A stretch of DNA of 43,318 bases from Acidobacteriota bacterium (GTDB taxonomy: Bacteria > Acidobacteriota > UBA6911): the NCBI GenBank assembly GCA_031271905.1, contig JAISUT010000046.1, positions 1 through 43,318 of the forward strand, in the 5' to 3' direction. The notes below the pieces were generated by a model. That model was given only the letters and a program-made list of their open reading frames with translations. It was not told the DNA's origin and ran no database searches. Below are positions 1 to 43,318 of this stretch, piece by piece. A program made the position numbers and the translations under genes. The number at the start of each line of letters is the position of its first letter. Within the stretch, counting starts at the first letter, position 1.

Positions 1-2
1 TT

Positions 3-35
3 GAGACGTTGAAAGAGAAGCTGTCCGTGCATTAA
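3..35 (+). CDS. possible 3' end of an upstream gene (partial)
   Basis: The frame entering from the left edge reads ETLKEKLSVH and then stops at TAA. Only ten residues are visible, so no family can be named and this may be a chance open frame. It is listed because the window edge could cut a real gene here. Confidence 0.2.
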   Translation, partial: ETLKEKLSVH

Positions 36-85
36 CGGCTGCCGATTCGCATGGGGCGTTTCAAAAACGACAGGTCGGAGGCGCA

Positions 86-140
86 TATAGAGTCTTTCCA
101 CAAACCATCAAATTGTCAGTCGCCCGCCGTTAAACCGCCG
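86..140 (+). repeat. left arm of ~55-bp imperfect inverted repeat
   Basis: The stretch carrying AAACCATCAAATT and CCGTTAAACCG reappears in reverse complement at about 991-1048, with most positions conserved. The two arms bracket about 0.85 kb that contains the small secreted Cys protein. The right arm runs into the first codons upstream of the metal-binding lipoprotein gene. Confidence 0.6.
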
Positions 141-551
141 TTTTGCGCCCGTCTTGTGTCTGTGCCTTTAGACGCATTCAGACGCCTTTATCGGCTCGCG
201 TCCCCTTCGTCCGTCTGCGGATGCCTTGCGTACCCCCCCCCTTCGGGGAGACGGGTTCGCGGCTCGTCAATTCCTTGGATTGCTTAGAGATGGCGGCGGT
301 CGTCGTTCCCATGGTGCCTTGTCCTGCGTTCCAAACCTTTCCACGAGGCTTCGTCCGGCGCTTTCCGCGGAGGGGCGCGCCGGGTTCGCGCGTCCGTAAC
401 GCTTGCCGGATGCGTGTCTCGTTTATAATATGCGACTCATCATGCTCGCTTCCGTCATGGGAACGCAGGCGCGAGCACCGGCGTTCCCAGGCTAGGCGCG
501 CCCGCTTTCGTCCCTGTAGTCCCTTTAGTTCCTGTAGGAATCTGCCAACGA

Positions 552-577
552 TATATTGCAAATATATTCGCAATATA
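552..577. promoter_or_regulatory. candidate operator dyad
   Basis: TATATTGC (552-559) and GCAATATA (570-577) form a perfect 8-bp inverted repeat with a 10-bp AT-rich spacer, in otherwise GC-rich DNA. It lies about 58 bp upstream of the small secreted protein and 0.5 kb upstream of the metal ABC operon. A repressor site, for example of a metal-sensing Fur/Zur-type regulator, is an inference from position. The sequence does not match a Zur consensus I can recall. Confidence 0.35.
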
Positions 578-634
578 GGATGATATCCCCCGGTTTTTCC
601 CGAAGGCGCGGGAAATGTTGCGGCGGGGACAGAC

Positions 635-955
635 ATGTTTCTACAGGTCAGGCGAAACGCGGTGAAAACAGCGGCGACGATGTTGCTTGCCGGGATTTTC
701 GCTTTTGCGGTCTTCGTGGCTCCTGAGCATTTGGCGACGGCGGCGCACGAATCCTCGCACGGGCCGTGCGAGATATGCCAAGCCATCCCGCACGCGCCGC
801 TCCCGGCCGTTCCCGTCGCTTGCGATATTGCGCCGCTCTTTCTTCCAGAATGGACCATCGCGCCATCGAACGACGCGGTACCTTCCTCCCCGCGCCTTCG
901 CGTCCGTCTCTCCCGCGCACCGCCCCCGTCCGTCCAGTATCTCCCAATCGCATAA
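635..955 (+). CDS. small secreted protein with C-x2-C motif (DUF2946-like?)
   Basis: A 106-residue product with a basic N-terminus and a hydrophobic stretch at about residues 10-30 that looks like a signal peptide or single membrane anchor. A His/Cys segment HESSHGPCEIC follows directly, and the Pro-rich remainder is poorly conserved. The layout (signal, short His/Cys motif, low-complexity tail) resembles the small DUF2946-type periplasmic proteins often found near metal-uptake genes, but I cannot confirm the family by eye. It sits upstream of the zinc/manganese ABC operon and between the arms of an inverted repeat. A metal-related role is inference only. The ribosome site is weak. Confidence 0.45.
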   Translation: MFLQVRRNAVKTAATMLLAGIFAFAVFVAPEHLATAAHESSHGPCEICQAIPHAPLPAVPVACDIAPLFLPEWTIAPSNDAVPSSPRLRVRLSRAPPPSVQYLPIA

Positions 956-990
956 CCCGCCGTTTAGCGCAGGGGCATGTTCTCTGCGAC

Positions 991-1048
991 AACGCCGGTT
1001 TAACGGGTGGCGATTGAAATTTGATGGTTTACGGATGAACTCTATTAT
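991..1048 (-). repeat. right arm of ~55-bp imperfect inverted repeat
   Basis: Reverse-complement partner of the block at 86-140: it reads AACGGGTGGCGATTG and TTTGATGGTTTACGG on the plus strand. It ends a few bases before the ribosome site of the metal-binding lipoprotein gene, so it may hold part of that gene's leader. Confidence 0.6.
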
Positions 1049-1064
1049 GAAACGCGAGGATTCG

Positions 1065-2030
1065 ATGAAGAATATTTTTAGCAAACCCATATTGGTGGTT
1101 ATTTCAGTCGTTTTGTTGGCGGTCGGATGCGGCACAAACAGGAAAAACGACGGGGTACGGCTGACGGTCATTTCGACGATATTCCCCGGATATGATTTTT
1201 CGAGGGCGCTGACAAAAGACATCGCTGGCATAGACTTGAAGATGCTTTTGAAGCCGGGAGGCGAAAGCCACTCCTACGAACCTTCCCCGCAAGATATTAT
1301 CGACATAGAAAATGCCGACGTCTTCATCTATGTCGGTGGAGAGTCCGACGCCTGGGTGGATGACTTGCTCACGGGGATAGACGCCAAAAAACTGAGGACG
1401 GTCAAACTCATGGATTTGGTGAGTGTGAAAGAAGAGGAGTTGACGTCCGGGATGCAGGATGAAGAGCGCAAAGAAGGCAAAGACGAAGAACCTTCTGAGA
1501 TAGAATACGACGAACATGTCTGGACCTCGCCCGTGAATGCGATGAAAATCGTCAACGGCATCAACGATGTGCTGGTTGAAATCGATCCTGAAAACGCAGA
1601 AAGTTATAGGAAGAATGCCGACGAATATATCAAAGAATTGAAATCCTTGGATGAAAACTTCAAGAAAATAACAAGCGAGGGAAACCGAAAGAAGTTGATA
1701 TTCGGCGACAGGTTCCCGTTCAGGTATTTCGCCGATGAATACGGGCTGGTTTATGACGCCGCCTTCCCAGGGTGCTCAACCGAAACGGAAGCCAGCGCCA
1801 AGACAATCGCGACTTTGATAGACGAAGTCAAACAAGAGAAAATACCGGTGGTGTTCTATATCGAATTTTCCAACCAAAAAATCGCCGACACCATAAAAGA
1901 AGCGTCAAACACCCAAACCAGGCTATTCCATTCCACGCATAATATAAGCAAGGCCGATTGGGAAAAAGGCGTGACGTATATCGACTTGATGAAGGCGAAC
2001 GCCGAAGTGTTAAAAGAGGCGGTGCGGTAA
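1065..2030 (+). CDS. zinc/manganese ABC transporter, substrate-binding lipoprotein
   Basis: A ZnuA/TroA-family (cluster A-I) periplasmic metal-binding protein of 321 residues. The start at 1065 follows an AGGA site and gives a basic N-terminus, a hydrophobic core and the lipobox LAVGC, so it should be a lipoprotein. Family landmarks are the metal-ligand His in GGESHSYEPSPQD, a short acidic loop rich in Glu/Lys instead of the usual His-rich loop, DEHVWTSP, and FGDRFPFRYFADEYG followed by FPGCSTETEAS. The last is a signature shared with Gram-positive-type metal binders. It overlaps the ATPase gene in a TAATG junction. Zinc is more likely than manganese from the sequence type, but this is not certain. 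The gene is AT-richer than the core genes, which suggests transfer. Confidence 0.9.
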   Translation: MKNIFSKPILVVISVVLLAVGCGTNRKNDGVRLTVISTIFPGYDFSRALTKDIAGIDLKMLLKPGGESHSYEPSPQDIIDIENADVFIYVGGESDAWVDDLLTGIDAKKLRTVKLMDLVSVKEEELTSGMQDEERKEGKDEEPSEIEYDEHVWTSPVNAMKIVNGINDVLVEIDPENAESYRKNADEYIKELKSLDENFKKITSEGNRKKLIFGDRFPFRYFADEYGLVYDAAFPGCSTETEASAKTIATLIDEVKQEKIPVVFYIEFSNQKIADTIKEASNTQTRLFHSTHNISKADWEKGVTYIDLMKANAEVLKEAVR

Positions 2031-2743
2031 TGGCGCTTGTATGTTGCGAAAACTTAACCATAGGGTACGAAGGGGTTCCCGTCGTCGGCAACCTCGGTTT
2101 TCAGATAGAACCGGGGGACTGCCTGTATATAGTCGGCGAAAACGGGTCTGGAAAAAGCACTTTGGTGAAAACCATCTTGGGCCTCATGAAAGCTATCGGC
2201 GGGACGATAACTTTTGACGAATCGGTGAACAGGTTCGGAATCGGGTATTTGCCGCAAATCAACAACAACCAGAAAAATTTTCCCGCTTCCGTCCTTGAAG
2301 TGGTTTTGTCCGGGTGTTTGAATAAAAAAGGCTTGACGCCGACATTCAACAAAGCGGACAAAGAATTGGTCGCAACGAATCTTGAAAAGCTGAACATCTT
2401 GGATTTGCGAAACAAATGTTTCGCAGAATTGTCCGGCGGGCAGAAACGGCGGGTGTTGCTGGCGCGGGCGCTGTGCTCCATGGAAAAGCTGTTGATCTTG
2501 GACGAACCCTTGGCGGGACTGGACCCCAAGGCCCAGATGGAATTTTACAAGACGCTGGAAGATCTCAACGAAAAGGAGCGGATGACAATCGTGGTCGTGT
2601 CGCACGACCTGCAAAACGCCCTAAAATACGGGAAGCATGTCTTGCACTTGGCGGGCGACGTTACATTTTGGGGCGGTGTGGCAGAGTATAAAAACAACGC
2701 GCTGGGCGCATATTTTTCAGGAGGCGTCCGCTATGATGGATGA
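2030..2743 (+). CDS. zinc/manganese ABC transporter, ATPase
   Basis: A 237-residue ABC ATPase of the ZnuC/MntB type. Walker A is GENGSGKST (about residue 35), the signature is LSGGQKRR, Walker B is LLILDEP, and the H-loop is VVSHD. It begins inside the stop of the binding-protein gene (TAATG), indicating translational coupling, and its 3' end overlaps the permease gene by 11 bp. It powers uptake through the permease that follows. A longer upstream reading frame exists, but it lies inside the preceding gene. Confidence 0.93.
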   Translation: MALVCCENLTIGYEGVPVVGNLGFQIEPGDCLYIVGENGSGKSTLVKTILGLMKAIGGTITFDESVNRFGIGYLPQINNNQKNFPASVLEVVLSGCLNKKGLTPTFNKADKELVATNLEKLNILDLRNKCFAELSGGQKRRVLLARALCSMEKLLILDEPLAGLDPKAQMEFYKTLEDLNEKERMTIVVVSHDLQNALKYGKHVLHLAGDVTFWGGVAEYKNNALGAYFSGGVRYDG

Positions 2744-3590
2744 AATCATGGAGATGTTTTCTTATCCGTTCATCGTCAGGGCGGTGGTTGTCGGCGTCAT
2801 GGTTTCTTTATGCGCGTCCCTTCTGGGCGTCAACTTGGTCTTGAAAAGATACGCGAACATCGGAGACGGACTGTCGCATGTCGGTTTTGGAGCCCTGTCC
2901 ATTGCTTTGTCATTAAATGCCCTGCCCGCCATGACAAAGTATTTCAGGATAGAGCCGTTGCCGTTTACCATCGTCATGGTCGTGCTTTTAGCTTTCCTTA
3001 TTTTAAGGATCAGCGAAAACAGCAAGATAAACAGCGATTCCGCTATCGCCTTGGTTTCCACGGCGTCCTTTACCATAGGCGTGATGTTCATCTCAATGAC
3101 GACGGGGATGAACACCGATGTATGCAACACCCTGTTCGGAACGATCCTGGCGATGAGCAAGCGCGATGTTTATTTAAGCGTCGTGCTGTCGGCTGTAGTG
3201 CTGTTTCTGTATATATTTTTCTATCACAAGATATTCGCGATCACATTCGATGAGAATTTTGCGAGGGCGACGGGGATACGGGTGAATATATACAACATGC
3301 TGCTGGCGCTGCTCACAGCCTTTACGATTGTTTTGGGCATGAGGATAATGGGAAGTTTGCTGATCTCCAGCATTGTCGTCATACCCGCGTTGTCATCGAT
3401 GCGGCTATTCAAGACATACAAGCTGGTGATCGTCAGTTCCGCTGTTTTGTCGGTTGTTTGTTTCCTAGTCGGAATCACAATATCGTATATGAACAAGACG
3501 CCTACGGGTGCCAGTGTCGTCGCCGTCAATTTAACGGTCTTTTTCCTGGTGTCGGCGACGGCATACTTCAAAAGGAGCATACTGCGGTGA
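2733..3590 (+). CDS. zinc/manganese ABC transporter, permease
   Basis: A 285-residue ABC-3 family (ZnuB/TroC-like) membrane permease with about eight hydrophobic segments. The start at 2733 follows AGGAGGC and overlaps the ATPase gene. The conserved core includes GVNLVLKRYANIGDGLSHVGFGALS near residues 35-60 and GMRIMGSLLISSIVVIPA near the C-terminal third. An internal 190-bp piece (2887-3076) recurs at 5719-5908 with an identical protein sequence. Its stop overlaps the GTG start of the lipoprotein gene, so all four genes form one coupled operon. Confidence 0.92.
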   Translation: MMDEIMEMFSYPFIVRAVVVGVMVSLCASLLGVNLVLKRYANIGDGLSHVGFGALSIALSLNALPAMTKYFRIEPLPFTIVMVVLLAFLILRISENSKINSDSAIALVSTASFTIGVMFISMTTGMNTDVCNTLFGTILAMSKRDVYLSVVLSAVVLFLYIFFYHKIFAITFDENFARATGIRVNIYNMLLALLTAFTIVLGMRIMGSLLISSIVVIPALSSMRLFKTYKLVIVSSAVLSVVCFLVGITISYMNKTPTGASVVAVNLTVFFLVSATAYFKRSILR

Positions 3591-4057
3591 AAAAATTACT
3601 TTTCCTTGTTTGTGTTTTGGCGATCGGATGCGGCGGCAACGGTATGAATACGGGAGCGAAAAACAACGGCGCGGATTCAAGCGAAGGAAGACAACAGGGT
3701 GGCAACGACGCCAAGGTGATTCGCGACAACGTGTTTATCCAAATGACCAACGACATGTATCTAAACCCCGAAGACTACCAAGATCAGAATCTAGAGATAG
3801 CGGGGTTGATATACATGGAAGACTATGGACGGGGAAAACATTATTACATCGTCAGAAAAACCCCCGGATGCTGCGGTAACGACGGCCTTGCGGGTCTAGA
3901 AATCCGTTATGACGGCGCGATGCCGGAAGACGATTCTTGGGTGACAGGAAAGGGCATTTGGAAGAAGGCTCCCGAATCCACGTATCATGGATGGATTTTA
4001 TCCTTGTATTCCCTTGAAAAAGGACCGAGGGGGAACGAATACCTGGATTACAATTAG
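3587..4057 (+). CDS. operon-associated lipoprotein, DUF1980/YcgQ-C-like
   Basis: A 156-residue lipoprotein. The GTG start at 3587 overlaps the permease stop and follows AAAGGAG. The signal peptide ends in the lipobox LAIGC. After a Gly/Asn/Lys linker comes a compact domain with DQNLEIAGLIYME, a CC pair in TPGCCGNDGLAGLEI and DDSWVTGKGI. The pattern of a beta-barrel-like fold with a central Cys pair resembles the C-terminal domain of the TIGR03943/DUF1980 (YcgQ) proteins that often travel with zinc transporters. That assignment is by recall and is tentative. A role in metal capture or handover outside the membrane is inference from the operon. Confidence 0.7.
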   Translation: MKKLLFLVCVLAIGCGGNGMNTGAKNNGADSSEGRQQGGNDAKVIRDNVFIQMTNDMYLNPEDYQDQNLEIAGLIYMEDYGRGKHYYIVRKTPGCCGNDGLAGLEIRYDGAMPEDDSWVTGKGIWKKAPESTYHGWILSLYSLEKGPRGNEYLDYN

Positions 4058-4547
4058 AGCCTGTCCGTTTATACGGTACCGCGGAGCCGAGGGCTGGCGG
4101 ACGCCGCGAGCCGACTGTGCCCCCCCCGACGTTTCCGCCAAGCAGACCGAACCCGCGCAGAAGAGGCAGGCTGTCGCCCTGCCCGACAGGTTCTTTCCCC
4201 GCAAGAAATGCTTCTGTTTCCCGGGGTCTCGGGATAGAATCGAGGTTCCCGTCGGTGCGGGGGCGTCCCTGCGGCGGGAAAAGTTTACATGACGGCCGTT
4301 TATCGGAAGCCGGGCTGGAACGGGGCGATCCGGAAAATGCAGTTTGTTCGCCCTATCCATCTGAACAGAGAAACGATCTTCACGGTAGAGCCTCCTGTCC
4401 TGACGCGCCGCATTGTTGCTGGAACCGTCGTGCCCAAACGCCGTTCGCCCTTTGACGACCTGAATCCCCCGTGCGCAGCGCAGGCATTTTACTACGGATC
4501 CATGCAAAAATCACGGCGGCGGCGCTACAGTCGGCGGTCGTTCCCTG
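4058..4547. other. intergenic region with dispersed repeat
   Basis: No gene is supported here; the frames are short and show no conserved motif. A small hairpin CTGTCG/CGACAG sits at 4171-4189, followed by TTCTTT, and could be a weak terminator for the metal operon. The stretch 4256-4362 is a copy of the accessory repeat described separately. Confidence 0.5.
4256..4362 (+). repeat. accessory dispersed repeat, copy 1
   Basis: About 107 bp that match 5908-6014 without gaps and with few mismatches; the last ~58 bp also match about 6702-6759. Shared core words are GGAAAATGCAG and TTCGCCCTATCCAT. It has no evident coding capacity. Confidence 0.8.
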
Positions 4548-5474
4548 TCAGGGCTCCAGCAACTCGGCGCGGAGCCGGGCCACGGTTCCGTCGTCGATGT
4601 CCAACCCCTCGCGGATGTAGTTTTCCATCGAGCCGTATCTTTCGACCGCCGCCGCACGCGCCGCGTCGATGTACGCGCCGTCCACGAGGTACATCCGCTC
4701 GTAGGGCTTCACGTCCACCTCCTCCGGCGCGACCCCTCGACCTTTCGCGATGTTGGCGCGAAGGTTTTCCAGATCCCGCCGGTTCTCTTCGCGGCGGTAG
4801 AAATTGGAAAGCAGGTAGTCTTCCCGCACCGTCTCCCACGGCACGCCAAGCAACGTCAAGACCACCGCGCCCCCTACGCCCGTCCGATCCTTCCCGGCGG
4901 TGCAGTGGAAGACCAGCGGCCGGTTTTGCGCCGCGGCCAGCTCGCGCACCAGCGTCGCGTACTCGCCGGTGTGCTCCAACATGATGCGCTCGGCCATCAA
5001 CTGCATGGAAACCGCGCCCGGTGCGGCGTCGCCCCCGCCGGGGGATGCCGCCGCCTGCCGCTCCACCCGCAACAGGCTCCCCAGTCCTATCGGCTGGTGC
5101 AGGAAGCGCACTCCACGCGGCAGACGGTCGAGGCCGCGGCTCTCAAGCTCGTCTTCGCCGCGAAAATCGATCACCGTGCGGACGCCCAGCTTTTCCAAGC
5201 GCGCCACATCCGCGTCGGAGAGCTTGCTGAGCTGCCCGGCGCGATAGACCTGCCCCCATTTCACATGGCGGCCGTCCGCGGTGCGGTAGCCCCCAAGGTC
5301 GCGGAAGTTGTCCTGCCCGTCGAGCTTGACCTGCCGCTGGGAATCGTCCGCCCCCGTCTGCTGACCGACTTCAACGTGCGCCGTTTTCTTCGCCGTGCAA
5401 GCGGCCGGCATCAAGGCGATCGGCAGGAACAGGCCGACAAGCAACCACTTTCCGCAAATCTCGAACATCGACAT
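4548..5474 (-). CDS. exported tyrosine-specific protein phosphatase-like protein
   Basis: A 308-residue protein with an N-terminal hydrophobic export segment ending near ALMPAAC, which is a poor lipobox or a Sec cleavage site. The mature part carries the NFRDLGGYRTADG motif and the P-loop HCTAGKDRTG (C-x5-R), both typical of the Y_phosphatase3 family (Mycobacterium PtpB-like, also related to dual-specificity and phosphoinositide phosphatases). An Asp general acid is likely but not assigned. The start at 5474 follows a G-rich ribosome site. Its neighbours are unrelated accessory genes and point to no substrate; a role outside the cytoplasm is inferred from the leader. Confidence 0.85.
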   Translation of the reverse strand: MSMFEICGKWLLVGLFLPIALMPAACTAKKTAHVEVGQQTGADDSQRQVKLDGQDNFRDLGGYRTADGRHVKWGQVYRAGQLSKLSDADVARLEKLGVRTVIDFRGEDELESRGLDRLPRGVRFLHQPIGLGSLLRVERQAAASPGGGDAAPGAVSMQLMAERIMLEHTGEYATLVRELAAAQNRPLVFHCTAGKDRTGVGGAVVLTLLGVPWETVREDYLLSNFYRREENRRDLENLRANIAKGRGVAPEEVDVKPYERMYLVDGAYIDAARAAAVERYGSMENYIREGLDIDDGTVARLRAELLEP

Positions 5475-5689
5475 TTCCCCGTCCCCCTTTCGAAAACCTT
5501 CTTACAATGCCCCAACGGGCGCGGGAATTCTATGGAAAAATGACGCTCCCGAAGCCGCTTGCCGCCCACGTCAGCCCTCGAACCGTTTCAAACCGCACAA
5601 AGCCGGGGCGGGCTGGGGAGCGTCGCTTTTCCCGGAACGCGCGTTTACGCGCTTTTTGCGAATTGCAAACGCGGGCGCCCTGTGGCATT

Positions 5690-5709
5690 TTATATCGGTT
5701 TATATCGGT
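5690..5709 (+). repeat. 10-bp tandem duplication
   Basis: TTATATCGGT occurs twice head to tail, ten bases upstream of the duplicated permease fragment. It could be a scar of the event that brought the fragment in. Confidence 0.6.
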
Positions 5710-5718
5710 CGTTCGCTA

Positions 5719-5908
5719 TTGGAGCTCTGTCTATTGCTTTGTCGTTAAATGCCCTGCCCGCCATGACAAAGTATTTCAGAATAGAGCCGTTGCCGTTTAC
5801 CATCGTCATGGTCGTGCTTTTGGCTTTCCTTATTTTAAGGATCAGCGAAAACAGCAAGATAAACAGCGATTCCGCCATCGCCTTGGTTTCCACGGCGTCC
5901 TTTACCAT
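5719..5908 (+). pseudogene. duplicated internal fragment of the metal permease gene
   Basis: These 190 bp align gap-free with 2887-3076 of the permease gene. I count six base differences in the comparison, and all six are third-position synonymous changes, so the encoded ~62 residues are identical. It has no start codon, no membrane-protein remainder and no ribosome site. At its 3' end it runs directly into the dispersed repeat at 5908. It cannot make a working transporter and is best read as a gene fragment captured by recombination. Confidence 0.9.
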
Positions 5909-6014
5909 GCGGGAGCGTCCCTGCGGCGGGAAAAGTTGACATGACGACCGTTTGTCGGAAGCCGGGATGGAACGGGGCGATCCGGAAAATGCAGTTTGTT
6001 CGCCCTATCCATCT
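5908..6014 (+). repeat. accessory dispersed repeat, copy 2
   Basis: Matches 4256-4362 base for base in register, with a handful of substitutions. Its left edge is exactly the end of the permease fragment, and its right edge lies about 60 bp before the HD-domain gene. Confidence 0.8.
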
Positions 6015-6075
6015 ACTGTTTCAGGAAGAGATTGGAACACGAGTTATTCTCCAGATAGGGGGAGTTGTAGTTAAG

Positions 6076-6636
6076 ATGTCGCATAAAATTGAAATGGAAC
6101 AGAAAATCAAAGAACTGGTTGAGCAAATCACTTCCCAACCATTTGTGGCAGATTTGAATAATCTTTACCGAGAGGGAATACACGGTATCGGCCACATATA
6201 TCGAGTGTTACTTCTTGTACAAAAACTTTGCGAGTTGGAGAAATGCCCTGTCTCGCAACGGCAAATATTAGAGTTTTGCGCTATTTTTCACGACATCGGA
6301 AGAACGGATGATGGTGTCGACGATTCACACGGACAAAACAGTATTGATATTCTGAAAGAGAAGCATTATTTTGGTTTGGCGCATTCCCTCATATTCGTTG
6401 ATTATGTCATTGTCAATCATTGCAAGAACGATAGAATCGCGTATGGCGACGTTAATAGATACGATTTTGAAAATGAACAGATTGGGGAAGCCCTTTATCT
6501 ATTGAAATTTTTCAAAGATTGCGATAATCTCGACCGATTCCGTCTCGGCGACTTTGATAAATCTTATTTGCGATTGCCTAATTCCCATAAACTCATAAAT
6601 ACGGCAGAAGAATTGAACAATAAAATCGACATCTAG
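6076..6636 (+). CDS. HD-domain phosphohydrolase-like protein
   Basis: A 186-residue soluble protein with the HD-superfamily pattern: His in GIGHIYRV, the paired His-Asp in CAIFHDIGR, then DSHGQNS and a later VNHCKND, followed by DCDNLDRFR near the C-terminus. These should bind one or two metal ions and hydrolyse a phosphoester, nucleotide or related substrate; the substrate cannot be told. I chose the ATG at 6076 because the upstream part of the frame lies in the dispersed repeat. The gene is markedly AT-richer than its neighbours and is flanked by repeat copies on both sides, so it is probably acquired. Confidence 0.75.
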   Translation: MSHKIEMEQKIKELVEQITSQPFVADLNNLYREGIHGIGHIYRVLLLVQKLCELEKCPVSQRQILEFCAIFHDIGRTDDGVDDSHGQNSIDILKEKHYFGLAHSLIFVDYVIVNHCKNDRIAYGDVNRYDFENEQIGEALYLLKFFKDCDNLDRFRLGDFDKSYLRLPNSHKLINTAEELNNKIDI

Positions 6637-6933
6637 CGAGCCGCAGAGAATTCGATTTTATGGAAAGAACAACGCATCGCCATTTTCCATTTTTCTGCAT
6701 CAGAAGCCGGGCGACGGGACGGGGCGAGCCGGAAAATGCAGCGTATTCGCCCTATCCATACGCAGATGCCGGAAAGTAGTATCTGGTGTTTTTCGTCTGC
6801 CCTACGGGGCTTGCAAGGGAGTGGTGCTTGTTTGGCGCACTCAAGCTTGCAAGGGCGCACGGGGCGCACGCCCCCCGCATCTGCTCGCGGCTGATGTGAC
6901 GGTCGCGGAATTGGTGTTCTCACGCCATGAATC
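6637..6933. other. intergenic region with repeat copy
   Basis: No gene seen. It holds the partial third copy of the dispersed repeat (about 6702-6759) and two GCTTGCAAGGG direct repeats at about 6809 and 6845. Confidence 0.5.
6702..6759 (+). repeat. accessory dispersed repeat, partial copy 3
   Basis: Covers the right half of the repeat (GAAGCCGGG ... GGAAAATGCAG ... TTCGCCCTATCCAT) and is more diverged than copies 1 and 2. It lies just downstream of the HD-domain gene. Confidence 0.65.
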
Positions 6934-6962
6934 TTGACACATATTGCACGTATGTGTAGTAT
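6934..6962 (+). promoter_or_regulatory. vapBC promoter with overlapping operator
   Basis: TTGACA (6934-6939) and TAGTAT (6957-6962) are spaced by 17 bp, a near-consensus sigma70-type promoter. A perfect 7-bp dyad, ACACATA (6937-6943) and TATGTGT (6951-6957), fills the spacer. That is where a VapB-type ribbon-helix-helix antitoxin would be expected to autoregulate. Function is inferred from this arrangement. Confidence 0.7.
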
Positions 6963-7004
6963 GTGATACATGAAGCATTCAGTCGCGAGGATGAGGAGGT
7001 CTCT

Positions 7005-7232
7005 ATGAGCAACATAACCTTGGCCGTCAACGACGATCTGCTCGCCGCATCGCGGGCCGCTGCCGCTAGGAGGGGGATGTCCCTCAATGCGTATATCCGA
7101 AGCTTCCTCGAGGGTGCCGTTAAGGAGGAGTCTAGGGTTGGGCAGAAGGAGCAGTTCTTCGCCATCTCCAAGGCGGCCACCGGAAACTCCGGAGGTTGGA
7201 CATTTAGCAGGGACGAGGCCAATGAGCGATAG
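7005..7232 (+). CDS. VapB-like ribbon-helix-helix antitoxin
   Basis: A 75-residue product starting at the ATG behind GAGGAGG. The N-terminal beta-strand ITLAVNDDLLAASRAAAARRGMS and the helix that follows (LNAYIRSFLE) have the form of a ribbon-helix-helix DNA-binding domain. The C-terminal part, ending SGGWTFSRDEANER, would be the toxin-binding tail. It overlaps the toxin gene by 11 bp, the usual antitoxin-first order. It is expected to neutralise the PIN toxin and repress its own promoter. Confidence 0.8.
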   Translation: MSNITLAVNDDLLAASRAAAARRGMSLNAYIRSFLEGAVKEESRVGQKEQFFAISKAATGNSGGWTFSRDEANER

Positions 7233-7641
7233 GGTGTTCTTCGACACCAACATCCTGGTGTACCTCCAAGACGACGGCAACCCCCGAAAGCAGGGCATAG
7301 CCAAAGAGCTCTTCGAGCAATACTTCGACGACGGCGCGATCTGGATCTCTGAGCAGGTGCTCAAGGAGTTTTGCAATGTGGCGCTAAAGAAGCTGGGTAT
7401 AGACCCGCTCAAGCTCAAGGCCCTGGTCGAGGTGTTCATCGACAGCCTCAACATGGCAGGTGCGCCGCACAGCATCTTCGCGAAGGCGATCGACATCCAC
7501 ATCGCGCGCCAATACTCGTTCTATGACAGCCTCGTAATCGCCTCGGCCGCCCATGCGGGCTGCTCCGTTCTCTACACAGAGGACATGCAGGATGGAGACG
7601 AAGTACAAGGCGTGAGGATCGCCAACCCCTTCCAGTCGTGA
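7222..7641 (+). CDS. VapC-like PIN-domain toxin
   Basis: A 139-residue PIN-domain ribonuclease. Acidic metal-binding residues are seen in FFDTNILVYL near the N-terminus, in the EQVLKEF helix, in YDSLVIASA and in YTEDMQDG. The start at 7222 overlaps the end of the antitoxin gene. VapC toxins cleave tRNA or rRNA when released from the antitoxin; the target here is unknown. The pair closes the accessory region; beyond it, codon use becomes GC-rich. Confidence 0.85.
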   Translation: MSDRVFFDTNILVYLQDDGNPRKQGIAKELFEQYFDDGAIWISEQVLKEFCNVALKKLGIDPLKLKALVEVFIDSLNMAGAPHSIFAKAIDIHIARQYSFYDSLVIASAAHAGCSVLYTEDMQDGDEVQGVRIANPFQS

Positions 7642-7759
7642 TTGTGGGTGGAGGCAAACAACGACCGACGCCTCCGGCCGTTACACAAGGCCGCTGGCAG
7701 ATGTGGGGGTGTGCGTCCTCGCGCGTCCGGCAAGCGACAGCGACTCCGCTTTCACGGCG

Positions 7760-8548
7760 TCATATCCCGGAGTCTGGGATAGAGAGCGCCGCCCCGCATG
7801 CCACGGTGTGTTGCGGAGCTTCCAGCACGTGGATTTCGGTCGCCAACTCGTCTTCCAGCGCGGCGACGAGGCAGGAATTGACCGCCGGCCCGCCGTCAAG
7901 GTAGACCGCCTCCTCGAAATGCCTGCCCAGCAGTCCCGCCGTCCGCCGCGCCACGGAGGCGCACAATCCCCGGATGATGTCTTCCTTGCCGACGCCGGCC
8001 GCGACCAGGGACACCAGTTCGCTTTCGGCGAACACCACGCAAGTGCTGTTGATATCGACTTCACGGGTGGACGCGCCGCCCAGCCGGACGAAGTCTTCCA
8101 AAGGAACATCCAGGAGCCGCGCCGCCTGCTCGAAGAAACGCCCGGTGCCGGCGGCGCATTTGTCGTTCATCTTGAAATCCACGATGCGCCCGGTGTCCGA
8201 CAACCGGATCACTTTCGAGTCCTGACCGCCGATATTGACGATGGTGCGAGCCGCGCCGCCGCTGAGCCGGGAAAGACCGAGGGCGTTGGCGGAGATTTCA
8301 TCGACGGTTTTCACCGCCCCGGCGTACAGCTTCTTGCCGTAGCCGGTGGCGACGACCCGGTATTCGGCTTCCGGCGCGCCGATGGCGGACAGCCCTTCCG
8401 CGATCAGCCTGCGGACGATGCTTTCCTGGTTCGGCGCCGTCGGCGCCTTGCCGCGCCACAGGAGGGCGTCGCCGGAATAGATCACCAGTTTGATCGCGGT
8501 GCTGCCTAGGTCGGCTCCAATGCGAAGAGCTCCGATGCCAAGAGTCAT
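7760..8548 (-). CDS. BadF/HgdC-type ATPase, activator of dehydratase/double-cubane protein
   Basis: A 262-residue ASKHA-fold ATPase. The phosphate-1 loop is GADLGSTAIKLVI near residue 12. The two Cys that bridge the dimer's [4Fe-4S] cluster are in NDKCAAGTGRF and NSTCVVFAE, and the adenosine motif is near YLDGGPAVN. Such proteins couple ATP hydrolysis to delivery of one low-potential electron to a partner of the HgdB/DCCP family. Its start overlaps the stop of the gene encoding exactly such a partner (ATGA type), so the two are co-translated. It should be oxygen-sensitive. Confidence 0.9.
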   Translation of the reverse strand: MTLGIGALRIGADLGSTAIKLVIYSGDALLWRGKAPTAPNQESIVRRLIAEGLSAIGAPEAEYRVVATGYGKKLYAGAVKTVDEISANALGLSRLSGGAARTIVNIGGQDSKVIRLSDTGRIVDFKMNDKCAAGTGRFFEQAARLLDVPLEDFVRLGGASTREVDINSTCVVFAESELVSLVAAGVGKEDIIRGLCASVARRTAGLLGRHFEEAVYLDGGPAVNSCLVAALEDELATEIHVLEAPQHTVACGAALSIPDSGI

Positions 8549-9792
8549 GCTTCCCCCAATGTCTGCCGGAACGCCTCCAGCCGGGTCAAGAGGTTCCGGC
8601 TGTCTTCCGCCGTGTAATCGGTTTCCAGACGGATGAATTTCAGGCCCTGCCGCTTCAGCGCGTTTTCCAGGGAGTGGCTTTCCAAGTCGTAGGGATGGCA
8701 GCCCTTGAGCACATGGAACAGCACGCCGGAAAAATTCCCGGCGACGGCGAGGATGTTATGGACGCGGCGGTCGTTGTCGGCAAAAACCGGGCAGAGGCAG
8801 CCTTGGTGGTAGCGTTGCGCCAGCGCCGCCACCAGTTCGTGCTCGGAAGCGGCGTCGGCGCTCACGCCGCCGGGGAAGATGCGCCCGGACGAGCAGAGGT
8901 CGTCGCCGGTGACTGCGATCCCCGCTTCCTCGATGAGACGGGGCAGTTTGAAATTGGGGAAGTAGACCGGCGAACCGGCGAAGAAGATCCGCCCCTCCTT
9001 CCGTCCGGCGTTGTCCGGGAGAGTGGGAATGAGCGCGTCCACCGACGCCGTCCAGCGTTCCGGGGCGTCGAGGAAGAAGGTGTTGGCCAGCGCCAGGAAC
9101 CAGACGAAAGGTATAGCCCCCGCCTGCCGCCGCGCTTCGAGCCGGCTCAACGCCTCCCATGCCCGGCTGTAGGTCGCTATGGACCGCGCAAGGTCTTTGC
9201 GGCCGATTCTCCTCCCGCTGGCGTTCTCCAGGAATTTTTTCAGCCGGAAGACCTCGTCGCGCCAATGCTCCCGCCCCGCGTCGGTTTCCTTCAGATGCGG
9301 CAGTTCCAGCCAATGGTCTGGCATTTTCGCATCGGGGCAGGTGCTCCGCAGCATCTCCGGCAGTTTGACGATCCAGTCGCAGGTGGTGGGCAGCACCCAG
9401 GGGCGCCGGGCCAGGGAGTCTTCGAATTGCAGGAGCCCCTGCACGGAGCGGAGCAGCGGGCACGTCAGGGCGGGCAGCCCTCCGGCGTTCAAGGCGTCGG
9501 CCGCATGGGAGCCTGAGAAAATCTTGAAGGGCAGGAAACCGGCGGCGTGGATCAACTCCAGCGGAGCCTGGATGCAGAGCAGGTTCAGCGCGGGCATCCC
9601 GGTGCGACGCTCGACCGCGCCCGGATGAATTCCCCCGGCGAGCAGGTCGAGGAAATAGTCGTAGCCCGCCAGCCGATCCTCCCGGCCGCGCAGCGATTGC
9701 AGCTCCCGCTCGACCTCCCCGGCGATGCGGGCGGCGTTTCTCCGCTTCCGGTCGGCGACGCGGTCGGGCGCGGGCGTATTTTGCGTCGTCAT
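8545..9792 (-). CDS. 2-hydroxyacyl-CoA dehydratase subunit D / double-cubane-cluster family protein
   Basis: A 415-residue HgdB/FldC-family protein. Family features are LLCIQAPLELIHAAGFLP (the usual C-x-x-x-P-x-E-x-I motif), TCPLLRSVQ, TTCDWIVKLPEM, DDLCSSGR, GCLCPVFADNDRR and KGCHPYDLES. I count eight cysteines (about 73, 111, 138, 152, 300, 332, 334, 365). There is only one such subunit, not the alpha/beta pair of true 2-hydroxyacyl-CoA dehydratases. That fits a stand-alone double-cubane protein driven by the adjacent ATPase, but the substrate is unknown. The start at 9792 overlaps the stop of the upstream ferredoxin gene. A much longer frame exists upstream, but it is the shadow of that gene. 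Confidence 0.85.
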   Translation of the reverse strand: MTTQNTPAPDRVADRKRRNAARIAGEVERELQSLRGREDRLAGYDYFLDLLAGGIHPGAVERRTGMPALNLLCIQAPLELIHAAGFLPFKIFSGSHAADALNAGGLPALTCPLLRSVQGLLQFEDSLARRPWVLPTTCDWIVKLPEMLRSTCPDAKMPDHWLELPHLKETDAGREHWRDEVFRLKKFLENASGRRIGRKDLARSIATYSRAWEALSRLEARRQAGAIPFVWFLALANTFFLDAPERWTASVDALIPTLPDNAGRKEGRIFFAGSPVYFPNFKLPRLIEEAGIAVTGDDLCSSGRIFPGGVSADAASEHELVAALAQRYHQGCLCPVFADNDRRVHNILAVAGNFSGVLFHVLKGCHPYDLESHSLENALKRQGLKFIRLETDYTAEDSRNLLTRLEAFRQTLGEA

Positions 9793-10715
9793 GGTTTCCT
9801 GAACCTCCGGGATGCGTAAAGGCGCGACGAAGAAAACAATGTGCGGCGATGCCAGTTGAGGCGCAAGGCGCCGTCGGACGGGCAGGATTCCGCGCACCGG
9901 GCGCAGTCGAGGCAGGAGTCGAACTGGACATCGAACCGTTCGCGTTCCCTGCTGACGCCGGATATGCCCATCGGGCAGGCGCGGGTGCAGTTGCCGCAGC
10001 CGACGCACGAATCGTTGTCCTTCAGCAGCCGGATGGCGGTGACCGGCTTCAGCAGGTGAATCAGCGCCAGCATGGGGCAGAAGACGCAGAAAAACCTGTC
10101 CTTGAAGAACATCCCGACCAGGGTTATGGCAGTGACCGCCGGCAACGCCGTCCAGAACGTCGAATAAAGGACAGCCACATATTCCCCGTCCAACGTGAAC
10201 AATGGCAGCAGTGCTTTGCCGGGGCAGATGTTGCAGAACGGGAGGTAAAAGCTTGAAGGCAGCAGCCCCACGGTCACCAGCGGCGGCAACACGGCGATGT
10301 AACCGAGCAGGATGTACTTCGCCGGCGAAAGCAGGCGCAGGGTTTTCTCCGACGCCATGCGCTCCCGAACGCCCAACTTCCTCCGCAGGAGGGAGAACCA
10401 GTCTTGGACAAGGCCGAAGGGGCAGACCCAGCCGCACCAGATTTTCCCGAGAAGCGCCGTCAGGATGATGAAAACGGCGACCCATCCCAACGCGCTGAAC
10501 AACGGTGCGCCCGTCAGCGACTCCAGGTTCATCCCGAAACCCAGCACCCCTTGCACCCCCAAGAGATAGCATTGGCCGCCGCAACCGCGGACGAAGGGGC
10601 AGGCGAAGCACGGGACGGCCGACCCCAGGTTGACGCCGAAGCGTCCGCCGTACATGAGAACAATGAAACTGACATATTGCGCCGTCGTCCGCAACCGGCG
10701 CACCGTGATGACCAT
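9789..10715 (-). CDS. NapH/NosR/CcoG-like membrane 4Fe-4S protein
   Basis: With a start at 10715 the product has 308 residues and about five membrane segments. Cys-rich loops are CFACPFVRGCGGQC, WCGWVCPFG and FCVFCPM, and there are two C-terminal ferredoxin clusters, CVGCGNCTRACP and CLDCARCAESCP. The architecture matches polyferredoxins of the NapH/YccM type, which pass electrons across or along the membrane. It is the first gene of an overlapping three-gene operon with the double-cubane-type protein and its ATPase, so it is a good candidate electron donor. The start is uncertain: the frame stays open to 10880, but that part reads like repeat sequence. Confidence 0.85.
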   Translation of the reverse strand: MVITVRRLRTTAQYVSFIVLMYGGRFGVNLGSAVPCFACPFVRGCGGQCYLLGVQGVLGFGMNLESLTGAPLFSALGWVAVFIILTALLGKIWCGWVCPFGLVQDWFSLLRRKLGVRERMASEKTLRLLSPAKYILLGYIAVLPPLVTVGLLPSSFYLPFCNICPGKALLPLFTLDGEYVAVLYSTFWTALPAVTAITLVGMFFKDRFFCVFCPMLALIHLLKPVTAIRLLKDNDSCVGCGNCTRACPMGISGVSRERERFDVQFDSCLDCARCAESCPSDGALRLNWHRRTLFSSSRLYASRRFRKP

Positions 10716-10986
10716 AACAACCCGAGTGGCAGGGAGCACAGGCATCTTCCCTGTAAAATAGCTTCGGGCGAGACGCCGACATCCCCTGGGGGGACGGACA
10801 TTAATTCCCTTGCCTAGCCGAAACGCACCCGTCCTATTCGCGCGCCTTGTTTTGTAGGGATTTTCCGGCGGTCCGGTCAAATCGAGCGACTTCTAAAATA
10901 ATGCAAATCCAATCGACATTGTGCAGACATATCCTAAGCGTGTCAAACAAATATTTCCGACGAACCCACGGGTGAATCCGCAGCCT
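10716..10986. other. intergenic region with repeat-type sequence
   Basis: Between the two minus-strand genes. The segment 10731-10757 read on the minus strand would encode FTGKMPVLP, a peptide I recall from dispersed repeats in several PVC-group genomes. No promoter could be fixed. Confidence 0.35.
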
Positions 10987-13521
10987 CTACTTCAGCTCGA
11001 TGAAATCGAATCCGGCGGGCTCCTTGCCGTCGGGGGCGCCTTCGACGCGCACCAAGTCGCCGGGACGCAAGGCCACCCCCTCGACGCGCCGCCGGGACGA
11101 GGCGTCCGCGCCGGACTTCCACGCCGGCAGGCGGTTGTCCGCCGTCCAGGCGTCGATCTCCTGCCCGTTCACCAGCACACGGTAGCGCGCCGCGCCGAAA
11201 GGTACGTCGTAATATTCGACGTCCAGCGTGTACCAGCCCGCCGCCCGGTCGAATTCCCATTCCGCGGAGCATGCTTTCGCGCCCTGGCATTCGACCCCCT
11301 TGCCGCCCGAGGCGTTCTCCGTCGGGAGGATGTCCACCGGCCGGTAGCCTTCGAGCCGCATCGCCTCGGCCTCGACGCGCCCCGGATGGCTGCCCACGCG
11401 GTTCTTCGCGTCCGGGACGCCGGACTTCCGGCGGAACCAGTCGTTGACGGCGTCGCGCCAGACGCGCGCGTGCCCCGCCTGGAACTCCAGCTTCGCCAAT
11501 ATCTCCCCGTAGCGCCGCTCGTCTACGAGCCCCCGCAGCGAGCGCCACGCGCCCGCGAAGCCCTCGGCGGCGGCAGCCCCGTCGTAATGCGCGTCGTAGA
11601 CGTGCTGCACGACGGTCTTGCCCGATTTCAGCTTGTAGTCGTAGGGGACGTGGTGGAACCAGAGGACGAGCTCGTCCGGCGTGGTTTCGAGCGATTCGTA
11701 CATGGCGGCGACCGGCGGCGCGTACTGCCCGGCGTAGCCGGTGCCGGTCGCGACGGAGCGGTCCATGCCGATGCCCTTCTCGTCGCCGCGGTGCCACTGG
11801 CCCCAGCCGTTGCGCTCGGACGCCTCCACGTTGGGCCCGAAATGGCTGCCGGTGATGTCGGTGAAGGTCTGCGCCCCCAGCGGGCCGGTGTAGTTCTCGT
11901 AGGCGCGCCAGGAGTCCATCAGCATCGACGTGACGGTCTCGAGGACTTTCGAGTCCTTGCCGGACTTGCCGGAAGCGCCGAACGGGCCGAAGGTGAGGCG
12001 CGTCCATTCCTCGGCGATGGCCCCGGCGCCGAGGTTCGCGTCCCACGCCAGCCGCCCGTAGCCGTACAGGTTCGCCATCCCCATCGCGTGCCCCAGCCAG
12101 TTGTCGTCCATGCCGACGTTGACGACGGCGACGTAGCCGTTGCGCGACCTCCCGAACACCTTGCCCGAGAGGATGTCCTTGAGCGGCGTCCCCGCCCCTT
12201 TCGCTTGCAGGTCGAAGTCGAGGAGACCGCGCCAGTAGGGCATGAGATAGACCATGTGGTGCTGCTGGCCGGTGTACTCCTGCATCACGGGGAGTTCGAC
12301 CGCGACGTTGGTCTGGGCCAGCCCCCCGAAGACCGGCGACACCGGCTCGCGCGCCTGGAAGTCGATGGGGCCGTGCTTGATCTGGATGATGACGTTCTCC
12401 TCGAACTTGCCGTCGAGCGGATGGAAGATGTCGTAGGCCGCCCGCGCCCGGTCGTTTTTCAGGTTGGTCCAGTCCAGGTGGTGGTCGTAGACGAACGCGC
12501 GGTAGAAGAGCACGCCGCCGCGCGGGGCGAGCGCCTTGGCCAGCATGTTGGCGGCGTCGGCGGGGGTGCGCCCGTAGGAGGAGGGCCCCTCGCGCCCCTC
12601 GGAGTCGGCCTTGACGGTGAAGCCGCCGAAATCGGGGATCGCGCCGTAGAGCGCGTCCACGCGCCCGCGCCACCATTGGACGACGCCGGCGTCCATCGGG
12701 TCGAAGGTGTCCAAGCCCCCGGTTTTCTGCGGGCTGGAGAGATCGACGGAGACGGAAAGCCGGATGCCCCAGGGCCGGAACACGTCCGCGACGCGCCGCA
12801 ACTGCGGGATGAACACGTCTTGGATGACGCGCGGGTTGGCGTTCACGTTGTTGATGTTGATGCCGTTGACACCGACGGACGCCAGCAGGCGCGCGTACTC
12901 GCCGACGCGGGAGAGGTCTTCGCGCACGTCGTCCTTCTCGAAGAAGATGGACGGGCCGCCGTAGCCGCGCTCGATGGTGCCGTCCAGGTTGTCCCAGTGA
13001 TCGACCCAGCGCACGGGGGCCATCGGCCGCGACGCCTCGTCGAGCTTGGCGACGGGCTGCTCCGTCGCGACCTTGCGCAGGAAGGCGAAGACGCCGTAGA
13101 GCACGCCGCGCTCGTCGGGCGAGGCGATGACGATGGAGCGCGCGCCTTTGAAGTCGGCTTCGGCCAGCCAGTAGCCGTCTTTTCCCAGCGGCGGCGCCTT
13201 GAAAGCCGGGTCGGCGGCTTTCAGCGCGGCCTCCGTCCCCAGGACGAACGCCGGCTCTTTCAGCGCCCGGGTGGCCGCGTCCTCATGCCGCAGCGTCCGC
13301 CCCAGCATCCCCCGCACGCCGCGCACCAACTCGGCGCGCGCGTTTTCCAGCACTGGCGACCCCCCGTTCCCCACGACCGCCACGGCGGCGGGGAGCTTGC
13401 CGTATCCCGCCTTCGCGGCGTCGTCGAGCGGCGCGTAGCGCAGCCACGCCTCGCGCCCCGTCTCCGCGCTCGCGGAAAGAGCCGTCAACAGCAGCACTGG
13501 AACCAATAGACATCTTTTCAT
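10987..13521 (-). CDS. secreted GH67 alpha-glucuronidase
   Basis: An 844-residue enzyme that removes (4-O-methyl)glucuronic acid from xylo-oligosaccharides. I chose the start at 13521 because MKRCLLVPVLLLTALSASA is a clear signal peptide behind a G-rich ribosome site. The GH67 hallmark is DHWDNLDGTIERGYGGPSIF near residue 160. Likely acid and base residues are in KADSEGREGP (Glu), PLDGKFEEN (Asp) and FQAREPVSP (Glu), by analogy with characterised family members. The last ~130 residues (YNAS-like linker, then a beta-rich segment ending GFDFIELK) form an extra domain that may bind carbohydrate. No other xylan gene is adjacent. Confidence 0.93.
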   Translation of the reverse strand: MKRCLLVPVLLLTALSASAETGREAWLRYAPLDDAAKAGYGKLPAAVAVVGNGGSPVLENARAELVRGVRGMLGRTLRHEDAATRALKEPAFVLGTEAALKAADPAFKAPPLGKDGYWLAEADFKGARSIVIASPDERGVLYGVFAFLRKVATEQPVAKLDEASRPMAPVRWVDHWDNLDGTIERGYGGPSIFFEKDDVREDLSRVGEYARLLASVGVNGININNVNANPRVIQDVFIPQLRRVADVFRPWGIRLSVSVDLSSPQKTGGLDTFDPMDAGVVQWWRGRVDALYGAIPDFGGFTVKADSEGREGPSSYGRTPADAANMLAKALAPRGGVLFYRAFVYDHHLDWTNLKNDRARAAYDIFHPLDGKFEENVIIQIKHGPIDFQAREPVSPVFGGLAQTNVAVELPVMQEYTGQQHHMVYLMPYWRGLLDFDLQAKGAGTPLKDILSGKVFGRSRNGYVAVVNVGMDDNWLGHAMGMANLYGYGRLAWDANLGAGAIAEEWTRLTFGPFGASGKSGKDSKVLETVTSMLMDSWRAYENYTGPLGAQTFTDITGSHFGPNVEASERNGWGQWHRGDEKGIGMDRSVATGTGYAGQYAPPVAAMYESLETTPDELVLWFHHVPYDYKLKSGKTVVQHVYDAHYDGAAAAEGFAGAWRSLRGLVDERRYGEILAKLEFQAGHARVWRDAVNDWFRRKSGVPDAKNRVGSHPGRVEAEAMRLEGYRPVDILPTENASGGKGVECQGAKACSAEWEFDRAAGWYTLDVEYYDVPFGAARYRVLVNGQEIDAWTADNRLPAWKSGADASSRRRVEGVALRPGDLVRVEGAPDGKEPAGFDFIELK

Positions 13522-13722
13522 GGCGCCCCCCTCAAAAAAGCCCCCTGCGGGCATACGGGACGATTATACGGGAGAAGCCCCCGATTGGCACGACATAGAT
13601 GCTCCGTAGCGCGCCCCGTCACACGACGGAAGCAGGTGTAGCGAACCGCCGCTGGTTTTGGCCCGCTGGTTTTGGGATGCGGCGGCTTTTCTTGCGTCGG
13701 TCGCTGTTGTATGCTTTACGCC

Positions 13723-14307
13723 ATGGACGAGAAAAACCCCGAATCCGACCTGCTCGACAGGAAAGCCTACAACGGCAAGATCCTCAAACTGCATGTGGAC
13801 ACCGTCCGGCTGGAGTCCGGGGAGAGCACTATACGCGAGGTGGTGCGCCATCCCGGGGGCGTCGCCGCCATCCCGGTCATGGACGACGGGCGCATCGTGC
13901 TCATACGCCAGTTCCGCTACCCCTTGGGGAAGTTTATATGGGAGATACCCGCAGGCAAGCTGGACAGCGGCCAGTCGCCACGCGACACCGCCGCCAGGGA
14001 GTTGGAGGAGGAGATCGGCTGCGTCGCCGGGACGCTGACCGCCGCCTGCGCATTTTATTCGTCCCCGGGGTTCTGCGACGAGGTCATCCACCTGTTCGTC
14101 GCCAGCGACCTGACGCCCTGCCCGCGGCGCCTGGAAGTGGGGGAGCACATCACGCCGGAACCCCGCACGCTCGCGGAATGCCTCCAGATGGTCGCCAGCG
14201 GGGAGATCATGGACGGCAAAAGCGTTTTGGGACTGCTCTGGTATGCCGCCAACCGCAAGCTCCCCAAAGGCGGTCTGGGCTTTGACAAGCAGCCGTTCCG
14301 CGGCTGA
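13723..14307 (+). CDS. NudF-like ADP-ribose pyrophosphatase (Nudix hydrolase)
   Basis: A 194-residue Nudix protein. The Nudix box GKLDSGQSPRDTAARELEEEIG fits G-x5-E-x7-REUxEExGU with Gln/Ser changes near the first Glu position. The upstream IRQFRYP and WEIPAGK motifs and the downstream SPGFCDEVIHLF are typical of the ADP-ribose/ADP-sugar pyrophosphatase branch. The Met at 13723 is chosen because the family starts near here; an in-frame Met at 13711 is possible, and neither has a strong ribosome site. It is monocistronic, since the aromatic operon downstream has its own promoter. Confidence 0.88.
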   Translation: MDEKNPESDLLDRKAYNGKILKLHVDTVRLESGESTIREVVRHPGGVAAIPVMDDGRIVLIRQFRYPLGKFIWEIPAGKLDSGQSPRDTAARELEEEIGCVAGTLTAACAFYSSPGFCDEVIHLFVASDLTPCPRRLEVGEHITPEPRTLAECLQMVASGEIMDGKSVLGLLWYAANRKLPKGGLGFDKQPFRG

Positions 14308-14400
14308 GCGCCGCCTCGCTCCAAGGGGCGCCCGGTTTGCCGGGAAGTTTTTCTCCAAGCGAACAGCGGGTTCCACGACCGTCAATTTTGGAAAGTGAGG

Positions 14401-14440
14401 ATTTCAGGGCGGGGATTTCAGGGGATTTCAGGGGATTTTT
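14401..14440 (+). repeat. ATTTCAGGGG short tandem repeats
   Basis: Three close copies of ATTTCAGGGG/C and a truncated fourth, ending five bases before the -35 box of the aromatic operon. It could affect promoter activity or vary in copy number; both are inference. Confidence 0.6.
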
Positions 14441-14444
14441 CCTG

Positions 14445-14472
14445 TTGACGGAACACCGGGTTCTGCTAAAAT
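14445..14472 (+). promoter_or_regulatory. promoter of the aromatic amino-acid operon
   Basis: TTGACG (14445-14450) and TAAAAT (14467-14472) with a 16-bp spacer. Transcription would begin near 14480, about 30 bases before the leader peptide. Confidence 0.7.
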
Positions 14473-14512
14473 CCTTTGCTGGACGAGTTAAAAGGAGCAT
14501 GAGGGAATAAAG

Positions 14513-14566
14513 ATGAACAGCCGTTTTTACTTTTACTACTTTGGCGCGTTTACGACCGGCCCCTGA
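14513..14566 (+). CDS. Phe/Tyr-rich attenuator leader peptide
   Basis: The 17-residue frame MNSRFYFYYFGAFTTGP ends in TGA and has a good ribosome site (GAGGGA six bases upstream). Residues 5-10 are six aromatic codons in a row (Phe-Tyr-Phe-Tyr-Tyr-Phe), and Phe recurs at 13. It is followed within 45 bases by an intrinsic terminator and then by DAHP synthase and prephenate dehydrogenase. As with the pheA leader of enterobacteria, ribosome stalling on scarce Phe/Tyr-tRNA should prevent termination. The gene is too short for normal gene callers. Confidence 0.85.
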   Translation: MNSRFYFYYFGAFTTGP

Positions 14567-14606
14567 GGGTCTGCGTCTATTTCTTCGTTTGCTCTAAAAA
14601 AGAAGA

Positions 14607-14650
14607 AAAAGCGGCCCAAAGGGGAAACCCGATGGGCCGCTTTTGTTTTT
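14607..14650 (+). terminator. attenuator terminator of the aromatic operon
   Basis: AAAAGCGGCCCA (14607-14618) and TGGGCCGCTTTT (14633-14644) form a perfect 12-bp stem around a 14-base loop. The run TTTTGTTTTT follows at 14641-14650. It lies between the leader peptide and aroF. An alternative antiterminator pairing was not resolved by eye. Confidence 0.88.
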
Positions 14651-14735
14651 GGGGCCGTCGATGGACGGGCTCCGCGCACTGCGCCGGGGCGCGGAGCCCG
14701 TTCGGAAGCCGCGCCCCTCTTGGGAGAGAGATTCT

Positions 14736-15761
14736 ATGATCGTCATTTGCGAGGCCAAGGCAACAGAGGAGCAGATAGGCGCGGTGCAGCAGGCCGTCAA
14801 GGACGCGGGGCTCGACCTCACCCGCTCGGACGGCTCGGAATGCACCGTGATCGGGGTGATCGGGGATCGCAACCGCTTGGATGTGGGGGTGATGCAGACC
14901 ATGCCGGGGGTGCGCGACGTGATCCTGGTCTCCTCGCCCTTCAAGCTGGCAAGCCGTGAGTTCCATCCCGAGGACACCGTGGTGCGCGTCGGGGAGAACT
15001 GCCAAGTCGGGGGGATGGACGTCGCCGTGATGGCGGGCCCCTGCGCGGTGGAGAGCGAGGAGCAGATCGAAGCTTGCGCCGAGTTCGTCGCATCGAGCGG
15101 AGCGCAGGTGCTGCGCGGAGGCGCGTACAAGCCGCGCTCGTCGCCATATTCTTTCCAAGGGTTGCAGGAGGCGGGCTTGCGGCTGATGCGCCGCGCCGCC
15201 GACCGCCACGGCCTCGCGGTGGTGACCGAGGTGATGTCCAGCGAGCAGATAGACACGGTGGCGGAGTATGCCGACCTGCTGCAAGTCGGCGCGCGCAACA
15301 TGCAGAACTACCAGTTGCTGAAAGACCTCGGGCGCGTCGGCAAGCCCATCCTGCTCAAGCGCGGCATGTCGGCGACCATCCAGGAGTGGCTGATGAGCGC
15401 CGAGTACATCCTGAACGCGGGCAACCCGGACGTCATCCTCTGCGAACGGGGCATCCGCACCTTCGAGACCGCCACGCGCAACACGCTGGATCTTTCCGCC
15501 ATCCCGGTGGTCAAGCAGCTCTCGCACCTGCCGATCATCGCCGACCCGAGCCACGGCGTCGGCATCCGCCGCTACGTCGCGCCCATGACGCGCGCCTCGA
15601 TCGCGGCGGGGGCAGACGGGGTCATCATCGAAGTCCATCCGAACCCCGACAAGGCGCTCTCGGACGGTCCGCAATCGCTGACCTTCGAACAATTCAGCCT
15701 GCTGATGAACCGGTGCCGCATCATCGCGACCACCATCGGACGCCGCCTAGGTAAGAAATAG
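14736..15761 (+). CDS. aroF: 3-deoxy-7-phosphoheptulonate (DAHP) synthase, AroF/type Ib
   Basis: A 341-residue enzyme that condenses PEP and erythrose 4-phosphate, the first step of the shikimate pathway. Residues 1-70 ([13 protein letters not shown]...) form the ferredoxin-like regulatory domain of the Thermotoga/Gram-positive type, which usually confers Phe/Tyr feedback control. The TIM-barrel part has [51 protein letters not shown] and ADPSHGVG. The start at 14736 follows GGGAGAG; the frame open upstream overlaps the terminator. It is followed after 26 bp by tyrA, and both lie behind the Phe/Tyr attenuator. Confidence 0.95.
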
Positions 15762-15787
15762 CATTTATTAACGAAGGAGGCATCATC

Positions 15788-16912
15788 ATGAAAATCACGA
15801 TCATCGGTTGCGGGTTGATCGGGGGGTCGCTCGGGCTGGCGTTGAAGCGGCGCCTGCCGGAACACGCCGTCGCCTGCCTTGACTTGCCGGAACGCATCCC
15901 CGCGATCCAAGAGGCCGCAGTCGCCGACAGCATCGGCACCTTGGACGATTTCGCAGCGCACATACCAGGGAGCGACTTGGTGGTGATCGCCACCCCCGTG
16001 CAGTTCGTCTTGGAGACGCTTGTCCGGCTCAAGCCCTTTTTGAAAGCGGGGGCGGTCGTCACCGACGTGGGCAGCACCAAGGAGAGGATCATGGCCGAGG
16101 CGCCCAATCTGCTCCCCTCCGGCGTCCACTTCATCGGCGGGCATCCGATGGCGGGGGGCGAACGCTCGGGGGTGGAGGCCGCCGACCCGCTCCTCTTCAG
16201 CGACCGGGTCTACGCGCTCTGCCCGTACCAAGACACGCCGCCGGAGGCGCTGTTGGCGATGATCGAGCTGGTGGAGGGGCTGGGGGCGGTCCCGGTCACG
16301 ATCGAGCCGGGGGAGCACGACCGCGTCGTGGCGATGGTCAGCCACCTGCCGCACTTCATCTCGTTGGCGCTCATGCACGCGGCCCTGGCGGGGGACGCCG
16401 AGCACGGAATGTTGGAGAAGATGGCGGGGCGCGGCTTCCTGGACATGACACGTCTTGCGGCGTCGGACTACGCGATGTGGCGCGGGGTCATGGAGACCAA
16501 CGCCGCCGCCATCGGCGAGGCGATGGCGCGCTTCGACCGGAGCCTCCGGTTCATCACGGAGAAGATGGGCGAGCCGGAGGGCGAGGCCGTCTGGGAGCGG
16601 GCGGCGCAGAAGCGCCGGACGATGGCGCCGGAAAGCGTCGCGCGCTCCCGCCGGCAGGATCTGCGCAGCGTGATCGACCGGCAGGACAAGCTGATGCTGT
16701 CGGTGCTGGCGCGCCGCTTCGACGCCGTGCGCAAGATCGGGAGGCTGAAGATGAGGCAGGCCGCGCCAGTGGTGGACTCCGACCGCGAGCGCCGGATGAT
16801 GGTCGAGCGCCGCGACTGGGGCAAGTCGCTGAACCTGCCCGAGGAGATGGTCGAGGAGCTGTTCGCCGTCATCTTGAAGCACAGCTCCCGCCTCCAGGCG
16901 ACGGAATCGTGA
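15788..16912 (+). CDS. tyrA: prephenate dehydrogenase fused to C-terminal chorismate mutase
   Basis: A 374-residue bifunctional enzyme. Residues 1-280 are a TyrA dehydrogenase: NAD-binding GCGLIGGSLG at the N-terminus, TDVGSTKE, FIGGHPMAGGERSG, and the catalytic His in SHLPHFIS. Residues about 291-371 are an AroQ-class chorismate mutase: LRSVIDRQDKLMLSVLARR, the Lys of RLK, and a Glu-rich last helix. In E. coli TyrA the mutase is at the N-terminus; here it is C-terminal. The protein converts chorismate via prephenate to 4-hydroxyphenylpyruvate. The ribosome site GAAGGAGG is strong, and the gene is co-transcribed with aroF. Confidence 0.93.
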   Translation: MKITIIGCGLIGGSLGLALKRRLPEHAVACLDLPERIPAIQEAAVADSIGTLDDFAAHIPGSDLVVIATPVQFVLETLVRLKPFLKAGAVVTDVGSTKERIMAEAPNLLPSGVHFIGGHPMAGGERSGVEAADPLLFSDRVYALCPYQDTPPEALLAMIELVEGLGAVPVTIEPGEHDRVVAMVSHLPHFISLALMHAALAGDAEHGMLEKMAGRGFLDMTRLAASDYAMWRGVMETNAAAIGEAMARFDRSLRFITEKMGEPEGEAVWERAAQKRRTMAPESVARSRRQDLRSVIDRQDKLMLSVLARRFDAVRKIGRLKMRQAAPVVDSDRERRMMVERRDWGKSLNLPEEMVEELFAVILKHSSRLQATES

Positions 16913-17239
16913 CCGGCGACACGGCGCGCCCCAAAAGTTTTGACTTTGCTGAGGCTATGGGCATGGGTATACTTGCGCGCATGCTTGCTTGGGAGGGGGC
17001 GTGCGACAGTCCAAGCGTCGTCGCATATGGACGAGTCGATGATCGTCCGGATCAACGCCGTCGCGAAGGCGAAAAACGGTTTCCCTTTAAAGGGGACCTC
17101 TGAAAACCTCGCAGACAAGGCGTCGCCGCAGGTCGAAAAGCGGAGTTTGCCGAGGTGAATGAGCATTTTCGACCAAGGCGCGACGCAGCGTCCGGGGTTT
17201 TAGATGTTCCCTAAAATTAGGAAGGGAGGGGCAGGGGGG
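16913..17239. other. intergenic region with possible selD promoter and repeat
   Basis: No supported gene. TTGCTG (16946-16951) and TATACT (16968-16973), 16 bp apart, could be the selD promoter. The long form of the GGGAACC inverted-repeat element fills 17092-17211. The short frame beginning near 17034 mostly translates the repeat and is not a gene. Confidence 0.5.
17092..17211 (+). repeat. GGGAACC inverted-repeat element, long form
   Basis: Starts GGGGACCTCTGAAAACC and ends GGTTTTAGATGTTCCC, which are imperfect inverted repeats of each other. The inner ~57 bp are bounded by two CAAGGCG words and are absent from the short forms. It lies in the leader of selD. Confidence 0.8.
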
Positions 17240-18286
17240 ATGGACAGGGATCAGGTTCGGCTCACGTCGCTGACTTCGGCTGCCGGTTGAGCGGCCAAGA
17301 TGGGGCCGGAGGCCCTCGCCGAGGTTTTACGCCCGCTCGGCGAGATCTTTCAGGCGCGCGACTTCCCCGACCTCCTGGTGGGGTTGGCGATCAGCGACGA
17401 CGCCGCCGTGTACAAGGTCAACGACGAGCTGGCGATCATCCAGACGCTCGACTTCTTCACGCCGGTGGTGGACGACCCTTACGAGTTCGGCGCCATCGCC
17501 GCCGCCAACTCCATGAGCGACGTCTACGCCATGGGGGGCGAGGTGACGCTCGCCTTGAACATCTGCGGCTTCCCCTGTTCGCTCGCCCCGGGAATCCTGA
17601 CCGAGATATTGCGCGGCGGCGCGGAGAAGGTGCGCGAGGCGGGCGGCATCGTGGCGGGCGGGCACACGATCGACGCCAAGGAGCCGCAGTTCGGCCTTTC
17701 GGTGATGGGACGGGTGCGCCCCGACCGGATCTTCACCAAGGCGGGGGCGCGCCCCGGCGACGCGCTGGTGCTGACCAAGCCCCTGGGGGTCGGCATCGTC
17801 ACGACCGCCGCCAAGGGGGACGCCGCCGAACCCGCGCACATAGCCGCCGCCGCCGCGTCGATGAAGAAGCTCAACCGCGACGCCGCGCGCGTCCTACGGC
17901 AGGTCGGCGTGCGCGCCTGCACCGACATCACGGGCTTCGCCCTGCTCGGCCACGGCTCGGAGATGGCCGAAAAGGGCGGCGTCGAGCTGCGCTTCGAGCT
18001 GGGGCGCCTCCCGTTCTTGGACGGCGCGCGGCGGTACGCCGACGAGCAGCTTTTCCCCGGCGGGGCGGGGCGCAACCAGAAGTGCTACCAAGGCCGCGTC
18101 CGGTTCGCCGACGGCATCCCGGAGGAGGTGCGCCTGCTGCTCTTCACGCCGGAGACCTCGGGGGGGTTGCTCGCCGCCGTCCCGCAGGACAGGCTGGCGG
18201 AGGCGGAGCGGCTTTTCGCCGAGGCGGGGCAGGCGGCATGGGTCGTCGGCGACGTCCGCGAAGGGCGGGGCATCGTGGTTTCATAG
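17240..18286 (+). CDS. selD: selenide, water dikinase, selenocysteine-containing (UGA codon 17)
   Basis: Makes selenophosphate from selenide and ATP for selenocysteine and selenouridine synthesis. Reading from the ATG at 17240, behind a GGAGGGG-type ribosome site, gives MDRDQVRLTSLTSAAG, then TGA at 17288-17290, then AAKMGPEAL. This aligns with the E. coli N-terminus around its catalytic Cys17 and Lys20, so the TGA is read as selenocysteine at the active site. The second Cys of that motif is Ala here. Further landmarks are SDDAAVY, TLDFFTPVVDDP, AMGG, GGHTIDAKEP, TDITGFALLGH and TPETSGGLL. The product has 348 residues. An ATG-initiated frame at 17300 exists but lacks the catalytic residue. 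SelA, SelB and tRNA-Sec must be elsewhere. Confidence 0.93.
17291..17320 (+). promoter_or_regulatory. candidate bacterial SECIS hairpin in selD
   Basis: Immediately 3' of the UGA, GGGCC (17303-17307) and GGCCC (17311-17315) form a short stem whose loop GGA lies 18-20 bases after the UGA. That is within the distance at which bacterial SelB-binding hairpins present their loop. The fold is small and was judged by eye. Confidence 0.55.
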
Positions 18287-18374
18287 AGGTTGCCACTTGC
18301 TTTTTCCCTCCGATATTTCTATGATTTGCCTCTTTGGATTTCGACTAACGCGATGAACGGAGATTTTTAGGACG

Positions 18375-18515
18375 ATGAAAAGGACGTTTCAGCCCAACAA
18401 CAGCAAACGGAAAAAGGTACACGGCTTCCGCGAACGCATGTCCACCAAGGGCGGTCGCCTGGTGCTCAAACGCAGGCGCGCCAAAGGGCGCAAAAGGCTT
18501 ACGGTGAGTGGTTAA
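18375..18515 (+). CDS. rpmH: 50S ribosomal protein L34
   Basis: A 46-residue, very basic protein, [18 protein letters not shown]..., with the conserved [26 protein letters not shown] core and the family's normal length. It lies in the conserved order rpmH-rnpA-yidD-yidC and overlaps rnpA by eight bases, so the two are translationally coupled. It is a structural part of the large ribosomal subunit. Confidence 0.97.
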
Positions 18516-18873
18516 CGCGACTGTTGAGAAGTTCCCGCACGCCGTCCGCGTCGTCCGTTCCGCAGACTACCGGGCGATCTACGACGCCGGTGGGAAGATA
18601 TATTCGTCAAACTTCGTGTTGTTCAGCCGCAGGAACGCCCTCGGGCGTTCCCGGCTGGGAATAACGGTGTCCCGGAAGGTGGGCGGGGCGGTGGTGCGAA
18701 ACCGGGTGAAGCGCCTGTTCCGGGAGATTTTCCGCAGGTCTTCGAGTCAAATCCCCAGCCCTTTCGACATGGTGGTCAACGCCAAGGCCGGTTGCGCCAA
18801 GGCTGGCTACGACGGGTTGCGCGCGGAGTTCTTGGTCGCCATGAGGAAGTTGGGCGACCGGAAGGGTCGGTAG
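18508..18873 (+). CDS. rnpA: ribonuclease P protein component
   Basis: A 121-residue basic protein that assists the RNase P RNA in cutting tRNA 5' leaders. The GTG start at 18508 lies inside the rpmH stop region, the usual arrangement. [28 protein letters not shown] contains the family signature RNRxKRxxRE. The N-terminal [20 protein letters not shown] is also typical. Confidence 0.95.
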
Positions 18874-18958
18874 GTCGCCGGCGTGACGGCCATGGTCGCT
18901 GTAGGCGCTCGCGGAAGGCGCGCCCCCGGTCGTCGGATTGCAGACAGGAGGCGGGTTC

Positions 18959-19189
18959 ATGCGCGCCATCGCCGATCTTGCCGGGAAGGCCGCCGTCGTC
19001 GCGCTGAAGTCCTATAAGCGTTTCATCTCCCCCTGCCTGCCGCACGCCTGCCGATTCGAACCGACCTGTTCCGTCTATATGCGCGAAGCTATAGAGAAAA
19101 AAGGCTTGGTCAAGGGCGTTTGCCTGGGTGTGCGCCGGTTGCTCAAATGCCACCCGTTTCACGAAGGGGGCTTTGACCCGGTGCCGTAG
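18959..19189 (+). CDS. yidD: YidD, membrane protein insertion efficiency factor
   Basis: A 76-residue protein with an N-terminal amphipathic/hydrophobic part and the hallmark [28 protein letters not shown], then [20 protein letters not shown]. The start at 18959 follows ACAGGAGGCG. It works with YidC next door in inserting inner-membrane proteins. Its stop codon overlaps by one base the short GGGAACC repeat element. Confidence 0.96.
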
Positions 19190-19251
19190 GGAGCCTTTAA
19201 AAACCTCGCAGACAAGGCGCAACGCAGCGTCCGGGTTTTTTAGAGGTTCCC
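19189..19251 (+). repeat. GGGAACC inverted-repeat element, short form
   Basis: 63 bp with near-perfect inverted ends GGGAGCCTTTAAAAACC and GGTTTTTTAGAGGTTCCC. Compared with 17092-17211, the inner segment between the CAAGGCG words is missing. It begins on the last base of the yidD stop codon and could act as a transcript hairpin between yidD and yidC. Confidence 0.85.
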
Positions 19252-19367
19252 CATAGTGGTAGGGGCGGGGGCTGTTCGCCCGAAGTTAGCCGTCCGCGTT
19301 TATAAACCGGCGGTCGCGGTTCTGCGCGTAAGCAGTCGCGGTCACCCCATCTTTTCTTTGCAATCAA

Positions 19368-21125
19368 ATGGAAAAAAGGCTAATTCTCTTCGTCGTCCTG
19401 ACCTTCGCGGTCTTTTTCGGCTTCCAGTACATCATGCCGAAAAAGCCCCAAAACAAACCCGAGCCGCCATCCACCGCGCAGGCCGAGCCGAAAACAGAGA
19501 CGCCGGCACCCCCCGCAACCGCCGCCACGCCGACCGCCACGCCGGCGGCGACGGCTGGCGACGAAGACGCCGCCTCCGATTCCGGCGGCGCGACCGCGCC
19601 GACCGCCGTGGCGGACACGCACGCCGCCGCGCAGAAGGTCGTCATCGACGGCGACCTGTACACCGCCGTCCTGGACAACCGGGGGGGGGTGTTGACCAGT
19701 TGGGAGCTCAAGGGCTACCAGACCTCGCGAAAAAGCAAGGACGAGCCTCGGCGCGTCTTCGACATGATCACCGGCGAGGCGCACAACGGACGGCTGTACC
19801 TCGGCTCCCTGATCCTCGGCGACGCCGCTACGGAGACGGTCGCCAACGACGAGTATTACGAAGTCTCGGTCGAAGGCGGCGGGCACGGCCCCGCTCCGGA
19901 AAAGCTCGCGCCGCCGGTCAAGGTGCGCCTCACCTTCAAACGCGGCGACCTCCAGTTGGAGAAGGTCTGGAGCTTCGACAAGGACAACTACACCGCCGAC
20001 CTCCGGCTGTCCGGAACGAAGGCGGGCAAGCCGCTCGAGGGGAGGCTCTTCCTAGGCGAGGACATCGGCCCCGCCTCGGAGCATTTCACCTCCAGCACCT
20101 CGCGTCTGGCGGCGGTCTACTCCCTCGGCGGCAAGGTGAAGCGCGAGACGCCCGACGACCCCGGCGATTTGAAACGGTTCGAGGGGGATGTGCGCTGGGC
20201 GGGCTTGGAGATGCAGTATTTCAGCCTGATCGCCATCCCGTCGCGACCACTCGGCTACTTCAACACCCAGACGGTCGAGTTGAAGGAGGCGGGCCTGGAC
20301 GGCGACACGGTCAAGCGCGACCTGCTGAAAGTCTCGTTGCCGCTCAACCCGGACGGTGGCGAGGACTACCGGCTCTACATCGGGCCCAAGAAGCAGGAGA
20401 ACCTGCAAAAGGCCGGGACGGATCTGAGCGGCGTCATCGACTACGGCATGTTCACCATCCTCGTCTACCCGCTCCTGACGGCGTTGCGCTGGATCCACCA
20501 GTTCATCCACAACTACGGCTGGTCGATCGTCGCCCTCACCTTCGCCTTGTCCCTGGTGCTGTTCCCGCTCCGGCTCAAGTCGATGCTCTCGATGAAGAAG
20601 ATGTCGGCGATCCAGCCCAAGGTGAAGGCCATCCAGGACAAGTACCGCCAGTACAAGGCGACCGACCCCCGCAAGCGCGAGATGAACACGGAGGTGATGG
20701 CCCTCTACAAGGAGCATGGCGTGAACCCGATGAGCGGCTGCCTGCCGATGATCATACAGATGCCGCTCCTTTTCGCCTTCTACCAGCTCTTGGCGCAATC
20801 CATCGACCTGCGTCAAGCGCCGTTCATCTGGTGGTTGCAAGACCTTTCGTCCAAAGACCCGTATTACATACTGCCGATCGCCATGGGGCTGACCATGTTC
20901 ATCTCGCAGAAGATGGCGCCGATGTCGCCCAGCGCCGACCCGACGCAGGCGAAGATGATGATGATCATGCCGCTGTTCTTCACCTTCTTCTTCTTCAACA
21001 TGTCCAGCGGCTTGAACCTCTATTTCCTGTGCAGTAACATCTTCCAGGTCACGTTCCAAAAGATCGCGGAGCGGTGGATTCCCAATGCGGCGGCGGCGCC
21101 CGCCAAGAAGGGCAAAGGGAAGTAG
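19368..21125 (+). CDS. yidC: membrane protein insertase YidC (Gram-negative, long form)
   Basis: A 585-residue inner-membrane insertase. It has an N-terminal membrane helix (MEKRLILFVVLTFAVFFGFQY), a Pro/Ala/Thr-rich linker to about residue 80 and a large periplasmic beta domain to about 350. The five-helix core follows, with the conserved LFPLRLKSMLSMKKM, ending in GCLPMIIQMPLLFAFYQLL and the PTQAKMMMIMPLFFTFFFF helix. The presence of the periplasmic domain argues for a diderm host. The start is supported by the membrane helix; the ribosome site is weak. Confidence 0.96.
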   Translation: MEKRLILFVVLTFAVFFGFQYIMPKKPQNKPEPPSTAQAEPKTETPAPPATAATPTATPAATAGDEDAASDSGGATAPTAVADTHAAAQKVVIDGDLYTAVLDNRGGVLTSWELKGYQTSRKSKDEPRRVFDMITGEAHNGRLYLGSLILGDAATETVANDEYYEVSVEGGGHGPAPEKLAPPVKVRLTFKRGDLQLEKVWSFDKDNYTADLRLSGTKAGKPLEGRLFLGEDIGPASEHFTSSTSRLAAVYSLGGKVKRETPDDPGDLKRFEGDVRWAGLEMQYFSLIAIPSRPLGYFNTQTVELKEAGLDGDTVKRDLLKVSLPLNPDGGEDYRLYIGPKKQENLQKAGTDLSGVIDYGMFTILVYPLLTALRWIHQFIHNYGWSIVALTFALSLVLFPLRLKSMLSMKKMSAIQPKVKAIQDKYRQYKATDPRKREMNTEVMALYKEHGVNPMSGCLPMIIQMPLLFAFYQLLAQSIDLRQAPFIWWLQDLSSKDPYYILPIAMGLTMFISQKMAPMSPSADPTQAKMMMIMPLFFTFFFFNMSSGLNLYFLCSNIFQVTFQKIAERWIPNAAAAPAKKGKGK

Positions 21126-21193
21126 GGGGCGTGGTGCGGCGCGCCGGGGAAACCTGACGGCGTCTGGTTCCATATTTCACGAGGAGGGGTGCT

Positions 21194-21655
21194 TTGGAAG
21201 AAGTGGTGAATTTTTGCGGGGATCTTCTGAAGCATCTCCATTTGGATCTGGTTGCCGAGGGGCGCGGGGAGCGCGACGGGGACGGCGTCATCCGCATCAA
21301 CGTCACGGGCGACGACCGGGGCTTGCTCCTTTCCAATTCGGCATCGCTCTTGAACAGCCTAGAATACCTGCTCAACAAGGCTTTCCCCGGCGACCATGCC
21401 GGAAGGCGCGAAGACGCGCCTCCCAGCGTCGAGCTCGATTCGGACGACTACCGGAAGCATCGCGAGCTGGAACTCAAGCTGCTTGCCAAGATGGGTTCGG
21501 AGAAAGTGCTGGCGTCCGGCAAGCCGCTCACCCTGCAACCGATGGTGCCACGCGAGCGACGCATCGTGCATTTGTCGCTGGCGGAGGTCGCGGGGGTGGA
21601 GAGCCGGAGCGAGGGGCGGGGCGACGACCGCAGCATCACCATCTTCCCCGCATAA
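21194..21655 (+). CDS. jag: Jag/KhpB-like KH-R3H RNA-binding protein
   Basis: A 153-residue protein that starts at TTG (21194), eight bases after a strong GAGGAGGGG site. The first ~70 residues form a KH-like domain, including GDDRGLLLSNSASLLNSLEYLLNKAF. The R3H domain follows, with LTLQPMVPRERRIVHLSLAEVAGVESRSEG. The extra N-terminal Jag_N domain of Gram-positive proteins is absent. The position between yidC and mnmE is the conserved one. It is a cytoplasmic RNA binder, probably post-transcriptional. Confidence 0.9.
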   Translation: MEEVVNFCGDLLKHLHLDLVAEGRGERDGDGVIRINVTGDDRGLLLSNSASLLNSLEYLLNKAFPGDHAGRREDAPPSVELDSDDYRKHRELELKLLAKMGSEKVLASGKPLTLQPMVPRERRIVHLSLAEVAGVESRSEGRGDDRSITIFPA

Positions 21656-21793
21656 CCGGCTGTTTTGCGGGGTGCCGCGACACACCACGCCCCGTCGACG
21701 CCCCGCCGGTTGACGCTTGACGCAGGGGTGGCTCGCACCGCGCGCCACCGCACCCCGAAGCGCTTCGCGTCGCACCCGCAGAAAACGGAAAGC

Positions 21794-23230
21794 ATGCACG
21801 ACACCGCCGACACCATCTGCGCGCCTTCCACCCCGCCGGGACGCTCCGGCATCGCCGTCGTGCGCCTCTGCGGGCCTGGCACCCTGCCGATCTTGCAAAA
21901 GGTCTGCGCCCGCAAGGCCGCCGCCATGCCGCTTGCGCCGCGTCGCGCGACGCTCTGCCCGCTGGTGCGCCCGGTGGGGGGCGTTGGCGGCGACGCCACG
22001 TCCGGCGAAACCCCCGGCGCATTCCTCGACGAAGCCCTCGTCACCTTTTTCCCCGCGTCGCGCTCCTACACGGGCGAGGACATAGCGGAGTTCTCCCTAC
22101 ATGGCAACCCCGTCATCGTCGCGGCGCTCCTGGAAACCCTCTGCGGGCTGGGCGCGCGCCTTGCCGCGCCGGGGGAGTTCACCATGCGGGCGTTCCTTGG
22201 CGGGCGCATGGATCTGGCCGAGGCCGAGGCGGTGCATGACATCATCGCCGCCCGGACGCTCTACCAGGCGCAGGTGGCTGCGCGGCAGCGCGGGGGGGCG
22301 CTGGCGCGGGAGTTGCGGCCGGTCAAGGACGGCCTTGTAGAAGCCGTCGCAGACCTCGAATCGGCGGTGGAGTTCGCAGAGGAAGACCTCCCGACCGCGT
22401 CGCGACAGGCGACGCTCGACCTGCTCGACGGCATCTGCCGTAAAATAAACGGTCACATCGACTCCTTCCGGCGGGGGCGCGTCGTGCGGGAAGGGTTCTC
22501 CTTGGCGCTCGTCGGCGCGCCCAACGCGGGCAAGAGCAGCCTGTTCAACGCCCTGCTCGGGCGGGAGCGCTCCATCGTCACCGACATGCCCGGCACCACG
22601 CGCGACCTGGTGTCCGAGGAGGCCGCCATCGGCGGCGTCCCGGTGCGCCTGGAAGACACGGCGGGTTTGCGCGACCAAGAAGGCGCGGGCGACGACGCCG
22701 AGCGGCTGGGCATGGAGCGAAGCCGCCAAGCCGCCATCGACGCGGACGCCGTCCTCCTGGTCGTGGACGCGGGCCGTGCGCCCACGGCGGCGGACAGGGG
22801 CTTGCGCGACCGGTTGGACGCCCTCGGCGTCGCCCTCGGCGTCGTCGCCTTCAACAAGTCCGACCTCCCCCCTTGCATGACGGAGGAGGGGAAGCGGCGG
22901 CTCGCCGGGGCATGGCGTCACTTGGACGTTTCGGCGAAAACCGGCGCGGGGGTCGAAGGGCTCCGGGAGACGATCCTGGGACAGGTCATGGGCGGGGCGG
23001 GTGCTGGCGCGGACGGACCGCTGGTCACGAACCTGCGTCACCGCCAAGCCCTCGAACGCGCCCAAGGCCACATCCGACGCGGGTGCGAGGCCCTGGCGCA
23101 AGGGCTGTCCGAGGAGTTCGCGTTGATGGATTTGCGCAAGGCGTTGGACGCGCTGGGGGAGATCACCGGCGAGACCGGCACGGAGGATCTGCTCGACCAG
23201 ATCTTCTCGAAGTTCTGCGTCGGCAAGTGA
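21794..23230 (+). CDS. mnmE: tRNA modification GTPase MnmE
   Basis: A 478-residue GTPase that with MnmG makes 5-carboxymethylaminomethyluridine at wobble U34. The start at 21794 gives DTICAPSTPPGRSGIAVVRLCG, the usual TrmE N-terminus. The folate-binding domain is followed by G1 GAPNAGKSS, the TDMPGTTRD switch, DTAG and NKSD, and the protein ends with the invariant CVGK, whose Cys is catalytically needed. It lies 17 bp from the convergent dusB stop. MnmE also binds selenium-pathway tRNAs as substrates for 2-selenouridine, which fits with selD nearby, but that link is inference. Confidence 0.95.
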   Translation: MHDTADTICAPSTPPGRSGIAVVRLCGPGTLPILQKVCARKAAAMPLAPRRATLCPLVRPVGGVGGDATSGETPGAFLDEALVTFFPASRSYTGEDIAEFSLHGNPVIVAALLETLCGLGARLAAPGEFTMRAFLGGRMDLAEAEAVHDIIAARTLYQAQVAARQRGGALARELRPVKDGLVEAVADLESAVEFAEEDLPTASRQATLDLLDGICRKINGHIDSFRRGRVVREGFSLALVGAPNAGKSSLFNALLGRERSIVTDMPGTTRDLVSEEAAIGGVPVRLEDTAGLRDQEGAGDDAERLGMERSRQAAIDADAVLLVVDAGRAPTAADRGLRDRLDALGVALGVVAFNKSDLPPCMTEEGKRRLAGAWRHLDVSAKTGAGVEGLRETILGQVMGGAGAGADGPLVTNLRHRQALERAQGHIRRGCEALAQGLSEEFALMDLRKALDALGEITGETGTEDLLDQIFSKFCVGK

Positions 23231-23247
23231 CCTCTTTCAAGCGGGCG

Positions 23248-24219
23248 TCAAGCGGCGTCGTTTGAAAAGTGGTCGTGGACCGAGGCGAGAAACTCCTCCG
23301 CCGTGCGCGCCTCGTGCATCCGCGCGCGCAGGCGCGAACTGCCGGGGAAGCCTTTGGCCAGGCACCCGCCCAGCTTCTTGAGCTTGCCGAGCGCGACCGG
23401 GGGCGGGAGCTCGCGGCTCACCCTGCCGAGGAAGTCGAGCGTGAAACGGACGCGCTCCCCGTGTCCCGTCTCCGTCACCGGCCTGTCGTTCAGGTGGTCC
23501 CACGCCTGGCGGATGAGCCAGGGGTTGGAAAGGACGCCGCGCCCCAACATGACGCCGTCCACCCCCGTCTCCCGGAACATCCGCGCCGCGTCCTCCGGCG
23601 CGAACACGTCGCCGTTGCCGATGACCGGGATGCGCGCATGCGCCTTGACCTCGGCGACGACCCTCCAGTCCGCCTTGCCGGAGAACATGTCCGAGCGCGT
23701 CCGCCCGTGTATCGCAAGGGCTTCGACGCCGCAATCCTCGGCCAGCCGCAAGACCTCCACGGCGTTTATGGAGTCATGATCCCAGCCGGAGCGTATCTTC
23801 ACCGTCAGCGGGGCCTTGGTCGCGCGGCGCACGGCGCGGAAGATCTTCTCCATCAGCGGCATGTCGCGCAGGAGGTTGCTCCCGCCCCCTTGGCGCACCA
23901 CCTTCTTGACCGGGCAGCCCATGTTGATGTCGATGATGTCCGCGCCCGCCTCCTCGACCATGGCGGCGGAGGCGGCCATCCGCGCCGGATCCGCGCCGAA
24001 TATCTGCACGGCGATGGGGCGCTCGCCTTCCTCGAAGCGGGTCAGCGGTTCCGAGCGCGCCCGGTTGCGGGTCATCCCCTCCGTGCTGACCAGCTCGGAC
24101 ACCACCAGGCCGCAACCGCCGAGCTGCTTGACGGCCATGCGGAAGAGGGAGTCGGTGTGCCCCGCCAGCGGCGCCAGCACGAGCGGCGGAGAGATCACGA
24201 CATCGCGAATTTTGAACAT
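23248..24219 (-). CDS. dusB: tRNA-dihydrouridine synthase (Dus family, DusB-like)
   Basis: A 323-residue flavoenzyme that reduces uridines in the tRNA D-loop. The start at 24219 gives IRDVVISPPLVLAPLAGHTDSLFR, the typical N-terminus. The active-site Cys is in DINMGCPVKKV, followed by GGGSNLLRD, the KIRSGWD motif, AIHGRTRSDMFSG and IGNGDVF. The frame stays open about 300 bp further upstream, but that part has no Dus similarity. The DusB label among Dus subfamilies is likely but not secure. Confidence 0.9.
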   Translation of the reverse strand: MFKIRDVVISPPLVLAPLAGHTDSLFRMAVKQLGGCGLVVSELVSTEGMTRNRARSEPLTRFEEGERPIAVQIFGADPARMAASAAMVEEAGADIIDINMGCPVKKVVRQGGGSNLLRDMPLMEKIFRAVRRATKAPLTVKIRSGWDHDSINAVEVLRLAEDCGVEALAIHGRTRSDMFSGKADWRVVAEVKAHARIPVIGNGDVFAPEDAARMFRETGVDGVMLGRGVLSNPWLIRQAWDHLNDRPVTETGHGERVRFTLDFLGRVSRELPPPVALGKLKKLGGCLAKGFPGSSRLRARMHEARTAEEFLASVHDHFSNDAA

Positions 24220-24543
24220 GGGCGCATTATAGCGGACTTGAGGCGCGCGATTCAGCCTTGAACACATGAAAATAACAAGAAGACTTCCGCCGAATTCGAA
24301 AGTAAGTTTGATGATGGAACCATAATCGCAGTAGAGATGGAGACGGCGGATGCAGGAGCCGTCAGCATCAAATCCATGTGGAAGAAAGTACCCGGAGGGA
24401 ATCATGCAGGTGCAAGCACCTACCCGATCCCAACGTCCGAAACTGCCTCCGGGAATGTATCCAACGTACTCCCTCCCTCCGCCCCTGGCAAGGGCGCGGC
24501 CGCATTTGTCAAGCCACATTCTGTTTTTTTTGCGCTACAGGCG
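24220..24543. other. intergenic region, no feature recognised
   Basis: Between the aldehyde dehydrogenase stop and the dusB start. No motif, RNA gene or named repeat was seen, apart from a tiny AGGTGC/GCACCT dyad near 24418. Confidence 0.5.
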
Positions 24544-25965
24544 CTACAGGTTCAGCACCACGGTCTTCTCCTCGGTCATCTCCTTGATGGCGTATTTGCC
24601 CCCTTCCCGGCCGAAGCCGCTTTGCTTCACGCCGCCGTAAGGCATGTTGCCGACTTTGTAGTATGCGGTGTCGTTGATGATGACGCCGCCGCACTCGATC
24701 TCCCGTGCCGCGCGGATGGCGAGGCTCAGGTCGCGGGTGTACACTCCCGCCTGAAGGCCGTATATGGAATCGTTGACGGCGCGGATGGCCTCGTCGAAAT
24801 CCCTGTACGAGTTGACCATCAGGAGCGGACCGAAGACTTCCTGGCTCCACACCTTCATGTTCGGCATCAGGTTGCCGAGGATGGTGGGCAGGTAGAACCG
24901 GGTCCCCTTCGCTTCGCCGCCGGTGACGACGACGGCCCCCTCGTCCACCGCCTCGACGACCCATTCGGCTATGCGTTCGACCTCCGATTCCCCGATCATC
25001 GGCCCCATCGTGGTCTTCGGGTCGGACGGGTCGCCGAGCACCAGCGATTCGGCGACAGCCTTCGCCTCGGTCATGAACTCGCTATAGACGTCTTCGTGGA
25101 CGAGAACCCGTTGGACGGAGATGCAAACCTGTCCGGAGTTGTAGAAGCCGCGCGTCGCGCAAGCCGCCGCCGCCTTCTTGACATCGGCGTCCTTGTGGAC
25201 GATGACGGCGGCGTTGCTTCCCAGCTCCATCGCGCAACGACGCAGGCCGATGCTGCGCGTGATGTGCTCCCCGACCTCCGCGCTCCCGGTCAGGCTGTAG
25301 AAATTGATGTCAGGGTTCCGCAGGAGCCACTCCCCCACCTTGGAGCCGGGGCCGAGCAGCAACTGGATGTGTCCGGCAGGCAACCCCGCTTCCAGCAGCA
25401 CCTCCACAAGCTGGCAGCCGCTGACCGGGGTCTGTTGCGTCGGCTTGAGGACGACGGTGTTCCCGGCGGCGAGCGCCGGCGCCACCTTGGACGTGGACAG
25501 GCTCAGCGGATAGTTGAACGGGGTTATGGCGCAGACGACGCCGACGGGGGAGCGCAGGGTGAACGACATGCGGTTCTCCGAGCCGGGGTTCGAGTCCACG
25601 GGCACCATCTCCCCCGTGATGCGCTTCGCCTCCTCCGCTATGTTTTCAAGGTTGGACGCCACTCCGTTCACTTCGCCCAGCGCTTCCTTGACCGGCTTGC
25701 CGACTTCCTTCACCAGCGTCTCCGCCAGTTCGTCCCGCCGCTTTCTGACGATGTCCGCGGCGTTGCGCAGTATCTCGTAGCGCTGGTACGGGGTGAGCCG
25801 CGTGGTTGCGAAGGATTTGCGCGCCGAGCGCACCGCCGCCTGGACCTGGTCGTGCGACGCCTGCGCGATGGTCGCGAAAGGCTCGCCGGAATATTTGTCC
25901 AGGACTTCGAATTTTGTATCAGTGTCCACCCAATTCCCTTCGATGTGCAGCTTGTAGTGCTTCAT
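24544..25965 (-). CDS. NAD(P)-dependent aldehyde dehydrogenase
   Basis: A 473-residue ALDH-superfamily enzyme that oxidises an aldehyde to the acid. The start at 25965 gives MKHYKLHIEGNWVDT. Visible motifs are ITPFNYPLSLSTSKVAPALAAGNTVVLKPTQQTP (coenzyme fold), SLTGSAEVGEHI, CAMELGSNAA (catalytic Glu) and NSGQVCISVQRV (catalytic Cys about residue 277), then EVFGPLL. The type resembles lactaldehyde/glyceraldehyde or sulfolactaldehyde dehydrogenases, but substrate cannot be read from sequence. It appears monocistronic. Confidence 0.88.
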   Translation of the reverse strand: MKHYKLHIEGNWVDTDTKFEVLDKYSGEPFATIAQASHDQVQAAVRSARKSFATTRLTPYQRYEILRNAADIVRKRRDELAETLVKEVGKPVKEALGEVNGVASNLENIAEEAKRITGEMVPVDSNPGSENRMSFTLRSPVGVVCAITPFNYPLSLSTSKVAPALAAGNTVVLKPTQQTPVSGCQLVEVLLEAGLPAGHIQLLLGPGSKVGEWLLRNPDINFYSLTGSAEVGEHITRSIGLRRCAMELGSNAAVIVHKDADVKKAAAACATRGFYNSGQVCISVQRVLVHEDVYSEFMTEAKAVAESLVLGDPSDPKTTMGPMIGESEVERIAEWVVEAVDEGAVVVTGGEAKGTRFYLPTILGNLMPNMKVWSQEVFGPLLMVNSYRDFDEAIRAVNDSIYGLQAGVYTRDLSLAIRAAREIECGGVIINDTAYYKVGNMPYGGVKQSGFGREGGKYAIKEMTEEKTVVLNL

Positions 25966-26542
25966 GATGCTGTTCTTCCTCGCAAATGTTGAAAATGTTG
26001 ACGTGTCGCACCGCCCCGTGCGCCGAACCATTCCGTCGGACGTGGGCGGTTTTGTTTTTCGTTCTTTTCAGAAGATTTGTAAAAAGCGCGGTCGGATCCG
26101 GCCTGGGGCGGCCCGCGCAAGATGGTGTCGGACGGCAGACGGACAGACGCCCGCCGAAGGGGTGTGTCGATCAACGGTTCTCCTTTCCAAAGGGAACCCC
26201 TAAAAACCCCGGACGCTGCGTTGCGCCTTGATCGGCGAGGTTTTAGAGGCTCCCCCAAATGGGAGGCATGGCCGTTTCCCGCCATACCCTGTCGTCCATG
26301 TCCCATGGCCGGCGGCTGTAGGGTCTCATGGATCGGAGAGATGCGTCCCGACGTTCGTCGGAGCGGTTTCACATCATCCTATATGTATTTTTACAAGGAC
26401 AATGTACTCTTAAAGATGAAAATAATAGGGTGCCGGGGAGATTTTGTCAATAGGGGCGATGGGAACCATCCAGAACCATCCAGATGCCGGGGCGAACGGT
26501 CGAAAGCGGTCATGGCGTCCCGGCGCATGGCGCCCCGGTCGG
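25966..26542. other. intergenic region with short inverted-repeat element
   Basis: No supported gene on either strand. Contains a reverse-oriented short GGGAACC element (26192-26254) and an AT-richer patch near 26380-26450. The direct pair GAACCATCCA occurs at about 26462 and 26473. The promoter of the aldehyde dehydrogenase should lie at its left end but was not fixed. Confidence 0.5.
26192..26254 (-). repeat. GGGAACC inverted-repeat element, short form, reverse orientation
   Basis: 63 bp with the same ends and the same central words (GACGCTGCGTTGCGCCTTG on this strand) as the copy at 19189-19251, inverted. It lies about 230 bp upstream of the aldehyde dehydrogenase start. Confidence 0.85.
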
Positions 26543-28822
26543 TCAATCGCCGTGGCCGAAGACCTCGGTGCGGAAAAAGCGCACCAGCGCCTCTTTGCGG
26601 GCGCGCGCCTTGGCGTGCAGCGGGGTCAAGGCCTTCTCCGGCCAACGCAAGAGCGTCATCTCGTACTCCGCCGCCAGCCCCCGCCCGGTGAGGTACCAGG
26701 AATATTGGAGCCCGAACGTCAAGCCGGACGGGAAGAAGCCGCCGTCTTGGTTGAGGGTGATGCGGTAGACGCGGTCGTCGCCCGGGTCGGGCACCATCCT
26801 CACCAGCCGGAGGTAGGTGCGCAGTTGCCCGTTGGACAGGTAGCAGGCCCGCTCCCCCTCGGGGCGCAGGGTTATCTCGTAGCAACGGCCGCCTGCAAGC
26901 TGGATCCAGCGGCGCTTTTCGATGTACCTCCCCAGCAGCGACTCCCCCAGCGCGATCAACAGGTTCTCTTGCAGGCTCTCCGGGTTCTCCAGCAACGACT
27001 GGTGCAACTTGATGCGCCGGTCTTCTGGGTCGAAATACCCCAGCACGTTGTCCCATTCGGTGTTGCGCTCCCACTGCTTCGCCGCCAGGACGCTCACCCC
27101 CTTGAAGTAGTCGAGGTGTTCCGGGCGGATGTCCCGATGTTCCCACGCGACGCGGTAGAAGAAGTCCCGCAACGCCTCCTGTTGGAATTTCTTCCCCCGC
27201 AACGCCTGCCGGACCGCCTGCATGTGTTCGCATAGGAACAGGCGGCGGGACCGCCTTTTCGCGAGGGGGGGCGGCGTCCTTTCGGACTTCGTCGAAGCGG
27301 GGGCGTGTGGGATGGATGGCGCCACGCCTTTGGCGCGCAGGAGGTAGCCCGGCTCGTCCTGGAGGTTGCGGTCGGCGTACAGCAGAGTCTTGACGGCGAG
27401 GGCGAACCTTTGCGGGTCGTGCTGGATGACGCGGCTCTGCCCCGGTTGCGTCTGGGAGAAGAGCGTCGCCTCGACCGGATGCACCCCCATCGCCTCGACC
27501 CTCGCCTTGTCCAGGTAGATCGGATGCTTGCCTTCGAGCGCGTAGTTGCGCAGGATGCTGCCGGGGACGTGCTCCAAGTTAGCGCATAGCACGACGTCGA
27601 ACAGCCCTTCGATGCCGCCCCGGATGTTCCGGGCGTATGCCTCGACCAACTCCGACGCCAGAAAGCCACGCCCCTCGTTTTTCAAGGAGATGTCCGTCTC
27701 CCCCTCCTGTATCCAGGCGTTCGCCCCCAGCACCTTCAAGGCGCGGCGGTTGCTGCGGATGGCGGCGACGATCGGCTCGATCTGCAACACAGGCAGGATG
27801 CTGGTGTACAAGCTCCCGGGGGCGTAGACGATCACGTCCGCCTCCCGTAGCGCCTTGCGGACGGCGGGGCTGATCGTGGGGGGGAGGGTGTACACCGCAG
27901 TCACCCGCTCCACCGGGGAGGTGCGTCTGTAGCGCGCCGACTTGCCCTGCCCCATGACCTCGACGCCGTTGGCGTAGCGGAATTGCAACTGTCCGGGCAC
28001 CGCAGTCGCCGCATGGATGGTTCCGGCGGGGGCGCCGATCAGATGGGCGATGCGGTCGATGCCGTTCTGTACGTCCCGCAGCCTCGGAGGCCGGGAAGTG
28101 TCGCCGTGCGCCTCTTGGAAGATGGCCGCCGTCAAGAGGAGGTTGCCCACGGAATGCCGCGCCGGGGGGATCGTCGGCCCCTTGCCGCCGGGGGCGAGGT
28201 ATCCGCCCAGTTCGCGGAACGCCTCCGCCAGCCGTTCGGGGCACGCCCCACGCAACCCCCCGGGGATGGCGACCAGAGGGTCGCACAACTCCTTGAGCCC
28301 CGCCGCCCCAGGGGTGATCCGATGCGTGAGGACGGAGTGGATGGCGCGCAGAAGCGCGGCGGCCTTCTTGGCGTTCAGCCCGTAAGCCTTTTGCAGGTTC
28401 TGGGGCAGTATCGACGACAGCAGCAGTTTGCGCAGGTCGCCCACGGCGATCATGGGTAGCAACTGCAACAGGGCGCCGCTGGAGCCGCCGTCGTCCGTCG
28501 TACAGACGATGGAGGTCAGGTGCGGGAACTCCCTTTTGAGCCCGACGTCGGGCCGGTCTGGCCAATTCTCAAGATAGGAGTTGCCTCCTACGACGGTGGA
28601 GTGTCCCGTGCCGCCGCCGATGACGACCATGCGGTGCCTGCCGAGGTCGAACCGCAACGCCTGTTCCGCGAGCGCCGCCACCTCCGGGTCGGCGCCGTCC
28701 GAAGCCTGCCCGGTCAGGATGTACTCCACCAGGTTCTCGATGGCGCTGTGGGGGGCGTTCGACGGCCAGAACGCCGTGCGATGCAATTCGAAGAGGATGC
28801 GTCGGGATGGTTTCTTCGCCAT
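26543..28822 (-). CDS. two-domain YvcK/CofD-like protein
   Basis: A 759-residue protein. After a ~60-residue N-terminal extension, residues about 64-475 form a YvcK/CofD (2-phospho-L-lactate transferase-like) domain: MVVIGGGTGHSTVVGG, CTTDDGGSSG, GDLRKLLLSS, HSVGNLLL, YAPGSLYTSILPVL. YvcK-type proteins bind UDP-sugars and affect cell-wall and carbon balance in several bacteria. YvcK proper is only ~320 residues. After a linker at about 500-525 there is a C-terminal region of about 235 residues (LFLCEHMQAVRQALRGKKF ... FRTEVFGHGD) that I do not recognise. The start at 28822 is the second Met, chosen because the sequence upstream is not conserved-looking. Confidence 0.8.
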   Translation of the reverse strand: MAKKPSRRILFELHRTAFWPSNAPHSAIENLVEYILTGQASDGADPEVAALAEQALRFDLGRHRMVVIGGGTGHSTVVGGNSYLENWPDRPDVGLKREFPHLTSIVCTTDDGGSSGALLQLLPMIAVGDLRKLLLSSILPQNLQKAYGLNAKKAAALLRAIHSVLTHRITPGAAGLKELCDPLVAIPGGLRGACPERLAEAFRELGGYLAPGGKGPTIPPARHSVGNLLLTAAIFQEAHGDTSRPPRLRDVQNGIDRIAHLIGAPAGTIHAATAVPGQLQFRYANGVEVMGQGKSARYRRTSPVERVTAVYTLPPTISPAVRKALREADVIVYAPGSLYTSILPVLQIEPIVAAIRSNRRALKVLGANAWIQEGETDISLKNEGRGFLASELVEAYARNIRGGIEGLFDVVLCANLEHVPGSILRNYALEGKHPIYLDKARVEAMGVHPVEATLFSQTQPGQSRVIQHDPQRFALAVKTLLYADRNLQDEPGYLLRAKGVAPSIPHAPASTKSERTPPPLAKRRSRRLFLCEHMQAVRQALRGKKFQQEALRDFFYRVAWEHRDIRPEHLDYFKGVSVLAAKQWERNTEWDNVLGYFDPEDRRIKLHQSLLENPESLQENLLIALGESLLGRYIEKRRWIQLAGGRCYEITLRPEGERACYLSNGQLRTYLRLVRMVPDPGDDRVYRITLNQDGGFFPSGLTFGLQYSWYLTGRGLAAEYEMTLLRWPEKALTPLHAKARARKEALVRFFRTEVFGHGD

Positions 28823-28946
28823 GGAAAGATGAGGCGGCCGCATTGCGACCGCCCTGTCGGATCAAATGGTCTGATCGAAGGTCGAAAGATCGTTGGGGAT
28901 TGCGCCGGGGCGTGCGCGGGGCTGCCGCGACGCGACCGCCCCCCGC

Positions 28947-31838
28947 CTACTTGTTGCCTCGGAACTTGGACTGGAGGAACGCGATCTTTTCCTCGAACGA
29001 CGACTCCGGCCCTTCGGGAACGGGCTCCGACTCCTTCGCGGTCTCATACACCGCAGGGGTGCGTTCCTGCGGGACGCGCTCGGGCTTGCGCGGCGGCCGT
29101 TTCCGGTCACGGTCACGGTTGCGGCGCAGGGTGCCGTCCCCGTCCCGTTGCTCGGGGCGCGGCCTCCGGTCGCCGCCGCCTGCGCCACCCCCCGCCGGCA
29201 TCCTGCCGTCCGGGCGTCGCGACAGACCTTCCGCGCCGGCTCGGACTGCCCCTGCGCCCGCCTCCGCATTCCCGCCTTTGCGCGGATGCCGCGGCTTTTT
29301 GCGCGAGGCGTTCGACGACGCGCCCGACTTCATGGACAACGCTATCCGCTTGGTCTCCGAATCCGCCGAGATCACCTTGACCTCGACCACGTCGCCTACC
29401 TTGACCGCTTCGCGCGGGTCGCGGATGAAGCGGCTCGCCATCTGGCTGAGATGCACCAAGCCGTCCTGCCGCACGCCGATGTCAACGAACGCCCCGAAGT
29501 TCGTCACGTTTGTGACCACCCCTTCCAAGGTCATGCCCGGCTTGAGGTCGCCCAGTTCCCGGACGTCCGGGTTGAACCGGGGCAGCTTGAACGTGCGCCG
29601 GGGGTCGCGACCGGGCCGCAACAACTCCTCGCGGATGTCGGCCAGGGTCGGCAACCCTGCAGCCTCCGTCACGTAGTCTTCCAGCTTGATGGCGTCGATG
29701 AGTTCCTTGTTGCCGACCAAGTCCCCTACGGAGCCCCCCGCAGCCTCCGCCATCTTTTCGACGAGCGCATACGATTCGGGATGCACCGCCGTCTTATCCA
29801 AGGCGTTTTCGCCGTCGGGCACGCGCAGGAACCCCGCCGCCTGCTCATAGACGGCGTCTTCCAGGTTGAGAGCCGACTTCAGCGCGTAGCGGGAGGGGAA
29901 CGGCCCATCGGAGGAGCGGACTGCCACGATGCGGCGCGCCAGCTTGTCGTTCAGCCCGGAGACGTGGCGCAACAGCGCCGCCCCCGCCGTGTTCAGGTTT
30001 ACGCCGACGTTGTTGACGCAATATTGCACGGTCTGCACAAGCCCCCGGTGCAACGCCTTCTGATCCACGTCGTGCTGGTACTGCCCCACGCCGATGAGCT
30101 TCGGATCTATCTTCACCAACTCCGCCAGCGGGTCTTGCAAGCGGCGGGCGAGGCTGACCGCGCAACGCGCTGAGGCGCTGCGGTCGGGGAACTCTTCGCG
30201 AGCCAGGCGCGAGGAGGAGTAAATCGCAAGCCCTGCGTCGTTGACTGCGGCGATGAATACGTCGGACAACCCTTCCTCCGCGAGCACCCGCCGGAGCAGG
30301 GACTCCAGCTCCCGGACGCCTGTGCCCGCCCCGATGGCGATGGCGCGCACCTTGTGGCGTGCGATCAATCCCTTCAGGACGAGGCGCGGATCCGCCGGCT
30401 TCCTCGTTTTCTTCGGGGCGGTCGCCGCCGCGACCGGCGCGGGGGACGCCAGCGTGGCGAGCAACGTCGCCAACGGATCCGGCGCTGCGGGCGCCTCCGC
30501 CGGAGCTTCCGCTCCTGTTCCCGCGACCGGCGCTTCCTCATCCATCGCGACCGGCGCGGCGACATCTGCGGCGGCATACGCCTCCGCCTGTCCCGCAGGC
30601 GCGGCCGATTCCGTCGATTCGCCCGCATCGGGGCTCTCTTCCACGGCGGGGGGGGCAGGCGACGGTTCCGCGTCCACGGTCGCCTCGCCCTCGTCCGCGA
30701 CCGGGGCGGGGCTTTGGGCGGCGGCTTCCGCCGGGGCCGCCGTTTCCGCCGCCGGTGGCGCGATGGCGGCGGCTGTGAGCTTGATCTTCGCCGACTCCAA
30801 CAAGCGGCCCGACTCGTCCACCACGGCCAAGTTGCATTCGCGTCCCTTCGCCATGTCCGCGCCCATGACCACGATGGGGCCTGCGGGCGGGGACAGGAGG
30901 AGGTTGGACAGGTTCTCTTGGAACACCTTGATCGCCTCGCGGTCCGCGCGCTCTTTCAGTTGCGTCCTCACCTCGGTCTCGATCATGGGGCGCAGGATGC
31001 GGTCGTAGGACTCTTTCGCGGCGGCGGCGAGGATCGGGAAGAACATCGACTCGCGATCCTCCTTGTCCTTGAGCACCGCGGACAGCAGGTATTCGACGGC
31101 CTTGGCGTTGTCGCCTTCGATGGAGGAGACCAGCACCCCCTCCTTGCAACCGCGCCGGATGGCGAGCACGCGGTGCGAGGGGATCGAGGTGACCGACTCC
31201 CGCCGGTCGTAGTACATGGTGTATTTGGTCTTCTGCCCGACCTTGGCGGGGACGACCGCAGAGACGAGCTGTCCGTCGCTCCAGAGCATTTCGCGCAACG
31301 TCTGGCGGTATTCGGGATTCGCCCATATCCATTCGGCGAGGATGTCCACCGCCCCCTGTTGCGCCTGCTCGCGGTTGAGCACCCCTTTGGCGGGGTCTAC
31401 GAACACGTCGAGGTGCTCATCGAGGGTGCGTCCGTCGGGCTCTTGCTTCCAGAAATACTCCGCCAGCGGCTCCAACCCCTTCTCGACCGCCTCGATGGCG
31501 CGCGTCTTCTTCCGCGGCCGGAACCGGTGGTGCATATCGTCGAGTTCCGGTTTGGAGAGGCAGCCGTCGATCTTCGCACGGAGCTCGTCGGTGAGCTTTT
31601 CCTGCTCCGTGAGCGTCTTGACGAGCGACTCCCGCAGTTCCAGCACCTCCCGGTAGTGCGCCAGCCGGTCTTGGACGAGGCGGATCTTCGCCTCGTCCAG
31701 CCCCCCGACGGCTTCCTTGCGATAGTGGGCGATGAAGGGGCCGGCGGCCCCGTTTTGTAAAAGTGCGACCGTCGCGGAGACAGAACTCTCGGGGATCGCG
31801 GTTTCAAGAGCGATTCTACCTACAATAGCGGCATCCAT
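28947..31838 (-). CDS. tex: Tex-family RNA-binding transcription accessory protein with low-complexity insert
   Basis: A 963-residue protein against about 770-780 for typical Tex. The N-terminal HTH-like part (VGRIALETAIPESSVSATVALLQNGAAGPFIAHYRKEAVGGLDE) is followed by a YqgF/RNase H-like domain beginning VVMGADMAKGRECNLAVVDE near residue 323. Then come helix-hairpin-helix motifs (NNVGVNLNTAG, FPSRYAL) and an S1 domain (GMTLEGVVTNVTNFGAFVDIGVRQDGLVHLSQ). Two departures stand out. A ~125-residue Ala/Pro/Glu-rich insert splits the YqgF domain (about residues 356-482), and an Arg/Gly-rich C-terminal tail of ~125 residues follows S1. Start at 31838 is the family Met. Confidence 0.92.
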   Translation of the reverse strand: MDAAIVGRIALETAIPESSVSATVALLQNGAAGPFIAHYRKEAVGGLDEAKIRLVQDRLAHYREVLELRESLVKTLTEQEKLTDELRAKIDGCLSKPELDDMHHRFRPRKKTRAIEAVEKGLEPLAEYFWKQEPDGRTLDEHLDVFVDPAKGVLNREQAQQGAVDILAEWIWANPEYRQTLREMLWSDGQLVSAVVPAKVGQKTKYTMYYDRRESVTSIPSHRVLAIRRGCKEGVLVSSIEGDNAKAVEYLLSAVLKDKEDRESMFFPILAAAAKESYDRILRPMIETEVRTQLKERADREAIKVFQENLSNLLLSPPAGPIVVMGADMAKGRECNLAVVDESGRLLESAKIKLTAAAIAPPAAETAAPAEAAAQSPAPVADEGEATVDAEPSPAPPAVEESPDAGESTESAAPAGQAEAYAAADVAAPVAMDEEAPVAGTGAEAPAEAPAAPDPLATLLATLASPAPVAAATAPKKTRKPADPRLVLKGLIARHKVRAIAIGAGTGVRELESLLRRVLAEEGLSDVFIAAVNDAGLAIYSSSRLAREEFPDRSASARCAVSLARRLQDPLAELVKIDPKLIGVGQYQHDVDQKALHRGLVQTVQYCVNNVGVNLNTAGAALLRHVSGLNDKLARRIVAVRSSDGPFPSRYALKSALNLEDAVYEQAAGFLRVPDGENALDKTAVHPESYALVEKMAEAAGGSVGDLVGNKELIDAIKLEDYVTEAAGLPTLADIREELLRPGRDPRRTFKLPRFNPDVRELGDLKPGMTLEGVVTNVTNFGAFVDIGVRQDGLVHLSQMASRFIRDPREAVKVGDVVEVKVISADSETKRIALSMKSGASSNASRKKPRHPRKGGNAEAGAGAVRAGAEGLSRRPDGRMPAGGGAGGGDRRPRPEQRDGDGTLRRNRDRDRKRPPRKPERVPQERTPAVYETAKESEPVPEGPESSFEEKIAFLQSKFRGNK

Positions 31839-31958
31839 GGGCGATATTCTTACCGAGGTGAATCTCGGAATCAACTGATAAATTGACGTCCCGGCATTTA
31901 TCCCGCAAAAAAAACGAACGCCTCGCCGCACCCCGCCCGTCGGCTTTTTGACGCGCCG

Positions 31959-34754
31959 TCAAAAGAGCCCGCCCTCCTCCACGACGCCGTGGACGTGGCT
32001 GCGGACGACGTAACGTTCGCCGTCCGTCTCGAAGGTGACCGCGCCGTGATCCATCGTCGCGAACATCCGCACGCCGTGGTTTTCCAACCGTGCGAGCGTG
32101 TCCGGCGCCGGGTGTCCGTAGGGGTTGTTGCGACCGGCGGAGATGACCGCCCAGCGGGGGCGCGCCACGTCCAAAAAATAGTCGGAGGTCGCCGTGCGGC
32201 TGCCGTGGTGCGCCACCTTCAGCAGCAGCCCCGGCGCATCCCCCAGCCCCCTGGCGTCCCACCCGCCTTCCATGGCGCGCAGGAGCGCGGTTTCGCCAGC
32301 CTTCTCCAGGTCGCCGGCGAACAGCGCCGAGAAACGCCCGTAGGACAATTGCAAGACCAGGGAGTTGGCGTTGCCGTCTGGCAACGTGGAGTCCGCCGGG
32401 GGATGGAGCGTGCGGAGGACGACCATGCCGAGGTCTTCCCGCGCCCCCGCCGCAAGCGGGCGTTCCGGGATTGCGCGCGCACGGGCGACGGCGCGCAACC
32501 GTCCCAGCGCCCCCGGGGCGGCGCCCGCCGGCGCGTAGGAGAACCCCGACACCCGGAAGTTCTTCAAAAGGGCGGGGACGCCGCCCGCATGGTCTGCGTC
32601 GGTGTGGGAAATCGCCACCCGGTCCAGGCGCGTCGTCCAGCCGTGCCAAAGGTAGCGGCTGACCACCGCCTCGCCGATGTCGAAGCCCTCGTCGCGGTCG
32701 GCGTCCCCCGCCTTGGAGAAGGAATGCAGCCCGCCGGCGTCCAGCGTCCACACCATGCCGTTCGGGAGCCGGATGACGGCCGCGTCCCCCTGCCCCACGT
32801 CTAGGAAAGTGACCGCCAGCAGCTTCGCGCCTTTGCGCCAAGGGTGGTGCGCGCCGCGCAGGAGGCCGGGCCACGGCACCGAGCCGGACGCCACGCAACC
32901 CAGCAGCAGCCCGGTGTAGAGGAACGGGACCCAGCGCGGTCGCAACCGGAACACCCCCCAGGCGAAGAGCAGCGCGACCCCCGCCAGCACCCACGCGACG
33001 GAGGGGGTTGGGCAGCGTTGCCACGCGCCGGGGATGCGCGCGGCGGCCTCGGCGACGGCGAGGAGCGACGCCGCGAGCCGTCCGGCGACCCCCATGAGGG
33101 CGTCCGTGCCCGCCCACACCGCCACCACCCCGGCGATGCCCGCCGCCAGGGTGGCGGACGAGAGCGGGACGATGGCGACGTTCGCCAGCGGGCCCACCCA
33201 GCTCAACCGGTTGAAACCGTGCGCCAGCAGCGGCTCGATCCAGAACTGCACCGCCACGGAGGCGGCGACCATGCCCCCTGTGGCGAACGCCGCCCCGCCG
33301 GCCTTGCGCAACAGCCAGAGCATGGCGGGGAGCGCCTGCGGCGGCAGGCGCTCCGCCAAGCCCTCGGCAAAGAGCTCGCACCGGAAGCGGACGCGCCGCC
33401 CGAGACGGTGCGCGCCGCCCGGTTGGGCGAAGACGCGAGCCGGGTCGCCGCAATGGCGCAGCGGCGCGGTCAAGGGGCGCAACACCCCTTCGACGAAGGG
33501 CGACGCCGTGAGGATGAGCGCGGCGACCGACAGGAACGACAGTTGGAAGCCGGTCTCGTAAAGCCAGTCCGGGTTCCAGGCGAGCAGGAGGAGCGCCGCC
33601 GCGCAAAGGATGTTCAGCGGATCGGCGCGCCGGAAGAACAACCTCCCGACGAGCAGCAGCAGGAACACCCAGAGGCAGCGTGTGACGCTGGCTTGGAAGC
33701 CGACGACGCAGGCGTAGGCGGCGACGGCCAGGGCGGACAGGAGGTGGCAGGCCCGCCCCGGCACGGACATTCGCCTGAGGGCGAGCAGCAGCAGCCCGGC
33801 CACCCAGGCGACGTGCATGCCCGAGACGACCAGGACGTGGAACGTCCCCGTGTTTTGGAACGCCTCGCGCGTCGTCGCCGCAAGGCCGGAGTAGTCGCCG
33901 ATGACAAGGCTCGCCAGGATGGCGGCGCGCTGGTCGCCCGTGCCGCCATCCCCGGCAGTCCCGCCGCGCCCGTCCGGGATGCGGGCGAGTCCGGAGCGCA
34001 CCCGACCCCGGACGATTCCGGCGAAGCGGTCGGCGATCCCGGCGCAGTCGCCCGGGATGGTTTCCAGGAGCTGCATCGACTTGGCGCGACCCGTCACGAA
34101 GACGCCGCGCCGTCCGAGGCGCGCGACCCGGTCTTCCGAGCCGGGGTTCTGATAGTTGCGAGGCGTGCGCCACACCGCCCAGCCCCTCACCCTGTCGCCG
34201 CGCGCGAGGACGGCCGGCGCGGCGTCCACGTCCGCGCCTTGGTTCCCGGCAGGGCTCCCGGCCGCGCCTTCGCCCGGGAGTCCGACGCTCAGGACGCCCT
34301 TGCCCCGCGCGGGCGTCCAGCTCCCGCCGACCTGGATGCCGTGGAACGCGACGGTGGTGACGCTGTCGGTGTCGCGCAGCTCGCCCTCCTCAAGGACGCA
34401 TCCGTCGAAGGCGAGCGGCTCGTCGAGCGGGAAGCGCCCGTCGGCGAGGAGCGCCCGCACGTCGTCGCCGGGGAAGGCGTCTCGGTGCGCCAAGGCGATC
34501 ATCAGCCCGCAGAGGGCGGTCGCCGCGAGCCCCGCCGCCCACGCCGTCGCCAAGCGCCTCCCCGTCGAATAGCCGCGCCGTAACGCCAGCCCCCCGGCGG
34601 CGGCCAGGAGGAGCGTGCCGGCGGCGAGCCCTGGGAAGCTGTATCCCGGCACGAGGCGCGCGAGCGCGACGCCCGCCCCGAACGCCAGCGCGACCGCCAC
34701 CATCGGCCGCGACGACTGGCGGCCGGCATCGATGCGAGAAAGGAAACCGGACAT
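31959..34754 (-). CDS. comEC: ComEC/Rec2 DNA-uptake channel protein
   Basis: A 931-residue polytopic membrane protein. The start at 34754 is chosen because GGGGAGG lies seven bases upstream. Order: N-terminal membrane helices with an OB-like extracytoplasmic domain, the Competence membrane domain (FHVLVVSGMHVAWVAGLLLLAL and FQASVTRCLW, family signatures), then a C-terminal metallo-beta-lactamase domain (FLDVGQGDAAVIRLPNG, SHTDADHAGGVPALL, KVAHHGSRTATSDYF). It moves single-stranded DNA through the inner membrane in natural transformation. Full length and apparently intact, so the host may be competent. No other com gene is adjacent. Confidence 0.93.
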   Translation of the reverse strand: MSGFLSRIDAGRQSSRPMVAVALAFGAGVALARLVPGYSFPGLAAGTLLLAAAGGLALRRGYSTGRRLATAWAAGLAATALCGLMIALAHRDAFPGDDVRALLADGRFPLDEPLAFDGCVLEEGELRDTDSVTTVAFHGIQVGGSWTPARGKGVLSVGLPGEGAAGSPAGNQGADVDAAPAVLARGDRVRGWAVWRTPRNYQNPGSEDRVARLGRRGVFVTGRAKSMQLLETIPGDCAGIADRFAGIVRGRVRSGLARIPDGRGGTAGDGGTGDQRAAILASLVIGDYSGLAATTREAFQNTGTFHVLVVSGMHVAWVAGLLLLALRRMSVPGRACHLLSALAVAAYACVVGFQASVTRCLWVFLLLLVGRLFFRRADPLNILCAAALLLLAWNPDWLYETGFQLSFLSVAALILTASPFVEGVLRPLTAPLRHCGDPARVFAQPGGAHRLGRRVRFRCELFAEGLAERLPPQALPAMLWLLRKAGGAAFATGGMVAASVAVQFWIEPLLAHGFNRLSWVGPLANVAIVPLSSATLAAGIAGVVAVWAGTDALMGVAGRLAASLLAVAEAAARIPGAWQRCPTPSVAWVLAGVALLFAWGVFRLRPRWVPFLYTGLLLGCVASGSVPWPGLLRGAHHPWRKGAKLLAVTFLDVGQGDAAVIRLPNGMVWTLDAGGLHSFSKAGDADRDEGFDIGEAVVSRYLWHGWTTRLDRVAISHTDADHAGGVPALLKNFRVSGFSYAPAGAAPGALGRLRAVARARAIPERPLAAGAREDLGMVVLRTLHPPADSTLPDGNANSLVLQLSYGRFSALFAGDLEKAGETALLRAMEGGWDARGLGDAPGLLLKVAHHGSRTATSDYFLDVARPRWAVISAGRNNPYGHPAPDTLARLENHGVRMFATMDHGAVTFETDGERYVVRSHVHGVVEEGGLF

Positions 34755-34830
34755 GCGCACACCTCCCCATCGACGACGCCGGCAGGGGCGGGTGGGGTGC
34801 CGGGGATGACGTTTAAAGCCGATGCGAATT

Positions 34831-36018
34831 TTACGGAGCCGTCTTCGTCAATTTCACGACGGTCTCGAAATGGTACGCCTGCGGGAACATGTCCAAGCCC
34901 GTGACCGACTCGACGCGATAGGCGTTTGCGTCCAGCGCGCCCAGGTCGCGCACCAGCGTCTGCGGGTCGCAGGAGGCGTAGACCACGGTTTCCGGGGCGA
35001 GCCGCGCGACCTCGCCCATCACGCCGGGGGCGACGCCCGAGCGCGGCGGGTCGAGCACGACGCAGTCGAAGCCGCGCCCCTGCTGCGCGCGGAGCCATGC
35101 GGCGACGTCGGCGCAGACCGCCATGACGTTCACGCGCCCAGCCTCGGCGGCGCACGTGGCGCAGCGGCGGGACGCGGCGAGGCTCCGCTCCACCGCCGTG
35201 ACCGCGCCGAAGCTCCGCGACAACGGCAACGAGAACAGCCCCACCCCGGAATAGAGGTCGAGGGCCGCGCCTCCCCCGCCGGCGCATCGCGAGACCTGCG
35301 CCGCCAGCTCCTCGACCAAGAGGTCGTTGGCCTGGAAGAACGCCCCGGGGGCGGCCTCGTAATGGAAATCGCCGACCTGCTTCCGCAGCGTCGTCCCGTC
35401 GCCCGGCCAGCCGACCACCCAGGCGTCGCCGGAACAGGCGAGGTCGATCTCACGGAAGTCGTCCCGCGTCACGCCTCCCTTGCCGGACGCGGCGCGGCGC
35501 AGCTCCCGCAACGCCTCGTTCAACGCCGGCTGGAAGAGCGGGCAACTTTCGACGTCCTGGACGGCGTGCGAACCGGCGCGAAAGAACCCGACGGACGTCT
35601 TTTCGCGGCCCAGGTGGACTTGCATGCGCGCCCGCGAGCGGTAGCCGAAGGGTTGCGGACAGGGGATCATGGCGACCTCCAGGTCGCGGGTCCCGGGCAG
35701 GCGGTGGTGGAACAGCTCTTCGAGGATGCGCCGCTTCGCCTCCACCTGGCGGGGGTATTCGAGCTGCTGCCAGTCGCAACCGCCGCATCTGGCGAAATGC
35801 GGGCAGGTCGGCGGGACGCGCCCCTCGCCCGGCCTCACCACCCGGACGATCTCGGCGCGGGCGTAGCTCTTCTTCTCGGCGACCGTGCGCACGAGGAGTT
35901 CGTCGCCGGGGACGGAGTGGGGCACGAAGACCGCCTTGCCGTCGCGCCGCCCGATGCCGTCGCCGCCGTAGACCAGCTTCTCAATGGCGATCGTGAATGC
36001 GTCCATGCCCATGTCCAT
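34831..36018 (-). CDS. 23S rRNA (uracil-5-)-methyltransferase, RlmD/RumA-like
   Basis: A 395-residue SAM-dependent m5U methyltransferase. It has an N-terminal TRAM-like domain (IEKLVYGGDGIGR), a [4Fe-4S] motif with CPHFARCGGCDWQQL (the fourth Cys is in VESCPLF), AFFQAND, LYSGVGLFSLPLS (SAM), VVLDPPRSG and the catalytic Cys in YASCDPQTL. RlmD, RlmC and TrmA are hard to tell apart by eye, and the iron-sulfur motif favours RlmD-like rRNA enzymes. It starts five bases after the upstream gene's stop, so it is coupled to that unknown gene. Confidence 0.9.
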   Translation of the reverse strand: MDMGMDAFTIAIEKLVYGGDGIGRRDGKAVFVPHSVPGDELLVRTVAEKKSYARAEIVRVVRPGEGRVPPTCPHFARCGGCDWQQLEYPRQVEAKRRILEELFHHRLPGTRDLEVAMIPCPQPFGYRSRARMQVHLGREKTSVGFFRAGSHAVQDVESCPLFQPALNEALRELRRAASGKGGVTRDDFREIDLACSGDAWVVGWPGDGTTLRKQVGDFHYEAAPGAFFQANDLLVEELAAQVSRCAGGGGAALDLYSGVGLFSLPLSRSFGAVTAVERSLAASRRCATCAAEAGRVNVMAVCADVAAWLRAQQGRGFDCVVLDPPRSGVAPGVMGEVARLAPETVVYASCDPQTLVRDLGALDANAYRVESVTGLDMFPQAYHFETVVKLTKTAP

Positions 36019-36023
36019 GCCTG

Positions 36024-36773
36024 TCAGATGCGGAACAGGCTCAGTTGCCCGACCTGGAATTTCTCCCGCACCTTGTCACGGTAAAAATCCTCCAGCCTCT
36101 TTTCGTACTCCTCCTTCGGGAGCACCCGCTTGTAGACCTTGAGGAGCTTGTCCTTCTTCGCCTCTTGCGCCCATTCCTCCGCCTCTTGGGCGGGCACCTC
36201 GGCACGCAACCCCCCGACCAGCAGTTCGTCCAAGATGCGCAAGTCGCGCTCCAGCGCCTCCGTGTCCGGTTTCCCGCCCGCCTCCAGCGCACCGGCGACC
36301 TCGTCCAGGCGGACGAGCACCCGTTCGATGTCTTCCGGCGCCCCGCATGTATATAGTTTCGCGACCAGCGTTTTTATTTCATTGGTTTTTTCAAAAAGGA
36401 ATCCGAGGATGGCGTCTTTGCCGAATTCCCCGCCGCCGCCTTCGCCGGGGGCGTCGGCGTCCGCCGTGGCGCCAGCACCGTCACCGGGCACCGCCACGGA
36501 CTCTCCGATGTGCGACTCCAAGTGGCCCGAGTACGCCTCCATGACCGCGTCGTGGCAGTAGCAGAGGCTGTTGACCCTGCCAGCACCCCCGCCCTGGCGG
36601 GCGTGGTAGCCGTCCATGGCGATGTCGATGCCGCGCAACGCGACGTGCAGGGGGACTCCCGCATCCCGCCACGAGGCGATCAGGTGCCAGTCCATGGGCG
36701 ACACGAGCAGGTGCTTGCCGCGCCGTCTGACGAAATGCTCCTCGACTTCGGTGAAGTAATTGTAGTAGTTCAT
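36024..36773 (-). CDS. conserved hypothetical protein, MNYYNYFTEVEEHF type
   Basis: A 249-residue soluble protein of unknown function; I cannot assign a domain. The start at 36773 follows GGGGAGACG. The first ~75 residues, MNYYNYFTEVEEHFVRRRG and LLVSPMDWHLIASWRDAGVPLHVALRGIDIAMDGY, look like a compact helical domain that I have the impression of seeing in other diderm genomes. A Gly/Ala/Asp-rich linker (about 115-135) precedes a second helical region, and a basic C-terminal end (KKDKLLKVYKRVLPKEEYEKRLEDFYRDKVREKF) may be coiled coil. It is coupled to the rRNA methyltransferase downstream. Confidence 0.75.
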   Translation of the reverse strand: MNYYNYFTEVEEHFVRRRGKHLLVSPMDWHLIASWRDAGVPLHVALRGIDIAMDGYHARQGGGAGRVNSLCYCHDAVMEAYSGHLESHIGESVAVPGDGAGATADADAPGEGGGGEFGKDAILGFLFEKTNEIKTLVAKLYTCGAPEDIERVLVRLDEVAGALEAGGKPDTEALERDLRILDELLVGGLRAEVPAQEAEEWAQEAKKDKLLKVYKRVLPKEEYEKRLEDFYRDKVREKFQVGQLSLFRI

Positions 36774-36887
36774 CGTCTCCCCGGGAGATTCTGCCACAAA
36801 CGAGGCGGGGAAACACCCCCCGGAAACCTTCAAAGCGCCCAAAGCCCGTCGCCCCCGCAGATTGGCGTCGGGGGCGGTGCGCCTGGT

Positions 36888-38189
36888 TCAGCGACGCGGC
36901 GGGATGGCGACGTGGCGGCGGAGGTTTTCGAACATCTGGAACTGCACCCGCGCCCGCACCAGGTTCAAGTCGGGCGGCGCGTCGGGCTCGGGCGCAAAAT
37001 AGGTGTCACCGCGCAAATAGTCGGCGAGGAAGCGCACCCCCAGCTCCAGCGCCATGATCGGCGGGGCGTCCGCCATCCACGCGGCTTCCCCGCCCTCCGG
37101 CTCGGCGGTCGCCAGGTAGCCCCGCCGCAACGCCCGGAACGCCTCGTCGTCGAAGCGCACCAGCGCCGGATCCGGCTCCCGCTCGCCGGCGGCGTTGGTC
37201 AGCGAGCGCACCATGTCGCCCCAGTCCGAGAGCCACGAGTGCGGCATGACCGTGTCCAGATCGACCAGCGCCTTGACCCTCCCCGTCACGTCGTCGAAAA
37301 GGAAGTTCTCCAGCTTGGGATCGCCGTGGACGAAGGTCGTCGCCAGCTCGCCGCTGGCGAGGGCGCGGTTAAGGGAGCATGCGTAGGATTTTTGCCCGAG
37401 CGCGAGGCGGGCGAGGCGGCGCACCTCGCCGCAGCCCCTCCTCCGGCGGTGCTCCTCCGGCGGCAGATGGACTCGGTAGAGGGGGGCGCAAGCCACCCGC
37501 AGCGTCGCATCGCCCGGCAGGAATGCGGCGGCGTCCTCCTCCGTGCGGCAACCTTGCAACACCGCTTCGAGCTGGCCGTAGTAGCCCGCCGTGTCCCGGT
37601 AGCCGGGGAGCGGGACGGCGGCGTCCGCCGGCATCCGCTCCGTCAGGCGGTGGAAGATGCCGAGTCCGCGACCCGCCTCCTGCGCGACCCGGAGTCGCGC
37701 GGAGGGGTCGGCGACTTCACCTAGGCTCCTGTAGGCGCGTGTCGCCGGGATGTAGTTCACCATCCGCCAGCAGGTCGCCCCGCCGCCTCCCCCCTCCTCG
37801 GCGGGGACTTCCAAGAACGGCTTTCCCTCCCGGGTGGGAACCAGCCGGAGCAGCTCCCACCCGCCCCCCCACCTGCGCCTGTCCGCGTCCGACAGCTCCC
37901 GGAGCGCCGCCTCCTGCGCCGCGACACATGCAACCATGGCCTCCATGACCGCCTGCGGCCTGCGAAACACCGAGGGGTTGAGCTGTTGCAGCAGGTATGC
38001 GGCGGGGCGTCCGGGCGCGTCCGGGCTTGGCGACGCGCCCACGGTGACCAGGTACGTCCGGCGGTTGATGTTCCCCTTGCGCGGAAAGTCGCAGACCTCG
38101 CCAAGGGCGGGGATGTCGAAACGCGCGGAGAGCGCCGCCGCCTCGCGCAACTCGGCCCGGGGATCGAAGGTGTCGGTGGCATCGGTCAT
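36888..38189 (-). CDS. APH-superfamily kinase (N-acetylhexosamine 1-kinase-like)
   Basis: A 433-residue protein with the aminoglycoside-phosphotransferase fold: a nucleotide-binding N-lobe with GNINRRTYLVTVG, the catalytic FVHGDPKLENFLFD (Brenner-type HxDxxxxN loop) and the metal-binding LVDLDTVMPH. The overall form and length resemble NahK-type sugar 1-kinases, which feed N-acetylhexosamine or related sugars into metabolism. An antibiotic role is unlikely for a chromosomal gene of this length. It is the first gene of the minus-strand run that continues through rRNA methyltransferase and comEC. The start is taken as the first Met; an exact site is uncertain. Confidence 0.8.
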   Translation of the reverse strand: MTDATDTFDPRAELREAAALSARFDIPALGEVCDFPRKGNINRRTYLVTVGASPSPDAPGRPAAYLLQQLNPSVFRRPQAVMEAMVACVAAQEAALRELSDADRRRWGGGWELLRLVPTREGKPFLEVPAEEGGGGGATCWRMVNYIPATRAYRSLGEVADPSARLRVAQEAGRGLGIFHRLTERMPADAAVPLPGYRDTAGYYGQLEAVLQGCRTEEDAAAFLPGDATLRVACAPLYRVHLPPEEHRRRRGCGEVRRLARLALGQKSYACSLNRALASGELATTFVHGDPKLENFLFDDVTGRVKALVDLDTVMPHSWLSDWGDMVRSLTNAAGEREPDPALVRFDDEAFRALRRGYLATAEPEGGEAAWMADAPPIMALELGVRFLADYLRGDTYFAPEPDAPPDLNLVRARVQFQMFENLRRHVAIPPRR

Positions 38190-38457
38190 CGGGGCGCCCT
38201 TTCCAAGTCCTCCTACGCTTCTCCTGTCTTCGGCGACGACGACATTATGGGGGATTTCCCCGGCGCGTCAACAACGATAACGATGTCGGCGGGATGTCGG
38301 CGGGATGTCGGTGGGCGCATGACCCGCATTGCAGGCAAAAATGCCGCCACCTATTCCTTCGATGCGGATGCTGCGGTATAGTTAGACAGTTCGGCGCTTA
38401 CCCGCGCTTTTGCAATGTCACCGTCTTTTCAAACAAACTTCAACGGGAGGAAACAGC

Positions 38458-39453
38458 ATGTCCATCAAAGTCGCCATCAACGGGTTCGGCCGCATCGGGA
38501 GGAATTTCGTCAGGTGCTCCGTCAACGACCCAGAAATCGAAGTCGTCGCCATCAACGACATCACCAAGCCGGAAACGTTGGCGCACCTGCTCAAATACGA
38601 TTCCGTCCTCGGGCGCTTCGGCAAAAGCGTCGCGGTTGACGGCGACAAGCTGGTCATCGGCGGCAAGCCGGTGAGGATTTTCAGCGAGAAAGACCCCGCC
38701 GCCCTCGACTGGAGCTCGTTGGGCGCGACGGTCGTGGTCGAGTCCACGGGGAAGTTCACCGATGGGACGGCCGCGAAGGCGCACATCAAGGGCACCGTGA
38801 AGAAGGTCGTCATCTCCGCGCCGGGCAAGAACGTGGACGGCATGTTCACCATGGGGGTCAACCACACCAGCTACGACCCGGCCAAGCACCACATCGTCTC
38901 GAACGCCTCATGCACGACGACCTGCCTCGCGCCGGTGGTCAAGGTGCTCGACGACAGCTTCGGCATCGAGGCCGGCTTCATGACCACCGTCCACAGCTAC
39001 ACCAACGACCAGAACCTGCTGGATCTGCCGCATAAGGACTTGCGCCGCGCCCGCGCCGCCGCGAGCAACATCGTCCCCAGCACCACGGGCGCCGCCAAGG
39101 CCATCGGCGAGATCCTGCCGCACCTCAAGGGCAAGCTCGACGGCTTCGCCATCCGCGTCCCCACGCCGAACGTCTCGCTGGTCGATCTCGTGGTCACGGT
39201 GAAAAAGCCCGCCTCCGCCGAGGAGGTGAACGCGGCGTTCAAGGCGGCCTCCGAAGGCGCGCTGAAGGGCTATCTGGGCTACTCGGACGAGCCGCTGGTC
39301 TCCTCCGACTACCTGCATTGCGAGTTCTCCGGCACGGTGGACGCCCTGTCCACCAAGGCGACGGCAAACCTGGTCAAGGCGGTCGCCTGGTACGACAACG
39401 AATGGGGCTACTCCTGCCGCCTTCGCGACATGGTGAAGCACGTCGCGAAATAG
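38458..39453 (+). CDS. gapA: glyceraldehyde-3-phosphate dehydrogenase
   Basis: A 331-residue glycolytic enzyme. AINGFGRIGRNFVR is the NAD-binding start, SNASCTTTCLAPV holds the catalytic Cys (about residue 151), and HSYTNDQ, PSTTGAAKA, RVPTPNVSLVDLV and WYDNEWGYSCR follow. Start 38458 follows CGGGAGGAAAC. It heads gapA-pgk-tpiA-secG, but a ~316-bp stretch with a large palindrome separates it from pgk. Confidence 0.97.
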   Translation: MSIKVAINGFGRIGRNFVRCSVNDPEIEVVAINDITKPETLAHLLKYDSVLGRFGKSVAVDGDKLVIGGKPVRIFSEKDPAALDWSSLGATVVVESTGKFTDGTAAKAHIKGTVKKVVISAPGKNVDGMFTMGVNHTSYDPAKHHIVSNASCTTTCLAPVVKVLDDSFGIEAGFMTTVHSYTNDQNLLDLPHKDLRRARAAASNIVPSTTGAAKAIGEILPHLKGKLDGFAIRVPTPNVSLVDLVVTVKKPASAEEVNAAFKAASEGALKGYLGYSDEPLVSSDYLHCEFSGTVDALSTKATANLVKAVAWYDNEWGYSCRLRDMVKHVAK

Positions 39454-39769
39454 GGCCTGTCCATAAAGGGAAGGTTTAGTGATTTAGTGATTATGGCGTG
39501 GTAGACGGCGGTTTGTAGCAGGGACGTTGCGATGCGGCGAAGCCGCGAGCTGCCGGCACCCGCCATCGTCCACGGTCGCACGGGTGCAGGGTGGTGTGGA
39601 TGCAAGGCGCGCGCCGGGCGGGCTCCGCAGGCGTACCCACGTACGTCGAGGAAGCCCGCCCAAGCAGCAACGCAGCAGACGCGCCGCCCTGCGCCCGTGC
39701 GAGATAAACGGCGGTTTGCCGGGCGGCGCGTCCGCCACGCTTCTGTTCTGAGAAAGGTGTGTGTTGGTC
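39454..39769. other. gapA-pgk intergenic region with large palindrome
   Basis: No gene is supported. It carries two 11-bp direct repeats ACGGCGGTTTG (39505-39515 and 39708-39718) that bracket the palindromic element listed separately. Frames seen here are repeat translations. Confidence 0.6.
39576..39702. repeat. large imperfect palindrome (REP/MITE-like)
   Basis: TCGCACGGGTGCAGGG (39576-39591) pairs with CCCTGCGCCCGTGCGA (39687-39702) with one mismatch. An inner stem, GGGCGGGCT (39616-39624), pairs with AGCCCGCCC (39653-39661). The 28-base loop holds GCGTACCCACGTACG. The RNA would form a long stem-loop between gapA and pgk, so it could slow RNA decay or uncouple the two genes; this is inference. 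Confidence 0.75.
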
Positions 39770-40945
<1,176 letters not shown>

Positions 40946-40993
40946 GGGAACCTCGAACCGGCGCGTTTTTACGGGGTGCGGTGCGGCACCCCG
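40946..40993 (+). other. half repeat end and hairpin after pgk
   Basis: GGGAACCTCG (40946-40955) looks like one end of the inverted-repeat element, without a clear partner. It is followed by a perfect 8-bp stem CGGGGTGC (40972-40979) / GCACCCCG (40986-40993). No T-run of terminator strength follows, so it may be an RNA-processing or attenuation structure between pgk and tpiA. Confidence 0.5.
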
Positions 40994-41068
40994 CTTTGGG
41001 GCGAGGCGCTTGCCGTCGCCTTTGCTTGAAAACCGAGCCGACGATACGCAACGGAGCTGGAGGTCGTC

Positions 41069-41833
41069 ATGAGAAGACCGGTCATCGCGGGAAACTGGAA
41101 GATGCATAAGACCTTGGCGGAGGCGCGGGCGCTGGCGCGCGCGGTCAGGAATGGATGTGCGGAAAGCGCGGATGGCGCGGCGGACCGGGAGGTCGTCCTC
41201 GCGCCGCCGTTCACCGCGTTGGCGGCGGTCGCCGGGGAGCTGGAAGGCGGTGCCGTCTCCCTTGCCGCGCAGAACGCCCACTGGGAAGACAAGGGGGCGT
41301 TCACTGGCGAAGTCAGTCTGCCGATGCTCAAGGACGTCGGCTGCGGCATGGTCATCGTCGGCCACTCCGAGCGAAGGCAATATTGCGGCGAGACCGACGC
41401 GGTGGTCAACCGCAAGGTGCTGGCGACGCTCAAGGCGGGCATGCAACCGATAGTCTGCATTGGCGAGACCTTGGCGGAAAGGGAGGCGGGGAGGCATGAG
41501 TCCGTTGTGGCGGAACAGCTTGCCGCCGGACTTGCCAACTTGACACCCGGTGGCCTCTTGCGTATTATTCTCGCCTACGAACCGGTATGGGCAATAGGTA
41601 CCGGTCGGACGGCGTCCCCGGAAATCGCGCAAGAGATGCACGCCTGCATCCGCAAGCGGCTGGCGGAGGGGTTCGGGACAAGTGCCGGAGAGGTTCGCAT
41701 TTTATACGGCGGTAGCGTCAAGCCCGACAACGTGGACGCTTTGATGCGCCAGCCGGACATCGACGGAGCCTTGGTGGGAGGGGCGTGTTTGGAGGCGGAA
41801 AGCTTCCTGCGCATCGTGCGCTTCCAGCCATGA
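41069..41833 (+). CDS. tpiA: triosephosphate isomerase
   Basis: A 254-residue enzyme with AGNWKMHKT (Lys), VIVGHSERRQY (catalytic His), LAYEPVWAIGTGRTA (catalytic Glu) and YGGSVKPDN. Start 41069 follows GGAGGTCG. Part of the triose-phosphate segment of glycolysis with gapA and pgk; secG lies 48 bp downstream. Confidence 0.97.
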   Translation: MRRPVIAGNWKMHKTLAEARALARAVRNGCAESADGAADREVVLAPPFTALAAVAGELEGGAVSLAAQNAHWEDKGAFTGEVSLPMLKDVGCGMVIVGHSERRQYCGETDAVVNRKVLATLKAGMQPIVCIGETLAEREAGRHESVVAEQLAAGLANLTPGGLLRIILAYEPVWAIGTGRTASPEIAQEMHACIRKRLAEGFGTSAGEVRILYGGSVKPDNVDALMRQPDIDGALVGGACLEAESFLRIVRFQP

Positions 41834-41881
41834 GCCCCGGCGGTGGTCGCCATCTGGAAAGCGGGTTCTAAGGGAAGGGAA

Positions 41882-42340
41882 ATGCTCTATTACGCGGTAG
41901 TGGCGTTGCATGTCATCGTATGCATCATTTTAGTGCTGGTCGTGCTCTTGCAGTCTGGCAAAGGAGCCGACTTGGCGGGTGCTTTTGGCGGCGGCGCGAC
42001 GCAGACGGCTTTCGGCAGCCGCGGGCCGGCGTCGTTCCTGTCGCGCATGACGACGGTTGCGGCCGTGATTTTCATGGTGACCAGCGTCGGATTGTCGATG
42101 ATGACGGAACGGCGTGCGGCGGACGACAGCTCGATCTTGGACACCGGCAAGGCGACGGTGCAGGAGGAGAAGAAGCAGGAGGGTGCAGACGGCAAGTCTG
42201 ACAACGCCGCACCTTCGCCTGCGCAGATCGAAGAGCAGATGAGGCAGATACAAGAAAAGCAGCAGTCCGCGCCGGCAACGACGCCGACGCCGGACAATGC
42301 GGCGCCTGACGCGGCGGCTCCGGCTGAAGGGAACCGCTGA
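41882..42340 (+). CDS. secG: preprotein translocase subunit SecG
   Basis: A 152-residue inner-membrane protein. It has two membrane helices (MLYYAVVALHVIVCIILVLVVLLQSGKG and the MTTVAAVIFMVTSVGLSMM region) and the signature GADLAGAFGGGATQTAFGSRG in between. The tail from about residue 75 is long, Glu/Lys/Ala-rich and variable, as in many SecG. Start 41882 follows GGGAAGGG. Its last codons and stop (42338-42340) lie inside a GGGAACC repeat element, so that element may have supplied the stop. Confidence 0.94.
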   Translation: MLYYAVVALHVIVCIILVLVVLLQSGKGADLAGAFGGGATQTAFGSRGPASFLSRMTTVAAVIFMVTSVGLSMMTERRAADDSSILDTGKATVQEEKKQEGADGKSDNAAPSPAQIEEQMRQIQEKQQSAPATTPTPDNAAPDAAAPAEGNR

Positions 42341-42450
42341 AAAGCTCGCAGACAAGGCGTCGCCGCGGATCGAAAAGCGGAGTTTGCCGAGGCAAATGAG
42401 CGTTTTCGATCAAGGCGCAACACAGTATCCGGAGTCTTTCGCAGGTTCCC
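42329..42450 (+). repeat. GGGAACC inverted-repeat element, long form
   Basis: 122 bp beginning GGGAACCGCTGAAAAGC and ending CTTTCGCAGGTTCCC, with the same inner segment as 17092-17211 (AAAAGCGGAGTTTGCCGAGG). It contains the secG stop codon. Confidence 0.85.
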
Positions 42451-42525
42451 TGAAAAGCCTGCGGAGACGCCTGCCAGCAATAGATTTGCGGTGGGATAGA
42501 GGTTTTCTAGGAAATAGTTTTACAA

Positions 42526-42547
42526 GGCGGTCGCACCCGTGACCGCC
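42526..42547 (+). terminator. possible terminator after secG
   Basis: A perfect 7-bp stem GGCGGTC (42526-42532) / GACCGCC (42541-42547) with an 8-base loop, followed by GGGTTTG. The T-run is short, so termination is uncertain. Confidence 0.35.
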
Positions 42548-42599
42548 GGGTTTGCGAATAGCCACGCCATCTGTCACGGGCAGGTCGTGGTTGCAAAGT

Positions 42600-42684
42600 G
42601 CCGAAGTGGTGGAACTGGCAGACACGCCATCTTGAGGGGGTGGTGGGGAAACTCGTGGGGGTTCGAGTCCCCCCTTCGGCACCA
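42600..42684 (+). tRNA. tRNA-Leu, anticodon GAG, CCA encoded
   Basis: Acceptor GCCGAAG (42600-42606) pairs with CTTCGGC (42674-42680), and discriminator A and CCA follow. The anticodon stem CCATC/GGTGG holds loop TTGAGGG with GAG at 42634-42636, which reads CUC/CUU. A variable arm of about 13 bases and the T arm GGGGG TTCGAGT CCCCC fit a class II tRNA. Together they show leucine identity. It is flanked on its 3' side by integrase debris, the usual place for element integration. Confidence 0.95.
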
Positions 42685-42699
42685 TCTCACTGTCTATCC

Positions 42700-42781
42700 T
42701 TGTCTAAAGCAATCCAACACAGTTAAAAATAATCAATAAAATCAAGTGTTTGCCGCGTTTCGTTGTCTAAAGCCATCTAAC
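42700..42781 (+). repeat. 19-bp direct repeats of integrase-arm type
   Basis: TTGTCTAAAGCAATCCAAC (42700-42718) and TTGTCTAAAGCCATCTAAC (42763-42781) differ at two positions and are 63 bp apart. Upstream of a DUF4102-type integrase these fit arm-type binding sites; that is inference. Confidence 0.65.
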
Positions 42782-42805
42782 GGGGTATACTGGAATCGAC
42801 GTTTT

Positions 42806-42858
42806 TTGTTGGTATAAAAAGCGGGAAGATACCAACATCGGCGGGGCGATACCAACAA
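42806..42858. repeat. GATACCAACA repeats before integrase start
   Basis: GATACCAACA at 42828-42837 and 42848-42857 are exactly 20 bp apart. TTGTTGGTAT at 42806-42815 is the reverse complement of ATACCAACAA. The phasing suggests a protein-binding array at the integrase promoter. Confidence 0.6.
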
Positions 42859-42878
42859 TTCGACGGGAGGCAATGTTT

Positions 42879-42980
42879 ATGCGGCTATCGGACGTGGCGG
42901 TAAAAAAACTGAAACCGGCGGGGAAAACAAGGAAGGTCGCCGACGGCGGCGGGTCGAGGAAATTCTGGACGCGCCGCTGA
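42879..42980 (+). pseudogene. truncated tyrosine integrase N-terminus (DUF4102 arm-binding domain)
   Basis: MRLSDVAVKKLKPAGKTRKVADGGG matches the start of tyrosine recombinases with a DUF4102 domain, which carry ...KPG-K-YKLADGGGL. It follows GGGAGG. After about 25 residues the similarity ends and a stop comes at 42980; the catalytic domain is missing. The plus-one frame continues as a DUF3987-like sequence, so two unrelated ends are joined. Confidence 0.8.
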
Positions 42981-43264
42981 ACCTGCCGAAGGACGGCGGC
43001 GTGGAGCCGCGCACGTTGACGCTTGACGAAAGCGCCACCGAAACATGGTCGGGCTTTTACCAAAACATTGAAAAGGAAATGCGCGTTTCCGGCGACTGCG
43101 CCGACCTGCGGGATTTCGCCGGGAAGGCGGCGCATCAGGCTTCAAGGTTGGCGGGGCTGTTCCAATTCTTCAATAACGGAGCGCCGGACGGCACCGTGAC
43201 CAACCAACGTAGATTCCCGAAAAGTTATGACGCGACCAGCGGCTTCACTCCCATGGCCTCATAA
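42948..43264 (+). pseudogene. DUF3987-like (primase/virulence-type) C-terminal fragment
   Basis: The frame beginning near 42948 reads VEEILDAPLNLPKDGG, then LTLDESATETWSGFYQNIEKEM and DCADLRDFAGKAAHQASRLAGLFQFF. That is the pattern of the C-terminal part of DUF3987 proteins from integrated elements and phages. It lacks the N-terminal ATPase half and ends at 43264 in sequence that also reads as a transposase end on the other strand. It is a remnant. Confidence 0.7.
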
Positions 43265-43318
43265 ATCAGCTTCTGCTTCTCCGTGACGGCGAGGACTTTC
43301 GGGCGGCGCCCCTCGCTT
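43225..43318 (-). CDS. possible transposase C-terminus (partial, runs off the edge)
   Basis: The minus strand from the right edge reads SEGRRPKVLAVTEKQKLIYEAMGVKPLVAS and then a stop at 43225-43227. The TEKQKLIYEAMGV-type ending resembles C-termini of some IS transposases (IS1634-like), but only 30 residues are visible. Its position inside integration debris supports a mobile origin. Confidence 0.4.
   Translation of the reverse strand, partial: SEGRRPKVLAVTEKQKLIYEAMGVKPLVAS

Follow-up and report, generated by a model that had tools for sequence, protein, structure and literature searches.

How did a piece from the inside of a permease gene come to lie, in direct orientation, only 2.8 kb from the intact gene, and why does it differ from that gene at silent sites only? 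In the window (the whole stretch of 43,318 nucleotides analysed here), positions 5719-5908 repeat positions 2887-3076 at an offset of 2832, with 96% identity over 190 bp and a BLAST E-value of 2.6e-87, far beyond chance. The six differences lie in the codons at 2892 (GCC/GCT), 2898 (TCC/TCT), 2910 (TCA/TCG), 2946 (AGG/AGA), 2988 (TTA/TTG) and 3042 (GCT/GCC); each is a third-position transition and each is synonymous, which gives a dS of 0.147 and a dN of 0 over 45 synonymous and 141 nonsynonymous sites (NG86). The duplicated stretch is an internal part of a gene of 285 codons, and it combines high partial-length identity to a functional gene with truncation, as pseudogene relics do, and a concentration of differences at silent sites (six silent to no nonsynonymous), as diverged functional alleles do. 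Automatic extension by repeat search and BLAST moves the left edge to 2881/5713 and brings in two transversions (2884 and 2886), which would be Gly>Ala and Phe>Ile; only four of the six added bases match, which slightly favours chance over homology (approximately 2.4:1, an estimate). A left boundary at 5719 is reasonable but not certain, the homology of 5713-5718 being ambiguous. The original prediction had described a 190-bp copy with six differences, all synonymous, and had named nonsynonymous changes as one observation that would overturn it: our recount agrees inside these boundaries, where no such change was found, and the two potential ones stand just outside the left edge.

The weight of the silent-only pattern depends on the null chosen. 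If all six changes had hit a dead copy at equal rates, the probability of all being silent is 2e-4, and the same one-branch null restricted to transitions gives up to 2e-3. Since the intact gene also changes silently, the correct null allows changes on both branches, and for a fragment dead since the split the probability is then 0.0035-0.021, depending on transition bias, a thin statistic because it rests on six differences only; counting the two edge mismatches raises it to approximately 0.04-0.1 (a binomial estimate from the site counts). The divergence of the adjoining repeat R, described below, predicts an estimated three to four nonsynonymous changes on an equally old dead branch, and none is present inside 2887-3076. 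Polarising the six sites by homologues was abandoned, as the nearest are 66% identical at the protein level and too distant. These comparisons favour, without being decisive, a divergence that accumulated mostly during coding, in which case the permease would once have had a second functional version, either an allele or a paralogue. The earlier argument that a dead fragment collects random changes holds as to the silent excess, but it ignored the silent changes of the intact gene, and divergence during coding is favoured less strongly than had been implied.

The copied unit does not stop at 5908, as had been proposed, but runs directly into R', a left-truncated copy of the repeat R that continues to 6014 (Table 1). 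R' is 95% identical to the R of the neighbouring operon, its last 46 bp being the same, and at most 88% identical over that stretch to all other R copies in the genome. The segment 5719-6014 therefore equals the operon's own permease-to-R stretch minus 3077-4255. Since no other R copy matches R' as well as that of the operon, this linked noncoding sequence identifies the source locus and suggests that the fragment is a relic of another version of it.

Table 1. Features at and around the permease fragment, in window coordinates
Feature	Position	Strand	Remarks
ZnuA-type metal-binding protein gene, first in operon	1065..2030	+	Pfam ZnuA E 4e-71
ABC transporter ATPase gene of operon	2030..2743	+	Pfam ABC_tran E 2e-27
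Intact ABC-3 (ZnuB/TroC-type) permease gene, parent-type copy	2733..3590	+	Pfam ABC-3 E 3e-55
Intact permease stretch duplicated in fragment	2887..3076	+	Codons 52-115
Last operon gene, small lipoprotein-like protein (DUF1980_C)	3599..4057	+	Pfam E 1e-9
Full-length dispersed repeat R	4065..4361	+	Approximately 297 bp; starts 8 bp past the operon's last stop codon
Tyrosine phosphatase gene, between operon's R and relic	4548..5474	-	Pfam Y_phosphatase3 E 3e-66
Uncertain left edge of relic	5713..5718	+	4/6 bases match 2881-2886
Permease fragment	5719..5908	+	190 bp, 6 synonymous differences, dS 0.147, dN 0
R', left-truncated R copy fused to fragment	5908..6014	+	Nearest 4256-4362 (95%), next best 88%
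HD-domain gene flanking relic	6076..6636	+	Pfam HD E 2e-5; G+C 39%
Right-end piece of R (positions 238-296)	6699..6759	+	Repeat match

Approximately 20 further full or partial copies of R, in both orientations, are scattered over many contigs of the genome (e.g., L011:3540-3851, L014:2293-2604 and L016:1-297), and many are left-truncated and share the right end ...CGCCCTATCCAT, whereas the last 60 bp, which fold into a hairpin, also occur alone. A boundary of R at the end of the fragment proved to be an artefact of the query, since the repeat reaches left to 4065. Mixed orientation, truncations and scatter over contigs rule against an integron attC site or gene cassette. A search of 37 further genomes of the class found no R; a widespread element was rejected on this result, and R is to all appearances species-restricted among the sampled genomes. 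R and R' differ at five positions. Outgroup comparison with 14-21 further R copies at each site places two of these changes on the intact branch and two on the relic branch, and the fifth probably belongs to the relic branch as well; both copies have thus changed. In the draft assembly, many contigs terminate within or close to an R copy. Another family of dispersed repeats is present in the window at 17090-17231, 19189-19270, 26192-26254 and 42327-42455, and also on L012, L016, L018 and L019. Window positions 1-224 are 98% identical to another contig start (G000:C10:52-275), so that the contig break falls in a duplicated stretch.

The neighbouring operon has a G+C content of 48.5%, whereas most of the window has 66%, and at the DNA level it is absent from the nine other genomes of the genus and from the rest of the family; 296 other genomes sampled from the phylum hold only distant homologues (33-36%), and its nearest protein relatives (up to 66%) belong to Synergistaceae, Treponema and Clostridia, many of them MAGs. 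Low G+C, absence from the genus and distant nearest homologues together indicate a locus with a transfer history, the operon having probably been acquired horizontally. A FitA/PIN-type toxin-antitoxin pair follows the relic and the HD-domain gene. The own genome (99.8% complete) yielded no other permease copy, and the exact full-length source that the original prediction called for, a gene with the fragment's variants, was found neither there nor in 14 family members, the 296 other phylum genomes or viral contigs, with the species itself represented by a single strain. As to a present function, the fragment is internal and has no start region of its own, Rfam gave no match to it, Pfam gave none to the 126-aa ORF that lies there, and no conserved similar sequence was found in relatives. 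A functional small ORF or RNA was rejected on these grounds; the sequence suggests no function, and the relic appears to be non-functional now.

Other fragments of the same genome bear on the origin of the permease relic. We surveyed approximately 836 kb, partly chosen for R copies, which makes the counts a biased rate. A 236-bp piece of the 3' end of uvrC (97% identity) lies 3.5 kb from intact uvrC with an omega of 0.06, five silent changes to one nonsynonymous, and a codon changed twice (GTG/GCC). These direct repeats (L022:2380-2615 and 5955-6190, or G000:C61:65379-65614 and 68954-69189) enclose 3.3 kb that hold an R piece and two genes named by eye, a PIN-like toxin gene and a DUF1016-like one, an arrangement that resembles the insertion of a small island at the 3' end of uvrC; relatives were compared for uvrC beside tonB without the island, and no synteny was found. 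From rpoD, a 265-bp part of the 3' region (90% identity, dS 0.38, omega 0.11) lies on another contig, fused in frame behind a von Willebrand-like ORF (L011:8312-8576, compared with G000:C64:45730-45994). Outgroups place nine changes, all silent at the codon level, on the intact rpoD branch, and six nonsynonymous and four silent ones on the fragment branch; a copy dead since the split would be expected to carry several times more changes than the silent ones of intact rpoD, so the roughly equal branch totals suggest that the fragment remained coding for most of its history and decayed later. Both rpoD and uvrC are normally single-copy genes, and their diverged pieces therefore point to alleles from related strains. 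A 470-bp piece of a cyclase-like gene (named by eye; 88%, omega 0.41; L014:1824-2293, compared with G000:C64:172698-173167) breaks off exactly at base 1 of a full R copy.

Not all fragments appear to stem from diverged alleles. Three pieces of cysE in changed order (97-99% identity; L146:2470-2890 on G000:C10, compared with L019:1297-2113 on G000:C59), with an internal deletion between two GTCATCGGC motifs and two nonsynonymous changes among three (counted by eye), seem to be simple duplicates of recent date. On contig C23, a gene region of 93 bp is repeated exactly. A flagellin gene is cut after approximately 37 codons by a truncated R copy (L019:4949-5100, or G000:C59:35948-36100); R reads GGTGCGG at this junction, where the usual flagellin sequence would fit too. 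With the same sampling, 14 low-copy pairs were counted in 494 kb of the own genome (G000), some of them repeats or contig ends, compared with one in 400 kb and six in 338 kb of two family members (G012 and G005), a modest excess. In G005, which is of the same genus, a 123-bp exact repeat with its copies 4 kb apart (C8:10623-10745 and 14613-14735) is perhaps the same kind of local fragment.

Taken together, we consider it probable that a second haplotype of the adjacent ZnuABC-type operon left 5719-6014 behind as a relic without function, the scar of a recombination with one illegitimate end by which a diverged allele was imported or replaced. Two haplotypes would have diverged as functional alleles in closely related strains and been brought together in a single chromosome by a recombination event with homology on one side (in R or in the permease) and an illegitimate join on the other; either the resident allele would have been displaced by the incoming operon, or a piece of the foreign allele inserted, and the losing copy would then have been cut down to a scar without function. 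The permease/R' junction, with an overlap of approximately 1 bp of shared sequence at most, has the microhomology of an illegitimate junction, and the 107 bp shared by R and R' at 95% may have served as the homologous anchor. A search of the genome for Ku found none, so that recombination errors fit better than classical NHEJ, which we discarded as the route. The parallel uvrC and rpoD fragments, with their low omega values, lend support to this allele model. The replacement of the neighbouring operon that had been suggested earlier is accordingly a good explanation, R' linking the fragment to that locus, and the idea of a source other than the neighbouring gene survives in the form of a second allele or a local duplicate; a separate paralogue elsewhere does not, since R' ties the fragment to the operon.

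The local duplicate deserves consideration first. The operon together with R may have been duplicated in tandem within the lineage, both copies working for a while before one was reduced to a fragment. Spontaneous tandem duplication is common in bacteria; direct orientation, the short distance and the shared R would all follow from it, and silent-only divergence is expected while both copies work. The rest of a second operon, however, could be traced neither between 4362 and 5712 nor elsewhere in the genome, and the uvrC and rpoD fragments show the same coding-type divergence at genes for which a functional second copy is unlikely; we therefore regard such a duplication as unlikely here.

Quite improbable, in our assessment, is a piece of the neighbouring gene that was copied locally and dead from birth, its silent-only differences being due to luck and to silent changes of the intact gene. 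That gene does supply part of the silent changes, R having changed on both sides, the mismatches at 2884 and 2886 would be two nonsynonymous changes if they belong to the copy, and cysE provides examples of recent dead duplicates in this genome; yet six of six silent changes within 5719-5908 have a probability of only 0.0035-0.021 under this account, and the nonsynonymous changes predicted from R are missing inside 2887-3076. An assembly artefact, in which assembly across a repeat brought the variant of a coexisting strain into the contig, is very improbable, for while many draft contigs end in or near R and the identical last 46 bp of R and R' would make contig paths swappable there, k-mer confusion cannot produce a junction with an overlap of 1 bp or less, the flank at 5712 lies outside R, and comparable fragments occur far from the ends of long contigs (uvrC on C61).

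If the permease relic is indeed the scar of a second haplotype, as we favour, it is of an ordinary, known kind, and as an isolated case it would be unremarkable; its recurrence in the same genome adds some interest. A bolder proposal, which we hold to be doubtful, is that capture of this kind recurs in the lineage, without Ku: short stretches from diverged alleles of genes that it carries itself (permease, uvrC, rpoD and the cyclase gene), often beside truncated R, would be taken up from relatives in frequent natural events of illegitimate short-patch integration, which R possibly promotes. Were such short-patch capture true, alleles of extinct or unsampled strains could be read from the scars, and if all fragments were imported alleles, illegitimate DNA uptake could be counted from single genomes. 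Two features make such scars legible: the linked repeat names the source locus, and polarised silent and nonsilent changes separate the relic of a working allele from a copy dead on arrival.

Bacteria are known to recombine with homology at one end and an illegitimate join at the other (PMC3240628), a mode called homology-facilitated illegitimate recombination (de Vries and Wackernagel 2002, as cited in PMC2884548); it joins one end by homology and the other without it, as we propose for our relic, and leaves truncated, locally duplicated pieces and small indels. Here the process is inferred from one genome and its homologous end is uncertain. Such recombination is a proposed source of the displaced remnants that lie behind freshly inserted modules (PMC5361080), and in the T6SS immunity arrays of Vibrio cholerae (PMC5361080), as at rhs 3' ends, a module is inserted upstream and the remnant of the older allele stays behind, much as we envisage for the permease; the V. 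cholerae remnants, however, are often retained as useful immunity genes, whereas ours is an internal piece of 63 codons that suggests no function. Illegitimate recombination has also been proposed to make much of the small-scale diversity between strains (PMC2884548), and the small variable segments described there are likewise short illegitimate blocks without known mobile elements, but that work compared strains, whereas our block is read from one chromosome and is tied to a dispersed repeat. Similar in form are the gene relics and truncated pseudogenes found beside dispersed repeats, in which a truncated piece likewise adjoins a truncated repeat copy; what sets the permease relic apart from the usual ones is that its divergence from the parent is silent only.
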